This document shows positions 1 to 64,000 of a stretch of 64,000 nt of DNA, piece after piece. The stretch's first letter is position 1. Every line of letters starts with the position of its first letter. The position numbers were made by a program, and so were the translations under genes. The notes under the pieces were generated by a model. The model was given only the letters and a program-made list of their open reading frames with translations, had not been told where the DNA came from and did not search any database. Source of the DNA: Thermus amyloliquefaciens (GTDB lineage: Bacteria; Deinococcota; Deinococci; Deinococcales; Thermaceae); assembly GCF_000744885.1 (NCBI RefSeq), contig NZ_JQMV01000003.1, positions 62,001 through 126,000 on the forward strand, read 5' to 3'.

Positions 1-2
1 AC

Positions 3-197
3 GCCAGGCTGGTGGCCTTTGCGGACCCTGCCCAGGCCCGTGCCTTCGCAGAGCGGCACCGGGAGGCCCACGGGCGCCAGCGTTTCCTGGACTTCCAGAC
101 CCTCTGGGACCTGGCCCCCTTGCCGGAGATGAACCTGGTGGCCCTCCTGGCCCAGCACGCGGGGCTCTTGGGAGGCGGGGACCACGGGAGCCATTAG
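3..197 (+). CDS. NosL-like protein, C-terminal fragment (gene starts before the window)
   Basis: The window opens inside this gene, so only the last 64 codons are visible and no start can be given. The frame is open from base 3 and shows FADPAQARAFAERH followed by FLDFQTL, which resembles the C-terminal part of NosL-type periplasmic copper-delivery proteins. The stop is 9 nt before a second NosL-like gene and a NosY-like permease follows, so it probably ends a copper/nitrous-oxide-reductase-type accessory cluster lying mainly outside the window. NosL membership is inferred from this short piece and the neighbours. Confidence 0.6.
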   Translation, partial: ARLVAFADPAQARAFAERHREAHGRQRFLDFQTLWDLAPLPEMNLVALLAQHAGLLGGGDHGSH

Positions 198-206
198 ACT
201 TCCCCC

Positions 207-722
207 ATGGACCGCAGGCGCTTTCTCTTGGGGTTGGCGTCCGGGGTGTTCCTCCCCCGGGCCCTGGCCGCCCCCCGGGCCCTTAGGGTGGGGGTGGAGG
301 CCTGCCCCTACTGCTTCATGACCATCCTGGACGCCCGCCATGCGGCCCAGGCGGTGAACCCCCAGGGCAAGGCCTTCTTCTACGACGACCCCGCCTGCCT
401 CCTGGACCAGCTGAACGGCTGGGGAGGGCCTTCCCTCGCCCCCAAGGAGGTCTACCTGGCGGACCACGCGGAGAGCACCCGCACCGCACCCAAGTGGGTG
501 GCGGCGGAGAAGGCCCTCCTCTACCACAACCCCAAGGTGCGCACCCCCATGGGCTCGGGGCTATTGGCCTTTGGGAGCCGGGAGGCCCTGGAGCGCCACC
601 TCAAGGAGCGGCCCGAGCGGGCCGGGGGGCGGGTGCTCACCTGGGCGGAGGCCCTCAAGGAAGGGGAGAAGCGCACCTGGGTGCCTGCCGCCTTCTTCCC
701 CCCGCCCCCCAAGGCCCCATGA
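207..722 (+). CDS. NosL family copper-binding accessory protein, Tat-exported
   Basis: A 171-residue protein. The N-terminus has a twin-arginine signal (DRRRFLLG, a hydrophobic stretch, then a possible cut after ALA around residue 21), so the mature protein should lie outside the membrane. After the signal comes EACPYCFMTI, the CxxC-containing metal-site region typical of NosL proteins, which hand Cu(I) to nitrous-oxide reductase or related cupredoxins. The C-terminal GGRVLTWAEAL matches the usual NosL ending. Its stop overlaps the start of the permease gene by 4 nt (ATGA), so the two are translationally coupled. The target enzyme is not in the window. Confidence 0.75.
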   Translation: MDRRRFLLGLASGVFLPRALAAPRALRVGVEACPYCFMTILDARHAAQAVNPQGKAFFYDDPACLLDQLNGWGGPSLAPKEVYLADHAESTRTAPKWVAAEKALLYHNPKVRTPMGSGLLAFGSREALERHLKERPERAGGRVLTWAEALKEGEKRTWVPAAFFPPPPKAP

Positions 723-1468
723 CCGCCCTCTTCCTGAAGGAGATCTGGCGCAACCCCTGGACCTCGGGGCTGCTTTTCCTTCCCCCTCTCCTGGCCCTGG
801 GCTTCCTGGGCCGGGGGGAGGGGGTGGGGCTCGTGGGGCTTTACTCGGGGCTTCTCCTCCTCCTGCCCCCCTTGGTCCTGGCCCTGGGGGTGCCCCTTTT
901 GGCCTCGAGGGAGGAGTGGGCCTTCCTCCTGGGCCTGCCCCTCCGCCCCTTCCGGGGGTTCTTGCTGGGGGCCCTGGGGGTCTTCCTGGGCCTCGGCCTG
1001 CCCCTGGCCCTGGGCCTCCTTCTGGGGGCGGGGGTCTTGGGGCTTTCCGGGAAGGCCCTCCTTTGGCTCCTCCTTTCCGGGGTGGGGGTATTGGCCTTCT
1101 GGGTGGGGCTTGCCGCCCTGCTTTCCGCCCTCCTCTTGGAGGAGAGGCGGGCCCTGGGCCTAGGCTTTGCCCTCTTCGGCCTCCTAAACGTCCTCTACGG
1201 CCCCCTGGTGGTGGCCCTGGCGGTGCGCCTCAGGGACTACCCCCTGGAGGGCTTTCTCACCCTGGCCCTCCTCCTGAACCCCCAGGAGGTCCACCGGGTG
1301 GGGCTCCTTGCGGGCCTGAAGGCCCCTGTCCTCACCGGGCCCGTGGGCTATCTGGTGGCGGAGAGGCTGGGGGAGGTGGGGCCCCTTTTGGGGCTCGCTT
1401 ACCTTTGCCTCCTGGCCTTGGCCTTGGCCTTGCTGGGGGCCCTGATCTTCGCCCGCCGGGACCGGTAG
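719..1468 (+). CDS. ABC transporter permease, NosY-like
   Basis: A 249-residue, very hydrophobic protein with about six membrane segments. The start ATG overlaps the stop of the upstream NosL gene. It begins with a short cytoplasmic helix (FLKEIWRNP) as in ABC-2 and heme-exporter-type permeases and carries LLLNPQEVHRV near residue 185, like the LNPxxxxR element of NosY. With NosL neighbours, a role in the NosDFY system that supports copper-centre assembly is the best guess; no ATPase subunit is in the window. A CcmB-like heme exporter subunit is the alternative. A family-level call is safe, the substrate is not. Confidence 0.65.
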   Translation: MTALFLKEIWRNPWTSGLLFLPPLLALGFLGRGEGVGLVGLYSGLLLLLPPLVLALGVPLLASREEWAFLLGLPLRPFRGFLLGALGVFLGLGLPLALGLLLGAGVLGLSGKALLWLLLSGVGVLAFWVGLAALLSALLLEERRALGLGFALFGLLNVLYGPLVVALAVRLRDYPLEGFLTLALLLNPQEVHRVGLLAGLKAPVLTGPVGYLVAERLGEVGPLLGLAYLCLLALALALLGALIFARRDR

Positions 1469-1478
1469 GATGGGGACC

Positions 1479-1814
1479 ATGGAGATCCTGTTTACCACCC
1501 TGAGCGAGGTGCCGGGCCACCGGGTGGTTCAGGTCCTGGGCGTGGTCAGGGGGAGTACGGTGCGCTCCAAGCACCTGGGCAAGGACCTCCTGGCGGGGCT
1601 CCGCACCCTGGTGGGGGGGGAGATCCCCGAGTACACGGAGATGCTGCAGGAGGCCCGTCAGGAGGCGGAAAGGCGGATGCTGGAGGAGGCCCGGCGGCTA
1701 GGAGCCCATGCCGTCTTGGGGGTGCGGTACCTCACGGCCAACGTGCTCCAAGGAGCGGCGGAGATCCTGGTTTACGGCACCGCGGTCCGCCTAGAGCCCG
1801 TGAGGGAGCGTTAG
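1479..1814 (+). CDS. YbjQ/UPF0145 family protein
   Basis: About 111 residues starting MEILFTTLSEVPGH. The pattern (an early TT, then VVQVLGVVRGSTVRSKHLGKDLLAGLR, a region rich in Glu and Arg, then GAHAVLGVRYLT) is that of the small YbjQ/DUF74 family, often described as a putative heavy-metal-binding domain and forming compact pentamers. Its function is unknown. The ATG at 1479 matches the usual family start; an in-frame ATG at 1470 would add three residues. The gene follows the permease by 10 nt and its stop directly abuts the next ATG, so it is probably co-transcribed with both. Confidence 0.75.
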   Translation: MEILFTTLSEVPGHRVVQVLGVVRGSTVRSKHLGKDLLAGLRTLVGGEIPEYTEMLQEARQEAERRMLEEARRLGAHAVLGVRYLTANVLQGAAEILVYGTAVRLEPVRER

Positions 1815-2258
1815 ATGCGGCTTGCGGCCGGCCTTCTCATCCTCCCTTTTTTCCTGCAGCTTCTGGGCTTCGGGAACACCCCCTTAGGGGGAGGGTTGTG
1901 CGGGGAGCTCTTCCTGGCGCAAAACCCCGCCTTGGCCTTCCAGACCCCAGGCTTTTGGTACGCCCTGCTCTTCATGGGGCTTTTGGCCTTGCAGCTGGGC
2001 TATGGCCTTTCCCTCCTCCTCCTGCCCCTTTTGGAGGTGCCCATAGGCCCCGCCTGGCTTCGCCTGGGCCGGTACCTGGTGGGGGTGATGGTGGGGCTTT
2101 TCCTCCTCACCCGCGCCGTGGGCCTTCCCGCCCCGGGGCCCGGGGGGTGGGTGCTGGAGCGGGCGCCCCTGGACCCCTTGTCCCTCCTCCTGGTGGGCCT
2201 TTCCCTGGCAGGGGGGATTCTCCTGAGGGAGAATGGGGGGCATGGAACGGCTGCTTGA
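1815..2258 (+). CDS. Small integral membrane protein, unknown function
   Basis: A 147-residue hydrophobic protein with about four predicted membrane segments (around residues 1-20, 45-70, 80-103 and 120-137). I recognise no family. The ATG follows the stop of the YbjQ gene with no gap and the 3' end overlaps mazG by 17 nt, so it sits in a tight operon. A GLCGE stretch with one Cys near residue 29 lies in the first extramembrane loop. Codon use matches the neighbours. Confidence 0.6.
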   Translation: MRLAAGLLILPFFLQLLGFGNTPLGGGLCGELFLAQNPALAFQTPGFWYALLFMGLLALQLGYGLSLLLLPLLEVPIGPAWLRLGRYLVGVMVGLFLLTRAVGLPAPGPGGWVLERAPLDPLSLLLVGLSLAGGILLRENGGHGTAA

Positions 2259-2829
2259 GGTGATGCGCCGCCTTAGGGGGCCCGGGGGCTGCCCCTGGGA
2301 CCGGGCCCAGACCCACGAAAGCCTCATCCCCTACCTTTTGGAGGAGGCCAGCGAGGCGGCGGATGCCCTTTTGGGTGGCGACGCCGAGGAGATGGCCGAG
2401 GAGCTTGGGGATGTGCTCCTGCAGGTGGCCTTCCACAGCGTCATCGCCGAGGAGGAGGGGCGGTTCTCCTATGCGGACGTGGAGAGAAGCATCGTGGACA
2501 AGCTCATCCGCCGCCACCCCCATGTCTTCGGGGAGGGCGCGGCCAAAACCCCGGAGGAGGTGAAGGCCCGCTGGGAGGAGCTGAAGGCGGAGGAGGGGAA
2601 GAAGGAGGAGCCCTGCGGGCTCCCCAAGCACCTTCCCACCCTGCTCCGCGCCTATGAGCTCCAGCGCAAGGGCGTGGATCCGGGAAGCGAGGAGGGCCTG
2701 AGGAGGGCCCTGGAGCGGGGAGACCTCGAGGAGGCGCTTTGGAACCTGGTGGGGCTTTTCGCCAAAAGGGGCCTGGACCCCGAGACCGCCTTAAGGCGGC
2801 GCTCCCTCAGGGCCTGCCAGGGGGGCTAG
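2242..2829 (+). CDS. mazG: Nucleoside triphosphate pyrophosphohydrolase MazG
   Basis: About 195 residues. MazG hydrolyses NTPs to NMP and pyrophosphate, removing aberrant nucleotides. The start region has the family signature LRGPGGCPWDRAQTHESL, followed by the acidic metal-binding helices EEASEAADAL and EEMAEELGDVLLQVAFHS, then the KLIRRHPHVF motif. This is shorter than the two-domain E. coli enzyme (about 263 residues); the second half is reduced. I chose ATG 2242 (MERLLEVMRRLRGPGG) because it matches the family N-terminus; ATG 2233 is in frame and preceded by GAGGGAGA. The 3' end overlaps the Nudix gene that follows. Confidence 0.9.
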   Translation: MERLLEVMRRLRGPGGCPWDRAQTHESLIPYLLEEASEAADALLGGDAEEMAEELGDVLLQVAFHSVIAEEEGRFSYADVERSIVDKLIRRHPHVFGEGAAKTPEEVKARWEELKAEEGKKEEPCGLPKHLPTLLRAYELQRKGVDPGSEEGLRRALERGDLEEALWNLVGLFAKRGLDPETALRRRSLRACQGG

Positions 2830-3329
2830 CCCTCCCCGAGGGCTTCCGCCTGGCGGCGGTGGCGGTGCCCCTTTTAGGGGAAAGCCTCCTCTTCACCCTA
2901 AGGAGCCCCCACCTGCCCACCCACGCGGGGCAGGTGAGCTTTCCCGGGGGGGTGGTGGAACCAGGGGAAACCCCCTTGGAGGCGGCTTTGCGGGAGGCGG
3001 CGGAGGAGGTGGGCCTCATGGGGGTGGAGCCCTTGGGCTTCCTCTCCCCCGTCCTTTCCCCTCAGGGCTTCCTGGTCCAGCCGGTGGTGGTCTACCGGGA
3101 GGACCTTCCCCCCTTGAGGCCGAGCCCGGAGGAGGTGGCCGAGGTCCTCCTGGCCCCCCTGGAGGAGCTCCTTAGGGTGGCGCCTTGGAGCGAAATCCGC
3201 CTGGGGCGCACGGTGTGGCACTTCCCCTGGCGGGGGGTGGACATCTGGGGGGTCACGGGGAATATCCTGAGGGAGTTCCTGGAGGTGTGGCGTGAGGCGC
3301 ATCGGGATCCTCTTGGCGGACCTCTTTGA
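2739..3329 (+). CDS. Nudix hydrolase, CoA-pyrophosphatase (NudL) type
   Basis: About 196 residues. The segment LLFTLRSPHLPTHAGQVSFPGGVVEPGETPLEAALREAAEEVG contains the Nudix box GX5EX7REUXEEXGU and the preceding UPF0035 motif (LRSxxLxxHxGQVxFPGG) that marks CoA/acyl-CoA diphosphatases. The product would be 4'-phosphopantetheine plus 3',5'-ADP. The recognisable N-terminal helix RDRLKAAL lies before any ATG, so the only in-frame start I see is TTG at 2739, which overlaps mazG by 91 nt. The 3' end overlaps the DJ-1/PfpI gene by 38 nt. The family is clear; the start is uncertain. Confidence 0.85.
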   Translation: MEPGGAFRQKGPGPRDRLKAALPQGLPGGLALPEGFRLAAVAVPLLGESLLFTLRSPHLPTHAGQVSFPGGVVEPGETPLEAALREAAEEVGLMGVEPLGFLSPVLSPQGFLVQPVVVYREDLPPLRPSPEEVAEVLLAPLEELLRVAPWSEIRLGRTVWHFPWRGVDIWGVTGNILREFLEVWREAHRDPLGGPL

Positions 3330-3792
3330 CGAGCGGGAGTTCCTCTACCCCTACTACCGGGTGCAGGAGGCGGGCTATACGCCCCTGGTCATCGGGCCGG
3401 AGGCCAGGGAGTACCGGGCCAAGTCGGGCTTGGCCTGGAGGGCGGAGGTGAGCGCCAAGGAGGCCCCGGCCCTCGAGGGCCTCCTCATCCCCGGGGGCTT
3501 CGCCCCGGACTACCTGCGGAGGAGCCCGGAGGTGCTTTCCCTGGTGCGCCGGGTGGCGGAGGAGGGGAGGCCCATCGGGGCCATCTGCCACGCGGGCTGG
3601 GTGCTGGTGAGCGCCGGGCTCGTGCGGGGCAGGCGGGTCACGGGCTTCTTCTCCATCCGGGACGACCTGGAAAACGCCGGGGGGCTTTACCGGGAAGAGG
3701 GGGTGGTGGTGGACGGGAACCTGGTCACCGCCCAGGGCCCCCAGGACCTCCCCGGGTTCATGCGGGCTTTTCTGGGCCTTCTCCAGGGGTGA
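3292..3792 (+). CDS. DJ-1/PfpI family protein
   Basis: 166 residues from a GTG start lying inside the end of the Nudix gene. The nucleophile elbow AICHAGW carries the conserved Cys-His pair of the DJ-1/PfpI superfamily (glutamine-amidotransferase-like fold), and PGGFAPDYLRR matches the glycine-rich loop before it. Members are glyoxalase/deglycase-like enzymes or intracellular proteases; the exact activity cannot be read from sequence. The last 35 nt overlap the 3' end of convergent argB. Confidence 0.88.
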   Translation: MRRIGILLADLFDEREFLYPYYRVQEAGYTPLVIGPEAREYRAKSGLAWRAEVSAKEAPALEGLLIPGGFAPDYLRRSPEVLSLVRRVAEEGRPIGAICHAGWVLVSAGLVRGRRVTGFFSIRDDLENAGGLYREEGVVVDGNLVTAQGPQDLPGFMRAFLGLLQG

Positions 3793-4528
3793 AGCGGGTC
3801 CCCGCTTCCCCGGAGAGCACCCGGGCCAAAACGCCCCGCTCCCCCTTGGCGATGGCCGCCCAGGGGGCTCCCGCCTCCAGGGCCCTTAGGGCCGCCTCCA
3901 CCTTGGGGATCATCCCCCCTTGGACCACGCCCTGGGCCTTCAGGGCCTCCACCGCCTCGGCCGTGAGGTGGGGGAAGCGGGTTTGGGGGTCCTTGGGGTT
4001 CCTTAGGACCCCATCCACGTCGGTGAGGAAGACGGCAGGCCACCCTAAGGCCCCGGCCACCGCCCCGGCGGCGGTGTCCGCGTTCACGTTCAGGGGGCCC
4101 TCCTCGTCCAGGGCGATGGGGGCGAGGAGGGGGGTGTAGCCCCTTTCCAGTAGGTCCAAAAGGAGCTGGGTGTTCACCCCCACCACCTCCCCCACCCGCC
4201 CGAGCTCCGGCAGGGCCCGGCCCCGTAGGGCGAGGGCGTCCCGGCCCGAGAGGGCGAGGGCCCTTCGGCCCCGCCGGGAAAGCCCCTCCGCCAGGCGCTT
4301 GCCCGTGAGGCATAGGCTCATCTCCACCGCCTCCATCTGCTCCTTGGGGGTCACCCGCAGGCCCCCCACGAAGCGGCTTTGGAACCCGAGGCGCTCCAGG
4401 AGGGCCCCGATTTCGGGACCGCCCCCGTGCACCAGGACCAGGGGGCCGGGGTAGCCCGAAAGCTCGTCCAGGAGGGCCTCAGCCCCCCTCAGGCTTCCCC
4501 CCACCTTCACCAGGAGGGCTTCACTCAA
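3758..4528 (-). CDS. argB: Acetylglutamate kinase
   Basis: 256 residues. It phosphorylates N-acetyl-L-glutamate in arginine biosynthesis. KVGGSL near the N-terminus binds phosphate, VLVHGGGPEIG is the substrate loop, and NVNADTAAGAVAGAL plus GGMIPKVEAAL are hallmarks of the amino-acid kinase family. It resembles Thermus ArgB rather than the lysine-pathway LysZ, which begins differently in this genus. The start is TTG within CTTGAGTGA, overlapping the stop of the upstream gene, so argB is probably translated by coupling to that gene. Confidence 0.92.
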   Translation of the reverse strand: MSEALLVKVGGSLRGAEALLDELSGYPGPLVLVHGGGPEIGALLERLGFQSRFVGGLRVTPKEQMEAVEMSLCLTGKRLAEGLSRRGRRALALSGRDALALRGRALPELGRVGEVVGVNTQLLLDLLERGYTPLLAPIALDEEGPLNVNADTAAGAVAGALGWPAVFLTDVDGVLRNPKDPQTRFPHLTAEAVEALKAQGVVQGGMIPKVEAALRALEAGAPWAAIAKGERGVLARVLSGEAGTRFTPGEGPEKPA

Positions 4529-5009
4529 GGTAGACCACCTCCTCGGGCAGGCCTTCCTCCTCCTCGGCCTCCAGGAGGTCCAAAAAGCCCAAAGCGGCGT
4601 GGTCGGGGTGGAGGCCGAAGGAAGCCGCCAGGGCCTGGACGGCGCTCACAGGGGGCATGGCCTGGGCCTTTGCCAGGAGGGGAAGGAGGTCTTCGGGGGC
4701 CCATAGGGCCTCCCCCAGTTCCGGGCCCTTCCGCAACTCCGCCCGCACCTGGCCTCCCTCCGCCCACAGGAAGAGGAGGTCCTCCTCCGCCAGGACCAGG
4801 AAGGCCAGGGTCTGGCCCAGGCGGGAAAGCCCTTCCAGGAAGGCGCGCACCCCTTCCGGGTTCTCCTCGGCCTCGAGGGCCTCGTGGTAAAGGCTCACCC
4901 AAGGGGGGTCGGGCACCAGGTAGACCCCCGCGCCCCCCGTGCGCTCCCGGGCGAAGGCCAGGACCTCCTCCAGGGGGGCCTGAACGTGGAAGGAGAGAAA
5001 GCTCCGCAC
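4521..5009 (-). CDS. Hypothetical protein upstream of argB
   Basis: About 162 residues, acidic, with no membrane segment and no motif I recognise. The sequence alternates short strands and helices (VRSFLSFHVQAPLEEVLAFARE at the start) and ends in an Asp/Glu-rich tail, EAEEEEGLPEEVVYLE. The stop overlaps the argB start, so the two form one unit. I prefer GTG at 5009, which lies 8 nt after a TAGTAT hexamer; TTG at 5012 is in frame. Its promoter overlaps that of divergent dnaX. Confidence 0.6.
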   Translation of the reverse strand: MRSFLSFHVQAPLEEVLAFARERTGGAGVYLVPDPPWVSLYHEALEAEENPEGVRAFLEGLSRLGQTLAFLVLAEEDLLFLWAEGGQVRAELRKGPELGEALWAPEDLLPLLAKAQAMPPVSAVQALAASFGLHPDHAALGFLDLLEAEEEEGLPEEVVYLE

Positions 5010-5016
5010 CAAGCCC

Positions 5017-5023
5017 TATACTA
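5017..5023. promoter_or_regulatory. Overlapping divergent -10 elements for dnaX and the argB operon
   Basis: The heptamer TATACTA reads as TATACT on the plus strand, 7 nt before the dnaX GTG, and as TAGTAT on the minus strand, 8 nt before the GTG of the gene preceding argB. Both placements imply leaderless or nearly leaderless mRNAs. Because the two hexamers share five bases, the two promoters cannot be occupied at once. No clear -35 hexamer is seen on either side; each would fall within the opposing coding sequence. Confidence 0.6.
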
Positions 5024-5029
5024 GCCTCT

Positions 5030-6862
5030 GTGAGCGCCCTCTACCGCCGCGTCCGCCCCCTCACCTTCGCCGAGGTGGTGGGCCAGGAGCATGTGAAGGA
5101 GCCCCTCATGCGGGCCATCCGGGAGGGGCGCCTGGCCCAGGCCTACCTCTTCTCCGGGCCGCGGGGGGTGGGGAAGACCACCACCGCCCGGCTCCTGGCC
5201 ATGGCGGTGGGCTGCCAGGGGGAGGGGGAGCGCCCCTGCGGGACCTGCCCCCACTGCCAGGCGGTGCAGCGGGGGGCCCACCCGGACGTGGTGGAGATCG
5301 ACGCCGCCAGCAACAACTCCGTGGAGGACGTGCGGGAGCTTCGGGAGAGGATCCTCCTCGCCCCCCTTTCCGCCCCCAAGAAGGTCTTCATCCTGGACGA
5401 GGCCCACATGCTCTCCAAAAGCGCCTTCAACGCCCTCCTCAAGACCCTGGAGGAGCCCCCGCCCCACGTCCTCTTCGTCTTCGCCACCACCGAGCCCGAG
5501 AGGATGCCCCCCACCATCCTCTCCCGCACCCAGCACTACCGCTTCCGCCGCCTGAGGGAGGAGGAGATCGCCTCCAAGCTCCAGCGCATCCTGGGGGAGA
5601 TGGGGAGGGAGGCGGAGGAGGATGCCCTCCTCCTGGTGGCCCGGCTGGCGGACGGGGCCATGCGGGATGCGGAAAGCCTTTTGGACCGCCTCCTCCTCCT
5701 GGAGGGCCCCCTGACCCGGAAGCGGGTGGAGGAGGCCTTGGGCCTTCCCCCCAAGGAGGCCCTTTCCCGCCTGGCCCGGGGGCTGGCCCGGGGGGATCTC
5801 GGGGAGGTGCTCTCGGAAGCCAGGAGGCTTTACGCCCAGGGCTTTGCCCCAAGAAGCCTGGTGGGGGGGCTCATGGAGGTGTTGCGGGAGGCCCTTTACG
5901 CTGCCCACGGCCTACCGGGGGAGGGTATGGAGGCCCCGCCCGAGGCCTTGTTGGGGGCTCTCACCGCCCTGGACGAGGCCATGGAGCGCCTTGCCAAGCG
6001 CTCGGACCTCCTGGCCCTGGAGGCTTCCTTGTTGCAGGCGGCGAGGGTTTTCCCGGGTAAGGGGGAGGTCCGGCCCGCGGCGGACCTTTCCCCTAGGGAA
6101 GCGGCGCAGGCGGGGGCGGCCCTTCCTCAAGGGCCCACCCCCTTGCGTGAACCAGGGGCCTCCGGGGAGGACCTCCCCGAGTTCCACCCCACCCAACCCC
6201 TGGCGCCCCCAGGCCTGAAGGAGGCGGGCCCCTCCGGGGGGGTGCCGGGAGGGGAGGGGGAGCTGGCCGGTAGGTGGAGGGCTTTCCTCGAGGCCCTGAA
6301 GCCCACCCTCAGGGCCTTTCTCCGGGAGGCCCGGCCCGGCCTGGAAGAGGGGCGCCTTGTGCTCCGTTTCCCCGAGGGCAAGGCCTTCCACCACAAACGG
6401 GCGGAGGAGCAAAAGGTCGCCCTGCTTCCCCTGGTGCGGGCCCACTTCGGGGTGGAGGAGGTGGCCTTCCTCCTGGAAAAAAAAAGCCCAAACCCTAGGC
6501 CCCTTTCCCGAAACCTCCCCTGGCCGGGGGAAAAACCCGCCCGGGGCGGGCAGGCCGAAGGCCCTAAGGCCTCCGAGCCCTCCTCCCTGACCCCGCCGGA
6601 AGAGGCCCCCCAGGGTAGGGGTTCTCCCCAGGGGCCGGCGGTGCCCAGTCCGCGGGAAGTCTTGCCCGAGCCGGCGGAAGGCTTCCCTTTTGAAGACCCC
6701 CCTGGCCAGGAGGTTCGGGTGGAGGATCCCGGGGATTCCAACCGGCGCCTGGCGGAGCTCACCCGGCTCCTGGGGGCGCGCCTCCTTTGGGTGCGCAGGC
6801 CCAGGCTCCCCGAGGCCGAGGAACCGGTAAGCGAAGACGACATAGGGGGTACTGGTATATAA
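5030..6862 (+). CDS. dnaX: DNA polymerase III subunits tau and gamma
   Basis: The clamp-loader ATPase, 610 residues for the full tau form, from GTG (VSALYRRVRPLTF). The Walker A site GPRGVGKTT is at about residue 43, the zinc cysteines at about residues 64-79 (CxxxxxxxxCxxCxxC), Walker B DEAH at about 123, and the SRC-type sensor region reads SRTQHYRF. The proline-rich middle and C-terminal part bind the polymerase and helicase in tau. A run of nine A at 6477-6485 is the Thermus-type slippage site; shifting there ends the protein early as gamma (489 residues in the -1 frame). The stop TAA lies inside the TATAAT promoter of the next gene. Confidence 0.96.
   Translation: MSALYRRVRPLTFAEVVGQEHVKEPLMRAIREGRLAQAYLFSGPRGVGKTTTARLLAMAVGCQGEGERPCGTCPHCQAVQRGAHPDVVEIDAASNNSVEDVRELRERILLAPLSAPKKVFILDEAHMLSKSAFNALLKTLEEPPPHVLFVFATTEPERMPPTILSRTQHYRFRRLREEEIASKLQRILGEMGREAEEDALLLVARLADGAMRDAESLLDRLLLLEGPLTRKRVEEALGLPPKEALSRLARGLARGDLGEVLSEARRLYAQGFAPRSLVGGLMEVLREALYAAHGLPGEGMEAPPEALLGALTALDEAMERLAKRSDLLALEASLLQAARVFPGKGEVRPAADLSPREAAQAGAALPQGPTPLREPGASGEDLPEFHPTQPLAPPGLKEAGPSGGVPGGEGELAGRWRAFLEALKPTLRAFLREARPGLEEGRLVLRFPEGKAFHHKRAEEQKVALLPLVRAHFGVEEVAFLLEKKSPNPRPLSRNLPWPGEKPARGGQAEGPKASEPSSLTPPEEAPQGRGSPQGPAVPSPREVLPEPAEGFPFEDPPGQEVRVEDPGDSNRRLAELTRLLGARLLWVRRPRLPEAEEPVSEDDIGGTGI
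6477..6485 (+). promoter_or_regulatory. A9 slippage site producing gamma from dnaX
   Basis: Nine consecutive A residues fall in frame as GAA AAA AAA AGC (codons 483-486). With one extra A in the mRNA, or a -1 ribosomal shift, the reading becomes E-K-K-K-P-K-P followed by TAG at 6496-6498, a gamma-like product. With one A fewer, the frame stays open to 6590. An AGGAGG/CCTCCT inverted repeat and a Shine-Dalgarno-like GGAGGAGG lie just upstream. Transcriptional slippage at an A9 run in T. thermophilus dnaX is established; use here is inferred from conservation. Confidence 0.9.
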
Positions 6863-6863
6863 T
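6858..6863 (+). promoter_or_regulatory. -10 element (TATAAT) for the CsoR-family gene
   Basis: A consensus TATAAT overlaps the dnaX stop codon and ends 6 nt before the ATG of the repressor gene, so the message would be leaderless. A G5 run followed by TACTGG lies immediately upstream (6844-6855); G/C runs flanked by TA are typical half-sites of CsoR-family operators, so autoregulation is possible. Confidence 0.7.
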
Positions 6864-6869
6864 GCCCAC

Positions 6870-7151
6870 ATGACCAAGACCACTGAGCTGGGGCAAGAGA
6901 CCGTGGAGAACATCCTCAAGCGGCTACGGCGTATTGAAGGCCAGGTGCGGGGCTTGCAGAAGATGGTGGCGGAGGGGCGTCCCTGCGACGAGGTCCTCAC
7001 CCAGATGACCGCCACCAAAAAGGCCATGGAGGCGGCGGCCACCTTGATTTTGGAGGAGTTCCTCAACATCTGCGCCGCGGAGGTTTCCGAGGGCAAGGTG
7101 GACCCCAAAAAGCCCGAGGAGATCGCCACCATGCTGAAGAAGTTCATCTAG
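6870..7151 (+). CDS. CsoR/FrmR/CstR family (DUF156) repressor, CstR-like cysteine pattern
   Basis: 93 residues, an all-helical DUF156 repressor (RLRRIEGQVRGLQKMV is the family signature). Copper-sensing CsoR proteins use Cys-His-Cys with spacing x, x+25, x+29. Here C39 and C68 have the 29 spacing, but position 64 is Phe, so the His ligand is absent. A Cys-Cys pair without His is the pattern of CstR, a persulfide sensor, rather than of a copper sensor. A proline-rich, charged tail ends in MLKKFI. No copper pump or sulfur gene is adjacent, so the target is unknown; autoregulation is likely from the promoter placement. Confidence 0.85.
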   Translation: MTKTTELGQETVENILKRLRRIEGQVRGLQKMVAEGRPCDEVLTQMTATKKAMEAAATLILEEFLNICAAEVSEGKVDPKKPEEIATMLKKFI

Positions 7152-7200
7152 TCCCTTGCCGGGTGCCAGGAGCCAGGGCTTAGGGCAGGGCTTCGGGAAG

Positions 7201-7662
7201 GTGAAGAAGAGGCTTAGGCGCCTCTTGCGGGCCTTTTTTCCTCGAGGGGAGAAGCCGGACGACGCCTTCGCTTTGGCCTTTTTGCAGGGGGAGGAGCGCC
7301 TTCTTTACCTTTCCATGGACCCCCGGGACCGGGCCCACGCGGTGCGGGTGGCCCGCAGGCTCCTGAGGCGCTACCCGGACGCTCCCCTCTTTGCCGTCCG
7401 GGCCGCCCTTCTCCACGATGCGGGCAAGGCGGTGAGGCCCTACCATCCCCTGGAGCGGATCCTCACGGGGCTTTATGCTCTCCCCGTGCCCCCTTACCCC
7501 TTGCGGGGGGGGATCTGGGGGGCGTTTCAGGTGCGCCGCCACCATCCCCTGTATGCGGCGGAGCGCATCCGGGATCCGGAGGTGCGGGCCTTGGTGTTGG
7601 AGCACCATCGCCCCCAGAGCCTCTGGGGCCAAAGGCTTCATCAGGCGGACCAGGAGGAATGA
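7201..7662 (+). CDS. HD-domain phosphohydrolase-like protein
   Basis: About 153 residues. HAVRVARRLLRR, then ALLHDAGKA with the His-Asp doublet, and later VRRHHPLYAAERI and LEHHRP form the metal-binding pattern of the HD superfamily, so phosphohydrolase activity on a nucleotide or similar substrate is likely. The N-terminus is a basic helix (KKRLRRLLRAF). I chose GTG at 7201; an in-frame TTG at 7156 would add 15 residues. It lies 49 nt after the repressor gene on the same strand. Confidence 0.7.
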   Translation: MKKRLRRLLRAFFPRGEKPDDAFALAFLQGEERLLYLSMDPRDRAHAVRVARRLLRRYPDAPLFAVRAALLHDAGKAVRPYHPLERILTGLYALPVPPYPLRGGIWGAFQVRRHHPLYAAERIRDPEVRALVLEHHRPQSLWGQRLHQADQEE

Positions 7663-7738
7663 ACCCCCCTTTTGGGCAAATGCCCCTAGCCAAGCCAGAC
7701 CCTTAAGGAGTAGGGTATCAAGGAGCAAGGGAGGGCTT

Positions 7739-9592
7739 ATGGAAGAGTTCACTTGGCGCGTGGGCGGCCCCCAAGGGGGTGGGATAGAGACGGCGGCCAC
7801 CCTGTTTGCCCGGGCGGTGGGCAAGGGCGGCTGGTGGGTGGCCACCAAGCGGGAGTACCACTCCAACATCATGGGGCGGCACTCCTACTTGGATGTGCGC
7901 CTTTCGCGAAAACCGGTGGCGGCCTTCCGGGAGAAGGTGGACATGCTGGTGGCCCTGGACGGGGAGACCCTGGCCCGGCACCTGGACGAGGTCCAGCCTA
8001 ATGGGGCGCTTCTTTACGATCCCCGGGTTTTGGACCTCACGGTGCACAAGCTTCCCATGCTGGACCACCGGGTGGCGGAGGCCCTTTCGGAGCGCTTCGG
8101 CAAGCCGGATCCCAGCCTGAGGGATATCCTTGCGGCCTACGTGGACTTGGGGGTCCAGCCCCTGCCTTACCCCTTTGAGGAGGTGGCGGACCGGATTGGG
8201 GCGGAGCTGGGCATACCTTCCCTGCAGGCCCGGCGCACCCTGAACACCATCGCCGTGGCGGCGAGCCTCCACTTCCTGGGGTTTCCCTTGGAGCCCTTGC
8301 TGGAGGCCCTGGCCCTGCAGTTTAGGGGCAAGGTGCTGGAGCTGAACCAGGCGGTGGCCAGGGCCGTCTACCGGGAGGAGGTGCCCAAGCTGGCCGCCCA
8401 GCTCCACCTGAACGGCTACGAGCCCGGGCGGGTCTACCTCACCGGGGCCCAGGCCGCGGCCTTGGGGAAGCTGGCCGGGGGGCTTCGCTTCCAGACCTAC
8501 TACCCCATAAGCCCCGCCACGGACGAGTCCACCTACCTCGAGGCCCACACCGCCTTCCAGGGGGCGGACGTGGCCGTGGTCCAGACCGAGGACGAGATCG
8601 CCGCGGTGACCATGGCCGTGGGGGCGGCCCTCACCGGGGCCAAGGCCGCCACCGCCACCAGCGGCCCCGGCTTCAGCCTCATGGCCGAGGGCATGGGCTT
8701 TGCCGGCATGATCGAGGCCCCCTTGGTGGTGACCCTCTACCAGCGGGGTGGGCCCTCCACCGGCCTTCCCACCCGCACGGAGCAGGGGGACCTGATGTTC
8801 GCCCTAAGGGGCGGGCACGGGGAGTACCCCCGCTTGGTCCTGGCCTCCGGGGACATCCTGGACGCCTTCCTGGACGCCCAGAAGGCCCTGGCCTGGGCCT
8901 GGCGCTACCAGACGGTGGTGGTGCACCTTCTGGACAAGTTCCTGGCCTCCATGGCCCAAAGCCTTCCCAAGGAGGCCCTTAGGGTGCTCGGGCTGGACGG
9001 GGAGAAGCGCCTCACGCCCCGGGAGGAGGGGTTTGGACCCTACGAGCGCTACGCGCCCTCGGAGGACGGCATCTCCCCCTTCATCCCCTTGGGGACCCCG
9101 GGGGGCTTCTACTGGATGACCTCGGACGAGCACGACCTCGAGGGCCACATCACCGAGGACATCGCCTTGCGGGAGTACCAGATGGAGAAGCGCATGCAAA
9201 AGCTCCAGACCGCCCGCAAGGAGATCCCTCTGGAGGACCAGTACACCCTCTTTCGCGATGGCGAGATCCTGGTCCTGGGCTGGGGCACGGTGAAGGGCAC
9301 CCTCCTGGAGGCCCTGGACCACCTGCCGGGGGTGGGGTATCTGCACCTCAGGCTCCTTTGGCCCTTCCCCGAGATCGCCCACCTCCTCGAGGGGAAGAGG
9401 CTGGTCACGGTGGAGCACAACTACTCGGGGCAGCTTGCCGACCTGGTGCAGCAGGAAACCCTGAAGCGGATCCATCACCGCATCGTGAAGTACAACGGCC
9501 GCCCCATCACCTTGGATGAGGCGGTGGAGGCCTTGAGGCGGGTGGCCTCCAAGGAGGCACCGGAGCGCTTGGTGTTGCGGAAAGGAGTCTAG
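7739..9592 (+). CDS. korA: 2-oxoacid:ferredoxin oxidoreductase, fused gamma-alpha subunit
   Basis: 617 residues. The N-terminal part (about 1-200, [28 protein letters not shown]) is the gamma domain; the C-terminal part (about 225-610) is the alpha domain with [11 protein letters not shown], the YPITP-like substrate-binding motif, and [19 protein letters not shown]. Gamma-alpha fusion with a separate small beta subunit is the archaeal/actinobacterial KorAB layout, acting on 2-oxoglutarate or other 2-oxoacids and reducing ferredoxin. A strong Shine-Dalgarno sequence (AGGGAGG) is 5 nt before the ATG. korB starts 2 nt after the stop. Confidence 0.9.
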
Positions 9593-9593
9593 C

Positions 9594-10508
9594 ATGCTGG
9601 AGTTCAAGCTTGCCGACTACAAGGCGGAAAAGCAGCCGGACTGGTGCCCGGGCTGCGGGGACTACGGGATCCTCTCCGCCCTGCAGATGGCCCTCTTTGA
9701 GCTGAGGAAAGACCCCAGCCGGACGGTGGTCTTCTCGGGGATCGGCTGTTCGGCCAAGACCCCCCACTACCTCAACCTCTACGGGGTCCACACCCTCCAC
9801 GGCCGGGTCCTCCCCACCGCCCAGGGGGCCAAGCTGGCCAACCCCCACCTCACCGTGGTGGCGGTGGGCGGGGACGGGGATGGCCTCGGGATCGGGGCCG
9901 GGCACTTCGTGGCCGCGGGCCGGCGCAACGTGGACATGCTCTATATCCTCTACGACAACGAGGTCTACGGCCTCACCAAGGGGCAGGCGGGGCCCACCCT
10001 GGGCCTTGGGGAGAAGACCAAAAGCCTTCCCAAGCCCAACCCCCAGGGGCGCATCAACCCCCTGCTTCTCGCCTTCGCCTCGGGCTACACCTGGATTGGG
10101 CGGGGCTACGCCTACGACGTGAAGGGCCTGAAGGAGCTCATCAAGGAAGGCCTGGAGCACAAGGGCCTGGCCTTCCTCCACGTCCTCCAGCCCTGCCCCA
10201 CCTACAACGACCTCCACACCAAGGAGTGGTTTGCCCCCCGCCTCTACAAGCTCCAGGAGGAGGGCTACGACCCCTACGTGCCCGAGGGGCTTCCCCCCGA
10301 GGAGCTGGACCGGAAGATGGCCAAGTTCCAGGAGAAGGCCACGGAGTGGGGGGAGAGGATCCCCATCGGGGTCTTCTGGAAGGCGGAGGTGCCCACCTTT
10401 GAGGAGCGCCTCAAGGCTTACCTTCCCCGCTACCCCGAGGTCTACCCGGCCTTGGGGCCCCAGGAGCCCCTGGACCTGGAGGGCCTGCTGAAGGAGTTCG
10501 CCCTCTAG
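9594..10508 (+). CDS. korB: 2-oxoacid:ferredoxin oxidoreductase, beta subunit
   Basis: 304 residues, the thiamine-diphosphate-binding subunit partnering the gamma-alpha protein. [12 protein letters not shown] carries two of the Fe-S cluster cysteines, [12 protein letters not shown] a third, and [15 protein letters not shown] followed by [11 protein letters not shown] is the GDG...N ThDP/Mg site. QPCPTYND holds another conserved Cys. The TAG stop shares bases with the stop of the convergent downstream gene within a CTAG palindrome, leaving no room for a terminator between them. Substrate range (2-oxoglutarate or pyruvate) is not decided by sequence. Confidence 0.92.
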
Positions 10509-11065
10509 GGCCGGATGAGCCGCTGGGGGGTGGCGATCAGGTCCACCCGGCGCTCCGGCGCCACGGGGAGTTTGGGGTAGACCATGAGGGCGTGGGCCAG
10601 GGTGGCGAAGGGGGCCTCCACGGAAAGCCAAGCCTGAGGGAAGCCGTAGCCCTTCCCCACCCAGCCCCCCTCCTCGTCCACGGCCACACACCCGATGAGG
10701 ACCAGGTCTATGGGCTGGCCCCTCAGGTCCACCTTCACCCCGTAGCGGTAAGCCTCCCGCACCCTTTTGAGCTTCCTCGGGTCCAGGTCCTTTAGGAGCA
10801 CGAACTCCCCCGGCCGGTCGGGGTGGGGGAGGATCAGGGCCTTCCCCGCCCTGAGGGCCTCCTCCCTCAAGGGCTTCAGCACCGCATCCATCCCCGCCAG
10901 CAGGAGCCTGGCCCTTTGGAACTCCGGGGTGCGGAGGAGGAGCTCCGCCGCCCGCCTGGCCCCCAGGAAGTTGGGGTGGTGGCCGTGGGGGGGTGTGGGG
11001 TGGAGGGCCAGGTCGTAGCGGGCCAGGGTGTTCCAGACCTCTTCCCGAAGCTCGCCTAAGGTCAT
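10505..11065 (-). CDS. 5-formyltetrahydrofolate cyclo-ligase family protein (MTHFSD-like)
   Basis: 186 residues. The C-terminal half reads [23 protein letters not shown], the conserved substrate/ATP region of the 5-formyltetrahydrofolate cyclo-ligase fold, and ends [12 protein letters not shown] as in the MTHFSD subgroup. Canonical enzymes convert 5-formyl-THF to 5,10-methenyl-THF with ATP; whether this divergent member does is unproven. The ATG overlaps the stop of the PIN-domain toxin gene (ATGA), so it appears to be the third gene of the toxin-antitoxin operon. Confidence 0.75.
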
Positions 11066-11508
11066 GGGGCTAGGAGGTGAAGGGAAACTCCTGGCAGGAG
11101 GCCCTTGGCCTGGCCCTCGAGGGCCTTCTGGTATAGCCTCTGGTCCGCCGTCCAAAAAGGCGCGGCAAGCCCTTCGGCCAGGGCCAGGTAGTGGGCATCG
11201 TAGACCGCCCCCAGCCCTAGCTCGTGGCCCAGCTCCAGGGCCCGGGTGTGGATCCAGGGCTCCTGAAAGTAGCGGAAGCCCAGGCGCAGGGCTTGGCGCC
11301 AAAGCGTCTGCGTTTCCCCCAGGGTCATCTCCCCAGCCCGGGCGTAGCGGTATAGGGCGTTGGCCACCTCGTAGAGGGCCAGGCTGGGGAGGGCCATCTC
11401 CAGGTCCTTGGCCTTCCACTCCCGGTAGCGCTGGACGGCGGCTGCCTCCTCCGACTCCGCCAAGAGGAGGCGCACCAGGAAGCTAGCGTCCAGGACCAAG
11501 AAGCTCAC
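11062..11508 (-). CDS. PIN-domain ribonuclease toxin, VapC-like
   Basis: 148 residues from a GTG start. It begins VLDASFLVRL, the first PIN strand with catalytic D7, has YEVANAL with E47, and VYDAHYLALAE and TADQRLY supplying the remaining acidic residues of the Mg-dependent RNase site. The upstream gene encodes a Phd/YefM-type antitoxin and overlaps it by 26 nt, the standard arrangement of a type II toxin-antitoxin pair. VapC toxins usually cut tRNA or rRNA; the target here is unknown. Confidence 0.85.
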   Translation of the reverse strand: MSFLVLDASFLVRLLLAESEEAAAVQRYREWKAKDLEMALPSLALYEVANALYRYARAGEMTLGETQTLWRQALRLGFRYFQEPWIHTRALELGHELGLGAVYDAHYLALAEGLAAPFWTADQRLYQKALEGQAKGLLPGVSLHLLAP

Positions 11509-11794
11509 GGTCCCGCTCCTCTCGCATGGCCCGGATCACCTCTTCCGGGGGGGTAAGGGGTTTGCCCAAACGCTGCCGGATGCCCCGGTTCACGCTGAGG
11601 ATGGTCCTTAAGGGGTCCTCCCCCTCTCCCTTTAGGCGCTCGTAGGCCTCGAGGGAGAGGATGACCGCAAGCGGTTTGCCCCGCCCCTCCACCAGGATCA
11701 CCTCTCCCTCCCCCACCCGCCGGAGCACCTCCCCGAAGTGAACCCGGGCCTCGGTGGCGCTCATCCTGCGCTTTTGATGCATCATTGCATGCAT
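11483..11794 (-). CDS. Phd/YefM family antitoxin
   Basis: About 103 residues. SATEARVHFGEVLRRVGEGEVILVEGRGKPLAVILSLEAYERL is the DNA-binding and dimerisation domain of Phd/YefM antitoxins; the charged C-terminal tail would wrap around the PIN toxin encoded next. Several in-frame ATG codons are possible (11794, 11785, 11782, 11764). The first four residues overlap a perfect palindrome, a likely autoregulatory operator, so the true start may be 11764 (MSATEAR) with the palindrome as leader. A Phd-type antitoxin paired with a VapC-type toxin is a mixed but known combination. Confidence 0.8.
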   Translation of the reverse strand: MHAMMHQKRRMSATEARVHFGEVLRRVGEGEVILVEGRGKPLAVILSLEAYERLKGEGEDPLRTILSVNRGIRQRLGKPLTPPEEVIRAMREERDRELLGPGR

Positions 11795-11796
11795 CA
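11775..11796. promoter_or_regulatory. Palindromic operator candidate of the toxin-antitoxin operon
   Basis: TGATGCAT and ATGCATCA form a perfect 8-bp inverted repeat separated by 6 nt. It overlaps the possible antitoxin start codons and sits 48 nt before the divergent dnaE ATG. AT-rich palindromes at this place are typical binding sites for antitoxin/toxin complexes; binding here is inference. Confidence 0.6.
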
Positions 11797-11843
11797 GTTT
11801 ATCCGCCGCGTGGATCCCCTGCAAGGGTAAGCTGGGAAGGCCT

Positions 11844-14800
11844 ATGGGCTCCAGGCTAAAGTTTGCCCACCTGCACCAGCACACCCAGTTCTCCCTCCTG
11901 GACGGGGCGGCCAAGCTTTCCGACCTCCTCAAGTGGGTCAAGGAGGTCTCCCCCGAGGACCCCGCTTTGGCCATCACCGACCACGGGAACCTCTTCGGCG
12001 CGGTGGAGTTTTACAAGAAGGCCACCTCCATGGGCGTGAAGCCCATCCTGGGGTACGAGGCCTACGTGGCGGCGGAAAGCCGCTACGACCGCAAGCGGGG
12101 CAAGGGCCTGGACGGGGGATACTTCCATCTCACCCTCCTCGCCAAGGACTTTCGGGGCTACCAGAACCTGGTGCGCCTGGCGAGCCGGGCCTACCTGGAA
12201 GGTTTTTACGAAAAGCCCCGCATTGACCGAGAGATCCTGCGGGAGCACGCCGAGGGCCTCATCGCCCTCTCCGGCTGCTTGGGGGCGGAGATCCCCCAGT
12301 TCATCCTGCAGGACCGCCTGGACCTGGCGGAGGCCCGGCTCAACGAGTACCTTTCCATCTTTGGCGACCGCTTCTTCATTGAGATCCAAAACCACGGCCT
12401 TCCCGAGCAAAAAAAGGTGAACCAGGTCCTCAAGGAGTTCGCCAGGAAGTACGGCCTGGGGATGGTGGCCACCAACGACGGCCACTACGTGCGCAAGGAG
12501 GACGCCCGGGCCCACGAGGTGCTTTTGGCCATCCAGTCCAAGAGCACCCTGGACGACCCCGACCGCTGGCGCTTCCCCTGCGACGAGTTTTACGTGAAGA
12601 CCCCGGAGGAGATGCGGGCCATGCTCCCCGAGGAGGAATGGGGGGACGAGCCCTTTGACAACACGGTGGAGATCGCCCGCCTGTGCAACGTGGACCTCCC
12701 CATCGGGGACAAGATGGTCTACCGCATCCCCCGCTTCCCCCTCCCCGAGGGGCGCACGGAGGCCCAGTACCTCATGGAGCTCACCCTCAAGGGCCTCCTT
12801 GACCGCTACCCCGACCGCATTACCCCGGCGTTTTACCGGGAGCTCTTCCGCCGCTTGGGGAAAATGGCCCCCCACGGGGACGGCAAGGCCCTGGCCGAGG
12901 CCCTGGCCCAGGTGGAGAAGGAGGCTTGGGAAAGGCTCATGGCCGGGCTTCCCCCCTTGGAGGGGGTGAGGGAGTGGGGGGCGGAGGCCATTTTGCACCG
13001 GGCCCTTTACGAGCTTTCCGTCATTGAACGCATGGGCTTTCCCGGCTACTTCCTCATCGTGCAGGACTACATCAACTGGGCCAAGGAGCACGGGGTTTCC
13101 GTGGGCCCCGGGCGGGGGAGTGCGGCGGGGAGCCTGGTGGCCTACGCCGTGGGTATCACCAACATTGACCCCTTGCGCTTCGGCCTCCTCTTTGAGCGCT
13201 TCCTGAACCCCGAGCGGGTGTCCATGCCGGACATAGACACGGACTTTTCCGACCGCAAGCGGGACCAGGTGATCCAGTACGTGCGGGAGCGGTACGGGGA
13301 GGACAAGGTGGCCCAGATCGGCACCTTCGGGAGCCTGGCCTCCAAGGCGGCCCTGAAGGACGTGGCCCGGGTCTACGGCATCCCCCACAAGAAGGCGGAG
13401 GAGCTGGCCAAGCTCATCCCCGTGCAGTTCGGCAAGCCCAAGCCCTTGGCCGAAGCCATAGAGCTGGTGCCGGAGCTTAGGGCGGAGATGGAAAACGATC
13501 CCAAGGTGCGGGAGGTCCTCGAGGTGGCCATGCGCCTGGAGGGCCTAAACCGCCACGCCTCCGTGCACGCCGCCGGGGTGGTGATCGCCCAAGAGCCCCT
13601 CACGGACCTGGTGCCCCTCATGCGGGACCAGGAGGGGCGGCCCGTGACCCAGTACGACATGGGGGCGGTGGAGGCCTTGGGGCTTTTGAAGATGGACTTT
13701 TTGGGCCTGCGCACCCTCACCTTCCTGGACGAGGCCAAAAAGATCGTCAAGGAGTCCAAGGGGGTGGAGCTGGACTACGACCGCCTGCCCCTGGACGATC
13801 CCGAAACCTTCGCCCTCCTTTCCCGCGGGGAGACCAAGGGCGTCTTCCAGCTGGAGTCCGGGGGGATGACGAACACGGTGCGGGGGCTCAGGCCCCGGCG
13901 CCTGGAGGACATCATCGCCCTGCTTTCCCTCTACCGTCCTGGGCCCTTGGAGCACATCCCCACCTACATTCGCCGCCACCATGGCCAGGAGCCCGTGAGC
14001 TACGCCGAGTTCCCCCATGCGGAAAAGTACCTGAGGCCCATCCTGGAGGAAACCTACGGCATCCCCGTCTACCAGGAGCAGATCATGCAGATCGCCTCCC
14101 AGGTGGCGGGCTACTCCCTGGGGGAGGCGGACCTTCTCCGCCGGGCCATGGGCAAGAAGAAGGTGGAGGAGATGCAAAAGCACCGGGAGCGCTTCGTCCA
14201 GGGGGCGAAGGAGCGGGGCGTGCCCGAGGAGGAGGCCAACCGGCTTTTTGACATGCTGGAGGCCTTTGCCAACTACGGCTTCAACAAGTGCCTTCCGGGA
14301 AGGGCCAGGGTAGTGGACTTCCGCACGGGGAAACCCGTGCCCATTGAGGCCATCGTCCGGGGGGAGGTCCAGGGCGTCTGGGTGGCCTCCCTGGACGAAA
14401 AGACCCTGCGTCTGGTGCCGAAGCCGGTGGTGGCGGCCTTTTCCAGCGGGAAGGCCCAGGTTTATCGCCTACGCACCGCCACGGGCCGGGTCCTCGAGGC
14501 CACCGCCAACCACCCCCTCTACACCCCGGAGGGCTGGCGGGCGTTGGGCGCCTTGGCCCCCGGGGACTTTGTGGCCTTGCCCCGCCACCTGCCCTACACG
14601 CCTTCGGCCAGCCTGCAACCCCACGAGCTGGACCTCCTGGGCTACGCCCTCAGCGAGGGCAACCTCCGCCACCCCTCGGGCTTTTACCTCTACACGGCCT
14701 CGGAGGAGGAGCTTGCCGCCATGCAGGAAGTCTTGGCCGCCTTTGCCAACACCCGCGTGCGGATAGCCTGGCGGCGGGGTGTGGCCCACCTCTACGTGGG

Positions 14801-16841
14801 GCGGCAGGATCGGCGGGCTCCTGCAGAGGCGGTGGAGTTTTTGCGCCGTCACGGCCTCTTGGGCCTTTCCGCCCGAGAAAAGCGCCTGCCTGAGGTGGTC
14901 TTTGCCCTGCCCCTCGAGGAGGTGGCCCGCCTCTTGGGGCGGCTTTGGGTGGGGGATGGTGGGGTGGACCCCAAGGGGCGGCTCATCCACTACGCCACCG
15001 CCTCGGAGGCCCTGGCCCGGGGGATCCAGCACCTCCTCCTGCGCCTGGGCTTGCAGAGCCGCTTGGTGGAGAAGCGCTTCCCCTACCGGGGGGGGCGGAA
15101 GGGATATGCCGTGTACCTGTTGGGGGGCCTCGAGGCCGCCCGTCGGTTTGCGGAAACCCTGGGGCCTTACCTACTGGGCAAGCGGAAGCGCGACCTCCAG
15201 GCCCTCCTTGCCTCTTGGGAGGGGGCGGGCCGCAGCACCAAGGATGTGCTCCCTATGGCCTTCTTACCCCTCGTGCGCCAGGCGGTGGCCGAGGCTTCGC
15301 CGGGAAAGGAGAGGGCTTTCTTGGAGGCCGCAGGCTTTGCCCAGGGCCTTTTACGCCCCGGGAAAGGGCGGAGGGGGTTTGCCCGAGCCACAGCAGAGCG
15401 CCTTGCGGCCCTCACCGGCAGCTTAGCCCTCTTGCGCTTGGTCCAGGCCGAGGTCTACTGGGACCGGGTAGAGGCCATAGAGCCCTTGGGGGTGGAGGAG
15501 GTCTTTGACCTCACCGTGGAAGGCACGCACACCTTCGTGGCAGAGGACTTGATCGTGCACAACTCCCACGCCGCCGCCTACAGCCTCCTCGCCTACCAGA
15601 CCGCCTACGTGAAGGCCCATTACCCGGTGGAGTTCATGGCCGCCCTCCTCACCGTGGAGCGCCACGATTCCGACAAGGTGGCGGAGTACATCCGCGATGC
15701 CCGGGCCATGGGCATCCCCGTCCTGCCCCCCGACATCAACCGCTCGGGCTTTGACTTCAAGGTGGTGGGGAGGGCTTCGCCTTTAGGCGAACACCGAGCT
15801 GCTTCGCCCTTGGGCGAACACCGGGAGGAGATCCTCTTTGGCCTTTCCGCGGTGAAGAACGTGGGGGAAAGCGCCGCCCAGGCCATCCTGGCGGAGAGGG
15901 AACGCCGGGGGCCTTTTAGGAGCCTGGGGGACTTCCTGAGGCGCCTGGACGAGAAGGTGGTGAACCGGCGCACCCTGGAGTCCCTCATCAAGGCGGGGGC
16001 TTTTGACGCCTTTGGGGATAGGGCCCGCCTTTTGGCCTCCTTAGACTCCCTCCTCCGGTGGGCCGCGGAAAGCCGGGAGCGGGAGCGGTCCGGCATGATG
16101 GGCCTCTTCGCCGAGGTGGAGGAGCCCCCCTTGGCGGAGGCTCCGCCCTTGGACGAGATCACCCGGCTTCGCTACGAGAAAGAGGCCCTGGGCATCTACG
16201 TTTCCGGCCACCCGGTGTTGCGCTACCCAGGCCTCAGGGAGGTGGCCAGCTGTCCTTTGGAGGAGCTTCCCCACTTCATCCAGGGCCTTCCCCCAAGGTC
16301 CAGGGTGCTCCTTGCGGGGGTGGTGGAGGAGGTGTCCCGCAAGCCCACCCGCAGCGGGGGCATGATGGGCCGCTTTACCCTTTCCGACGAGACGGGGGCC
16401 CTCGAGGTGGTGGTGTTCGGCCGGGCCTATGAGGGGGTTTCCCCCAAGCTCAGGGAGGACACCCCCCTCCTGGTCCTGGCGGAGGTGGAACGAGAGGAGG
16501 GGGGGCTTCGGGTGATCGCCCAGGCCGCCTGGACCCACGAGGAGGTGGCCGAGGCCCCCAAGGCCCTGGAGGTGGAGGTGGACCACGCCCTTCTGGACGA
16601 GGAGGGCGTGACCCAGCTCAAAAGCCTTCTGGACGAGTACCCAGGGACTCTGCCCCTCTATTTCAGGGTGCAGGGGCCTTTCGGGGAGGCCATCCTTTCC
16701 TTACGGGAAGCCCGGGTGGATGAAGGGATCTTGGAGGCCCTCCAGGCCGAGGGGTTCCGGGCCTACCTGGTGCCGGACCGGGAGGTCTTCTTGCAGGGGA
16801 ATGGCGGGGGCGGGTCCAAGGAGGAGGTGGTGCCTTTTTAA
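11844..16841 (+). CDS. dnaE: DNA polymerase III alpha subunit, interrupted by an intein
   Basis: The replicative polymerase, 1665 codons including a 425-codon intein; the spliced protein would be 1240 residues. The N-terminal PHP domain begins FAHLHQHTQFSLLDG. Catalytic aspartates lie in MPDIDTDFSD (D463, D465) and KMDFLG (D618), identical in numbering to the Taq enzyme. The intein sits after FANYGFNK at residues 816-1240 and the extein resumes with SHAAAYSLL. An extra tandem ASPLGEHR segment sits at about residues 1311-1328 before ILFGLSAVKNVG. The OB-fold and C-terminal region follow, ending EEVVPF. The toxin-antitoxin operon is divergent. Confidence 0.97.
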   Translation: MGSRLKFAHLHQHTQFSLLDGAAKLSDLLKWVKEVSPEDPALAITDHGNLFGAVEFYKKATSMGVKPILGYEAYVAAESRYDRKRGKGLDGGYFHLTLLAKDFRGYQNLVRLASRAYLEGFYEKPRIDREILREHAEGLIALSGCLGAEIPQFILQDRLDLAEARLNEYLSIFGDRFFIEIQNHGLPEQKKVNQVLKEFARKYGLGMVATNDGHYVRKEDARAHEVLLAIQSKSTLDDPDRWRFPCDEFYVKTPEEMRAMLPEEEWGDEPFDNTVEIARLCNVDLPIGDKMVYRIPRFPLPEGRTEAQYLMELTLKGLLDRYPDRITPAFYRELFRRLGKMAPHGDGKALAEALAQVEKEAWERLMAGLPPLEGVREWGAEAILHRALYELSVIERMGFPGYFLIVQDYINWAKEHGVSVGPGRGSAAGSLVAYAVGITNIDPLRFGLLFERFLNPERVSMPDIDTDFSDRKRDQVIQYVRERYGEDKVAQIGTFGSLASKAALKDVARVYGIPHKKAEELAKLIPVQFGKPKPLAEAIELVPELRAEMENDPKVREVLEVAMRLEGLNRHASVHAAGVVIAQEPLTDLVPLMRDQEGRPVTQYDMGAVEALGLLKMDFLGLRTLTFLDEAKKIVKESKGVELDYDRLPLDDPETFALLSRGETKGVFQLESGGMTNTVRGLRPRRLEDIIALLSLYRPGPLEHIPTYIRRHHGQEPVSYAEFPHAEKYLRPILEETYGIPVYQEQIMQIASQVAGYSLGEADLLRRAMGKKKVEEMQKHRERFVQGAKERGVPEEEANRLFDMLEAFANYGFNKCLPGRARVVDFRTGKPVPIEAIVRGEVQGVWVASLDEKTLRLVPKPVVAAFSSGKAQVYRLRTATGRVLEATANHPLYTPEGWRALGALAPGDFVALPRHLPYTPSASLQPHELDLLGYALSEGNLRHPSGFYLYTASEEELAAMQEVLAAFANTRVRIAWRRGVAHLYVGRQDRRAPAEAVEFLRRHGLLGLSAREKRLPEVVFALPLEEVARLLGRLWVGDGGVDPKGRLIHYATASEALARGIQHLLLRLGLQSRLVEKRFPYRGGRKGYAVYLLGGLEAARRFAETLGPYLLGKRKRDLQALLASWEGAGRSTKDVLPMAFLPLVRQAVAEASPGKERAFLEAAGFAQGLLRPGKGRRGFARATAERLAALTGSLALLRLVQAEVYWDRVEAIEPLGVEEVFDLTVEGTHTFVAEDLIVHNSHAAAYSLLAYQTAYVKAHYPVEFMAALLTVERHDSDKVAEYIRDARAMGIPVLPPDINRSGFDFKVVGRASPLGEHRAASPLGEHREEILFGLSAVKNVGESAAQAILAERERRGPFRSLGDFLRRLDEKVVNRRTLESLIKAGAFDAFGDRARLLASLDSLLRWAAESRERERSGMMGLFAEVEEPPLAEAPPLDEITRLRYEKEALGIYVSGHPVLRYPGLREVASCPLEELPHFIQGLPPRSRVLLAGVVEEVSRKPTRSGGMMGRFTLSDETGALEVVVFGRAYEGVSPKLREDTPLLVLAEVEREEGGLRVIAQAAWTHEEVAEAPKALEVEVDHALLDEEGVTQLKSLLDEYPGTLPLYFRVQGPFGEAILSLREARVDEGILEALQAEGFRAYLVPDREVFLQGNGGGGSKEEVVPF
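14289..15563 (+). mobile_element. DnaE intein with LAGLIDADG homing endonuclease
   Basis: A 425-residue in-frame intervening protein. Splicing residues are all present: Cys1 (CLPGRARVVD), the block B TxxH motif (ATANHPLYT), and block F ending FVAEDLIVHN with penultimate His and terminal Asn, followed by Ser+1. Two endonuclease motifs, LLGYALSEG (host residues 931-939) and LLGRLWVGDGG (1030-1040), keep acidic residues, so the homing enzyme looks intact. The insertion point is the conserved NK/SHAAAYSLL site of the polymerase. T. thermophilus DnaE inteins of similar size are known; the allele here has not been compared. Confidence 0.95.
15774..15827 (+). repeat. Tandem 27-bp in-frame repeat within dnaE
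   Basis: Two adjacent 27-bp units begin GCTTCGCC and contain GGCGAACACCG. Each encodes ASPLGEHR plus one residue (A or E). Each unit can fold as a small hairpin (TTCGCC against GGCGAA around a 3-nt loop). The remembered Taq/T. thermophilus DnaE runs from about DFLVQGRQ directly into ILFGLSAVKNVG, so this looks like a lineage-specific insertion between two strands. Confidence 0.8.
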
Positions 16842-16886
16842 GCCATGTTCAGGTCTAAAGTCTCAGAATGAGTTCCAATTGCCTTG

Positions 16887-16892
16887 TATACT
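16887..16892 (+). promoter_or_regulatory. -10 element (TATACT) for the DUF2726 gene
   Basis: TATACT lies 9 nt before the ATG at 16902 in the 60-nt gap after dnaE. Position relative to the start again suggests a leaderless mRNA. No convincing -35 hexamer is visible. Confidence 0.5.
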
Positions 16893-16901
16893 GACCTTGG
16901 C

Positions 16902-17411
16902 ATGGAGGTCCTTTTCTTCATCCTGGTTCTCCTGGGCCTGGCCATCTTGGCCCAGAGTCTTCTGGGAAGGAAGGGGGTTCCCGGGGCAGGGGAAACATTC
17001 CCCTACCGCCTTAAGGGTTCCGTCCTCACCCCCGCGGAGCGCTCCTTCCTTGGGGTTTTGGAGAGGGTTGTTCCGGAGGGAGTACGGGTGTGGCCCAAGG
17101 TGAGGCTGGTGGACTTCCTCCTCTTAGAGGCTGGGGGAAAGGACAGGCAGGCGGCTTTGAACCGGGTGGTAGCTAAACACGTGGACTTTCTCCTAGTGCG
17201 CGCCCAAGATGCCAAGCCCCTCCTGGCGATTGAGCTGGACGACCAAAGCCATCTTCGCCGGGACCGGCAGGAGCGGGATCGTTTCCTGGAGGCCTTGTTC
17301 CAGCAGGTGGGCCTGCCTTTGATACGGGTGCGGGTGAAGGAGGGGTATTCCCTGGAGGAGATTAGGCGCCTTGTGGGAGCCCACCTCAAGAAGGTGGAGG
17401 GAGCCAAATAA
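16902..17411 (+). CDS. Membrane-anchored DUF2726 protein, restriction-endonuclease-like fold
   Basis: 169 residues. One N-terminal membrane helix (EVLFFILVLLGLAILAQSLL) is followed by a cytoplasmic domain: LTPAERSFLGVLERVV, then HVDFLLVRAQDAKPLLAIELDDQSH, RDRFLEALFQQVGLPLIRVRV. The D...IELDDxSH...R pattern is that of DUF2726, which is related to the PD-(D/E)XK nuclease fold; function is unknown. ATG 16902 places the helix at the start; TTG 16884 is in frame but would precede the promoter's likely start site. The gene ends at its own hairpin terminator. Confidence 0.8.
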   Translation: MEVLFFILVLLGLAILAQSLLGRKGVPGAGETFPYRLKGSVLTPAERSFLGVLERVVPEGVRVWPKVRLVDFLLLEAGGKDRQAALNRVVAKHVDFLLVRAQDAKPLLAIELDDQSHLRRDRQERDRFLEALFQQVGLPLIRVRVKEGYSLEEIRRLVGAHLKKVEGAK

Positions 17412-17441
17412 AGGAGGTTGGGCTTAGGCCCAACCTCCTTT
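17410..17441 (+). terminator. Terminator hairpin after the DUF2726 gene
   Basis: A perfect 14-bp stem (AAAGGAGGTTGGGC and its complement) around a TTAG loop begins at the stop codon and ends with TTT. It is nearly symmetrical and could also stop transcription arriving from groEL. Confidence 0.85.
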
Positions 17442-17457
17442 GCCCCTTTGCCGGGGC

Positions 17458-17484
17458 CCCCAACCTGGCGAAGCCAGGTTGGGG
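17458..17484 (-). terminator. Terminator hairpin after groEL
   Basis: A perfect 12-bp GC-rich stem (CCCCAACCTGGC with its complement) closed by a three-base loop lies 5 nt beyond the groEL stop. No U-run follows on the minus strand, but the adjacent second hairpin at 17410-17441 reinforces it. Confidence 0.7.
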
Positions 17485-17489
17485 TGGCC

Positions 17490-19124
<1,635 letters not shown>

Positions 19125-19134
19125 TCACCTCCCT

Positions 19135-19440
19135 TTACTGCAGAACCGCCAGAAGGTCGCGCTCGGAGAGGATCACGTACTCCTCGCCGTCAATCTCGAT
19201 CTCGGTGCCGCCGTACTTGGCGAAGACCACGATGTCCCCCTCCTTGACCTCGAGGGGCACCTTCTGCCCGTTCTCCAAGACGCGGCCCGAGCCCACCGCG
19301 ATCACCTTGCCCTTCTGGGGCTTTTCCTTGGCGGTGTCGGGGAGCACGATGCCACCCTTGGTCTTGGGCTCCTCTTCAATCCGCTTCACCACAACCCGGT
19401 CGCCTAGGGGCTTGATCACGGTCTTCACCTCCGCAGCCAT
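19135..19440 (-). CDS. groS: Co-chaperonin GroES (Hsp10)
   Basis: 101 residues from ATG 19440 ([20 protein letters not shown]), matching the T. thermophilus protein almost completely as remembered. The mobile loop KTKGGIVLP contacts GroEL, and [18 protein letters not shown] forms the base of the dome. An upstream in-frame ATG at 19446 would add two residues. First gene of the groESL operon; a Shine-Dalgarno sequence GGAGGG precedes it. Confidence 0.97.
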
Positions 19441-19453
19441 ATCCACTCCCTCC

Positions 19454-19482
19454 TTTGACGCTCAAAGGGCGAGAGTGTCAAA
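19454..19482 (-). promoter_or_regulatory. CIRCE-like HrcA operator upstream of groES
   Basis: Inverted arms TTTGACACTC and GAGCGTCAAA are separated by exactly 9 nt, the CIRCE architecture (consensus TTAGCACTC-N9-GAGTGCTAA). The arms differ from each other at one position and from the consensus in the outer bases. It lies between the promoter and the start codon, where HrcA binding would block groESL transcription until heat shock. Confidence 0.85.
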
Positions 19483-19491
19483 CCAAAGGTC

Positions 19492-19520
19492 ATTATTCTA
19501 CCCCCTTACCCCTTTGTCAA
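19492..19520 (-). promoter_or_regulatory. groESL promoter
   Basis: On the minus strand TTGACA (19515-19520) is followed after 17 bp by AATAAT (19492-19497). It is a near-consensus housekeeping sigma promoter. The operator follows about 10 nt downstream. Confidence 0.75.
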
Positions 19521-19538
19521 GGGGGTTGAGGGAGGTCG

Positions 19539-20615
19539 TTATAGGGTGGGGGCCTGGTGCCCGCGCACTACCCTGAGCTCCAGGCCGTGGGCGAGAAGGA
19601 GGCCCTGCAAGGCCAGGGCCCGGGCCAGCCCCGGGGGGGCTCCAAAGATGGGGCGGCCCTTTTCCCCGGGGTAGAGGAAGTAGCCTTCGGGTAGGAGGAG
19701 GAGCACCCCCTGCCGGGCCCGCGCCGCGCCCCGAAGGGCGGCCCGCAGGAAGGCTTCCTCCGCTGCCTGGCTCACCAGGAGGTAGGTGCTTCCCGGCGGG
19801 GCGGGTGGGGGGAGGGCGGGGGAGGGGGTGGGGGCAAGCCGGGCGAGGAGGGCCAGGGCCCGCTCCAGGTGGGCCTTGCCCCGGCCCAAGGGGAGGACCT
19901 CCCCTGCGGAGAGGCCGTAGCGCTCTCCCCGTCTTTCCGCTTTCAGGAGGAGCCAGGCGGCGAGGCTCGCTGCGTGGTCCAGGTAGCTGGGGTGGAGGGC
20001 CTGGGTGTCCAGGTGAAGAAAGAGGCTTCCCAGGAGGCTTTTCTCCACCTCCCGCACCAGGGGCTGCCCCTGGCGGAGGCTGGCCTTCTTGGCCAGGAGG
20101 CGCAGGGAGTCCCCGGGCCGGTAGGGGCGGAGGCCTTTGGCCTCGAGGGGATCGGGGAGGCCGAAGGGCATGGGCCTGCCCTCCAGGAAGAAGCTGGGGA
20201 CGGGGGTGTAGGGGGGTAAGGGCCGCAAGGGGGGGTAGACCAGGACCTTCCCCGCTTCCAGAAGGAGGAGGCGCTCCCCTAGCCCCAGGGGGCTCTGGAG
20301 GTGGAGGCCTAGGCGCACCGGGTGCTCCCCCCGTCTGCGGTAGCGGTGGGGGAGGGGGAGGGAAAGCCGGGTTCTCCCCCAGGCCACCCCGGAAACGCCC
20401 CGGGACTCGAGGCCCAGGGGGGCCGAGGGCAGGCTTTCCAGCCGGAAGAGGACGGGCAAGGGGCAAACGAGCTCCACCTCGGTCCTTCCCTCGCCCCCTT
20501 GCCCAGGGAAGCCCGGGCGAAGCCCCCCCAGCTCCGCCTGGGCCCGGGCCAGCCAGGGTGCCCGGTAAAGGGCCAGGAGGAGGGCAAGCCCCAGGAGAGC
20601 CAAGAGGCTTTCCAT
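19539..20615 (-). CDS. DUF58 family protein
   Basis: 358 residues with one N-terminal hydrophobic segment (LLALLGLALLLALY). The DUF58 signature region reads EAKGLRPYRPGDSLRLLAKKASLRQGQPLVREVE, equivalent to the usual RxYxxGDxxxxIxW motif, followed by a von Willebrand A-like domain that here lacks an obvious full MIDAS motif. DUF58 proteins are typically encoded next to MoxR ATPases and are thought to be their partners or clients. It is the last gene of the operon and starts one base after the MoxR stop. Confidence 0.85.
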   Translation of the reverse strand: MESLLALLGLALLLALYRAPWLARAQAELGGLRPGFPGQGGEGRTEVELVCPLPVLFRLESLPSAPLGLESRGVSGVAWGRTRLSLPLPHRYRRRGEHPVRLGLHLQSPLGLGERLLLLEAGKVLVYPPLRPLPPYTPVPSFFLEGRPMPFGLPDPLEAKGLRPYRPGDSLRLLAKKASLRQGQPLVREVEKSLLGSLFLHLDTQALHPSYLDHAASLAAWLLLKAERRGERYGLSAGEVLPLGRGKAHLERALALLARLAPTPSPALPPPAPPGSTYLLVSQAAEEAFLRAALRGAARARQGVLLLLPEGYFLYPGEKGRPIFGAPPGLARALALQGLLLAHGLELRVVRGHQAPTL

Positions 20616-20616
20616 G

Positions 20617-21531
20617 CTAGGCCCGTTCCACCGGGGTGGGAACAGCCTTGAGGGCTTCCGCCACCAGCCCCTCCGGGCTCGCCCCGGAAAGCTCCGCCTC
20701 CAGCCTCAGGAGAAGGCGGTGGGGAATGGCCGCCCGGAAGGCCCGCTTGACGTCCTCGGGGATGACGAAGGGGCGCCCCTCCAGGAGGGCCAGGGCCTGG
20801 GCCAGGCGCTCCACCTGCAAAAGGGCCCTGGGGGAGGGCCCAAGCCGCAGCTCCTCCCGGCTCCTTAGCCAGGCGGAGAGGGAGAGGAGGTAGTCCAAAA
20901 GCTCCTCGGAAACCTGCACCCGCCGCACCTCTTTCCGCAGGGCCAAAAGCTCCTCGGGTCCGGTGACGGCCTCGAGGCCCGAAAGGGGCTCCCGCTCCTT
21001 TAGGGCCTGGAGCAGGGCCTTCTCGTCGGGGTAGCCCAGGGAGAGCCGGGCGGTAAAGCGGTCCCGCTGGGCCACGGGCAGGGGGTAGGTGCCCTCCTCC
21101 TCCACCGGGTTTTGCGTGGCTAGGACGAAGAAGGGCTCGGGCAGGGGATGGGTCTTCCCCTCCAGGGTCACCTGGCCTTCTCCCATGGCCTCGAGGAGGG
21201 CGGACTGGGTGCGTGGGGTGGCCCGGTTCAGCTCGTCCACCAGGAGGACCTGGGCGAAGATGGGGCCCTCCTGCCACACCAAGCTCCCTTCCCGGTAGAG
21301 GTAGACCCCGGTGAGGTCCTGAGGCAGGAGGTCGGGGGTCATCTGGATGCGGCTAAAGGAAAGGCCTAGGACCCGGGCTAAGGCCTTGGCGAAGGTGGTC
21401 TTCCCCGTGCCGGGCACGTCCTCCAGAAGAAGGTGTCCCCCGGAGAGCAGGGTGGCCAGGGAAAGCCTTAGGGTTTCCTCCCTCAGGAGGACCCGGCCCG
21501 AAAGAGCCCCTTGGATGCGTCTGAGGAACAT
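20617..21531 (-). CDS. MoxR family AAA+ ATPase
   Basis: 304 residues. Walker A is EDVPGTGKTTFAKALA, Walker B LLVDELNRATPRTQSALLEAM and sensor 1 VLATQNPVEEEGTYPLPVAQRDRF, all typical of MoxR AAA+ proteins. MoxR ATPases act as chaperone-like remodelers with a VWA or DUF58 partner, which follows directly. The start overlaps the end of the DUF4129 gene by 49 nt. The client of this system is unknown. Confidence 0.93.
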   Translation of the reverse strand: MFLRRIQGALSGRVLLREETLRLSLATLLSGGHLLLEDVPGTGKTTFAKALARVLGLSFSRIQMTPDLLPQDLTGVYLYREGSLVWQEGPIFAQVLLVDELNRATPRTQSALLEAMGEGQVTLEGKTHPLPEPFFVLATQNPVEEEGTYPLPVAQRDRFTARLSLGYPDEKALLQALKEREPLSGLEAVTGPEELLALRKEVRRVQVSEELLDYLLSLSAWLRSREELRLGPSPRALLQVERLAQALALLEGRPFVIPEDVKRAFRAAIPHRLLLRLEAELSGASPEGLVAEALKAVPTPVERA

Positions 21532-22814
21532 AGCCTAAGGATATCCTTCAAGAAAACTTCCGCCCGTTCCGCTTCCTTCTCCCCGGTCCCTCCCCCGTAG
21601 CGCACGGGCAGGTAAAGCCGGGTGAGTTCCGAAAGGGGCTCCCTTAATCCTGGGAGCAAAGGGGAAACCCTCTCCAGGTATTCCAAGGGTCCCTCGGAGG
21701 CCAGGCGGGGAAGGCCCAGGGCCTTTATGGCCTTCAGGGCCTGGGAATAGGCTCGCCGCACCCGGTCTTGGGGGAGGGTTTCTTGGAAGCGCTTGGAGCT
21801 ACTGGCCGGTATGCCCTGGGCGGCCTCCTGCTCTTCCCAGCCACGGTGGCGCCAAACCAGGAAGGCTAGAAGGGAGAGAAGCCCCAGGGTGAAAAGGGCG
21901 GAAAGCCCCGCCAGGGCTATGCCCACCTCGCCTAGCCGCCTGGGTCCCGGTACGGCTTCTTTTGGGCCCCCCTCTTGGGAAGGGGTGGGCATGGGGGCTG
22001 AGGGGGTGGTTCCCCATGCGCTTTCCCCACCCCCAAGAGTACCCAGGTAGAGGAGGAAAAGGACCCCGGCCAAAAGGGCCAGCAAGAGGGGCAAAAGGTG
22101 AAGCCCCCGGTAGGGAAGCCTTTCCCCCCGGCCCAAAAGGGGCAGAAGCGCCAGGAGGAGAAGAAGGAGGGCCAGGGGCTGGGCATGGGCCAAGGCCCGG
22201 TTGAGGAAGGCCACCCAGGGGGAAAACCCCTCCATGGGAGCCTGGTACATTCCTTCCTCTCCGGACTGGGGTTTCGCTGCCGGGGAAGCCTGAAGGCTAG
22301 GGGGAGTCAAGCTGGGTAGGGGAAGGGCGGGAAGGCGGAGGGGAAGAAAGGCCAGGCTTGCCAGCAGGAGGCCCAGGATCCCTGGGATCCATAGGGTGGA
22401 GGGGGGAGTCCAAAACCGTTCCCCCCGTTCTCGGGCTCGCCTATGGGCTCCCGCCAGGAGGTTGAACCCGTGAAGAAGCCCTAGAAGGAACAGGCCGAGC
22501 GGACCCAGCCCAAGAGCTATAGGCAGGAGGAGGAGGCTTGAAAGGGGCCGTTTTTGAGCGGCAAGGAAAAGGCCATAGAGCAAAAGGAGCCCAGAGGTCA
22601 AGGCCCACTCAGGAAGCCAGGAGGGGAAGGCTAGAGCCAGGGCGCGAAACAGGCCGGGAAGAAAGGCCAACCATAGGAAGCCCTGGGGGTAAAAGGCCTT
22701 GCCCCAGTGGAGGAGGCCTACCCCCAAGACCAGAGAAAGCCCTAACCCTGGCGCAACGCCCACAAGGAGGGAAGCACCCACCAAGGGCACGATGAGGGCA
22801 GGGGCCGAACCCAT
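21483..22814 (-). CDS. DUF4129-type multi-pass membrane protein
   Basis: 443 residues with about seven membrane segments in the first 330 residues, including a long extracytoplasmic Pro/Ser-rich loop (about residues 170-215). The soluble C-terminus has RVRRAYSQALKAIKALGLPRLASEGPLEYLERV...LTRLYLPVRYGG, the DUF4129 pattern seen next to DUF58/MoxR and transglutaminase-like genes. No transglutaminase catalytic triad is visible. The ATG is 6 nt after the stop of a 43-residue peptide gene on the same strand. Confidence 0.75.
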   Translation of the reverse strand: MGSAPALIVPLVGASLLVGVAPGLGLSLVLGVGLLHWGKAFYPQGFLWLAFLPGLFRALALAFPSWLPEWALTSGLLLLYGLFLAAQKRPLSSLLLLPIALGLGPLGLFLLGLLHGFNLLAGAHRRARERGERFWTPPSTLWIPGILGLLLASLAFLPLRLPALPLPSLTPPSLQASPAAKPQSGEEGMYQAPMEGFSPWVAFLNRALAHAQPLALLLLLLALLPLLGRGERLPYRGLHLLPLLLALLAGVLFLLYLGTLGGGESAWGTTPSAPMPTPSQEGGPKEAVPGPRRLGEVGIALAGLSALFTLGLLSLLAFLVWRHRGWEEQEAAQGIPASSSKRFQETLPQDRVRRAYSQALKAIKALGLPRLASEGPLEYLERVSPLLPGLREPLSELTRLYLPVRYGGGTGEKEAERAEVFLKDILRLCSSDASKGLFRAGSS

Positions 22815-22820
22815 CCTTGG

Positions 22821-22952
22821 CTACAGGGGCATGTAAGGGCAGTCCTTCACATCCAACCCACAACCCGAGGGGGAAGAGCGTTGGGTTATGCTTTCTGCGG
22901 GTAAAAGGCCCAGAGCCGAGGCGAGAAACCCTATCAGGAGAACTTTCCGCAC
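22821..22952 (-). CDS. 43-residue exported peptide at the head of the MoxR operon
   Basis: A small frame from GTG: V-RKVLLIGFLASALGLLPA, a classical signal peptide, followed by about 24 residues ending SGCGLDVKDCPYMPL with two cysteines that could pair. It lies 7 nt after a TACAAT hexamer (leaderless) and 6 nt before the DUF4129 gene, so it is the first gene of the DUF4129-MoxR-DUF58 operon. I recognise no family. Support comes from the signal peptide, promoter and spacing; expression is unproven. Confidence 0.6.
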   Translation of the reverse strand: MRKVLLIGFLASALGLLPAESITQRSSPSGCGLDVKDCPYMPL

Positions 22953-22959
22953 GTTAAAA

Positions 22960-22965
22960 ATTGTA
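22960..22965 (-). promoter_or_regulatory. -10 element (TACAAT) for the MoxR operon
   Basis: Reads TACAAT on the minus strand and ends 7 nt before the GTG at 22952. This is the only promoter-like element between the rRNA methyltransferase gene and the DUF4129 gene. Confidence 0.5.
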
Positions 22966-22993
22966 TCTGATCCTTGAAGCGCCCGAATGTGAC

Positions 22994-23767
22994 CTAGGCT
23001 GGGTTTCTTTGGCGTTGGGCTTCGTAGAGGAGAAGGGCGGCGCTCACCGCCACGTTCAGGCTGTCCGCCACCCCCCGCATGGGGATGCGCACCCGGGTCT
23101 GGGCCCGCTGGAGCCAGGCTTCGGGAAGCCCCTCGTCCTCCGCGCCCAGGAGGAAGGCCACCCCCTTGCGGTAGTCCTCTTCCCAGTAGATCTTTTCCCC
23201 CCGGGGGGTGGCGGCCACCAAGATGAGCCCTTTCCCCTCCAAGAAACCGCCGACCTCCTCCTCGGGGACGGGATAAACGGGTAGGGAAAAGACCGCTCCC
23301 GTGGAGTTGCGGATGACCTGGGGGCTATAGAGGTCCACCCCCTCGGCCACCAGGACCAGGTCCACCCCCGCCCCGTCCGCCGCGCGCAGGATGGCCCCGA
23401 GGTTGCCGGGTTTCTCCAGGCCCAGGAGGACCAGGACCAGGGGGGTTTGCGGGAGCCGGACCCCCTTTAGGCTTTTTTGGGGGATGCGGAAGACCCCGAT
23501 GACGGGCGGGGGATGCTCCCTTACGGAAACCCGCTCCATCGCCTCTTGGGAGAACTCCAGGATGGGAACAGGGCCCGCCAGGGCCCGGTCTTCCGGGGTG
23601 GCCTTGGGGCCGAGGAGGAGGGTTTCCAGGTGGAGGCCGGCCCTAAGGGCCCTTTCCACCTCCCGCCGTCCCTCCACCAAAAAAAGCCCGGCCCGCTCCC
23701 GCTCCTTGCGTTCCTTCAGGGCGGCCAGGGCCTTCACCTTGGGGTTAGCGGGGCTTTGGATGCGCAT
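22994..23767 (-). CDS. SpoU/TrmH family RNA 2'-O-methyltransferase
   Basis: 257 residues. It transfers methyl from SAM to a ribose in rRNA or tRNA. The N-terminal substrate-binding domain (NPKVKALAALKERKERERAGLFLVEGRREVERAL) is followed by the SPOUT knot domain with GLEKPGNLGAILRAADGAG, LLGAEDEGLPEAWL and IPMRGVADSLNVAVSAALLLYE, motifs 1 to 3 of SpoU enzymes. ATG 23767 is chosen because MRIQSPANPKVK matches the family. The start overlaps the upstream gene by 23 nt. The modified nucleotide is not predictable. Confidence 0.9.
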   Translation of the reverse strand: MRIQSPANPKVKALAALKERKERERAGLFLVEGRREVERALRAGLHLETLLLGPKATPEDRALAGPVPILEFSQEAMERVSVREHPPPVIGVFRIPQKSLKGVRLPQTPLVLVLLGLEKPGNLGAILRAADGAGVDLVLVAEGVDLYSPQVIRNSTGAVFSLPVYPVPEEEVGGFLEGKGLILVAATPRGEKIYWEEDYRKGVAFLLGAEDEGLPEAWLQRAQTRVRIPMRGVADSLNVAVSAALLLYEAQRQRNPA

Positions 23768-26039
23768 GGCGGCTCCTCGGCTCGGGGTTTCCCTGGAGGC
23801 GCACCGCAAAGCGGGTTACCCGGGGTCCGGAAAGCTCCAGGGAAACCTCCTCCACCTGGGGCAACTCCTCCAGAAGCCGGGAAAGCCTGAGGAGGATCTC
23901 CTGGTAGGGGGTGGGGTCAAGGGGAGCACCATCCGGGTTTTGCCCGTGCGCGATGGGCTTTACCAGCTCCTGGGCGTCCTTCTGGGTGAGGGGGGAAAGC
24001 CGCTGGCCCAGCACCTGGTCCCCCAGGGGGGTGGGCAGGACCAGGGTGAGGACGGGGCCGAAGAGGGGATGGGGCTTGGCGGTGAGCTTGAGGGAGAGCC
24101 CCTCCCCTTTCCCCAGGGGTAGGCCGAAGCACGCCAAAAGGGCGGCCCCCTCCGCCTGGGTCAGGGCGGTTTTCCCTTCCAGGAGCTTCCTGGCCTCCTC
24201 CAGACGCAGGTCGGGGAAGTCGGGGAAGTGGAGGGGTTCTTCCCGCCAAGCCTTGTAGGCCCAGGCCCGGCTCAAGGCGATGGCCGCCGATTCGGGGAAG
24301 CGGTAGAGGGCCACCCGGCCCGCAACCCGGGCCCGCACCCCGGGGGAGCCCATCACGCAGGCCAGGAGGAGCTTGCTTCCCTCGGCCCTCTCCAAAAGGG
24401 CCAGGAACTCCTCCTCGCTGGCAAAGCCCATGGGTACGAAGAGGAGGAACACGCTTCCCGCTTCGCTTTGCAGGGCTTCTTCCAGGGCCTGGGCGAAGGC
24501 CTCCGCCTTGGCGGCGGAGCCCAGATCCACGTGTTCTACGGCAAGCCCTCCTTCCCTTAAGGCCTCCAGGGCCAGGTTGGAGGGGCCGGAGGCGTTGGAG
24601 ATCAGGCGGACCCGGTTGTTTTCGGGAAGCTGTCCCAGGGCCAGGAGGGCGGCCACGTCAAAGGCCTCCTCCAGGTTGTTGGCCCGGATCACCCCCGCCT
24701 GGGCGAAGAGGGTCCGCACCAGGGGGTCCCGGGAAGGGTGCACCGCCAGGATGGGCTTTTTCTTGCCGATCCTCCGGGCCAGGCGGGAGAAGCGCCTGGG
24801 GTTGCCGAAGCTCTCCAGGTAGAGGAGGATCACCCGGGTTCTTTCGTCCTCCTCCCAAAACTGCAGGAGGTCGTTGGAGGAGAGGTCCGCCTTGGCCCCT
24901 AAGGAAACGAAGGAGGAGATGCCAAGCCCCATGCCCTCCGCATAGGCCATCACCGCCCGGCCCAGGGTCCCCGACTGGCTGGAGATGGCCAAAGGCCCCG
25001 GCTTGGGGAGGGGGGCCAGGCCCGCCGCCAGGCGGACATCGGGGTGGGTGTGGACCATACCCAAGGAGCCGGGGCCCAAAAGGCGCATCCCGTGGCGCCG
25101 GGCCTTGTCGGCCAGTTCCCGGGCTTCCCCTTCCGTGAAGCCGGTGGTGAGGACGATGGCCGCCCGCACCCCCCGCCTTCCCGAGGCCTCGAGGGCCTCC
25201 CAGACCCGCTCCTTGGGCACGGCGATCACCGCCAGGTCCACGGGGCCGGGGATGCTCTCCACCCGGGGGTAGGCGAGAAGGGGCCCCACCGTGCCCCCCT
25301 CCTTGCCGATGGCCTCGTTCACCGGGTACACCGGGCCTTGGAAGCGTCCAAAGATGAGGTTTTCCAGGATGCGGTAGCCGATGCTTTCCGGGTCGCGGCT
25401 CGCCCCCACCACCGCCACCCCCCGGGGGAAGAAGAAGGGGTGAAGGCTGGCGATGGTGGAGACCTTCTCCCGCCACTCAAAGCGCGCCGCCGCCTGTTCC
25501 TCCAGGAGGATCCCAAACTCCACCTCTATTTCCCCGCTATCCCGGTGGGCCCGCACCTGGAAGCCGCTTTCCATGAAGACATTGAGCATCTTCTGGTTTT
25601 CCGCCAGGACATAGGCCTGGAAGCGGCGCACCCCCCGCTTGGCGGCGATCAGGGCCAGGCGCTCCAGAAGGAGGGTGCCCAGGCCTTTCCCCTGGAAGGC
25701 GTCGTCCACCAGGAAGGCCACCTCGGCGGTGTCCTCCCCTTTAAGGCGCACGTACTCCCCCGTGGCCACCATCCTGGGGGGGTCCCCCGCCAGGACGATG
25801 AGGTTCACCTTTTCCTCCTCGGGTTTGGCGGAAAGGAGAAGCTCCGCCGCCTTTTCCGGGGAGATGGGGGAGAAGAAGCGCATGCGCAAGGACTCCGGGG
25901 ATAGGCGCCTCAGGAACTCCACGAAGAGGGGAAGGTCCTTGGGGCCTGCCCGCCTTAGGAAGGCGGTGCGTCCATCCTTGAGGAGGATGGGGCCCTCCTC
26001 GAGGCCGTGCTGGGGCGTGGGTGGGGGCACGTAGCCCAT
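23745..26039 (-). CDS. GNAT acetyltransferase / ADP-forming acyl-CoA synthetase-like fusion (Pat-type)
   Basis: 764 residues. A GNAT domain comes first (about 15-175; VDDAFQGKGLGTLLLERL is the acetyl-CoA loop), then a CoA-binding Rossmann domain (about 200-330; FFPRGVAVVGASRDPESIGYRILENL) and succinyl-CoA-ligase-like domains (about 340-640; LAISSQSGTLGRAVMAYAEG). The C-terminal ATP-grasp domain is reduced to about 110 residues and lacks the usual HKS/ATP-binding stretch, so synthetase activity is doubtful. Proteins of this build (Pat/AcP) acetylate lysines, for example in acetyl-CoA synthetase, and sense small ligands. TAGGCT lies 6 nt before the ATG. Confidence 0.85.
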   Translation of the reverse strand: MGYVPPPTPQHGLEEGPILLKDGRTAFLRRAGPKDLPLFVEFLRRLSPESLRMRFFSPISPEKAAELLLSAKPEEEKVNLIVLAGDPPRMVATGEYVRLKGEDTAEVAFLVDDAFQGKGLGTLLLERLALIAAKRGVRRFQAYVLAENQKMLNVFMESGFQVRAHRDSGEIEVEFGILLEEQAAARFEWREKVSTIASLHPFFFPRGVAVVGASRDPESIGYRILENLIFGRFQGPVYPVNEAIGKEGGTVGPLLAYPRVESIPGPVDLAVIAVPKERVWEALEASGRRGVRAAIVLTTGFTEGEARELADKARRHGMRLLGPGSLGMVHTHPDVRLAAGLAPLPKPGPLAISSQSGTLGRAVMAYAEGMGLGISSFVSLGAKADLSSNDLLQFWEEDERTRVILLYLESFGNPRRFSRLARRIGKKKPILAVHPSRDPLVRTLFAQAGVIRANNLEEAFDVAALLALGQLPENNRVRLISNASGPSNLALEALREGGLAVEHVDLGSAAKAEAFAQALEEALQSEAGSVFLLFVPMGFASEEEFLALLERAEGSKLLLACVMGSPGVRARVAGRVALYRFPESAAIALSRAWAYKAWREEPLHFPDFPDLRLEEARKLLEGKTALTQAEGAALLACFGLPLGKGEGLSLKLTAKPHPLFGPVLTLVLPTPLGDQVLGQRLSPLTQKDAQELVKPIAHGQNPDGAPLDPTPYQEILLRLSRLLEELPQVEEVSLELSGPRVTRFAVRLQGNPEPRSRHAHPKPR

Positions 26040-26103
26040 GCCTTTAGCCTACTCCTCCGCGCCTGGGGGCGCTTGCCAGGTGGTCCTTTCCCCCGCTTCC
26101 CGG

Positions 26104-26109
26104 TAGCAT
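26104..26109 (+). promoter_or_regulatory. -10 element (TAGCAT) for pgi
   Basis: TAGCAT ends 6 nt before the pgi ATG, consistent with a leaderless mRNA. The divergent fusion gene has TAGGCT at the same distance from its own start on the other side of the 76-nt gap. Confidence 0.45.
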
Positions 26110-26115
26110 GGGTCC

Positions 26116-27381
26116 ATGCTCAGGCTGGATACCCGTTTCCTTGCCCATTTCCCGGAGGCCCTCAAGGAGCACGCTTCCCTCCTCCTAAGGGCCCGGGAGG
26201 CCCTTCTTTCCAGACGGCAGGATCCCCAAAGCATGCTGGGTTGGATCGATCTCCCCGAGGACACGGAAACCTTAAGGCATATCCGCCGCTACCGCGAGGC
26301 CAACCCCTGGGTGGAGGACTTTGTTCTTCTGGGCATCGGGGGAAGCGCCTTGGGGCCTAAGGCTTTGGAGGCCGCCTTCAACGAAGGCGGTGTCCGCTTC
26401 CATTACGTGGACCACGTGGAGCCGGAGCCCGTGCTTCGGCTCCTTCGGGGCCTGGATCCGCGGAAGACCCTGGTGAATGCGGTTTCCAAGTCGGGGGCTA
26501 CCGCGGAAACCCTGGCCGCCCTCCTCCTCTTCCTCAACTGGCTTCGGGAGCACCTGGGGGAGGACTGGCGGCGGCACCTGGTCCTCACCACCGACCCCCG
26601 GCGGGGGGCACTGCGGGCCCTGGCGGCCAGGGAGGGCCTCCTGGCCTTTGCCATTCCGGAAAACGTGGGAGGGCGCTTTTCCGTGCTCTCCCCGGTGGGC
26701 CTCCTCCCCTTGGCCTTCGCCGGGATGGACCTCGAGGCCCTCCTCATGGGGGCCAGGAAGGCCAACGAGGTGGCCCTGGCCCCCCTGGAGGAGAGCCTTC
26801 CCCTGCAGACCGCCCTTCTGCAGCACCTCCACCGCCACCTGCCCGTCACCGTCTTCATGGTCTACTCCGAGCGGCTCAAATACCTTCCCGCCTGGTTCGT
26901 CCAGCTCCACGACGAGTCCCTGGGCAAACGGGATGGGGAGGGCAACCGGGTGGGCACCACCGCGGTGCCCGCCTTGGGCCCACAGGACCAGCACGCCCAG
27001 GTGCAGCTTTTCCGGGAAGGCCCCCTGGACAAGCTCATCGTTCTGGTGGTGCCGGAAAGGCCCACGGAGGACCTCGCCCTGCCCCGGGTGGAAGGCCTCG
27101 AGGAGGAGGCGGGCTACCTCGTGGGCAAGAGCCTCTTCCAGCTCCTAAGGGCCGAAGCCGAGGCCACCTACCAGGCCTTGGCGGAAGCGGGGCAGAGAAC
27201 CTACACCCTGTACCTCTCGGAGGTTTCCCCCTACGCGGTGGGCTGGCTTTTGCAACACCTCATGTGGCAGACCGCGTTCCTGGGGGAGCTTTGGGGGGTC
27301 AACGCCTTTGACCAGCCCGGGGTGGAGCTGGGCAAGCGCTTGACCTTTGCCCTTCTGGGACGCCCCGGATACCCCTCCTGA
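26116..27381 (+). CDS. pgi: Glucose-6-phosphate isomerase
   Basis: 421 residues, shorter than the E. coli enzyme (549) and like the compact Thermus and Bacillus type. It interconverts glucose-6-phosphate and fructose-6-phosphate. FVLLGIGGSALGPKAL and NAVSKSGATAETLAALL are the SIS phosphate-binding motifs, GGRFSVLSPVGLLP is PROSITE signature 1, and GELWGVNAFDQPGVELGKRL contains the signature-2 region with the catalytic Lys. pckA follows 52 nt later on the same strand. Confidence 0.95.
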   Translation: MLRLDTRFLAHFPEALKEHASLLLRAREALLSRRQDPQSMLGWIDLPEDTETLRHIRRYREANPWVEDFVLLGIGGSALGPKALEAAFNEGGVRFHYVDHVEPEPVLRLLRGLDPRKTLVNAVSKSGATAETLAALLLFLNWLREHLGEDWRRHLVLTTDPRRGALRALAAREGLLAFAIPENVGGRFSVLSPVGLLPLAFAGMDLEALLMGARKANEVALAPLEESLPLQTALLQHLHRHLPVTVFMVYSERLKYLPAWFVQLHDESLGKRDGEGNRVGTTAVPALGPQDQHAQVQLFREGPLDKLIVLVVPERPTEDLALPRVEGLEEEAGYLVGKSLFQLLRAEAEATYQALAEAGQRTYTLYLSEVSPYAVGWLLQHLMWQTAFLGELWGVNAFDQPGVELGKRLTFALLGRPGYPS

Positions 27382-27433
27382 CCTTGGAAGCGTGGAAAGG
27401 GGTGTATGATGCCCTAGGCATAAGGGGGTCTTT

Positions 27434-29020
27434 ATGGACCGACTGGAGCCTTTGGGCATCAAGCCGAAAAAGCAGGTTTTTTGGAACACGGTTTCTCCCG
27501 TCCTGGTGGAACACACCTTGGCCAGGGGGGAGGGGTTTTTGGCCCACAAGGGGCCCTTGGTGGTGGACACCACCCCCTACACCGGCAGAAGCCCCCGGGA
27601 CAAGTTCGTGGTGCGGGAGCCCGAGGTGGAGGGGGAGATCTGGTGGGGGGAGGTGAACCAGCCCTTCGCCCCAGAGGCCTTCCAGGCCCTCCTGGAGCGG
27701 GTGGCGGCCTACCTCTCCGACCGGGACCTTTACGTTCAGGACCTTTACGCCGGGGCCGACAAGCGCTACCGCCTGCCGGTGAGGGTGGTGACGGAAAGCC
27801 CCTGGCACGCCCTCTTTGCCCGTAACATGTTCCTTCTCCCCCGCCGCTTCCCCGAGGACGACGAGGTGGAGCCCTTCACCCCTGGCTTTACCGTGATCCA
27901 CGCCCCCTACTTCCTGGCCGACCCCGGGCGGGACGGTACCCGGAGCGAGGTCTTCGTGGGCATTAGCTTCCAGCGGAAGCTGGTGCTCATCGTGGGTACC
28001 AAGTACGCCGGGGAGATCAAGAAGAGCATCTTCACCGTGATGAACTACCTCATGCCCAAGCTTGGGGTCTTCCCCATGCACGCCTCGGCCAACGTGGGGA
28101 AGGGGGGGGATGTGGCCGTCTTCTTCGGGCTTTCGGGGACGGGGAAGACCACCCTTTCCACCGACCCGGAGAGGCCCTTGATCGGCGACGACGAGCACGG
28201 TTGGAGCGAGGAGGGGGTCTTCAACTTCGAGGGGGGTTGCTACGCCAAGGTCATCCGGCTTTCCCCGGAGCACGAGCCCCTTATCTACAAAGCCTCCAAT
28301 CAGTTTGAGGCCATTTTGGAAAACGTGGTGGTGAACCCGGAAAGCCGGCGGGTGGAGTGGGACGACGACACCAAGACGGAGAACACCCGGGCCTCGTACC
28401 CCATCGCCCACCTGGAAAACGTGGTGGACTCGGGCATGGCGGGCCATCCCAAGGCCATCTTCTTCCTCTCCGCCGACGCCTACGGGGTCCTGCCCCCCAT
28501 CGCCCGCCTCTCTCCGGAGCAGGCCATGTACTATTTCCTTTCCGGCTACACCGCCCGGGTGGCGGGGACGGAAAGGGGGATCACCGAGCCCAAGGCCACC
28601 TTCTCCGCCTGCTTCGGGGCGCCCTTTTTGCCCATGCACCCCGGGGTTTACGCCAAGATGCTGGGGGAGAAGATCGCGAAGCATGGCCCCCGGGTGTACC
28701 TGTTGAACACGGGCTGGACCGGGGGACCCTACGGGGTAGGCCGCCGCTTCCCCCTTCCCGTGACCCGGGCCCTCCTCCAGGCGGCGCTTTCCGGGGCCCT
28801 CGAGGGGGTCCCTTACCGTCAGGATCCCGTCTTCGGCTTTGAGGTGCCCTTGGAGGTACCCGGGGTGCCGAGGGAACTTCTGGACCCGCGGGAAACCTGG
28901 GCCGACAAGGAGGCCTATGACCGCCAGGCCAGGAAGCTGGCGGCGCTTTTCCAGGAGAACTTCCGCAAATACGCCGACGGGGTGGAGGAAGCGGTGCTCC
29001 AGGCGGGGCCGAGGCTGTAG
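27434..29020 (+). CDS. pckA: Phosphoenolpyruvate carboxykinase (ATP)
   Basis: 528 residues. It converts oxaloacetate and ATP to PEP, ADP and CO2 in gluconeogenesis. [16 protein letters not shown] is the kinase-1a phosphate loop, IGDDEHGW the kinase-2 metal site, and [11 protein letters not shown] the substrate loop near residue 48. Length and motifs fit the ATP-dependent class. A TATGAT hexamer at 27405-27410 may be its promoter. It is followed by a hairpin terminator. Confidence 0.96.
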
Positions 29021-29036
29021 GGGAGAAGGGGCCTTG

Positions 29037-29060
29037 GGGGCTGGGCCCACGCCCAGCCCC
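29037..29060 (+). terminator. Terminator hairpin after pckA
   Basis: A 10-bp stem, GGGGCTGGGC with its complement around a CCAC loop, 16 nt after the pckA stop. Only two T residues follow directly, and a second smaller hairpin (CTTGCC/GGGCAAG) comes next. Confidence 0.7.
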
Positions 29061-29132
29061 TTGCCAAATAGGGCAAGGGGGTATTAGGCTCCTAAGGGGC
29101 GGGCAATGGAAGGGACAAATGTACTTCACCCC

Positions 29133-29160
29133 TGGACCAGGTCTTCTGGCAAAATAGTAC
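29133..29160 (+). promoter_or_regulatory. Promoter of the caa3 oxidase locus
   Basis: TGGACC, 16-bp spacer, TAGTAC. It precedes the ctaA-ctaB ATG by 28 nt and is the only good promoter before the three oxidase genes, which are spaced by 11 and 13 nt. Confidence 0.5.
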
Positions 29161-29188
29161 GCACCACCGTCTGGGGGACGGGTGCCCT

Positions 29189-31009
29189 ATGAGCCAACCT
29201 TGGTTTAGCCGCTACGCCTGGGGAGTTTTGGTGTGGAACGTCCTGGTGGCCCTCTGGGGGGCTTATGTGCGGGCCACGGGGTCGGGGGCGGGGTGCGGGG
29301 CCCACTGGCCCACCTGTAACGGGGAGGTCATCCCCAGAAGCCCCGGGGTGGAGACCCTCATCGAGTTCACCCACCGGGCCACCTCGGGCCTGGCCTTCCT
29401 TTCCGTGCTCCTCTTGGCCTTCCTGGCCTTCCGCCTTTGGCCCAAGGGGCATCCCGTGCGGCTTGGGGCGGGTTTGGCCTTCTTTTTCATGATCACCGAG
29501 AGCCTGGTGGGGGCCTCCTTGGTCCTCTTCGGCTGGGTGGCGGACAACGTCAGCGCGGAGCGGGCCGTGGTGCAGATGGTGCACCTGGCCAACACCTACT
29601 TCCTCCTGGCTTCCCTGGTCCTCACCGCCTGGTGGGCTTCCGGTGGGGCCCCCCTGCGCCTGAGGGGACAGGGGGCGGTGGGGGTGGCCTTGCTCCTGGG
29701 CCTTTTGGCCCTCCTTTTCCTGGGCATGAGCGGGGCGGTGACCGCCTTGGGCGACCTCCTTTTCCCCGTGCGGAATACCCTCGAGGCCCTGGAGCGCTCC
29801 TTGACCCCGGGCGAGCACTTCCTGGTGCGCCTTCGGGTTCTCCATCCCCTTATTGCGGTGAGCGTGGGGCTTTATGTGGTGTTTGCCGGCTACCTGGTGG
29901 CTCATCTGCGGCCTTCTTCCCACACCCGGCGCTTCGCCCACGCCCTGGCCTACCTCTATGGGGTGCAGCTTCTGGCGGGCCTGGTGAACGTCTGGCTCAA
30001 GGCTCCCGTCTGGATGCAGATCCTCCACCTCTTCCTGGCCTATGCCGTGTGGCTCTTCTTCGTCCTCTTGGTGGCTGCGGCCCTTGACCGGGGGGCCAGG
30101 CGGGTGGAGCTGGGGGAGGGGACGGAGGCGGGGGTACACCGGGGCACCGGGGGCGCCACCTGGAAGGATTACCTGGCCCTCACCAAGCCGCGGGTGATCA
30201 GCCTGCTTCTCTTCACCACCCTTTTCGCCATGCTCATCGCCGCCAGGGGCTGGCCTGGGACAGGGCTCTTCCTGGCCGTGGCCCTGGGTGGCTACATGAT
30301 GGCGGGAGCGGCCAACGCCATCAACATGGTGGTGGACCGGGACATTGACGCCCGCATGCGCCGCACGGCCAAGAGGCCCACGGTCACCCAACGCATCTCC
30401 AGCCGCGACGCCCTGCTCTTCGCTTTTGGCCTAGCCCTTCTGGCCTTTCTCCTCCTCTGGTGGGGGGCGAACCTGCTGACGGCCACCCTGGCCCTCATGG
30501 GCCTCATCTGGTACGTGCTGGTCTACACCCTTTACCTGAAGCGGCGGACCTGGCACAACATCGTCATCGGCGGGGCGGCGGGGGCCTTCCCGCCCCTGGT
30601 GGGCTGGGCGGCGGTGACGGGTGAGTTAAGCCTCTTTGCCTGGTACCTCTTCGCCCTCATCTTCTTCTGGACCCCGGTGCACTTCTGGGCCTTGGCCCTC
30701 ATGATCCAGGACGACTATAAGGCGGTGGGCGTCCCCATGTTGCCCGTGGTGCTGGGCGAACGGGTGACGGTGATGCAGATCGCCCTTTATGCGCTCCTCA
30801 CCGCCTTGATCTCCCTCATGCCCCTCCTTTTGGGGGAACTCGGCCTCGTCTACCTCTTCTTTAGCCTCACCCTTAACGCTTTGCTTATCCTTAAGAGCTT
30901 GGCCCTCTACCGCCAGCCCGAACGGAGGACGGCGGTTTCGCTGTATAAATACTCCATGCTCTACCTGGCCCTCTTGTTCGTGGCCATGGCGGTGGATCGG
31001 GTGCTTTAG
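29189..31009 (+). CDS. ctaA-ctaB: Fused heme A synthase (CtaA) and heme O synthase (CtaB)
   Basis: 606 residues, two membrane enzymes in one chain. Residues 1 to about 310 are CtaA/Cox15: [30 protein letters not shown] and [11 protein letters not shown] give the heme-ligating histidines and the CxxxxxxC pair. Residues about 325-606 are CtaB, the protoheme farnesyltransferase: [38 protein letters not shown] (prenyl diphosphate/Mg motif) and [24 protein letters not shown]. Together they make heme A from heme B. This fusion is known in Thermus. First gene of the oxidase locus. Confidence 0.95.
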
Positions 31010-31020
31010 GGAGGGAGTGG

Positions 31021-34423
<3,403 letters not shown>

Positions 34424-34439
34424 GCCCCTTGGGTTTTGG

Positions 34440-34464
34440 GCCCCCGCCCTTGGGCGGGGGCTTT
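34440..34464 (+). terminator. Terminator after the caa3 oxidase genes
   Basis: A perfect 10-bp stem GCCCCCGCCC with its complement around a TT loop, followed by TTT. It ends the ctaAB-coxBA unit. Confidence 0.85.
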
Positions 34465-34481
34465 GCTATGTATGGAAAGGG

Positions 34482-35183
34482 ATGCGCCTTTTGGTGGTGG
34501 ACTTTGACTTCTTCTTCCCCGTGCCCCAGGACCCAAGGGATCCCTTGGCCCCTCTTTACGCCTGGGCCCACTTTGAGACCCCCTACTACCTGGGGGAGGT
34601 CTGGGAGGAGCGGGCCTTGGCCTTTTTCTTGAGGGGCCTTCCCTTTCCCCAGGCCCAGGGCTGGGAGGGGTTTTGGCAGCGCTTCGCTTTCGCCCCGGGG
34701 GCTCACCTTTACTATGCGGACTCCAACGCCTTGGCCTTCCATCCAAAGGTGCGCCAGGGGGTGGAGGAGGTGGTGCTCTTTGACGCCCACCACGACGCCG
34801 GGTACCGCCCCTTGGGCGAGGAGCCCGCCTGCGACGACTGGATGGTCTTTTACGCCCGGCAGGGGGCTAGGCTTAGGGTCTTCTACCCTTCTTGGCGGGA
34901 TCCCGCCTTGGACCCCGGGCCCGCGGTGCCCGTGGAGCGCCAAAAGGACCCCGGGGGGCCGGTGGAAGGGGTCTTCCACCGGGTCTTCCTCTGCCGCAGC
35001 GGGGCCTGGGTGCCCCCTTGGACCGACGGGGCCTTCTTCGCCCTTCTGGAGGCCGCTCCCCTTCCCAAGGTGGCCCTGGAGGGGGTGGCGAGGAGGGCCT
35101 TGGACCTCGAGGGCCTAAAGCGAAGGGCCCAGGAGGAAGCCCTTGGCCTGAGGTTTCTGGAACGCCTAAGGGGGCTTTGCTAG
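34482..35183 (+). CDS. Unknown protein with Asp/His-rich motifs (arginase/UPF0489-like)
   Basis: 233 residues from ATG 34482 (MRLLVVDFDFFFPVP), preceded by AAAGGG. Two acidic/His motifs stand out: VVDFDFFFP at the start and VVLFDAHHDAGY near residue 105, and CDDWMVFYARQGA follows. DAHHD-type clusters occur in metal-dependent hydrolases of the arginase/deacetylase fold and in the UPF0489 family, so a metal-binding enzyme is plausible. I cannot assign a substrate. It lies alone between the oxidase terminator and the tRNA promoter. Confidence 0.65.
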   Translation: MRLLVVDFDFFFPVPQDPRDPLAPLYAWAHFETPYYLGEVWEERALAFFLRGLPFPQAQGWEGFWQRFAFAPGAHLYYADSNALAFHPKVRQGVEEVVLFDAHHDAGYRPLGEEPACDDWMVFYARQGARLRVFYPSWRDPALDPGPAVPVERQKDPGGPVEGVFHRVFLCRSGAWVPPWTDGAFFALLEAAPLPKVALEGVARRALDLEGLKRRAQEEALGLRFLERLRGLC

Positions 35184-35192
35184 GCCTTGCCC

Positions 35193-35221
35193 TGGACATG
35201 CTTCCCTTCTTCCCCTATAAT
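35193..35221 (+). promoter_or_regulatory. Promoter of the tRNA operon
   Basis: TGGACA (35193-35198), 17-bp spacer, TATAAT (35216-35221), 13 nt before the first tRNA. It is the closest match to consensus in the window, as expected for stable RNA. Confidence 0.85.
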
Positions 35222-35234
35222 CACTAAGGCTGTT

Positions 35235-35310
35235 GGGCCGTTAGCTCAGCTGGCAGAGCAACCGACTTTTAATCGGTAGGTCGCAGGTTCGAATCCTGCA
35301 CGGCCCACCA
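35235..35310 (+). tRNA. tRNA-Lys(UUU)
   Basis: Acceptor arms GGGCCGT and ACGGCCC, D-loop TTAGCTCAGCTGGCAGAGC, anticodon loop CTTTTAA giving anticodon TTT, TPsiC arm GCAGGTTCGAATCCTGC, and an encoded CCA end. First of three tRNAs transcribed together. Confidence 0.96.
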
Positions 35311-35316
35311 AACCGG

Positions 35317-35391
35317 GGCCCCATCGTCTAGCGGTCAGGACGCGGCCCTCTCAAGGCCGAAACGGGGGTTCGATTCCCCCTGGGGTCACCA
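35317..35391 (+). tRNA. tRNA-Glu(CUC)
   Basis: Acceptor arms GGCCCCA and TGGGGTC (one G-T pair), anticodon stem CGGCC with loop CTCTCAA giving anticodon CTC, TPsiC arm GGGGGTTCGATTCCCCC, and encoded CCA. Six nt separate it from tRNA-Lys. Confidence 0.95.
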
Positions 35392-35392
35392 C

Positions 35393-35469
35393 GGGCGGCT
35401 AGCTCAGCTGGTCAGAGCGCTCGCCTTACAAGCGAGAGGCCAGAGGTTCAAATCCTCTGCCGCCCACCA
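35393..35469 (+). tRNA. tRNA-Val(UAC)
   Basis: Acceptor arms GGGCGGC and GCCGCCC, anticodon stem CTCGC with loop CTTACAA giving anticodon TAC, TPsiC arm AGAGGTTCAAATCCTCT, and encoded CCA. A single base separates it from tRNA-Glu, so processing must be precise. Confidence 0.95.
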
Positions 35470-35485
35470 GCTCCAGGAGGCAAGG

Positions 35486-35516
35486 CTCCCCCCTCGCTAG
35501 CGAGGGGGGAGATGTT
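35486..35516 (+). terminator. Terminator of the tRNA operon
   Basis: A perfect 12-bp stem, CTCCCCCCTCGC with its complement around a TA loop, followed by ATGTTTT. It lies 16 nt after the last tRNA and about 20 nt before the convergent dciA-like stop, so it may serve both strands. Confidence 0.85.
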
Positions 35517-35534
35517 TTGAAGGCGCTTGGAGGC

Positions 35535-36296
35535 CTAGGCCTCCTTGGCCAGGAGGCTGCGCACGGCCTCGGGCAGGGGTTCCTCCGGGAAGAGGGTTTG
35601 GAAGCGTTGGGCCAGGTCCTTGAGCAGGGGGCGGAGCCTTTCCTCCCGCAGGGCCTGGGGGAAGAGTTCCTCCATCTCGGCCAGGAGGGAATTCTTGGCC
35701 AAGTACCGGGCCACGAGAAGCGCCTCCCCCTCGAGGCCCGTGGGCCGCCCCCGCTTGAGGCGCTCCGCTTCCTTGCGCACCCAGGGGCTTTCCAGAAGGC
35801 GGCGGCAGGTGGGGCAGGGGTGCTGGGGGCTGGGGCTTTTGCAGATGGGGCAGGGCTCGCCCCGATCCTTCTGCAAAAGGGCCAGGGCGGCCCGGGCCAC
35901 CTTTTCCCGCAACTCCAAGGGGGCCCTTTCCGCCAGCTCCAGGGCCCGGCGGCTGGCCCAAATCAACCGATCGGGGTTTTCCGGGGTTTTGGGGGCCTCC
36001 GGTTCCTTCTCCAGGGGGCCCACCACGAAGCGGATCTCCTTCACCACCCCGGGAAACCGCTCCTCGTAGCGCCGCAGAAGGGCTAGGCGGCTATACGTGA
36101 GCTGGTGGGCGGTGACGGGGTCGGCCACGCGCACGGTGAGGGTGCCCCCCTCGAGGGAAAGGGGCTCGCTGAGGTGGGCCAGCTCCTTGCCCACCACCTC
36201 CCGCCAGGCGGCCAGGACCAGGCCCCGCCTCAGCTTCTCCTTCCCCCCCGCCTTCCTGAGGGCCTCGGGGATCACCTCCTTAAGCCGCCAGGGCAT
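35535..36296 (-). CDS. DciA-like (DUF721) protein with a C-terminal zinc-knuckle region
   Basis: 253 residues. The N-terminal 90 residues (RLKEVIPEALRKAGGKEKLRRGLVLAAWREVVGKELAHLSEPLSLEGGTLTVRVADPVTAHQLTY) are a DUF721/DciA domain; DciA loads or interacts with the replicative helicase in many bacteria lacking DnaC/DnaI. Residues about 145-170 hold CPIC and CPTC pairs that could bind zinc, followed by a helical tail, an extension absent from minimal DciA. It lies 19 nt after recF, a common setting for this family. The helicase-loader role is inferred. Confidence 0.8.
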   Translation of the reverse strand: MPWRLKEVIPEALRKAGGKEKLRRGLVLAAWREVVGKELAHLSEPLSLEGGTLTVRVADPVTAHQLTYSRLALLRRYEERFPGVVKEIRFVVGPLEKEPEAPKTPENPDRLIWASRRALELAERAPLELREKVARAALALLQKDRGEPCPICKSPSPQHPCPTCRRLLESPWVRKEAERLKRGRPTGLEGEALLVARYLAKNSLLAEMEELFPQALREERLRPLLKDLAQRFQTLFPEEPLPEAVRSLLAKEA

Positions 36297-36315
36297 CGCC
36301 CTCCTCCCGGGAGGG

Positions 36316-37338
36316 TCAGCATAAGACCACCCCTCCTTCCACCCAGCATACCGGTACCCCCTTGGGGGCCGAAAGCCCAGCCAGGACGGCTTGCGGCAAC
36401 CCGCGGGCGTAGGCCAGCACCGCCTCCCGTTTGCCCTCGTCCAGCTCCTCGCTCCACTCGTCCACCAGGAGGAGGGGGGCCTCCCCGTGGTGCTCGGAAA
36501 GAAGCCGATGCTCCGCCAGGCGGAGGGCCAGGGCGATGGCCTTGGCCTCCCCCCGGCTGGCGAAACGGTGGACCGGGCGTTCCGAGAGGAGAAAGACCAG
36601 GTCGTCCCGGTGGGGGCCCACCAGGGTCTGCCCCCGGGCCAACTCCTCTTCCCTTTGGGCCTTCAGGGCCTCGAGGAGATCCCCCCCCGCGGTTTCCTCC
36701 AAAAGAAGCCCCGCCTCCCCCGGGGCCAGGCTTTGGTGGACGCCCTGGAAGATGGGCAGGAACCGCTTAAGGAAACGCCTCCTCAAGGCCATGATCTCCA
36801 TGCCGTACCGAGCCAGCTCCCGGTCCCACACCTCAAGCCCATTGCCCCCCGCCTTTAAGAGGGCGTTCCGCTGGCGAAGCGTCTTCTCGTAGGCGGAAAG
36901 GAGGGCGGTGTAGCGCCGGGAGAAGCGCCCGATGAGGCGGTCCAAAAAGGTGCGCCTCTCCTCCCGGCTCCCCAGGACCACCTCCACGTCCTCGGGCAGA
37001 ATCAGGACCGAGCCGGGAAGCTCCTGAAGCGCCCGGAGGTTTGCGGCCTTCTCGTTGAGGAAGACCTCCCTTCCCTCTGGGCCAAGCCGTTGCTCTATGC
37101 GGTAAAGGCCGAGCTCCGTCTCCACCTCGGCGAAGAGCCAGGCCTCCTTCTCCCCAAAGCGGATGAGGTCGGCCAAGGGGCTCCGCACCTCCCCCCCCAG
37201 GGCCAGGTGGAGGCCCAGAAGCAGGCTGGTTTTGCCCTGGGCATTCCCCCCCACCAGGGCAAAGAGGCCTGGCGGGGGACGGAAAGCGGCCAGGGCCAGG
37301 TTGCGGAAGTTTTTCTGGCGAAAGAGGAGAAGCCGCAT
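36316..37338 (-). CDS. recF: DNA replication and repair protein RecF
   Basis: 340 residues. An SMC-like ATPase that binds gapped DNA and helps load RecA with RecO and RecR. It begins RLLLFRQKNFRNLALAAFRPPPGLFALVGGNAQGKTSLLLGLHLAL with Walker A GGNAQGKTS; LASRGEAKAIALALRLAEH is the signature region, and LLLVDEWSEELDEGKR is Walker B with the D-loop. The stop of the upstream MFS gene abuts its ATG. Followed by the dciA-like gene. Confidence 0.94.
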   Translation of the reverse strand: MRLLLFRQKNFRNLALAAFRPPPGLFALVGGNAQGKTSLLLGLHLALGGEVRSPLADLIRFGEKEAWLFAEVETELGLYRIEQRLGPEGREVFLNEKAANLRALQELPGSVLILPEDVEVVLGSREERRTFLDRLIGRFSRRYTALLSAYEKTLRQRNALLKAGGNGLEVWDRELARYGMEIMALRRRFLKRFLPIFQGVHQSLAPGEAGLLLEETAGGDLLEALKAQREEELARGQTLVGPHRDDLVFLLSERPVHRFASRGEAKAIALALRLAEHRLLSEHHGEAPLLLVDEWSEELDEGKREAVLAYARGLPQAVLAGLSAPKGVPVCWVEGGVVLC

Positions 37339-38511
37339 CTAGAGCTTTACCCGACGGAAGAGGGCGGGGAGGAAGAGGAGGGCCAAGAGGAGAAGGCCTC
37401 CCCCCAGGAGGTAGGGGGCCTCGGGGGCCATGCGGTACAGCCCGGTGCCCAGGATGGGCCCCAGCATGCGCCCCAAGGCCTGGGCGGAGCTGTTGAGCCC
37501 CGCCACCAGCCCCTGCTCCCCTTCCCCCACCGCCAGGGAGAGGGCGGCCGTAACCCCCGGTCCCGCCAAGGCGGCCCCCGCCCCCTGGAGGGCCAGGCCC
37601 AAGGCCAGCCCCCAGAAGCTTTGGGCCATGACCAGGATGGCAAAGCCCAGGATGCCCAGGGGAAGGCCCAGGAGGAGAAGGGTTTTGGGGGGCCAGGAGA
37701 GCCTGCGCACCAGGAAACCCTGGATAAAAACCGCCACCAGGCCGTAAAGCACCAGGGCCAGGCCCACGCTTCTTGCGGTGGCCAAGGCGGAGAGCCCCAA
37801 CCGGTCCTGGAAATAGAAGGCGAGGGTCTGCTCCAGGGACACGCTGGAGAGGTTCAGGGCAAACCCCAGGAGGAGAAGGGGGAAGACGCGGGCGTCCCAA
37901 GGGGAAAGCCGCCTTACCTCCCGGGTTCCCGCAGGCCGGGACTCGGGAAGAACCAGGGCCACGAAGAGGGCGTTCAAGAGGGCAAACCCCGCGGAGAAAA
38001 ACACCGGGGCCAAAAGGCCCAAGAGGGCGGCGAGCCCCGCCCCCAGGGCTGGCCCCAGGATCACCGCCAGGCCGAAGGCCGCCCCCAGAAGGGCCATGCC
38101 CGCCGTGCGGTTTTCCCGCCCCGTGATGTCCGCTACGTAGGCCTGGGCGGTGGGCAGGGTGGCGGAGCTAAAGGCCCCGCCGATGAGCCGGGCCAGCAGG
38201 AGAAGGGGAAAGAGGAAGGCGGGCGGGACCAGCTCTTTCTCCCCCAGGAGGGCGAAGAGGCCAAAGAGGAAAAAGCTCACCCCAAAGCCCAGGATGCCCA
38301 CGAGAAGGATGGGCTTGCGCCCGCGTTCGCTCAGCCTTCCCCAGAAGGGGGAGAGCAGAAACTGCATGAGGGCGTAGCCCGTGGAGAAAAGGCCCACCTG
38401 GACCTCGGTAAGCCCCAGCGTCCGCCCCAAGGGCCCCAGGATGGGGAAGAGGATGGAAAGCCCGAGAACGCTGTTGAACAGGGTGAGGAAGAGGAGGCCA
38501 AGAGGGGACAT
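37339..38511 (-). CDS. Major facilitator superfamily transporter
   Basis: 390 residues, about 12 membrane helices. The loop 2-3 motif GRLSERGRKPILLVG is the MFS signature (GxLxDRxGRRxxL), with LGAAFGLAVILGPALGAGL as motif C in helix 5, typical of drug:H+ antiporters of the TetA/MdtG type. The substrate is unknown. It is encoded directly before recF with no gap, suggesting co-transcription but not shared function. Confidence 0.88.
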   Translation of the reverse strand: MSPLGLLFLTLFNSVLGLSILFPILGPLGRTLGLTEVQVGLFSTGYALMQFLLSPFWGRLSERGRKPILLVGILGFGVSFFLFGLFALLGEKELVPPAFLFPLLLLARLIGGAFSSATLPTAQAYVADITGRENRTAGMALLGAAFGLAVILGPALGAGLAALLGLLAPVFFSAGFALLNALFVALVLPESRPAGTREVRRLSPWDARVFPLLLLGFALNLSSVSLEQTLAFYFQDRLGLSALATARSVGLALVLYGLVAVFIQGFLVRRLSWPPKTLLLLGLPLGILGFAILVMAQSFWGLALGLALQGAGAALAGPGVTAALSLAVGEGEQGLVAGLNSSAQALGRMLGPILGTGLYRMAPEAPYLLGGGLLLLALLFLPALFRRVKL

Positions 38512-38521
38512 GAACCAAAGT

Positions 38522-39313
38522 CTATCCGAAGCGGCCGGTGATGTAGGCCTCGGTGCGGGGGTCCGTGGGCTTGGTGAAGATGGCCTCGGTGGGACCGAAC
38601 TCCACCATTTCCCCGTTGAGGAAGAAGGCGGTGTAGTCGGATATCCGGGCGGCCTGTTGCATGTTGTGGGTCACGATGACGATGGTCACCTGTTCCTTTA
38701 GGGAAAGGAGGAGGTCCTCAATGGCCTGGGTGGAGATGGGATCCAGGCTGGCGGTGGGTTCGTCCATGAGGAGGACTTCCGGCTCCACCGCCAGGGCCCG
38801 GGCGATGGTGAGGCGTTGTTGCTGCCCCCCAGAAAGGCCACTGGCGGGGGTGCGCAGGCGATCCTTCACCTCGTCCCACAAGGCGGCCCCGCGCAGGGCC
38901 CTTTCCACCGCCTCGTCCAGGCGGCGCTTATCCCTGATGCCCACCAGCTTAAGCCCCGCCGCCACGTTGTCGTAGATGGACATGGTGGGAAAGGCGGTGG
39001 GCTTTTGGAAGACCATGCCCACCCGCCTCCGCACCAAAACCGGGTCCACACCGGGAGCGTAGATGTTTTCCCCATCCAGGAGGACCTCCCCCTCCACCTT
39101 GGCGATGGGGGTTAGGTCGTGCATGCGGTTGAGGGCCCTGAGAAACGTGGTCTTGCCGCACCCGGAGGGGCCGATGAGGGCGGTGACCCGGTGGCGGTAC
39201 AGGGGGAGGTTCACCCCGCCCCCAACCCCCACACCCACCCGGTTCCCGTAGCGGACCACGAGCCCCCTGGACTCCATGTGTGTGCTCACGGCTACCTTCG
39301 TTTCCGGTGGCAT
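38522..39313 (-). CDS. pstB: Phosphate ABC transporter ATP-binding protein
   Basis: 263 residues. The ATPase of the high-affinity phosphate importer: Walker [11 protein letters not shown]-loop VFQKPTAFP, signature LSGGQQQR, Walker [14 protein letters not shown], and switch HN. NRMHDL and the [18 protein letters not shown] ending are PstB-specific. The ATG follows the pstA stop directly. No phoU follows; an MFS gene lies upstream on the chromosome side of recF instead. Confidence 0.95.
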
Positions 39314-40177
39314 TCAGAACCTCCTCCTCGAGGCCCACCGGGCCAGCAGGCTCGTCAGGGTAATGAGCCCAAAGAGCACCAACCCTGCGGCCCAGGCCTG
39401 GCGGTGCCAATCCTCGTAGGGGCTGATGGCGAAGGCAAAGAGGCGTAGGGGAAGGGTATCCATGGGTTTCATGGGGTTCAGTTCCAATAGGGGGCTCCCG
39501 AAGGCGGTGAAGAGCAAAGGCGCCGCCTCCCCCGCCGCCCGGGCAAAGGCCAAGAGGACCCCGGTGATGAGCCCTGCCCGGGCGGTGGGCAGGACCAGGG
39601 AGAGGATCACCCGCCAGCGGGGAAGCCCAAGGGCCAGTCCAGCCTCACGGATTTCCTTGGGCACCAGGCTAAGCACCCCCTCGGTGCTCCGGGCCAGGAT
39701 GGGGATCATGAGAAAACCCAAGGCAAAAGCCCCCGAAAGGCCCGAAAAGCCTCCCATGGGCTTAACGATGAGGATAAACGCCAGGAGTCCAAAGAGGATG
39801 GCGGGCATGCCATTTAGGGTGTCGGAGAGGAGGCGGAGGTAAGGGTTTATCGGGTGATCCGGATACTCCGCCAAGAGAATCCCCGCGGCTAGGCCAAAGG
39901 GCAGGGCGATGAGAAGCCCAAGCCCATCCACGATCAAGGTTCCCACAATGGCTTGCCGAAGACCACCCCCGGTTTCCCCTGGGGGACGCATGTCCTTGAG
40001 GAAGAGATCCAGGTTCAAGGCGCTGGCCCCCTGGGCTAGGGCATAGGCCAGCACCAGGAAGAGGACAAGAAAAGCCAGCCCGGTCCCCAGGCCCACCAGA
40101 CCCATCATGAAGCGCTCCTTGCGGTAACGGCGCCTTAGGGCCAGGTCCCTTTCCAGGGTTCTTGCAGAGGAAACCAC
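39314..40177 (-). CDS. pstA: Phosphate ABC transporter permease PstA
   Basis: 287 residues, about six membrane segments. The cytoplasmic coupling loop is EIREAGLALGLPRWRVILSLVLPTARAGLITGVLLAFARAAGEAAPLLFTA, the permease EAA motif with the PstA-type AGEAAPLLFTA end. GTG start shares a base with the pstC stop (TAGTG). It forms the channel with PstC. Confidence 0.93.
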   Translation of the reverse strand: MVSSARTLERDLALRRRYRKERFMMGLVGLGTGLAFLVLFLVLAYALAQGASALNLDLFLKDMRPPGETGGGLRQAIVGTLIVDGLGLLIALPFGLAAGILLAEYPDHPINPYLRLLSDTLNGMPAILFGLLAFILIVKPMGGFSGLSGAFALGFLMIPILARSTEGVLSLVPKEIREAGLALGLPRWRVILSLVLPTARAGLITGVLLAFARAAGEAAPLLFTAFGSPLLELNPMKPMDTLPLRLFAFAISPYEDWHRQAWAAGLVLFGLITLTSLLARWASRRRF

Positions 40178-41130
40178 TACAGCACCCCCTTAACCAGGCG
40201 TTCTTGGCGCCTAAGGATGTAAACGGCCGCTAGGTTCACCCCCATGGAAACCCAAAAGAGCAGGAAGCCCACCGCGATCAGGGCGGAAAGGTGCAGATCC
40301 TCCACAGCCTCGGTGAACTCGTTGGCGATCACGCTGGGCATGGTGGCGGCGCCGCCAAAGAGGGTGTAGGGGAGCTTGTGGGAGTTGCCGATGACCATGG
40401 TCACCGCCATGGTTTCTCCCACAGCCCGGGCAAGGGCCAGAAAGGCCCCGGCGATGATCCCGCCCCGGGCCAGGGGAAGGACGGCCATGCGCATCACTTC
40501 CCAACGGGTAGCCCCTAGGGCATAAGCCGCTTCCCGGTGTTCCTTGGGCACCAAGGCGATGGCGTCCCGGGCCAAGGCTGCGGTAAAGGGGACGATCATG
40601 GCGGACAGGATCAGGACCGCGGTCATCAATCCGTATCCCGTGGGCACTCCCAAGAAGGGGAGGAGCCACGGGGCTTGTTCGGCTGCCCACATGTAAAGGG
40701 GAAGTTGCACCCGGTCCCGGATCCATGGGGCAAGGACGAAGATGCCCCAGAGGCCGTAGACCACGCTGGGCACGGCCGCCATAAGATCCAGTAGGAAGTT
40801 GATGGTCTGCGCCAACCACCTGGGGGCGTACTCCGCGGCGAAGATGGCCGCGGCCAGGGCGGGGAAGAAGGAGAGGAAAAGGGCGGAAAGGCTTACGATG
40901 AGGGTGCCGAGAATGTAGGGCCAGGCTCCAAAGGACTTCTGGATTACCGGGTCCCATTCCGTGCCCAAGGCGAACCCCCAAAGCCCAAACCGCCTTAGGG
41001 CCAGGCTTCCCCCCTGGTAAAGCTCCCAGGCCATGAGCAGGGCCAAGGCCACCACCCCCAAGGCCAGGAAAAGGAGGGCCCAGGCAAAGATCCGGTCGCC
41101 AAAATGGGTGTATAGCCGCTTCATGGGCAA
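40177..41130 (-). CDS. pstC: Phosphate ABC transporter permease PstC
   Basis: 317 residues, about six membrane segments. KEHREAAYALGATRWEVMRMAVLPLARGGIIAGAFLALARAVGETMAVTMVIGN is the EAA coupling loop with the PstC-type RAVGETMAVTMVIGN motif. FLLDLMAAVPSVVYGLWGIFVL is also characteristic. It starts 62 nt after pstS, across a strong hairpin. Confidence 0.93.
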   Translation of the reverse strand: MPMKRLYTHFGDRIFAWALLFLALGVVALALLMAWELYQGGSLALRRFGLWGFALGTEWDPVIQKSFGAWPYILGTLIVSLSALFLSFFPALAAAIFAAEYAPRWLAQTINFLLDLMAAVPSVVYGLWGIFVLAPWIRDRVQLPLYMWAAEQAPWLLPFLGVPTGYGLMTAVLILSAMIVPFTAALARDAIALVPKEHREAAYALGATRWEVMRMAVLPLARGGIIAGAFLALARAVGETMAVTMVIGNSHKLPYTLFGGAATMPSVIANEFTEAVEDLHLSALIAVGFLLFWVSMGVNLAAVYILRRQERLVKGVL

Positions 41131-41146
41131 CCCCTTTTCAAGATAA

Positions 41147-41177
41147 GGGGTGGCCTTGGAATGGAAAAGGCCACCCC
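41147..41177 (-). terminator. Intercistronic hairpin between pstS and pstC
   Basis: A perfect 11-bp stem (GGGGTGGCCTT and complement) around a 9-nt loop, 15 nt after the pstS stop. Without a proper U-run it is probably an attenuator or an mRNA-stabilising 3' end that lets pstS be made in excess over the membrane subunits. Confidence 0.65.
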
Positions 41178-41192
41178 TAGGATGAGGCCTTT

Positions 41193-42272
41193 CTAACGCC
41201 CCACGATCTCTTTACCGATGGGCTTGCCCTCGTAGGTGACCCGAGAAACCAGGGCCAGGGCCCGCTGCTGGGCCACCGAGGAGAGGGCCCCGTAGGTGAG
41301 GGGCTCGTTGAACTTCTGCCCCTCGGTGAGGATCCACTTCACAAACTCCACCAGGGCCCGGGCCTCGGCCTCGCTCTTCACCGCCTTGTTGGCGGAGAGG
41401 TTTTCGTAGAGGAGGAGGTAGGTGAAGCTGGCGATGGGGTAGCCATCGGGGGCTGCGGTGTCGGTGAGGGAGACCCGCATGTCCCCGGGGAGGGGCACGT
41501 TAGCAGCGGATTTGATGCTGGCCAGGTCCGCCAGGATGAACCGCCCCGCCTTGTTCCGCACGGCCCCGTAGCTCAGGTTGTTCTGCTTGGCGTAGGTGAC
41601 CTCCACGTAGCCGATGGCCCCAGGGGTCTGTTTGACCACGCCCGCCACGCCCTCGTTGCCCTTGCCCCCCACGCCCACGGGCCACTGGACGCTGGTACCC
41701 CGCCCCACCTTGCTGGCCCACTCGGGGGAGACCTTGGAAAGGTAGTCCACCCAAACGTAGGTGGTACCGGAGCCGTCGGAGCGGTGCACCACGGTGATGG
41801 GCAGGGGAGGAAGCTTTACGTTGGGGTTGAGCTCCTGGAGGGCGGGGTCGTTCCAGACCTTGATCTTGCCCAGGTAAATATTCGCCAGGACTGGGCCCGA
41901 GAAGCGCAAAGGTTCCCGTATGCCGGGGAGGTTATAGACGGGAACCACGGCCCCCAAAGCGTACCCGATGTTGAGGGCATTGGTTTTAAACCTCTCCCGC
42001 ACCTCCTTTATCCTTTGATCGTCCAAAGGGGCATCGCTGGCCCCGAAGTGCACGGTCTGCTCCAGGAACTGACGGATCCCCCCACCGGAGCCGATGGACT
42101 GGTAATTGATGCGCACCTTACCCCCGGTAAGCCGGGTGTACTCGTCCCCATACTTGGCCATCAGGGGATAGGGAAAGGTGGCTCCCGCTCCCACCAAGGT
42201 GATGGACTGTTGCGCCCATGCCGAGGCTACGAGCACCAAAGCTCCCAAGACCGTTGCCGTTAACCGTCGCAT
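41193..42272 (-). CDS. pstS: Phosphate-binding protein PstS
   Basis: 359 residues with a signal peptide (RRLTATVLGALVLVASAWAQQ). It captures phosphate outside the membrane for PstCAB. ITLVGAGATFPYPLMAKYGDEY and NYQSIGSGGGIRQF with VHFGASDAPL form one half of the phosphate site; VVHRSDGSGTTYVWVDYL and GNEGVAG complete it. A GGGAGG Shine-Dalgarno precedes the ATG. No lipobox Cys is visible, so the protein should be free in the periplasm-like space. Confidence 0.95.
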   Translation of the reverse strand: MRRLTATVLGALVLVASAWAQQSITLVGAGATFPYPLMAKYGDEYTRLTGGKVRINYQSIGSGGGIRQFLEQTVHFGASDAPLDDQRIKEVRERFKTNALNIGYALGAVVPVYNLPGIREPLRFSGPVLANIYLGKIKVWNDPALQELNPNVKLPPLPITVVHRSDGSGTTYVWVDYLSKVSPEWASKVGRGTSVQWPVGVGGKGNEGVAGVVKQTPGAIGYVEVTYAKQNNLSYGAVRNKAGRFILADLASIKSAANVPLPGDMRVSLTDTAAPDGYPIASFTYLLLYENLSANKAVKSEAEARALVEFVKWILTEGQKFNEPLTYGALSSVAQQRALALVSRVTYEGKPIGKEIVGR

Positions 42273-42307
42273 CCTAAACCTCCCACCCGTACTTTGCCAG
42301 CCCCTTG

Positions 42308-43429
42308 TCAGGAGAAAGTCAAGGCCCTTTCCGTCAAGTCCTGGTCAAGGCCTGCCAGGTTGTAAATCCCCCGCCGGATCACCGCACCCCCCAAGAGCCT
42401 CTCCTCCTGGTAGAAGGCGGCGCTCTGCCCCGGGGTCACGGCGAAGACCGGGCTGGCAAAGCGAAGGCGCAAGGGGCGTAAGGACTCCACCTGGGCCCTT
42501 ACGGGGGGGGTGCGGTAGCGCACCTGGACCTCCACCTCCTCCGGGAGTTCGGCGAGGAGGTTGGCCTCCTCCCCTTCCAGCCCCAGCCAAAGGGCGGCCT
42601 CCCTGGGCCCCACGTAGACCACGTTGGCCAGGGGATCCACCCCCACCACGTACCGCTCCAGGTGGGGCTTATAGAGCCCAAGGCCCTTCCGCTGGCCGAT
42701 GGTGTAGAGGCTTGCCCCCTGGTGCTCCCCCACCACTTCCCCGGTGAGGGCGTCCACCACCGGGCCGGGGCGCACCTGGAGCCTTTCCCTAAGGAACGCC
42801 TTCAGGTCCCCGGCCACGAAGCAGAGGTTTTGGCTTTCCGGCTTCCTGGCGGTGGGAAGCCCAGCCCGTTCCGCCAGGGCCCGCACCTCGGCCTTGGTCA
42901 TTCCCCCCACGGGGAAAAGGAGGTGGGGAAGGGCCTCCTTGGGGGTTCCCCAGAGGAAGTAGCTCTGGTCTTTCAAGGGGTCTATTCCCCGAAGCAGGGC
43001 TTCCCCTTCCCGGCGCACGTAGTGACCGGTGGCCACGTGGTCCAGGCCAAGGCGCCGCGCCTGCTTGAGGAGGGCGCCGAACTTCACGAAGGTGTTGCAC
43101 CGGGCGCAGGGGTTGGGGGTGCGGCCTTGGGCGTAGTCCTTAAGGAAGGGTTGGATGATCTCCTCTTCAAAGGTTTCCCGGTAGTCCAGGAGGTAGAAGG
43201 GGATGCCCAAGAGGTCCGCCACCCGCCGGGCCTCGTAGGCGGCCTCGGGGGTGCAGCAGCTTTCCCAGGCCCGCCCCCCTGGGCCCTCGAGGACCGGCCG
43301 GGGAGGTTCCTCGGGCCAGAAGCGCATCATGGCCCCCACCACCTCGTACCCCGCCTCCTTCAAGAGGTAGGCGGAAACCGAGGAGTCCACCCCCCCGGAC
43401 ATGGCTACCAGGACCTTGGGCTTAGGCAT
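42308..43429 (-). CDS. mnmA: tRNA-specific 2-thiouridylase MnmA
   Basis: 373 residues. It inserts sulfur at position 2 of the wobble uridine in tRNA for Lys, Glu and Gln. VLVAMSGGVDSSVSAYLL is the PP-loop, GRTPNPCARCNTFVKFG carries the first catalytic Cys, and KPESQNLCFV the second. ATG 43429 (MPKPKVLVAMSGG) is the family start. It is the first identified gene before pstS, 35 nt away, and substrates tRNA-Lys(UUU) and possibly tRNA-Glu are encoded in this window or elsewhere. Confidence 0.95.
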   Translation of the reverse strand: MPKPKVLVAMSGGVDSSVSAYLLKEAGYEVVGAMMRFWPEEPPRPVLEGPGGRAWESCCTPEAAYEARRVADLLGIPFYLLDYRETFEEEIIQPFLKDYAQGRTPNPCARCNTFVKFGALLKQARRLGLDHVATGHYVRREGEALLRGIDPLKDQSYFLWGTPKEALPHLLFPVGGMTKAEVRALAERAGLPTARKPESQNLCFVAGDLKAFLRERLQVRPGPVVDALTGEVVGEHQGASLYTIGQRKGLGLYKPHLERYVVGVDPLANVVYVGPREAALWLGLEGEEANLLAELPEEVEVQVRYRTPPVRAQVESLRPLRLRFASPVFAVTPGQSAAFYQEERLLGGAVIRRGIYNLAGLDQDLTERALTFS

Positions 43430-43465
43430 CGCTCCTCCCCCACTTCCTTCAGGATACGCTAAGTG

Positions 43466-43518
43466 CCCCCGTCGTGGCTTGGGGCCCCAGAAAGGCTTTG
43501 GGCATCGCCCTTCTTTGT
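43466..43518 (+). repeat. Dispersed intergenic repeat, copy A
   Basis: Between mnmA and the DUF1385 gene. The core CAGAAAGGCTTTGGGC followed by ATCGCCCTTCTTT recurs with small changes at 61874-61934 (opposite strand) and 54800-54846. The flank CGTCGTGGCTTGGGGCCC is shared with the 61.9-kb copy. Confidence 0.6.
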
Positions 43519-43626
43519 CCATTGCGGCAACCCCCATGCCACGGCGCTTGGGTGCCCTTCCCTGGGCCCTTGGCGACTTCCCCAGGGTCTACGCCACCGG
43601 AGGGGTGGGCCTCAAAGCCCGGGGCC

Positions 43627-44511
43627 TCAGGCCACCACCCGTTCGCCCAGGGCGGCTTCCGTGCTCCTGATGGCCACCTCCACCATGTCCGGGGTGGGCT
43701 CGGCCACGGTGAGGGCCTGGAAGCGGAAGCCAAGCCCCCTAAGGAGGCGGGAGAGGGGATCCTCGTGCCGGGCGGAGAGGTAGAGGAGCTCAAAGGCCAA
43801 GGCCGCCACCAGGGGCAGGAAGAGGACCCGGGCGAGGAGGCGCCACCAGAGCACCTCCGGGGCGGGGATGAGGCTATAGACCAGGATGGAAACCACGATG
43901 ACGAAGGCGATGAAGGTGGTGCCGCAACGGGGGTGGAAGCGGGGCTGGGCCATGACGTTTTCCACCGTGAGGGGAAGCCCCTTTTCAAAGGCGTGGATGG
44001 CCTTGTGCTCCGCCCCGTGGTACATGAAAAAGCGCCGGATCTCGGGCATGCGGCCGATGAAGCGCAGGTAGCCCACCAGGAGCCCCACCTTGATGAGGCC
44101 CGCCAGGAGGTTGTAGAGGAGGGGAAGGCGGGCGGGGTCCACCAGAAGGCCGGAAAGGAAGCCGGGAAGCACGATGAAAAGCGCAATGCCGATGAGGAGG
44201 CTCACCGCCACCGTGCCCCAGAGGGCCCCCTTGGGCACCTCTTCCTCGCCCCCGACGAGTTCGGCGCTCCGGGCCAGGGCCCGGTAGCTCACGGAAAGGG
44301 CGTCCAAGAGGGCCACCACCCCCCGGACCAGGGGCAGGCGGGCCCAGGGGTAGCGCTGGCTTAGGGCGGGTTCCTCGTGGCGCTCCACGTGCACCCCCCC
44401 ATCGGGGAGGCGCACCGCCAGGGCCCAGGCCCAGGGGGATTTCATCATCACCCCCTCGAGGGCCGCCGAGCCCCCCAGGGTCAGCTGTTGGGCGAGCAAG
44501 GGAAGCCGCAT
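43627..44511 (-). CDS. DUF1385 family membrane protein
   Basis: 294 residues. It begins with a short soluble region (LTLGGSAALEGVMMKSPWAWALAVRLPDG), typical of DUF1385, then has about four membrane segments, with FFMYHGAEHKAIHAFEKG and RFHPRCGTTFIAFV between them; the conserved GAEHK and HPRCGT motifs are family hallmarks. Function is unknown. ATG 44511 is chosen; ATG 44520 is in frame. It is divergent from pepA. Confidence 0.88.
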   Translation of the reverse strand: MRLPLLAQQLTLGGSAALEGVMMKSPWAWALAVRLPDGGVHVERHEEPALSQRYPWARLPLVRGVVALLDALSVSYRALARSAELVGGEEEVPKGALWGTVAVSLLIGIALFIVLPGFLSGLLVDPARLPLLYNLLAGLIKVGLLVGYLRFIGRMPEIRRFFMYHGAEHKAIHAFEKGLPLTVENVMAQPRFHPRCGTTFIAFVIVVSILVYSLIPAPEVLWWRLLARVLFLPLVAALAFELLYLSARHEDPLSRLLRGLGFRFQALTVAEPTPDMVEVAIRSTEAALGERVVA

Positions 44512-44550
44512 CCCTCCCATTCTGCCATGGGGGCGTGGTATCTTCCAGGC

Positions 44551-45951
44551 GTGATCACCTTGCATGCCACAGAGGCCACCTTGGCGGAGGGGAAGGCGCC
44601 CTTGAAGGTGGTGTGGGTTAGGCGGGGGGAGCTTACCCCCCAAGGGGAGGCCTTGGACGCCCGCCTGGGAGGGTTTCTCCGGCGGGCCATGGCCGAGGCG
44701 GGTTTTAGGGGAGAGGCGGGGGAGAGCCTTCTTTTGGCCACCCCGGAGGGGCATTTCCTCCTCTTCGGCCTGGACGAGGACCTTCGGGCCACGGGGGGAA
44801 GGCTCGCCCAGGCGCTTTCCAAGCTTTCCTTTCCCGAGGCCTTGGTGGAGGCCCTCGAGGCCTATTCCCTGGCGGAAGGGCTTCTTTTGGGGGCTTACCG
44901 CTTTGACCGCTACAAGGGTTCCAAGGAGGAAAAGCCCATGGCCCTCCAGCTTTCCGGGGCTAGGCCGGAGGAGCTGGAAAGGGCCAAGAAGGTGGCGGAG
45001 GGGGTTTACTGGGCCCGGGACCTGGTGAACGAGCCCCCCAACGTCCTGACCCCGGAGGCCTTGGCCGAGGCGGCCCTTTCCCTGACCGCCCTGGGGGTGG
45101 AGGTGGAGGTTCTGGACGAGGAGGCCATCCGGGCTTTGGGCATGGGGGCCTTTTGGGCGGTGGCCCAGGGCTCGGAAAACCCGCCCCGTTTCCTCCAGCT
45201 GCGCTACGCCCCTGAGGGCGCCCGCCAGAGGCTGGACCTGGTGGGCAAGGGCCTCACCTTTGACTCCGGCGGCTACTCCCTGAAGCCCACGGAGAGCATG
45301 GCCACCATGAAGGGGGATATGGCGGGGGCGGCGGCGGTCCTGGGGGCCATGAAAAGCGCCGCCCTCCTGGGGCTTCCCCTGGAGCTCAGGGGCTACATCG
45401 CCGCGTGCGAGAACCTCGTCTCGGGCCGGGCTTACCGGGTGGGGGATGTGCTCAAAACCCTTTCCGGCAAAACGGTGGAGGTGATGAACACCGACGCCGA
45501 AGGCCGCCTCACCCTGGCGGACGCCCTGGCCTATGCGGAGCGCCAGGGGGCGGAGAGGATCCTGGAGCTTTCCACCCTCACCGGGGCGGCGGTGGTGGCC
45601 CTGGGGGAGGAGGTGGCGGCGCTTTTCGCCACGGAGGAGACCTGGGGCAGGCAGGTGGAGGAGGCCGCCAGGCGGGCCGGGGAAAAGGTCTGGCCCATGC
45701 CTTTGGAGAAGGCCTACCGGGAGAAGCTGAAAAGCCCCGTGGCCGACCTCAAAAACGTGGGGGACCGGAACGGGGGGGCCATCACCGCGGCGCTCTTCCT
45801 GGCGGAGTTCGCCCGGGTGCCCCTGGTGCACCTGGACATCGCCGGGCCCGCCTTCGCCAAAAAGGCCCATGCCCTGGGCCCCGAGGGGGGGACGGGGTTT
45901 GGGGTGCGGACGGTCCTCCAGGTGGCCCAGGGGCTGGCCGGGGTAGCGTAG
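44551..45951 (+). CDS. pepA: Leucyl aminopeptidase, M17 family
   Basis: 466 residues from GTG. A two-zinc exopeptidase. LVGKGLTFDSGGYSLKP supplies Lys and Asp metal ligands, MKGDMAGAAAVLGAM another Asp, and NTDAEGRLTLADAL is the M17 signature with Asp, Glu and the catalytic Arg. A TATCTT hexamer ends 6 nt before the GTG, arguing for a leaderless start here rather than the ATG at 44527. A two-way terminator follows. Confidence 0.94.
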   Translation: MITLHATEATLAEGKAPLKVVWVRRGELTPQGEALDARLGGFLRRAMAEAGFRGEAGESLLLATPEGHFLLFGLDEDLRATGGRLAQALSKLSFPEALVEALEAYSLAEGLLLGAYRFDRYKGSKEEKPMALQLSGARPEELERAKKVAEGVYWARDLVNEPPNVLTPEALAEAALSLTALGVEVEVLDEEAIRALGMGAFWAVAQGSENPPRFLQLRYAPEGARQRLDLVGKGLTFDSGGYSLKPTESMATMKGDMAGAAAVLGAMKSAALLGLPLELRGYIAACENLVSGRAYRVGDVLKTLSGKTVEVMNTDAEGRLTLADALAYAERQGAERILELSTLTGAAVVALGEEVAALFATEETWGRQVEEAARRAGEKVWPMPLEKAYREKLKSPVADLKNVGDRNGGAITAALFLAEFARVPLVHLDIAGPAFAKKAHALGPEGGTGFGVRTVLQVAQGLAGVA

Positions 45952-45961
45952 AGCCCCTATA

Positions 45962-45999
45962 AAGAACCCCACCCTGCCCCGGGCAGGGTGGGGATTCTT
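45962..45999. terminator. Bidirectional terminator between pepA and a fur-family gene
   Basis: A 13-bp GC stem (CCCCACCCTGCCC and complement) extended by AAGAA/TTCTT pairs gives an A-rich and a T-rich side, so it can end transcription from both converging genes. Confidence 0.85.
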
Positions 46000-46005
46000 G
46001 GGAGC

Positions 46006-46449
46006 CTACCCCTGGCAGTTAGGGCAAAGCCCGCGGAACTCCAGCCGGAAGTTCTCCAAAGCCCAGCCGGTCTTCTCGCCAGCGGCCTTTTGCGCCTGGG
46101 ACAGGTCCAGCTCCGGCAGGTGCTTCAGGAGCAGGTCCTCCACCTTTCCGCAGGAGGTGCAGACCAGGTGCACGTGGGGTTCGGTGTAGCCGTCGTAGCG
46201 GGTCAGGCCCTTGGGGTCGCGGAACTCGTAGATGAGGCCGTGCTCCCGCAGGACGTGGAGGTTGAGGTATACGGTGGAAAGGCCGATGTCGTAGCCCCGC
46301 TTCTTCAGCCCGTTGTAGAGCTCCTCAGGGGTGGGGTGGACGTTCTTCCGGTCCAGGTAGCTCAGGATCCGCTCCCGGGGCAGGGTGTGCCTGAGGCCCA
46401 CCGCCTTTAGCCGCGACCGGTAGTTTTCCTTTTCCCTCATCCTTGGCAT
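46006..46449 (-). CDS. Fur family transcriptional regulator (PerR/Zur-like)
   Basis: 147 residues. Winged-helix domain (RHTLPRERILSYLDRKNVHPTPEELYNGLKKRGYDIGLSTVYLNLHVLREHGLI) followed by the Fur dimer domain with HVHLVCTSCGKVEDL and GLCPNCQ, two CxxC pairs forming the structural zinc site. Which metal or peroxide it senses is undecided. ATG 46449 is preceded by AGGAGGAGCT; ATG 46440 is an alternative. Its promoter is at 46473-46500. It shares family but little else with the second Fur protein at 53140. Confidence 0.88.
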   Translation of the reverse strand: MPRMREKENYRSRLKAVGLRHTLPRERILSYLDRKNVHPTPEELYNGLKKRGYDIGLSTVYLNLHVLREHGLIYEFRDPKGLTRYDGYTEPHVHLVCTSCGKVEDLLLKHLPELDLSQAQKAAGEKTGWALENFRLEFRGLCPNCQG

Positions 46450-46472
46450 AGCTCCTCCTTCCTTTCAATTCC

Positions 46473-46500
46473 AGTATACACAGGCTATGTGCAAATGCAA
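46473..46500 (-). promoter_or_regulatory. Promoter of the first fur-family gene
   Basis: On the minus strand TTGCAT, a 16-bp spacer and TATACT. The leader to the ATG is about 20 nt with a proper Shine-Dalgarno, so this gene is not leaderless. Confidence 0.6.
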
Positions 46501-46537
46501 CACCCAAAATGAAGAATGGGCAGTATAAGCATTCCCT

Positions 46538-46559
46538 CCCCCTTGGAAAGGGGGTTTTT
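46538..46559 (+). terminator. Orphan intrinsic terminator upstream of the FtsB-like gene
   Basis: CCCCCTT, a GGA loop, AAGGGGG and then five T: a textbook intrinsic terminator on the plus strand. No plus-strand gene ends here. A TATAAG hexamer 8 nt upstream (46524-46529) could start a very short RNA ending at this hairpin. Confidence 0.7.
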
Positions 46560-46639
46560 CTGCCATCGCCGCCCAAGCTTGGACAAGGTTCCAGGTTATT
46601 TTTAACCCATCCCCGCCCGGGCCCGCGGTCCGCCTGCGG

Positions 46640-46645
46640 TATAAT
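46640..46645 (+). promoter_or_regulatory. -10 element (TATAAT) for the FtsB-like gene
   Basis: Consensus TATAAT ending 10 nt before the GTG at 46656. The in-frame ATG at 46644 falls inside the hexamer and is therefore an unlikely start. Confidence 0.7.
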
Positions 46646-46655
46646 GGGTCCTACC

Positions 46656-46919
46656 GTGGACCGGCCCATCCACCGCATCCTGCGCTGGGTCTTTGCCTTG
46701 GGTCTGGCCCATGCCCTTTTCCTTTTGGGCCAAGAGGGGGTCAGGGCTTACCAACTGGCCCAGGAGCGGGCCAGGCTGGAGGAGGCCCTGCGCCAGGCGC
46801 AGGCCCGGGTGGCCCGCCTCGAGGCCGAGGTGAGGGCGGCCAAGGACCCGGCGCACCTGGAGGCCCTGGTGCGCCGGTTGGGTTTTGTGCGGCAGGAGGA
46901 GATACTAAGGAGGCGATGA
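46656..46919 (+). CDS. FtsB/DivIC-like septum formation protein
   Basis: 87 residues. A short cytoplasmic N-terminus, one membrane helix (ILRWVFALGLAHALFLLG), then a coiled coil (QLAQERARLEEALRQAQARVARLEAEVRAAKD) and the terminal LVRRLGFVRQEEI, which matches the LGyvrpgE-type end of FtsB/DivIC proteins. These link FtsL and FtsQ/DivIB at the division site. Identification is by architecture. The next gene overlaps by 4 nt (ATGA). Confidence 0.75.
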   Translation: MDRPIHRILRWVFALGLAHALFLLGQEGVRAYQLAQERARLEEALRQAQARVARLEAEVRAAKDPAHLEALVRRLGFVRQEEILRRR

Positions 46920-47173
46920 GGGAAGACCCGGCGGCGCTCTTTTTGGAGGATGAAGCCTTGACCGAGGGCCTCACCGATGAGGAGGCGGAGGCCCTGCTTT
47001 CTTGGCTTTTGGACCTGGCACGGGAGGCCAGCTCTTCCCAGCTGGCCCACCTGAGAAGGCTTGGGCACGAGATCACGCGCCTTTCCCGCGACTACGGCCT
47101 CCCGGTGGAGGAGCTGATCGGCCTGGTGGAACTGGCCTGGGGGGAGGCGGAAGCCCCAGGCCTTCAGGCCTAA
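46916..47173 (+). CDS. Small acidic hypothetical protein
   Basis: 85 residues, helical and acidic at the start (LFLEDEALTEGLTDEEAEALLSWLLDL) with a basic middle (AHLRRLGHEITRLSRDYGLP). No membrane segment and no family I recognise. It is coupled to the FtsB-like gene by a 4-nt overlap and its last 4 nt overlap the convergent lysR stop region. Confidence 0.6.
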   Translation: MREDPAALFLEDEALTEGLTDEEAEALLSWLLDLAREASSSQLAHLRRLGHEITRLSRDYGLPVEELIGLVELAWGEAEAPGLQA

Positions 47174-48039
47174 AGGACCAGGGCTTTGAGGAGTTCCCGG
47201 ACCTCCCCAAGCCTGGGGGGCGGGGGGGTGGTGCGGTAGATGAGGGAGACCTGCAGGGCGGCTCCTTCCTCCAGGGGCTTGAGCACCACCCCGGGGTGGG
47301 GGAAGACGCGGTAGGGGGCCAGGGTGAGGTAGACCCCTACCCCCGCGGCCACCAGGCTCACCGCCTGGGAGAACCGGGCCACCTCCCGGACCACCCGGGG
47401 GGCGAAGCCCGCCCGGCGGAACACCTCCATGAAGGCCTCGTACAGGGGGGGCAGGGTCTCCTTGGGGAGGAGGAGGAAGGGCTCCTCCTTTAGGGCCTTG
47501 AGGGGTACCCGTTCCCTCGAGGCCAGGGGATGCCCCTCGGGCAAGGCCACCACGATGGGGACCCGCAAGAGGGGTTCTTGGCCTATGGCGGGGTCCTCCA
47601 CCCTAAGCCCCGCCAGGCCGTAGTCCAACCGGCCCTCCTTGAGGGCCTTGACCTGCTCGGGGGTGTGCATCTCCAGGATTTCCACCGGCTGGCCCAGGCC
47701 CCGGCGGAGGTGGTCCAGAAGGGGCATGAGATCGGGAAGGAGGTTTTCCGGCACCCCGAAGCGGAGCTCCCCAAGAAGGTTCCCGGGCTGCGCACCCCGC
47801 ACCCGGGCCTTTAGGGCCTCTACCTCCTCTAAAAGCCGCGGGCCCTCCCGCACCAGCACCTCCCCCGCTGGGGTGAGGCGGAAGGGCCTGCGCTCTAAAA
47901 GCCTCACCCCCAGCTCCTGCTCCAGGGCCTGGATCTGCTGGGAAAGGGCAGGCTGGGAGAGGTAGGCCTTCTCCGCGGCCCGGTGAAAGTTCTTCTCCTC
48001 GGCCAAAAGGAGAAAAAGCCGCAGGCGGCGCAGGTCCAT
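47170..48039 (-). CDS. LysR family transcriptional regulator
   Basis: 289 residues. The N-terminal winged helix LRRLRLFLLLAEEKNFHRAAEKAYLSQPALSQQIQALEQELGVRLLER is the LysR DNA-binding domain; the C-terminal effector domain contains GELRFGVPENLLPDL and VALPEGHPLASRERVPLK. It is divergent from aceE, with an inverted repeat at its own start codon, so it may regulate itself and possibly the pyruvate dehydrogenase genes. The effector is unknown. Confidence 0.92.
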   Translation of the reverse strand: MDLRRLRLFLLLAEEKNFHRAAEKAYLSQPALSQQIQALEQELGVRLLERRPFRLTPAGEVLVREGPRLLEEVEALKARVRGAQPGNLLGELRFGVPENLLPDLMPLLDHLRRGLGQPVEILEMHTPEQVKALKEGRLDYGLAGLRVEDPAIGQEPLLRVPIVVALPEGHPLASRERVPLKALKEEPFLLLPKETLPPLYEAFMEVFRRAGFAPRVVREVARFSQAVSLVAAGVGVYLTLAPYRVFPHPGVVLKPLEEGAALQVSLIYRTTPPPPRLGEVRELLKALVL

Positions 48040-48057
48040 GATAAGATTAGCTTATCA
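48039..48057. promoter_or_regulatory. LysR-type inverted repeat at the lysR start
   Basis: TGATAAG and CTTATCA around ATTAG give a 7-bp dyad containing the T-N11-A form of LysR boxes. It touches the lysR ATG and lies about 94 nt before aceE, fitting autoregulation. Confidence 0.6.
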
Positions 48058-48150
48058 GCACGCCCCAGGCTTTTCTATTGGACAAAGGGCCTCCCCCATC
48101 CCAGACTGGGAAGGGGAGTCGGTGTAGTGTAGTTTTCGTAAAGGGGGAGG

Positions 48151-50877
48151 ATGAAGGTGGTGAATGCGGATGCGCTGAGGAAGGCCTTGGAGGCCCTTTC
48201 CCCAGAGGAACTGGCCCGGCTCAGGGAGGAGGAGAACCGGGAGTGGCGGGAGTCCTTGGAGTACGTGCTCCGGGTGGAGGGCTTCGCCAGGGTGGAGGAG
48301 CTTTTGCGCCTTCTGGATGAGTTCCTTTACCTGCAGGGCTTCTCCCCGCAAAACCGCCTTTCCACCCCCTACCTGAACACCCTTCCCAAGGAGCACGAAC
48401 CCCCCTACCCCGGGGACCTGGAGCTGGAGAGGCGCATCGTCAACATCCTGCGCTGGAACGCGGCCATGTTGGTCGCCCGCGCCAACAAGAAGGCGGAGGG
48501 GATCGGGGGGCACATCTCCACCTACGCCTCCATCGCCGAGCTGTACGAGGTGGGCTTCAACCACTTCTTCCGCGGGCCCGAGGCGGGGTTGGACCGGGAC
48601 CTGGTCTTCTTCCAGGGGCACTCTTCCCCTGGCATCTACGCCCGGGCCTTTTTGGAAGGGAGGCTTTCGGAGGCCGACCTGGAGAACTTCCGCCGGGAGG
48701 TGCACCCCCCGGTGGCGGGGGGCCGGGGGCTTTCCAGCTACCCCCATCCCTGGCTCATGCCCGATTTCTGGGAGTTCCCCACGGTTAGCATGGGCCTTGG
48801 CCCCATCCAGGCCATCTACCAGGCCCGCTTCATGCGCTACCTGGAGGACCGGGGCCTGAAGCCCAAGAGCACCGCCAAGGTCTGGGCCTTCCTGGGGGAT
48901 GGGGAGCACGACGAGCCGGAGACGGTGGGGGCCTTGCACCTGGCGGCGAGGGAGAACCTGGACAACCTGGTCTTCGTGGTCAACTGCAACCTGCAACGCC
49001 TGGACGGCCCGGTGCGGGGCAACTCCAAGATCATCCAGGAACTGGAAAGGCTCTATAGGGGTGCGGGCTGGCGGGTGATCAAGATCGTTTGGGGCTCGGC
49101 CTGGGACGCCCTCATCGCCAAGGACAAGGAGGGCCACCTCCTCCGCCGTTTTGAGGCCCTGGTGGACGGGGAGAGCCAGCGCTACGCCGCCTTCGGGGCC
49201 AAGGAGCTTAGGGAGCGCTTCTTCAACACCCCCGAGCTTAAGCGCCTCATCGAGGGCATGACCGACGAGGAGCTCACCGAGCTCACCCGGAGCCGGGGCG
49301 GGCACGACCTCAAGAAGATCTACGCCGCCTACAAGGCGGCGGTGGAGCACAAGGGGAGCCCGGTGGTGATCCTGGCCCGCACCATCAAGGGCTACGGCAT
49401 GGGGCCCACGGCCATGGCCAAGAACGTGGCCCACCAGGTGAAGAAGCTCACCGAGGAGGACCTGAAGGAGGCCCGGGCCTTTTTGGGCATCCCCGTGCCG
49501 GAGGAGAAGCTTTCCGAGCTCCCCTACTACCACCCGGGGCCGGACTCCCCCGAGGTGCGGTACCTCCTGGAGCGCAGGAAGGCCCTAGGGGGCTTTGTCC
49601 CTGAGCGCCGGGTGCGGTTTACCGGGGGCCTCGAGGTGCCGGGGGAGGAGTTCTTCCAGGAGTTCTACGAGGGCACGGGGGGGCGGGAGATTTCCACCAC
49701 CATGGCCTTCGTGCGCATCCTGGCCAAGCTCCTGCGCCATCCTGGGATCGGGAAGCTCATCGTGCCCATCGTTCCCGACGAGGCCCGCACCTTCGGCATG
49801 GAGGCCCTCATCGCCCAGGTGGGCATCTACTCCCCCCAGGGGCAGCTTTACATCCCCGTGGACGCGGGCACCCTCACCGCCTACAAGGAGAGTAAGGAGG
49901 GGCAGATCCTCGAGGAGGGCATCACCGAGGCCGGGGCCATGGCGGACTTCATCGCCGCCGGCACCGCCTACGCCCACTGGGGCATTCCCACCATCCCCTT
50001 CCTCATCACCTACTCCATGTTCGGCCTGCAGCGGATTGGGGATCTGGTCTGGGCCGCCGCCGACCAGCGCACGAGGGGCTTCCTCCTGGGGGCCACCGCC
50101 GGGCGCACCACCTTGGAAGGGGAAGGCCTCCAGCACCAGGACGGCCAGAGCCACATCTACGCCCTGGCCGCCCCCAACCTCCTGGCCTACGACCCCGCCT
50201 TCGCCTACGAGTTCGCGGTGATCCTGGAAGACGGCCTAAAGCGCATGTACCAGAAGGGGGAAGACGTCTTCTACTACATCACCATCGAGAACGAGAACTA
50301 CCCCCACCCCCCCATGCCCGAGCCCCGGGAGAGGGTGAAGGAGGGCATTCTGAAAGGCCTCTACCTCTTCCGCCAAGGGGAGGGGAAGGGCCCAAGGGTC
50401 CAGCTTTTGGGCTCGGGGCCCATCCTGCCCCAGGCGGTGAAGGCCCAGGAGCTCCTTAAGGGCTACGGGGTGGTGGCGGACGTGTGGAGCGCCACCAGCT
50501 ACAAGGCCCTCTACATGGACGCCATAGAGGCGGAAAGGGAGCGGCGGCTTCTGGGCAAGGCCCGCAAGCCCTACGTGGCCGAGGCCTTGGAGGGGCACGA
50601 GGGCCCGGTGGTGGCCGCCACCGACTACTTGAAGGCCCTGCCCAACCTCATCCGGGGCTACCTGGACCGGCCCTTCTGCGCCCTGGGCACGGACGGCTTT
50701 GGCCGCTCGGACACCCGGGAGGCCTTGAGGGACTTCTTTGAGGTGGATGCCCGGCACATCGCCTACGCCGCCTTGGCCCTGTTGGCGGAGGAGGGCCAGG
50801 CGGAGGCGGGGCTTTTGCCGAAGGTGCGGGAGGAACTTGGCCTTAAGCTGGAGGCGACGCCGTCCCACAGGCGGTAG
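48151..50877 (+). CDS. aceE: Pyruvate dehydrogenase E1 component (homodimeric type)
   Basis: 908 residues. It decarboxylates pyruvate with thiamine diphosphate and acetylates the E2 lipoyl group. [22 protein letters not shown] and [19 protein letters not shown] are AceE signatures; [45 protein letters not shown] is the ThDP-binding GDG...NCN element; [22 protein letters not shown] lies in the second domain. Single-chain AceE is the gammaproteobacterial/actinobacterial form rather than E1 alpha-beta. GGGGGAGG directly abuts ATG 48151; GTG 48157 has better spacing and may be the real start. Confidence 0.95.
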
Positions 50878-50887
50878 GGGGTAAGGC

Positions 50888-52150
50888 ATGGAGCTGAAAC
50901 TTCCCGAACTGGGCGACAACGTCAGCGCGGCCACGGTGGTGGGGGTACTGGTGAAGGAGGGGGACCGGGTGGCCCCGGGCCAGCCGGTGCTGGAACTGGA
51001 GACCGACAAGGCGGTGATGGAGGTGCCCGCGGAGGCGGGCGGGGTGGTGCGGCGGGTTTTGGTGAAGGTGGGGGACGAGGTGCGCCCGGGGCAGCCCTTC
51101 CTGGAGCTGGAGGCCGGGGAGGAGGCCCCTAAGCCCCAGGAGGCGCCTGCCCCCCCTAAGGGGGCCCAGGTGGAGCCTGCCCAAGAGGCCCCTGGCCCTT
51201 CCCTGGCCCCGGCAGGGGAGGAAGGCCGGCTCATCCCCGCTGCCCCCAGCGTGCGCCGCCTGGCCCGGGAGCTGGGGGTGGACATCCGCCAGGTGCGGGG
51301 CACGGGCCTGGCGGGGCGGATCACCGCGGAGGACGTGCGGCGGGCGGCGGGGCTTGGCGCCCCTGCGGAGCTTCCGCCCACGGCCCTCCCCTCGGCCCAG
51401 GCCCCGGGGTACCCGGCCCCCAGGCTTCCCGATTTCAGCCGCTGGGGCCCGGTGCGCACCGAGCCCATGAGCGGGGTGCGCAAGGCCACCCTGCGCTCCA
51501 TGGCCCAGGCCTGGGCCCAGGTGCCCATGGTCACCCATTTTGACGAGGCGGACATCACCGAGCTGGAGGCCCTGAGGAAGCGCTACGCCAAGCGGGCGGA
51601 GGAGCGGGGCTTCAGGCTCACCCTCACCGCCTTCCTTCTCAAGGCCCTGGCCCTGACCCTGAAGGCCTTCCCCAAGTTCAACGCCTCCATTGACCCGGAG
51701 CAAGCCGAGGTCGTCTACAAGGACTACGTGCACATCGGGGTGGCGGTGGACACCCCCTTTGGCCTCCTGGTACCGGTGATCCGGAATGTGGACCAAAAGG
51801 GGGTTCTCCGCCTGGCCAAGGAGCTTCAGGAGATCTCCGAAAGGGCCAGGGAAAGGAAGCTTTCCCCCGAGGAGATGCAAGGGGGCACCTTCAGCCTCTC
51901 CAACCTGGGGGGGATCGGGGGCACCGGCTTCACCCCCATCGTGAACTGGCCGGAGGTGGCCATCCTGGGGGTGTCCCGCTCCCAGATGAAACCCCTTTGG
52001 GACGCGGAGAAGGAGGCCTTCGTGCCCAGGCTGGTGATGCCCTTCAGCCTCACCTACGACCACCGCCTCATCGACGGGGCCGAGGCCGCCCGCTTCTGCC
52101 GCCATCTGGCGGCGCTTTTGGAGGACCCCCTGGGCCTGGCCTTGGAGTGA
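50888..52150 (+). CDS. aceF: Dihydrolipoamide acetyltransferase (E2) of pyruvate dehydrogenase
   Basis: 420 residues. One lipoyl domain (about 1-77, lipoylated Lys in [17 protein letters not shown]), a Pro/Ala-rich linker, a peripheral subunit-binding domain ([30 protein letters not shown]), a second linker, and the catalytic domain ending with [16 protein letters not shown], the HxxxDG acyltransferase motif. It transfers acetyl to CoA. It starts 10 nt after aceE. No E3 (lpd) gene follows, so E3 must be elsewhere. Confidence 0.95.
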
Positions 52151-52176
52151 GGGAGGACCTGCCCCGGGTTCTCGTG

Positions 52177-52182
52177 TAGTAT
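52177..52182 (+). promoter_or_regulatory. -10 element (TAGTAT) for hemC
   Basis: TAGTAT ends 8 nt before the hemC ATG in the 40-nt gap after aceF; GGGAAAG sits between them and could act as a Shine-Dalgarno in a longer transcript. Confidence 0.45.
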
Positions 52183-52190
52183 GGGAAAGT

Positions 52191-53105
52191 ATGCGCGTCA
52201 TCGTGGTGGGAACCCGGGGTAGCGCTCTGGCCCTGGCCCAGACCCGGTGGGTGGTGGAGCGTTTGAAGGAGAGCTGGCCTGAGGCGGAGTTCAAGGTCAA
52301 GACGGTGAAAACCCGGGGGGACCAGGGAGCGAGCCCTCTGGAGCAGGCCATCTTCGTCAAGGAGCTTCAGGAGGCGCTTCTTTCCCGGGAGATTGACATC
52401 GCCGTGCACTCCCTGAAGGACCTCCCCACGGAGGAACCCCCGGGGCTTAAGATCGCCGCCATACCCCGCAGGCAGGACCCCCGGGATGCCTTTTTGGGCA
52501 AGGTGTACAAGCGCCTCGAGGACCTCCCCCAGGGCGCGGTGGTGGGTACGAGCTCCGTAAGGCGCAAGGCCCAGCTTTTGGCCCACCGGCCGGACCTTTT
52601 GCTGAAGGACCTCCGGGGCAACGTGGACACCCGCCTGGCCGCCTTGGGGAACGGGGAGTACGACGGGATCATCCTGGCGGCGGCGGGGCTCATCCGGTTG
52701 GACCTTAGGAACCGCATTGACCAGTTCCTCGAGCCCGAGGTGATGCTCCCCGCCCCTGGCCAAGGGGCCTTGGCCCTGGAGGTGCGGGTGGGGGACGACT
52801 TGGCGGAGGAGCTGGCCTACGCCCTCCACCACCACCCTTCCGCGGACCGGGTGCGGGCGGAGCGGGCCTTTTTGAAGGGGCTTGGGGCTGGGTGCCTGGC
52901 CCCCGTGGGGGCCCTGGCCCAGGTGGGGGAGGACGGGACCCTTCTTCTGGAGGGGATGGTCCTCACCCCCGATGGCAAGAGCTTTATCCGGGCGGAGATC
53001 GAGGGCGACGCCTCCGAGGCCGAGGAGCTGGGCCTGGAGCTGGCCCAGGACGTGCTGGAGCAGGGGGGACGGGAGATCCTTGCCCAAACCCGACAGGCCG
53101 GGTAG
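52191..53105 (+). CDS. hemC: Porphobilinogen deaminase (hydroxymethylbilane synthase)
   Basis: 304 residues. It joins four porphobilinogens in heme synthesis. [30 protein letters not shown] (catalytic Asp), [12 protein letters not shown] and [11 protein letters not shown] are domain 1-2 motifs; [14 protein letters not shown] holds the Cys that carries the dipyrromethane cofactor. It supplies precursors for the heme A route encoded at 29-31 kb. Confidence 0.95.
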
Positions 53106-53125
53106 AGTTTTCCAACCCTCTGGGG

Positions 53126-53131
53126 TATAGT
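53126..53131 (+). promoter_or_regulatory. -10 element (TATAGT) for the second fur-family gene
   Basis: TATAGT ends 8 nt before the ATG at 53140, another leaderless arrangement. No -35 hexamer resembling TTGACA is present at the expected distance. Confidence 0.5.
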
Positions 53132-53139
53132 GGGGCTAG

Positions 53140-53535
53140 ATGGCGCTTAAGCGCTTGACCCGCCAACGCAAGGCTGTCTTGGAGGTGGTGAGGAAGGCCC
53201 ACAACCACCCCGATGCCGCCTGGATCTACCAGGAGGTGCGCAAGGTGGTGCCCAAGGTGAGCCTGGGGACCATCTACCGCACCCTGGACGCCCTGGTGGC
53301 GGAGGGCCATCTCATCCCCATCACCAAGGCAGGGGAGGCCACCCGTTACGACGCCAACCTCCACCCCCACCTGCACCTGGTGTGCGAGGCCTGCGGGGAG
53401 ATCGTGGACCTGGAGGTGGCCCTGCCGGACCTGGTGGCCCTGGCCCGGGAGGCCCACCCCGGGGTGGAGGTGCGCACCGCCGAGGTGACCTATAGGGGCC
53501 TCTGCCCCACCTGCAAGGCGGCCCCCAGGGGTTAG
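53140..53535 (+). CDS. Fur family transcriptional regulator (second copy, Fur/Zur/PerR-like)
   Basis: 131 residues. Winged helix LTRQRKAVLEVVRKAHNHPDAAWIYQEVRKVVPKVSLGTIYRTLDALVAEGHL, then HPHLHLVCEACGEIVDLEVAL and GLCPTCKA with the two CxxC zinc pairs. The SLGTIYRTL recognition helix is the common Fur/PerR type, unlike the GLSTVYLNL of the protein at 46 kb. The cue cannot be told from sequence. It sits alone between hemC and folC; control of heme genes would be a reasonable guess only. Confidence 0.9.
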   Translation: MALKRLTRQRKAVLEVVRKAHNHPDAAWIYQEVRKVVPKVSLGTIYRTLDALVAEGHLIPITKAGEATRYDANLHPHLHLVCEACGEIVDLEVALPDLVALAREAHPGVEVRTAEVTYRGLCPTCKAAPRG

Positions 53536-53556
53536 GCCGCTTCCGGTACCGTATTG

Positions 53557-54798
53557 ATGGACGCCCTAGCCTGGCTTTACGCCCGCCAGGGCGCGGTGGT
53601 CCTGGGCCTGGAGCGGATCCGGGCCCTTTTGGAGCGTCTAGGGAACCCGCAAGAGGCCTACCCCGTGGCCCTGGTGGGGGGGACCAACGGCAAGGGCACC
53701 ACCGCCCGGGCCCTGGCGGCCATTTTGGAGGAGGCGGGCCTGAGGGTGGGCCTCTACACCAGCCCCCACCTGGTGGAGTTCCGGGAGCGCGTGGCCGTCC
53801 AGGGCGAGGCCATCCCCAAGGAGGGGCTTTCAGCCCTTTTGCAGGAGATCCGCCCCTTGGCGGAGGACCTGGGGGCCAGTTTCTTTGAGGTGGCCACCGC
53901 CTTAGCCCTCCTCCACTTCGCCCGGGAAGGGGTGGGGTTCGCCGTCTTAGAGGTGGGCCTGGGGGGGCGCCTGGACGCCACCAACGCCACGGAGCCCGTC
54001 CTCTCCATCGTTACCAACGTGGGCCGCGACCACCTGGAGCTTCTGGGCCCCACCCTAAGGGACGTGGCCCGGGAGAAGGCGGGGATCTTCCGCAAGGGGG
54101 TGCCGGCCCTCACCGCCGCCAGGGGGGAGGGGCTTGTGGAGCTTCGGGAGAAGGCCCAGGCCCTGGGCGCCCCCCTTTGGGTTTTGGGGGAGGCCTTTTT
54201 CCTTCTCGGGGTGGAGGCCCAGGGGGAGGGCTTGGCCTTCCGCCTGGGGCTTAGGGGCGAGGAGCGCACCTTCCGCACCCGCCTCCTGGGCCCCCACCAG
54301 GCGGAGAACCTGGCCTTGGCGGCGGTGGCGGGAAGGCTTTTGGGGGCGGGTTGGGAGGCGGTGGAAAGGGCCTTGGCCCGGGTGGAAAACCCAGGCCGGC
54401 TGGAGCGCCTTCCCTGGCCTGGGGGGAAGGTGCTCCTCCTGGACGGGGCCCACAACCCGGAAGGGGCCTGGGCCCTGCGGGAGGCCCTCCGCTTCCACGG
54501 GCTTTTGCCCGCGGCCTTGGTCCTCGCCTTCAGCCGGGAGAAGGAGCATGCGGCCATGGCGGAGGCCCTTAGGGGCCTCGGTCCCGTGGTCCTCACCCGT
54601 TACCACTCCCCCAGGAGCGCAGACCCCAAGGCCCTCCTCCCCCTCTTCCCTGGGGCCATGGTGGTGGAGGAGCCCCTTAGGGCCCTGGAAACCGCCTTCA
54701 CCTTGGCGGAGCGGGCGGTGGTGGCGGGAAGCCTGTACCTGGTGGGGGAGGTGAAGCGGGCCCTTTTGGGGCTTCCCCCGGAGGAGAGGTGGCAGTGA
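53557..54798 (+). CDS. folC: Folylpolyglutamate synthase / dihydrofolate synthase
   Basis: 413 residues, a Mur-ligase-like ATPase that adds glutamate to folates. VGGTNGKGTTARALAAILEEAGLRVGLYTSPHLVEFRER is the ATP loop plus folate loop; GLGGRLDATNATEPVLSIVTNVGRDHLELLG holds the metal ligands; LLDGAHNPEGAWAL is the C-terminal signature. ATG 53557 is the start; a TTG precedes it by one codon. Whether the enzyme also has dihydrofolate synthase activity is likely but not shown. Confidence 0.94.
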   Translation: MDALAWLYARQGAVVLGLERIRALLERLGNPQEAYPVALVGGTNGKGTTARALAAILEEAGLRVGLYTSPHLVEFRERVAVQGEAIPKEGLSALLQEIRPLAEDLGASFFEVATALALLHFAREGVGFAVLEVGLGGRLDATNATEPVLSIVTNVGRDHLELLGPTLRDVAREKAGIFRKGVPALTAARGEGLVELREKAQALGAPLWVLGEAFFLLGVEAQGEGLAFRLGLRGEERTFRTRLLGPHQAENLALAAVAGRLLGAGWEAVERALARVENPGRLERLPWPGGKVLLLDGAHNPEGAWALREALRFHGLLPAALVLAFSREKEHAAMAEALRGLGPVVLTRYHSPRSADPKALLPLFPGAMVVEEPLRALETAFTLAERAVVAGSLYLVGEVKRALLGLPPEERWQ

Positions 54799-54799
54799 G

Positions 54800-54846
54800 G
54801 CCCCTTGGGCCAGGGGGCTTTGGGCCTCGCCCTTTTTCCCTGCCCC
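54800..54846 (+). repeat. Dispersed intergenic repeat, copy C
   Basis: Fills the 62-nt gap between convergent folC and the aminotransferase gene. GGCTTTGGGCCTCGCCC followed by TTTTTCCCTGCCC matches the core of copies A and B. A hairpin of GGCCC arms could also help termination. Confidence 0.5.
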
Positions 54847-54860
54847 CCAGGCATCGGCCC

Positions 54861-55991
54861 TTAGTCCAGGGCCTCCTTCAGGAGGCGGGCGGCCTCCTTC
54901 AGCTCCTCCAAAGGCCGCACCAGGGCGATGCGCACAAAGCCCTTCCCCCCCGGCCCAAACCCCCGCCCCGGGGCCACGGCCACGCCCCGCTCCACCAGCC
55001 TTAGGGCGAACTCCAGGTCGTCCACGCCTTGGGGCAGCCTTCCCCAAAGGTACATGGTGGCCTTGGGGGGAAGAAGGTCCAGGGCCCCCTCGAGGGCTTC
55101 CGCCATGCCCAAGGCCCGTTCCCGGTAGACCTGGGCGAAGCCCCGGGTGACCTCCCTCGGGGTCTTGAGGGCCGCCACCCCCATGCGCAGGATGCCCGCG
55201 TACTGGTTGAAATCGATGACCCCCTTCACCCTTTCCAGCCGGGCGATGGCCTCCTCGTTCCCCAGGGCAAAGCCCAGGCGGAAGCCCGCCAGGTTGTAGC
55301 TTTTGGAAAGGCTGAAAAGCTCCACCACCCGCTCCCTCCCCCCGGGCAGGGCCAAGGGGGAGGGGGCCTCGCCCTGGTAGACCTGGTCCACGTAGGGGTT
55401 GTCGTGGACCAGCCATAGGCCGTGCCTCTGGGCCAAGCCCAGGGCCTCTTCAAAGTAGCCCCAGTCCGCCACCGCCCCCGTGGGGTTGTTGGGGTAGTTG
55501 AGGAGGAGGACCTTGGCCTCTTTCCAGACCCCTTCCGGAACCCGGGAGAGATCCGCCAGGCCGTCCTCCCGCAAGGGGATGAGGTGGGTCTTCAAGGAGG
55601 CCACCTGGGCGGCCCCGAAGTAGCTGGGGTAGGCCACCTCGGGGAGGAGAAGGAGGTCCCCTGGCTCGGTGAGGGCCAAAAGGAGGTGGGCCAGCCCCTC
55701 CTGGCTGCCGATGAGGGCTAAGGCCTCCCGCCTGGGGTCCAGGCGTACCCCGTAGCGCCCCTCGTACCAGCGGGAGGCCTCCTCCAGGAAGGGCAGGGTG
55801 CAGCTTTTCAGGCAGTAGCCGTAGGTGCTGGGGTCGGCAAGGGCCTCTTTGAGGGCCTGGAGGGGCTCAGGCGGGGGCAGGAGGTCGGTGGAGCCGATGG
55901 AGAGGTCCAAGAGGGGGATCCCCTTCTCCCGGGCCTTCCTCTTGGCCTCGTCCACCACCAGGAAGACCGAGGCCTCCGGCACCCTACTCAT
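54861..55991 (-). CDS. Class I/II PLP-dependent aminotransferase (LL-DAP aminotransferase-like)
   Basis: 376 residues. The PLP lysine lies in LFSLSKSYNLAGFRLGFALG, the cofactor phosphate and ring contacts in NYPNNPTGAV and VHDNPYVDQVY, and the C-terminal substrate Arg in KGFVRIALV. The overall form resembles LL-diaminopimelate aminotransferase and related alanine/aspartate aminotransferases; the true substrate is uncertain. ATG 55991 (MSRVPEAS) is chosen. It overlaps the mogA/moaB gene by 8 nt. Confidence 0.85.
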   Translation of the reverse strand: MSRVPEASVFLVVDEAKRKAREKGIPLLDLSIGSTDLLPPPEPLQALKEALADPSTYGYCLKSCTLPFLEEASRWYEGRYGVRLDPRREALALIGSQEGLAHLLLALTEPGDLLLLPEVAYPSYFGAAQVASLKTHLIPLREDGLADLSRVPEGVWKEAKVLLLNYPNNPTGAVADWGYFEEALGLAQRHGLWLVHDNPYVDQVYQGEAPSPLALPGGRERVVELFSLSKSYNLAGFRLGFALGNEEAIARLERVKGVIDFNQYAGILRMGVAALKTPREVTRGFAQVYRERALGMAEALEGALDLLPPKATMYLWGRLPQGVDDLEFALRLVERGVAVAPGRGFGPGGKGFVRIALVRPLEELKEAARLLKEALD

Positions 55992-56478
55992 GGTGCCCCT
56001 CCCGCCAGGCCTTGCCGGTGATGAGGCTGAGGGCATGGGGCAAGACGGGGAGCACCGCCTCCAGGGACTCCCGGGCCCCCTTGGGGCTTCCCGGCAGGTT
56101 CAGGATGAGGCTTTTCCCCCTTACCCCTGCCAGGCCCCGGGAAAGGGCGGCCATGGGGGTCTTTTCCAGGCCCCTAAGGCGCATGAGCTCGGAGAGGCCC
56201 GGCACCTCCTTGTCCAGGAGCTCCCGGGTGGCCTCGGGGGTCTTGTCCCGGGGGGCTAGGCCCGTGCCCCCGTTGGTGAGGATGAGGTCCAGGCCCTCCC
56301 GATCGGCCCAAAGCCGGATGACCTTCTTGATCAGGGGGGGTTCGTCGGGGACGATCTCGTAGGCCACCACCTCAAAGGGCCCTCCCTTTAGGGCTTCCCG
56401 GAGGGCCAGGTGGGTGGTGTCCTCCCGCTCCCCGCGGAAGCCCTTATCGGATACGGTCAGGATGCCCACGCGGAACAT
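55984..56478 (-). CDS. Molybdopterin adenylyltransferase (MogA/MoaB family)
   Basis: 164 residues. VGILTVSDKGFRGEREDTT, LTNGGTGLAPRDKTPEAT and NLPGSPKGARESLEAVLPVLPHALSLI are the molybdopterin-binding MoCF motifs. It activates molybdopterin for Mo insertion. A Mo-dependent oxidoreductase is encoded at the end of the window, about 6 kb away. MoaB and MogA types are not separable here. Confidence 0.9.
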   Translation of the reverse strand: MFRVGILTVSDKGFRGEREDTTHLALREALKGGPFEVVAYEIVPDEPPLIKKVIRLWADREGLDLILTNGGTGLAPRDKTPEATRELLDKEVPGLSELMRLRGLEKTPMAALSRGLAGVRGKSLILNLPGSPKGARESLEAVLPVLPHALSLITGKAWREGHHE

Positions 56479-56481
56479 TTG

Positions 56482-57543
56482 TCAAGAGCTTACCCCCTGG
56501 AAGACCCTTTGCAAAAGGGAGCGGGCGTGGTCCAGGGTGTGTTGCAAGGCGGCCTCCTCCAGGCGGGCGAAGGTGTCCGTGGGCCAGTGCCAGTCCGGGG
56601 GCACCCCTTCCTGCAGGCGGATGAGGGTAAGGCAGGGGAGGTCCCTCTGCGCCAGGGGCAGGGTGTCAAAGTAGGCCAGGCGGTAGCGGAGGGGCCTAGC
56701 CCCAGGGGTCCTGCGGGCGGCCTCGAGGAGAGCCCCCCGGTAGGGGAAGTAGAGGAGCATCCCCTCCCCCTCGGCATAGAAGAGCTCCCCCCGGCCCACG
56801 TTATCCAGGTTCAGGACCAAGGCGCCCGGGGGCAGGTGGGGGAGGAGGGCCTTGGCCCCCAGGGCCCCCACCTCCTCGCACCCCGTGAGGGCCAGGCCCA
56901 GCCGCCACCCCTCGGGAGGCTCCGTCTCCAGGAAGAGGGCGGTGGCCACCGCCACCCCGCTCCCGTTGTCGTTTCCCCCTTCCACGTAGGGGGCTTTAAG
57001 CTCCCGGTGGAGGAGGAGGGCGGCTTGGGTCAGAAAGTAGAGTCCCACGGGCCACTTCAAGGGGGTAAGGGCAAGAAGGGGCGCCAGGAGGGCCAGGAGG
57101 GCGTTCAGGAGGAAGTTGGCCCGGAAGTGGCGCACCCTCCGCGGGTGGTAGAGGAAGAAGGTCTTGGCGGTGTCCACGTGGGCCATGAGGACCAAAGCCT
57201 TTTCCCCGTGGCCCTTCCAGGCCAGGAGGTCCTGGGAGGGGTGGCGGTCCAGGAGGAAGCCCCAGGGCCTATGGCCGTTGAAGTAGAGGAAAAAGCCCAG
57301 GGCCCCCAGGAGGGGGAACACGGGGGAAACCGGGGCGAGCCCCAGGAGGAGGCTTATGGCGAGAAGCTCCGGGCCGTAGCTCCGCACGCCCCGGAAGGGG
57401 ATTTCCTGGAAAGCTATCCCCTGGTCTTCCAGGAAGCCCTTCAGGCGCTGGAAGGCCTGGGCCTCGAGGGCCGTGGCGCTTCCCCGGTGGGGAAGCTCGA
57501 GGAGCCGGAGCACGGCTTTCACCCTTTCCACGATCCCAAGCAT
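56482..57543 (-). CDS. M28 family metallopeptidase with internal membrane segments
   Basis: 353 residues. Zinc-peptidase motifs are spread along the chain: VLMAHVDTAK (first His-Asp), GGNDNGSGVAVATALFLE (bridging Asp), TGCEEVGALGAKALL (Glu pair) and TDTFARLEE near the end. Between the first and second motif are hydrophobic stretches (FLLNALLALLAPLLALTPL, and VGLYFLTQAALLL), plus one near residue 60-90, so the enzyme is probably membrane-bound. The ATG is at 57543, 3 nt from overlapping the divergent GNAT promoter. Confidence 0.78.
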   Translation of the reverse strand: MLGIVERVKAVLRLLELPHRGSATALEAQAFQRLKGFLEDQGIAFQEIPFRGVRSYGPELLAISLLLGLAPVSPVFPLLGALGFFLYFNGHRPWGFLLDRHPSQDLLAWKGHGEKALVLMAHVDTAKTFFLYHPRRVRHFRANFLLNALLALLAPLLALTPLKWPVGLYFLTQAALLLHRELKAPYVEGGNDNGSGVAVATALFLETEPPEGWRLGLALTGCEEVGALGAKALLPHLPPGALVLNLDNVGRGELFYAEGEGMLLYFPYRGALLEAARRTPGARPLRYRLAYFDTLPLAQRDLPCLTLIRLQEGVPPDWHWPTDTFARLEEAALQHTLDHARSLLQRVFQGVSS

Positions 57544-57546
57544 AAT
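57541..57546 (+). promoter_or_regulatory. -10 element (CATAAT) for the GNAT gene
   Basis: CATAAT ends 6 nt before the ATG at 57553, with TTCACC 17 bp upstream as a weak -35. It overlaps the start codon of the divergent peptidase gene. Confidence 0.5.
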
Positions 57547-57552
57547 GGGCCC

Positions 57553-58164
57553 ATGTGGACCTTCCCCGAGCGCCTTCTGGGGCGTTACGTGGCCTTGGAG
57601 CCCCTTTCCTTGGCCCATCTGCCCGATTTCTTGGCTGGGTTTGACCCCGAGGTCTTCCGCTTCCTCCGCCGGGCGCCCAAGGAGCCGGAGGAAGCGGCGT
57701 TGCGGGAGCACCTCGAGGCCCTCCTCCGGGAACCCGGCCGGGTGAACTGGGCCCTCCGCCCCACCCCTGCCCTCCGGGCCCCCTCTTCTGGGCTTACCCT
57801 GGTGGGGCGCATCTCCGTGATCGCCCCCGACCCCCAAAACCGCCAGCTGGAGATCGGCACCATGATCTTCAAGCCCTTCTGGGGCACCCCGGCCAACAAG
57901 GAGGCCAAGTACCTCCTCCTCCGCCACGCCTTTGAGGTCCTTGGGGCGGAGCGGGTGCAGTTCAAGGTGGACCGGAGGAACGAGCGGAGCCAGCGGGCTT
58001 TGGAGTCCTTGGGGGCGGTGCGGGAAGGGGTTTTGCGGCGAAACCGCCTCCTTTCGGATGGCACCTTCCGCGACGACGTGGTCTACAGCCTCCTGCGGGA
58101 GGAGTGGCCCGGGGTGAAGGATAGGCTGGAGGCACGCCTCTATGGGGGTCCGGGAGGCGGTTAG
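57553..58164 (+). CDS. GNAT family acetyltransferase (RimJ/RimL-like)
   Basis: 203 residues. GRYVALEPLSLAHLPDFLAGF at the start, GTMIFKPFWGTPANKEAKYLLLRHAFE (acetyl-CoA loop; the usual RxxGxG is replaced by GTPANKEA), VDRRNERSQRALESLGAVREGVLR and the end VVYSLLREEW are typical of the RimJ/RimL subgroup, which acetylates protein N-termini or small molecules. It overlaps the following transporter gene by 23 nt. Confidence 0.87.
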   Translation: MWTFPERLLGRYVALEPLSLAHLPDFLAGFDPEVFRFLRRAPKEPEEAALREHLEALLREPGRVNWALRPTPALRAPSSGLTLVGRISVIAPDPQNRQLEIGTMIFKPFWGTPANKEAKYLLLRHAFEVLGAERVQFKVDRRNERSQRALESLGAVREGVLRRNRLLSDGTFRDDVVYSLLREEWPGVKDRLEARLYGGPGGG

Positions 58165-59329
58165 CGCCCTTGTGCTCCTCCTCACCTACCTGGGCCTGGC
58201 CCTGGGGGGGCTTCCCGGTTACCGCATGAACCGGGCGGGGGTGGCCCTGGTAGGGGCGAGCTTTTTGCTCCTCCTAGGGGTGCTGGACCTGAAGGAGGCC
58301 TGGGCCGCCCTGGACGCCAAGACCCTCACCTTCCTCTTCGGGGTCATGGTCTTGAACGCCCACCTGGGGTACGCGGGTTTCTTCGGCCTGGCGGCGGAGC
58401 GGTTGCTGGCCCTGGCCAGGACCCCCTTGGCCCTCCTCCTCTTCCTCACCCTCGGAAGCGGCCTCCTCTCGGCCCTCTTCCTCAACGACACCATGGCCCT
58501 CCTCCTCACCCCCCTGGTGCTTTCCGTGGCCCGGGGCCTGGGGCTTAACCCCGTGCCCTACCTCCTGGCCCTCATGGGGGCGGTGAACACGGGAAGCCTC
58601 ATGACCCCCACGGGGAACCCCCAGAACATCGTGGTGGCGAGCCTCTCGGGCCTTTCTTACCTAGGCTTCGTGCAGGCCCTCTGGCTGCCTGCCCTCTTGG
58701 GCCTACTCCTCCAGGTCCTCCTCCTGGCCCTCCTCTACCCCGAGGTGCGTTCCCTCAGGCCCCTTCCTCCCCTGCCCCCCTTGCGCTATCGGCTTCACCG
58801 GCCCCTTTTGCGGAAGGGGCTTCTCGTGGCCCTTGGCCTCTTCCTGGCCCTCCTCCTGGGCTACCCCATGGCCCAGGGGGCCCTGGTGGCGGCGGGGCTT
58901 CTCCTCTTCACCCGCCGCCTCCGCTCCGAGCGGTACTTCCTCAGGGTGGACTGGGAGCTTTTGGTGATGTTCGGGGGGCTTTTCATCGTCACTGAGGGGG
59001 TGAGGCGGCTGGACCTGGTGGAGGCCTTGGTTCCCTTGGCGACTACGCCCTTAGGGCTCCTTTTGACCGCCACCCTCCTCTCCCTTCTCATCTCCAACGT
59101 GCCCGCGGTCTTGCTCCTGGCCCCCTTTGTGCAGGAGCCCAAGGACTGGCTCCTCCTGGCCGGGGGCAGCACCCTGGCGGGGAACCTCACCCTCCTCGCC
59201 AGCGTGGCCAACCTCATCGTGGCGGAAGGGGCGGGGAGGGAGGGGGTGAGGGTGGGTTTTCTGGAGCACCTCCGTTTCGGTCTGCCCCTGACCCTCCTGA
59301 GCCTGGGCCTGCTTTACGCCCTACTTTAG
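58142..59329 (+). CDS. ArsB/NhaD-type anion or sodium:proton transporter
   Basis: 395 residues, about 11 membrane helices. The hairpin segments LSALFLNDTMALLLTPLVLSVA and NTGSLMTPTGNPQNIVVASLSGLSYLGF, with the second-half counterpart LLISNVPAVLLLAPF and GGSTLAGNLTLLASVANLIVAE, define the ArsB/NhaD/CitM ion-transporter superfamily with two inverted repeats. The TPTGNPQN motif is widely shared, so arsenite, sodium or dicarboxylate cannot be chosen. Co-transcribed with the GNAT gene. Confidence 0.83.
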   Translation: MGVREAVSALVLLLTYLGLALGGLPGYRMNRAGVALVGASFLLLLGVLDLKEAWAALDAKTLTFLFGVMVLNAHLGYAGFFGLAAERLLALARTPLALLLFLTLGSGLLSALFLNDTMALLLTPLVLSVARGLGLNPVPYLLALMGAVNTGSLMTPTGNPQNIVVASLSGLSYLGFVQALWLPALLGLLLQVLLLALLYPEVRSLRPLPPLPPLRYRLHRPLLRKGLLVALGLFLALLLGYPMAQGALVAAGLLLFTRRLRSERYFLRVDWELLVMFGGLFIVTEGVRRLDLVEALVPLATTPLGLLLTATLLSLLISNVPAVLLLAPFVQEPKDWLLLAGGSTLAGNLTLLASVANLIVAEGAGREGVRVGFLEHLRFGLPLTLLSLGLLYALL

Positions 59330-60624
59330 CCGCGCCTCGAGCCACCCTCCGATGGCCAGGACCCGCCCGTCCTCGGCGTAGGGCCCCACCACCTGGAGCC
59401 CCACGGGCATCCCCTCCACCCGGGCGAAGGGCAGGGTGAGGGTGGGCACCCCCAGGAGGCTAAAGGGCAGGGTGAGGGTGATGAAGGCCTCCCGGTGGCT
59501 CTTTCTTCCCGACTCCAGCTCCACCTCCTCCGTGCCCAAGGGGGGTGCGGGGAGGGGCTGGGTGGGGAGGAGAAGGGCGTCCACCCCCCGCAAGGCCTTC
59601 ACCAGCTGGAGGCGCAGGACTTCCCTTTCCGCCACCGCGTCCCGGTAGTCCTTCTCCGTGAGGCCAAGCCCCGCCAGGAGGGCCTCCCGCACCTGGGGGG
59701 AGAAGCCTTCGGGATGCTCCCTGAGGGCTTTTTCGTGGATGCGGGCTGCCTCGTAGCGCACCAGGCGGGTGTAGACCTCATAGACCCCGGGAAGGGGTAG
59801 GGAGACCTCCCTCACCTCGGCCCTTAGGGAGGGCAGGTGCTCCAAAAGGTCTTGGAAAGCCCTGCGCACCCCCACCCCCAGCCGGCCCTCCAGGAAGTCC
59901 AGGGGTACCCCGAGGGTGGGGTTTTGCGGGCCTTCCAAGGGGATGCTCTCGCCGGCCAGGATCTCCGTGAGGAAGTGGGCATCCCGCACCGTCTTGGCGA
60001 TGGGCCCGGCGTGGTCGGTGGAGCGGGAGAGGGGCAAGGCGCCTTCCAGGCTTACCCGGCCGTAGGAGGGTTTGAAGCCCACCACCCCGTTGAAGGCGGC
60101 GGGGATGCGGATGGAGCCCCCGGTGTCCGAGCCTAAGGAGGCGAGGCCGATCCCCAAGGCCACGGCCACGGCACTCCCACCGCTAGAGCCCCCGGCCTGG
60201 CGGGTGGGGTCTATGGCGTTCCGTACGGGGCCCGTCCAGGGGTTTTCCCCGGTGATGCCCAGGGCCACCTCGTGCATGTTGGTCTTGGCGAAAATGAGGG
60301 CTCCCGCCTCCTTAAGGCGGCGCACCGCCCAGGCCTCCTCGGGCAGGGGGGGGAGGGGGCCCGGGTTCCCGCGCGGGTGGGCATGCCCTTTGCGGGGAAG
60401 AGGTCTTTCACCGTGAGGGGAAGGCCGTGGAGGGGCCCCCGCACCGTGCCCTGCTTGAGCTCCTTGGTGAGCCTCTCGGCCTCCTGCCTTGCCCCTTCCG
60501 CATCCAGGTAGGCCAAGGCGTTGCGGTCCTGGAAGGCCTGGGCCCTTTCCAGGGCTTCTTCCAAGAGGAGCAGGGGGGTGGTTTTGCCCCTTTCAAGAAG
60601 GGTTTTAGCCGTCAAGAGGTCCAT
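59321..60624 (-). pseudogene. Amidase (GatA-like) split by a frameshift
   Basis: Two frames together give one amidase. The start frame from ATG 60624 reads [23 protein letters not shown] ... HGLPLTVKDLFPAKGMPTRAGT, with the first catalytic Lys in VKD. Near 60350 the frame shifts; the second part reads RRLKEAGALIFAKTNMHEVALGITGENPWTGP, QAGGSSGGSAVAVALGIG (Ser-cisSer-Lys triad region) and TDTGGSIRIPAAFNGVVGFKPS-like text. One extra G in the G8 run at 60346-60353 restores a single 435-residue frame. It may be a pseudogene, a sequencing error or a slippage-decoded gene. No gatB or gatC is adjacent, so it is probably a stand-alone amidase. It overlaps thiI by 20 nt. Confidence 0.8.
60346..60353 (-). 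other. G8 homopolymer at the amidase frameshift
   Basis: A run of eight G (eight C in the coding strand), followed by A and five more G. One additional base joins the frame ...TRAP-SPP to LPEEAWAVRRLKEAG. It is the only change needed to restore the protein. Confidence 0.85.
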
Positions 60625-61834
60625 GCCCCATTATAGGGGCCTCTTCTTGGGCCCTTGGTAGGGGTTTTCGCCCCGGCCAGGTGTAGCGCACCACCTCCCG
60701 GCCCCTTAGGGCCAAGGCGATGAGCTCAGGGGTTTGCAGGCGGCCTTCCGCCTCCAGCACCACGGAAAGCTGGGCCCGGGTCACGGGGTGCTTGGGGGCG
60801 AAGAGGGTGCAGCACTCCTCGTCGGGGAGGATGGAGATGGGGTAGGTGCCGATGCGCTCCGCCTCCGCCTTGATCTCCACCTTGTCCAGGCCGATCAGGG
60901 GGCGGAAGACGGGAAGGGTGGCGGCTTGGTTGACCGCATGGAGATTCTCCAGGGTCTGCGAGGCCACCTGGCCCAGGCTGTCCCCCGTGCAAAGGGCCAG
61001 GGCCCCTTCCTCCTTGGCGATGGCCTCGGCGATGCGGAGCATGTAGCGGCGGTAGAGGACCACCCGGTAGGCCTTGGGCGCCTCGAGGATGATCTGCCGT
61101 TGCACCTCGCTGAAGGGCACCAGGTGGAGGGTGAGCTGGTGCTGGAAGCGGGCCAGGCGCTCGGCGATGGCCTTGGCCTTCTCCCGGCTTTGGCCCGTGA
61201 GGAGGGGGAAGGGGTGGAAGTGGACCAGGACCACCTCCGCCCCCCGGCGCATGAGGCGGTAGGCGGCCACGGGGGAGTCAATCCCCCCGGAGAGCAGGGC
61301 CACCACCTTCCCGGAAACCCCCGGGGGAAGCCCCCCGGGCCCCGGGTGGCGCTCCACCTCCAAAAGGGCGGCCTTGGGCAGGATGCGCACCACTAACTCC
61401 CGTTCCGCTCCCTTGAGCTGTACCCTGGCCCCCGTCTTCTCCTTCACGAAGGCGCCCAGGAGGCGCTCTATCTCCGGGGAGGTGAGGGGGAAGGTTTTGT
61501 CGGAGCGCTTGGCGGTGATGCGGAAGCTTTGGAAGCGTTCCGCGGCAAGGGCTTCCTCCAGGGCCGCCTGGAGGGCCTGGAGGTCCGGAGGTGTGCGCAC
61601 AACCCGGGCGAAGCCTTCCACCCCTAAGGTGTCCTGCAGGCGCTCCTTCGCCTCGGGCCAGGCCTCCTCGGGCAGGCCTAGGAGGAGGGCCATGGGCCAC
61701 TCCGCCTCCAGCCTGGCCCCCGTGCCCTTCAGGGCCCGCTTCACGTGGGCCTTGGCCCGCTTCAGGAAGAGGGGGCGGTTGCCCCCCTTCAGGGCCAGCT
61801 CGTGGAAAAGGTTGACCAGAACCAGGGTCTCCAT
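60605..61834 (-). CDS. thiI: tRNA 4-thiouridine synthetase ThiI
   Basis: 409 residues. The N-terminal ferredoxin-like and THUMP domains ([68 protein letters not shown]) are followed by the PP-loop domain ([22 protein letters not shown]) and [15 protein letters not shown] with the catalytic Cys. The C-terminal rhodanese domain of E. coli ThiI is absent, as in Bacillus. It makes s4U8 in tRNA. ATG 61834 is used. It ends inside the amidase start. Confidence 0.94.
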
Positions 61835-61873
61835 GGCTAGGTGCTTCTGCACGGGGCTCGCCTCCACGGGCAG

Positions 61874-61934
61874 GAAAGAGGGGCGAGGCCCGAAGCCTTT
61901 CTGGGGCCCCGTCGTGGCCCAAGCCACGATGGGG
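61874..61934 (-). repeat. Dispersed intergenic repeat, copy B
   Basis: Between thiI and the degenerate Nudix gene. Read on the minus strand it carries CAGAAAGGCTTCGGGC then CTCGCCCCTCTTTCC, matching copies A and C, and a perfect hairpin of TCGTGGC/GCCACGA with loop CCAA (61912-61929). Confidence 0.6.
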
Positions 61935-61937
61935 TAC

Positions 61938-62366
61938 CTAAGGGCATAGCCCCTTCACCGCTAGGTAGAGGCGGCTACACAAGGAGCCTCCCTTGGCGGC
62001 CTCCTTGAGGTTTTGAGGGGTACCGAAACGGTAGGCCCGGTAGTAGGTTTTGCCGGGCTGGGGCTCGGGGAGGAGGGGTTCGGAAAGGAGCTTGGCCTCC
62101 ACCACCCAAAGCTTTAGGGTGTAGGCCGCCCGCTCCTCCACCCCAAAGGCCACGGGCTGGAGAACCTCCACGAGGGAGCCCAGCTTCTCCCGGCCCACCC
62201 GTAAAGCCCCTTCCTCCACCCCCTCCCTTTCCTCCAGGCTTACGGCGGGAAGACCCCAGGCGCCCCCGAACTCGGGGTCCTCCTCGGGGCGCTTCACCAA
62301 TAGGAGCCCCTTATCGGACCAGGCGGCCAGGGCCACCGCGCGCTTGAGGGGCTTGGCCGTCAGCAC
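61938..62366 (-). CDS. Nudix-fold protein with a degenerate Nudix box
   Basis: 142 residues from a [57 protein letters not shown] follows the Nudix fold, but where active enzymes have REVxEExG this has RVGREKLG, so the metal-binding Glu residues are disrupted. The second half ([30 protein letters not shown]) is intact. It may bind a nucleotide or carry out another role. Lies between thiI and the molybdoenzyme gene. Confidence 0.72.
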
Positions 62367-62402
62367 CTAACCAGGGTAGCAAAACCGTGGCCCAGGTTCC
62401 AG

Positions 62403-64000
62403 TCAGGCCAGGCGAAGGGGCTCCACCTCCACCGGGGTGGAGTGGAAGGTGCTTCCGCCCCCTAGGTCGGTGAGCCTTTCCGCGGTGAGGTGGTTGATGC
62501 CCTTGCCATCCGGGGCCCACTTTTCCCACCAGGTGCCCTCGAGGACCACCGTCCCCGGCATGGGGGCCTCCGTCACCTTGGCCTTGCGCACCACCCTCCC
62601 TTGGGGGGAGCGGATGTGGACCAGCATGCCCTCGGCGATGCCCCGGGCCTCGGCGTCCTGGGGATGGATGAGGAGGCGGGGCTCGCCGCCTTCCGCCTCC
62701 ACCAGGGCCCGGACGTTCCCGTAGGTGGTGTTGAGGAAGCGGTGGGCAGGAGGGGTGAGGAGGATCAGGGGGTAGCCCGGCAGGGGTTCCGTGGGGATGA
62801 CCTCCGGGGGTGGGCTGAAGCGCACCGGGCCCTGGGCGAAGGGGAGGAAGGGCTTGGGGAGGTGGAGCTTTACGAAGCCCTCCCGCTTGAGCCTTTCCAG
62901 GGTGATGCCCTCCAGGTAGGGATGGTCGGTGTCCAGGAGACTTCGGGCCACCTCCTCTGCGGTCCAGTAGAGGGTGGGTTCCTGCAGGCCGAGCCTCTTG
63001 GCCAGTTCCCGGAAGACCCAGGTGTTGGGCCTTGCCTCCCCCTCGGGCTCGGCTAGGGGCTCGTTCCAGGAGAGGTAGTAGTGCCCATAGCTGGTGTAGA
63101 GGTCGGGGTGCTCGTAGAAGAAGGTGGCGGGGAGGAGGTAGTCGGCGTAAAGGGCGGTCTCCGTCATCACCTGCTCCAGCACCACGGTGAAGAGGTCCTC
63201 CCGCGAAAGCCCCTCCTTGACCCTTCCCGTGTTGGGGGCCACCACCAGGGGGTTGGAGTTGAAGACGAAAAGGGCCCTTATGGGGGGCTCGAGGCGGGTG
63301 AGGGCGCTTCCCAGCTCGTTCATGTTGACCCGGCGCACCCTGGGGTTGGGGCGGAAGTAGCCCTCGTGGGGGTGCTCCCCCTCCAGGAGGTGCCTGCCCC
63401 CCAGGAAGCGCTTATTCAGGGGGAAGGCCCCGCTGGTGGAAAGCATGGCCCCGCACCCTGGGTAGCGCCAAGCCCCCAGGAGGGCGGGAAGGAGAATCAC
63501 GGCCCGCAGGGCGTTGCCTCCCCCCGGGTGGCGGGTCATGCCGTAGCCCACCCTTACGAAGACCCGCTTCGCCTCCCCCATCTCCCGGGCCAGCCGCTCG
63601 ATGGCCTCCTTCGGCACCCCGGTCAGGGCCTCGGCCCTGGCTGGGGTCCAGTCCTCGGCTTTCCTTTGGTACTTCTCAACCCCGGTGGCGGCTTCCCTCA
63701 GGTACGCCCAGTCCACCAGGCCCTCCCGGAAGAGGACGTGGGCCAAGGCGTAGGCCAAGGCGGCGTCCGTGCCGGGGCGGAGCTTGAGGTGCTCATCGGC
63801 GAAGCGGCTCGTGGGGTTCTCGTAGGGGTCAATGTGCACCACCTTGGCCCCCCGCTTCCTCGCCTCCTTGAGGAAGGGGGTGAGGTGGCTGTTGGTGGAG
63901 AGGCTGTTGATGCCCCAAAGGAGGATGTAGCGGGCCTGGGGGACCTCCTCGGGGTCTGGGGCCAGGCGGGGCCCGTAGGTCATCTCCCAGGCGGCGCCCC
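62403..64000 (-). CDS. Molybdopterin oxidoreductase (DMSO reductase family), 5' part beyond the window
   Basis: At least 532 codons; the N-terminus with any Fe-S ligands and Tat signal lies past base 64000. ILLWGINSLSTNSHLTPFLKEARKRGAKVVHIDPYENPTSRFADEHLKLRPGTDAALAYALAHVL is the molybdopterin-binding middle domain; TETALYADYLLPATFFYE and the C-terminal MopB domain (LILLTPPAHRFLNTTYGNV ... HPQDAEARGIAEGMLVHIRSPQGRVVRKAKVTEAPMPGTVVLEG) follow. Substrate unknown; the end of the gene is 37 nt from the Nudix gene. Confidence 0.9.
   Translation of the reverse strand, partial: GAAWEMTYGPRLAPDPEEVPQARYILLWGINSLSTNSHLTPFLKEARKRGAKVVHIDPYENPTSRFADEHLKLRPGTDAALAYALAHVLFREGLVDWAYLREAATGVEKYQRKAEDWTPARAEALTGVPKEAIERLAREMGEAKRVFVRVGYGMTRHPGGGNALRAVILLPALLGAWRYPGCGAMLSTSGAFPLNKRFLGGRHLLEGEHPHEGYFRPNPRVRRVNMNELGSALTRLEPPIRALFVFNSNPLVVAPNTGRVKEGLSREDLFTVVLEQVMTETALYADYLLPATFFYEHPDLYTSYGHYYLSWNEPLAEPEGEARPNTWVFRELAKRLGLQEPTLYWTAEEVARSLLDTDHPYLEGITLERLKREGFVKLHLPKPFLPFAQGPVRFSPPPEVIPTEPLPGYPLILLTPPAHRFLNTTYGNVRALVEAEGGEPRLLIHPQDAEARGIAEGMLVHIRSPQGRVVRKAKVTEAPMPGTVVLEGTWWEKWAPDGKGINHLTAERLTDLGGGSTFHSTPVEVEPLRLA

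Follow-up and report, generated by a model that had tools for sequence, protein, structure and literature searches.

MoxR–DUF58–DUF4129 gene sets are widespread, and in related operons MoxR and DUF58 genes accompany one for a TgpA-like protein. In the described MoxR AAA+/VWA systems, such as NorQ–NorD and RavA–ViaA, a MoxR ATPase gene likewise lies beside the gene of a cofactor, and the titles and abstracts of the papers concerned present such pairs as acting on dedicated client complexes, including metal insertion, and do not mention an exported peptide (PMC9976466, PMC10585395, PMC3893208). In Pseudomonas aeruginosa, PA2875, PA2874 and tgpA (PA2873) form a conserved, co-transcribed cluster whose multi-TM membrane protein has an extracytoplasmic part, and no short peptide gene is described for it in the accessible text of the report (PMC3507681). 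The arrest peptides that monitor Sec/YidC (SecM, MifM, VemP and the RAPP type) are a third point of comparison: short ORFs upstream of membrane-protein genes encode them, their N terminus is hydrophobic, their C-terminal motif is conserved and their distribution is patchy (PMC10987492), and the peptide described here shares all of this. Our literature search returned no paper containing both DUF4129 and MoxR.

The window, i.e. the whole stretch of 64,000 nucleotides of Thermus amyloliquefaciens DNA analysed here, carries a gene cluster of this known kind, while the family of predicted exported micropeptides linked to it appears to be undescribed. The genes follow one another in the order peptide, DUF4129, MoxR, DUF58, groES and groEL (Table 1). 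The matches to PF13559, PF07726 and PF01882 all exceed the gathering cut-offs, identifying a MoxR–DUF58–DUF4129 cluster, and synteny is found in 16 Thermus genomes. In contrast to NorQ–NorD and RavA–ViaA, the cofactor here is a DUF58 protein that comes with a DUF4129 membrane protein, and the additional gene encodes the putative exported micropeptide. The likeness to the tgpA cluster, as far as the accessible text of that report describes it, lies in the arrangement around a multi-TM membrane protein (PMC3507681). TgpA combines DUF3488 with a transglutaminase domain, whereas the 443-residue protein of the window matches neither in Pfam, which returned only DUF4129 and a sub-threshold HEPN match. 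Modelled with AlphaFold from 4 sequences, the DUF4129 protein reaches a mean pLDDT of 51, and confidence is confined to its C-terminal DUF4129 domain. The overlap between the end of the DUF4129 gene and the start of the MoxR gene (21483–21531) is of comparable length in most operon-bearing Thermus species. Upstream of groES, a near-consensus promoter (TTGACA-17-AATAAT, 11/12) occupies 19492–19520 in the short gap after the DUF58 gene.

Translated from its minus-strand GTG, the peptide reads MRKVLLIGFLASALGLLPAESITQRSSPSGCGLDVKDCPYMPL followed by a stop codon, which lies 6 nt before the ATG of the DUF4129 gene at 22814. Both of its cysteines, C31 and C38, fall in the mature part. The preliminary description had reported a 43-residue ORF with a signal-like N terminus, two cysteines and a promoter, 6 nt before a membrane-protein gene, and each of these elements is seen in the sequence; the end coordinate it gave, 22965, is the 5' edge of the TACAAT box.

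Table 1. Features of the peptide gene and its operon in the window.
Feature	Position	Strand	Description	Basis
Peptide gene	22952..22821	minus	GTG start, 43 aa, TAG stop	ORF reading
-10 box TACAAT	22965..22960	minus	7 nt before the peptide GTG; predicts a leaderless mRNA	
Signal-peptide-like N terminus	22890..22952	minus	n-region RK, hydrophobic core VLLIGFLASALGLL	alignment, hydropathy filter, N-terminal dN/dS
Conserved C-terminal motif CGLDVKDCPY	22833..22862	minus	residues C31-Y40; cysteines six residues apart	
DUF4129 membrane protein	21483..22814	minus	443 aa, many predicted TM helices, C-terminal DUF4129 domain at residues 355-415	PF13559 E 3.6e-13
MoxR-type AAA+ ATPase	20617..21531	minus	49-nt overlap with DUF4129 gene	AAA_3 (PF07726) E 1.8e-56
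DUF58 protein	19539..20615	minus		PF01882 E 6.3e-8
SpoU/TrmH-type RNA methyltransferase	22994..23809	minus	codirectional, upstream of the peptide gene	

Our sample contained 27 Thermus species genomes, 16 of them with a PF13559 match; one more genome, the seventeenth, is incomplete and gave a partial match at the protein level. Homologues of the peptide were found by tblastn and HMM search in half of these 16 (8/16, the window's own included), each directly 5' of the DUF4129 gene, and the peptide is absent from all 11 Thermus genomes lacking a PF13559 match. At the same locus of the other Thermus genomes, tblastn E-values range from 5e-13 to 7e-6, so that the lack of conservation among other Thermus species, which would have spoken against the preliminary description, is not what we find, and the idea of a real exported peptide linked to this operon is supported. 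The motif C-[GA]-[LM]-D-V-K-D-C-P-Y-x-x-[LM] is present in 8/8 Thermus copies, seven of which terminate exactly there. The copy in G021 (L074:8822-8980) has lost its stop codon, its N-terminal frame is shifted relative to that of G024 (Thermus sp. 2.9), and the CGLDVKDCPYMPM motif is intact; this copy looks broken. The motif pattern has one match in the window and none in 100 shuffles of it, and the window's peptide ORF is far above chance. A scan of the genomes of 84,980 species gave matches in three Thermus and in one Eubacterium MAG contig, the named species with the peptide being T. tenuipuniceus, T. igniterrae and Thermus sp. 2.9. In the f4/g13 genomes a wider pattern reads CGLCV[ASN]DCPY, in which an additional cysteine recalls iron–sulfur proteins, going by the matched sequence alone. 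Searches of Pfam, NCBIfam and PDB with the peptide returned no match, and PHROGs gave only single-member matches at E 0.08–0.09, none of them significant.

In the last 14 codons, pairwise differences number 56, 19 and 179 at codon positions 1, 2 and 3, dN is about 0–0.18 and dS is high or saturated. Judging from these substitutions, the C-terminal motif is under purifying selection at the protein level. The N-terminal part has a dN/dS of about 0.4 to 1.3, its sequence drifting between species with its hydrophobic character kept. A simple translation-coupling uORF, which would need no amino-acid conservation, was rejected because the amino-acid motif is conserved. The shortness of the frame and its GTG start might suggest that the ORF arose by chance, or that the promoter and 5' region of the operon hold a non-coding element here. 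This reading has a negligible probability and is already contradicted by the conservation of the motif in 8 Thermus species, where most changes fall on third positions, by a profile match in another genus and by independent start signals. The peptide belongs to a genuine gene family.

The start signals are of two types. TANNNT lies 6–7 nt before the peptide start in four genomes, which are all four peptide-bearing members of the window's DUF4129 clade; the background rate of TANNNT at this distance from ATG or GTG is 0.6% of such triplets in the window. The three relatives have TANNNT, 6 nt and ATG, and the window has TACAAT, 7 nt and GTG. TANNNT placed 6–7 bp upstream of ORFs is an established and common leaderless promoter type in Deinococcus-Thermus, and the window's peptide promoter appears as an ordinary example with no difference seen (PMC12340547). 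A sigma-70 consensus scan of the window gave no match at the peptide promoter, as expected because the promoter is -10-only. A Shine–Dalgarno sequence precedes the peptide start in four other genomes, and neither signal is found immediately before the chosen ATG in G024 and G018. The G024 frame (L073:6107-6313) continues upstream of that ATG without a stop, and an SD-like sequence and a TTGACA box are seen there. The start of the G024 peptide may lie in that upstream part, and its N terminus may be longer, giving up to about 60 residues.

The peptide accompanies DUF4129 wherever we found it. Across Thermaceae, it is present in 11 of 22 genomes with DUF4129 and in 0 of 28 without (Fisher p 2e-5, phylogeny ignored), and all copies found are adjacent to DUF4129 genes, in both transcriptional orientations and in two chromosomal arrangements. 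The DUF4129–MoxR–DUF58 module precedes ACS-GNAT and TrmH in the clade of G018, G005, G015 and G016 instead of following them, and the G018 peptide keeps its place 5' of DUF4129 in this arrangement too. The distance between peptide and DUF4129 is 3–30 nt and is tight in most codirectional Thermus loci. About half of the DUF4129 operons have no peptide; in peptide-less relatives, among them G003, G001, G002, G008 and G025, the TrmH gene upstream runs up to or into the start of DUF4129. The earlier claim that the peptide leads the operon thus holds for half of the operon-bearing Thermus species and not for the rest. Peptide-bearing genomes are spread across most clades in the trees of MoxR plus DUF58 and of DUF4129, which agrees with either an ancient component that was lost several times or recurrent allelic exchange. 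As read from its distribution, the peptide is dispensable and was probably lost repeatedly.

The N-terminal part of the DUF4129 protein varies with the peptide from allele to allele. Between the window and the peptide-less G003, 15 of 39 residues are identical in residues 3–45 vs 290 of 323 in residues 121–443. In residues 3–45, the window and the peptide-bearing G023, G012 and G007 share 28–34 of 41–43 residues. By this measure, the peptide and the first TM segment of DUF4129 (about 45 residues) move as a block, with one allelic exchange visible. The linkage to TM1 may also be hitchhiking in recombination tracts.

Relatives were found beyond Thermus. The profile of the Thermus peptides, for which E-values of 1e-16 to 1e-22 include training members, matches MVRRSKFILAALFLISLGAMPAVNASATPDNGCGTTVHDCPYTQM in G051, from another Thermaceae genus, with an E-value of 4e-5 before this copy was included. 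The G051 peptide adjoins DUF4129–MoxR genes on the opposite strand and is divergently transcribed. A scan of the flanks of DUF4129 loci revealed two small ORFs of exported type (…TACMRIRDCHFPEKGP…) in G065 and G067, also divergent from DUF4129 and, in G065, with a transposase gene inserted between. The two ORFs are clear relatives of one another (tblastn E 5e-13) and share with the Thermus type a short motif (hhalign E 0.001, probability 20%); the Meiothermus-like relatives have C-x5-C spacing and MRIRDC. The G065 and G067 peptides are probable divergent relatives of the Thermus type, supported more by position than by sequence. No further relative better than E 0.005 was found in 111 Deinococci genomes, a tblastn search of plasmids gave nothing but one chance match, and a motif scan of viral contigs gave no match. 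A tblastn match in G020 (E 0.002) was rejected: no matching small peptide gene is present there, and the neighbours of the match are an array of CRISPR-like repeats and a gene resembling transcription regulators.

The orientation of these copies bears on whether the peptide acts in cis. As a regulatory nascent chain or leader, the ORF would control DUF4129 expression through its translation, perhaps by stalling at the C-terminal motif. The conserved motif reaches the stop codon behind a divergent hydrophobic N terminus, the spacing to the DUF4129 start is tight in most codirectional loci of Thermus, and the patchy distribution is similar to that of known Sec/YidC arrest peptides (PMC10987492). 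The cis, codirectional position that characterizes arrest peptides is found in Thermus but not in G051, G065 and G067, where the divergent orientation excludes cis control of DUF4129 translation. Because the peptide gene is divergent from DUF4129 in these three non-Thermus genomes, a cis-acting leader is unlikely as a general role. Unlike the arrest peptides, the window's peptide has only 43 residues, shows no known arrest motif of the RAPP/RAGP type or otherwise, and precedes a gene that does not encode a Sec/YidC component; half of the operons also have no such ORF. While the motif occupies the peptidyl-transferase centre, a 43-residue chain would be mostly inside the exit tunnel and a SecM-like sensor of export pulling could not work, so the chain is too short for this type. 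Of the roles suggested in the preliminary description, that of a simple leader peptide is therefore disfavoured, given the purifying selection on the motif and the divergent homologues in other Thermaceae; the peptide may still be a client or a sensor, the two other roles named there.

Divergent transcription beside the partner is common for signal/receptor pairs, and the divergent peptide genes could be read in this way. The peptide would then be a secreted signalling peptide or a small antimicrobial, with the DUF4129 protein as its receptor, exporter or immunity factor, and the exported architecture, patchy presence and allelic exchange agree with such a role. We regard it as improbable: the peptide's C-terminal motif barely changes from species to species, whereas pheromones and bacteriocins are usually diversified, and its gene has no dedicated gene for a transporter, peptidase or kinase next to it.

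Export of the peptide is predicted from its sequence. By hydropathy and residue pattern, n- and h-regions are present in the intact copies and a clear AxA site in some copies only. The window's peptide has a putative cleavage site near LLPAES that is not a strong AxA, and good signal-peptidase sites were recognized by eye in G018 (AVA|Q) and G065 (AVA|W). The lipobox L-[AS]-[GA]-C was not seen by eye in the Thermus copies, in which the position -3 to the first cysteine is proline; this cysteine lies about 10 residues beyond the hydrophobic core. The peptide could instead be an uncleaved single-pass membrane subunit of a DUF4129 complex, its N terminus serving as a TM anchor with the cysteine loop outside. 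The hydrophobic stretch after K/R, the several copies without a strong AxA site and the linkage with the first ~45 residues of DUF4129 would agree with this, but the sites in G018 and G065 speak for cleavage, and we consider such a subunit quite unlikely.

In our view, the evidence is best explained by a trans-acting exported microprotein that serves as an accessory factor (ligand, client or small subunit) of the DUF4129–MoxR–DUF58 system, with a probability of roughly 55%. The signal-like N terminus would drive Sec insertion or export, leaving a mature part of about 20 residues in which C31 and C38 probably close a C-x6-C disulfide loop, and the conserved C-terminal motif would face the periplasm. 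There, the peptide may bind the extracytoplasmic face or the first TM helices of the DUF4129 protein, which, by analogy with MoxR/VWA pairs, would relay the state of the peptide to the cytosolic DUF58 and MoxR proteins. MoxR and DUF58 are presumably cytosolic, making direct contact with an exported peptide unlikely, and the DUF4129 protein alone could mediate. Against an accessory role stands the fact that half of the operons function without the peptide. More specifically, and with slightly less than even odds, the exported micropeptides of Thermaceae with their fixed C-terminal cysteine-loop motif may be a dedicated extracytoplasmic ligand or client of DUF4129, coupling it to MoxR–DUF58. If true, this would give a MoxR system of this type, for which no client is known, a partner identified by genetics. 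A small, genetically linked peptide, predicted to be exported and bearing a near-invariant motif, is a handle for finding its partner, and the presence/absence polymorphism among close Thermus relatives offers ready-made comparisons.

The position of the module relative to ACS-GNAT and TrmH differs between Thermus clades (L076-L079 vs L064-L075), and it is always between PGI and groESL where both ends are visible. In the window, 19501–21301 is a recombination mosaic, with most of MoxR and DUF58 93–98% identical in DNA to G008. For the DUF4129, TrmH and ACS genes that flank this part, the closest genomes are G023 and G003, and the DUF4129 protein is only 60% identical to that of G008. Transposase-like genes occur at the 5' side of DUF4129 in G065 (L127:4174-4980) and in G071 (L129, in the TrmH–DUF4129 gap), and the spot 5' of DUF4129 may be an insertion target.
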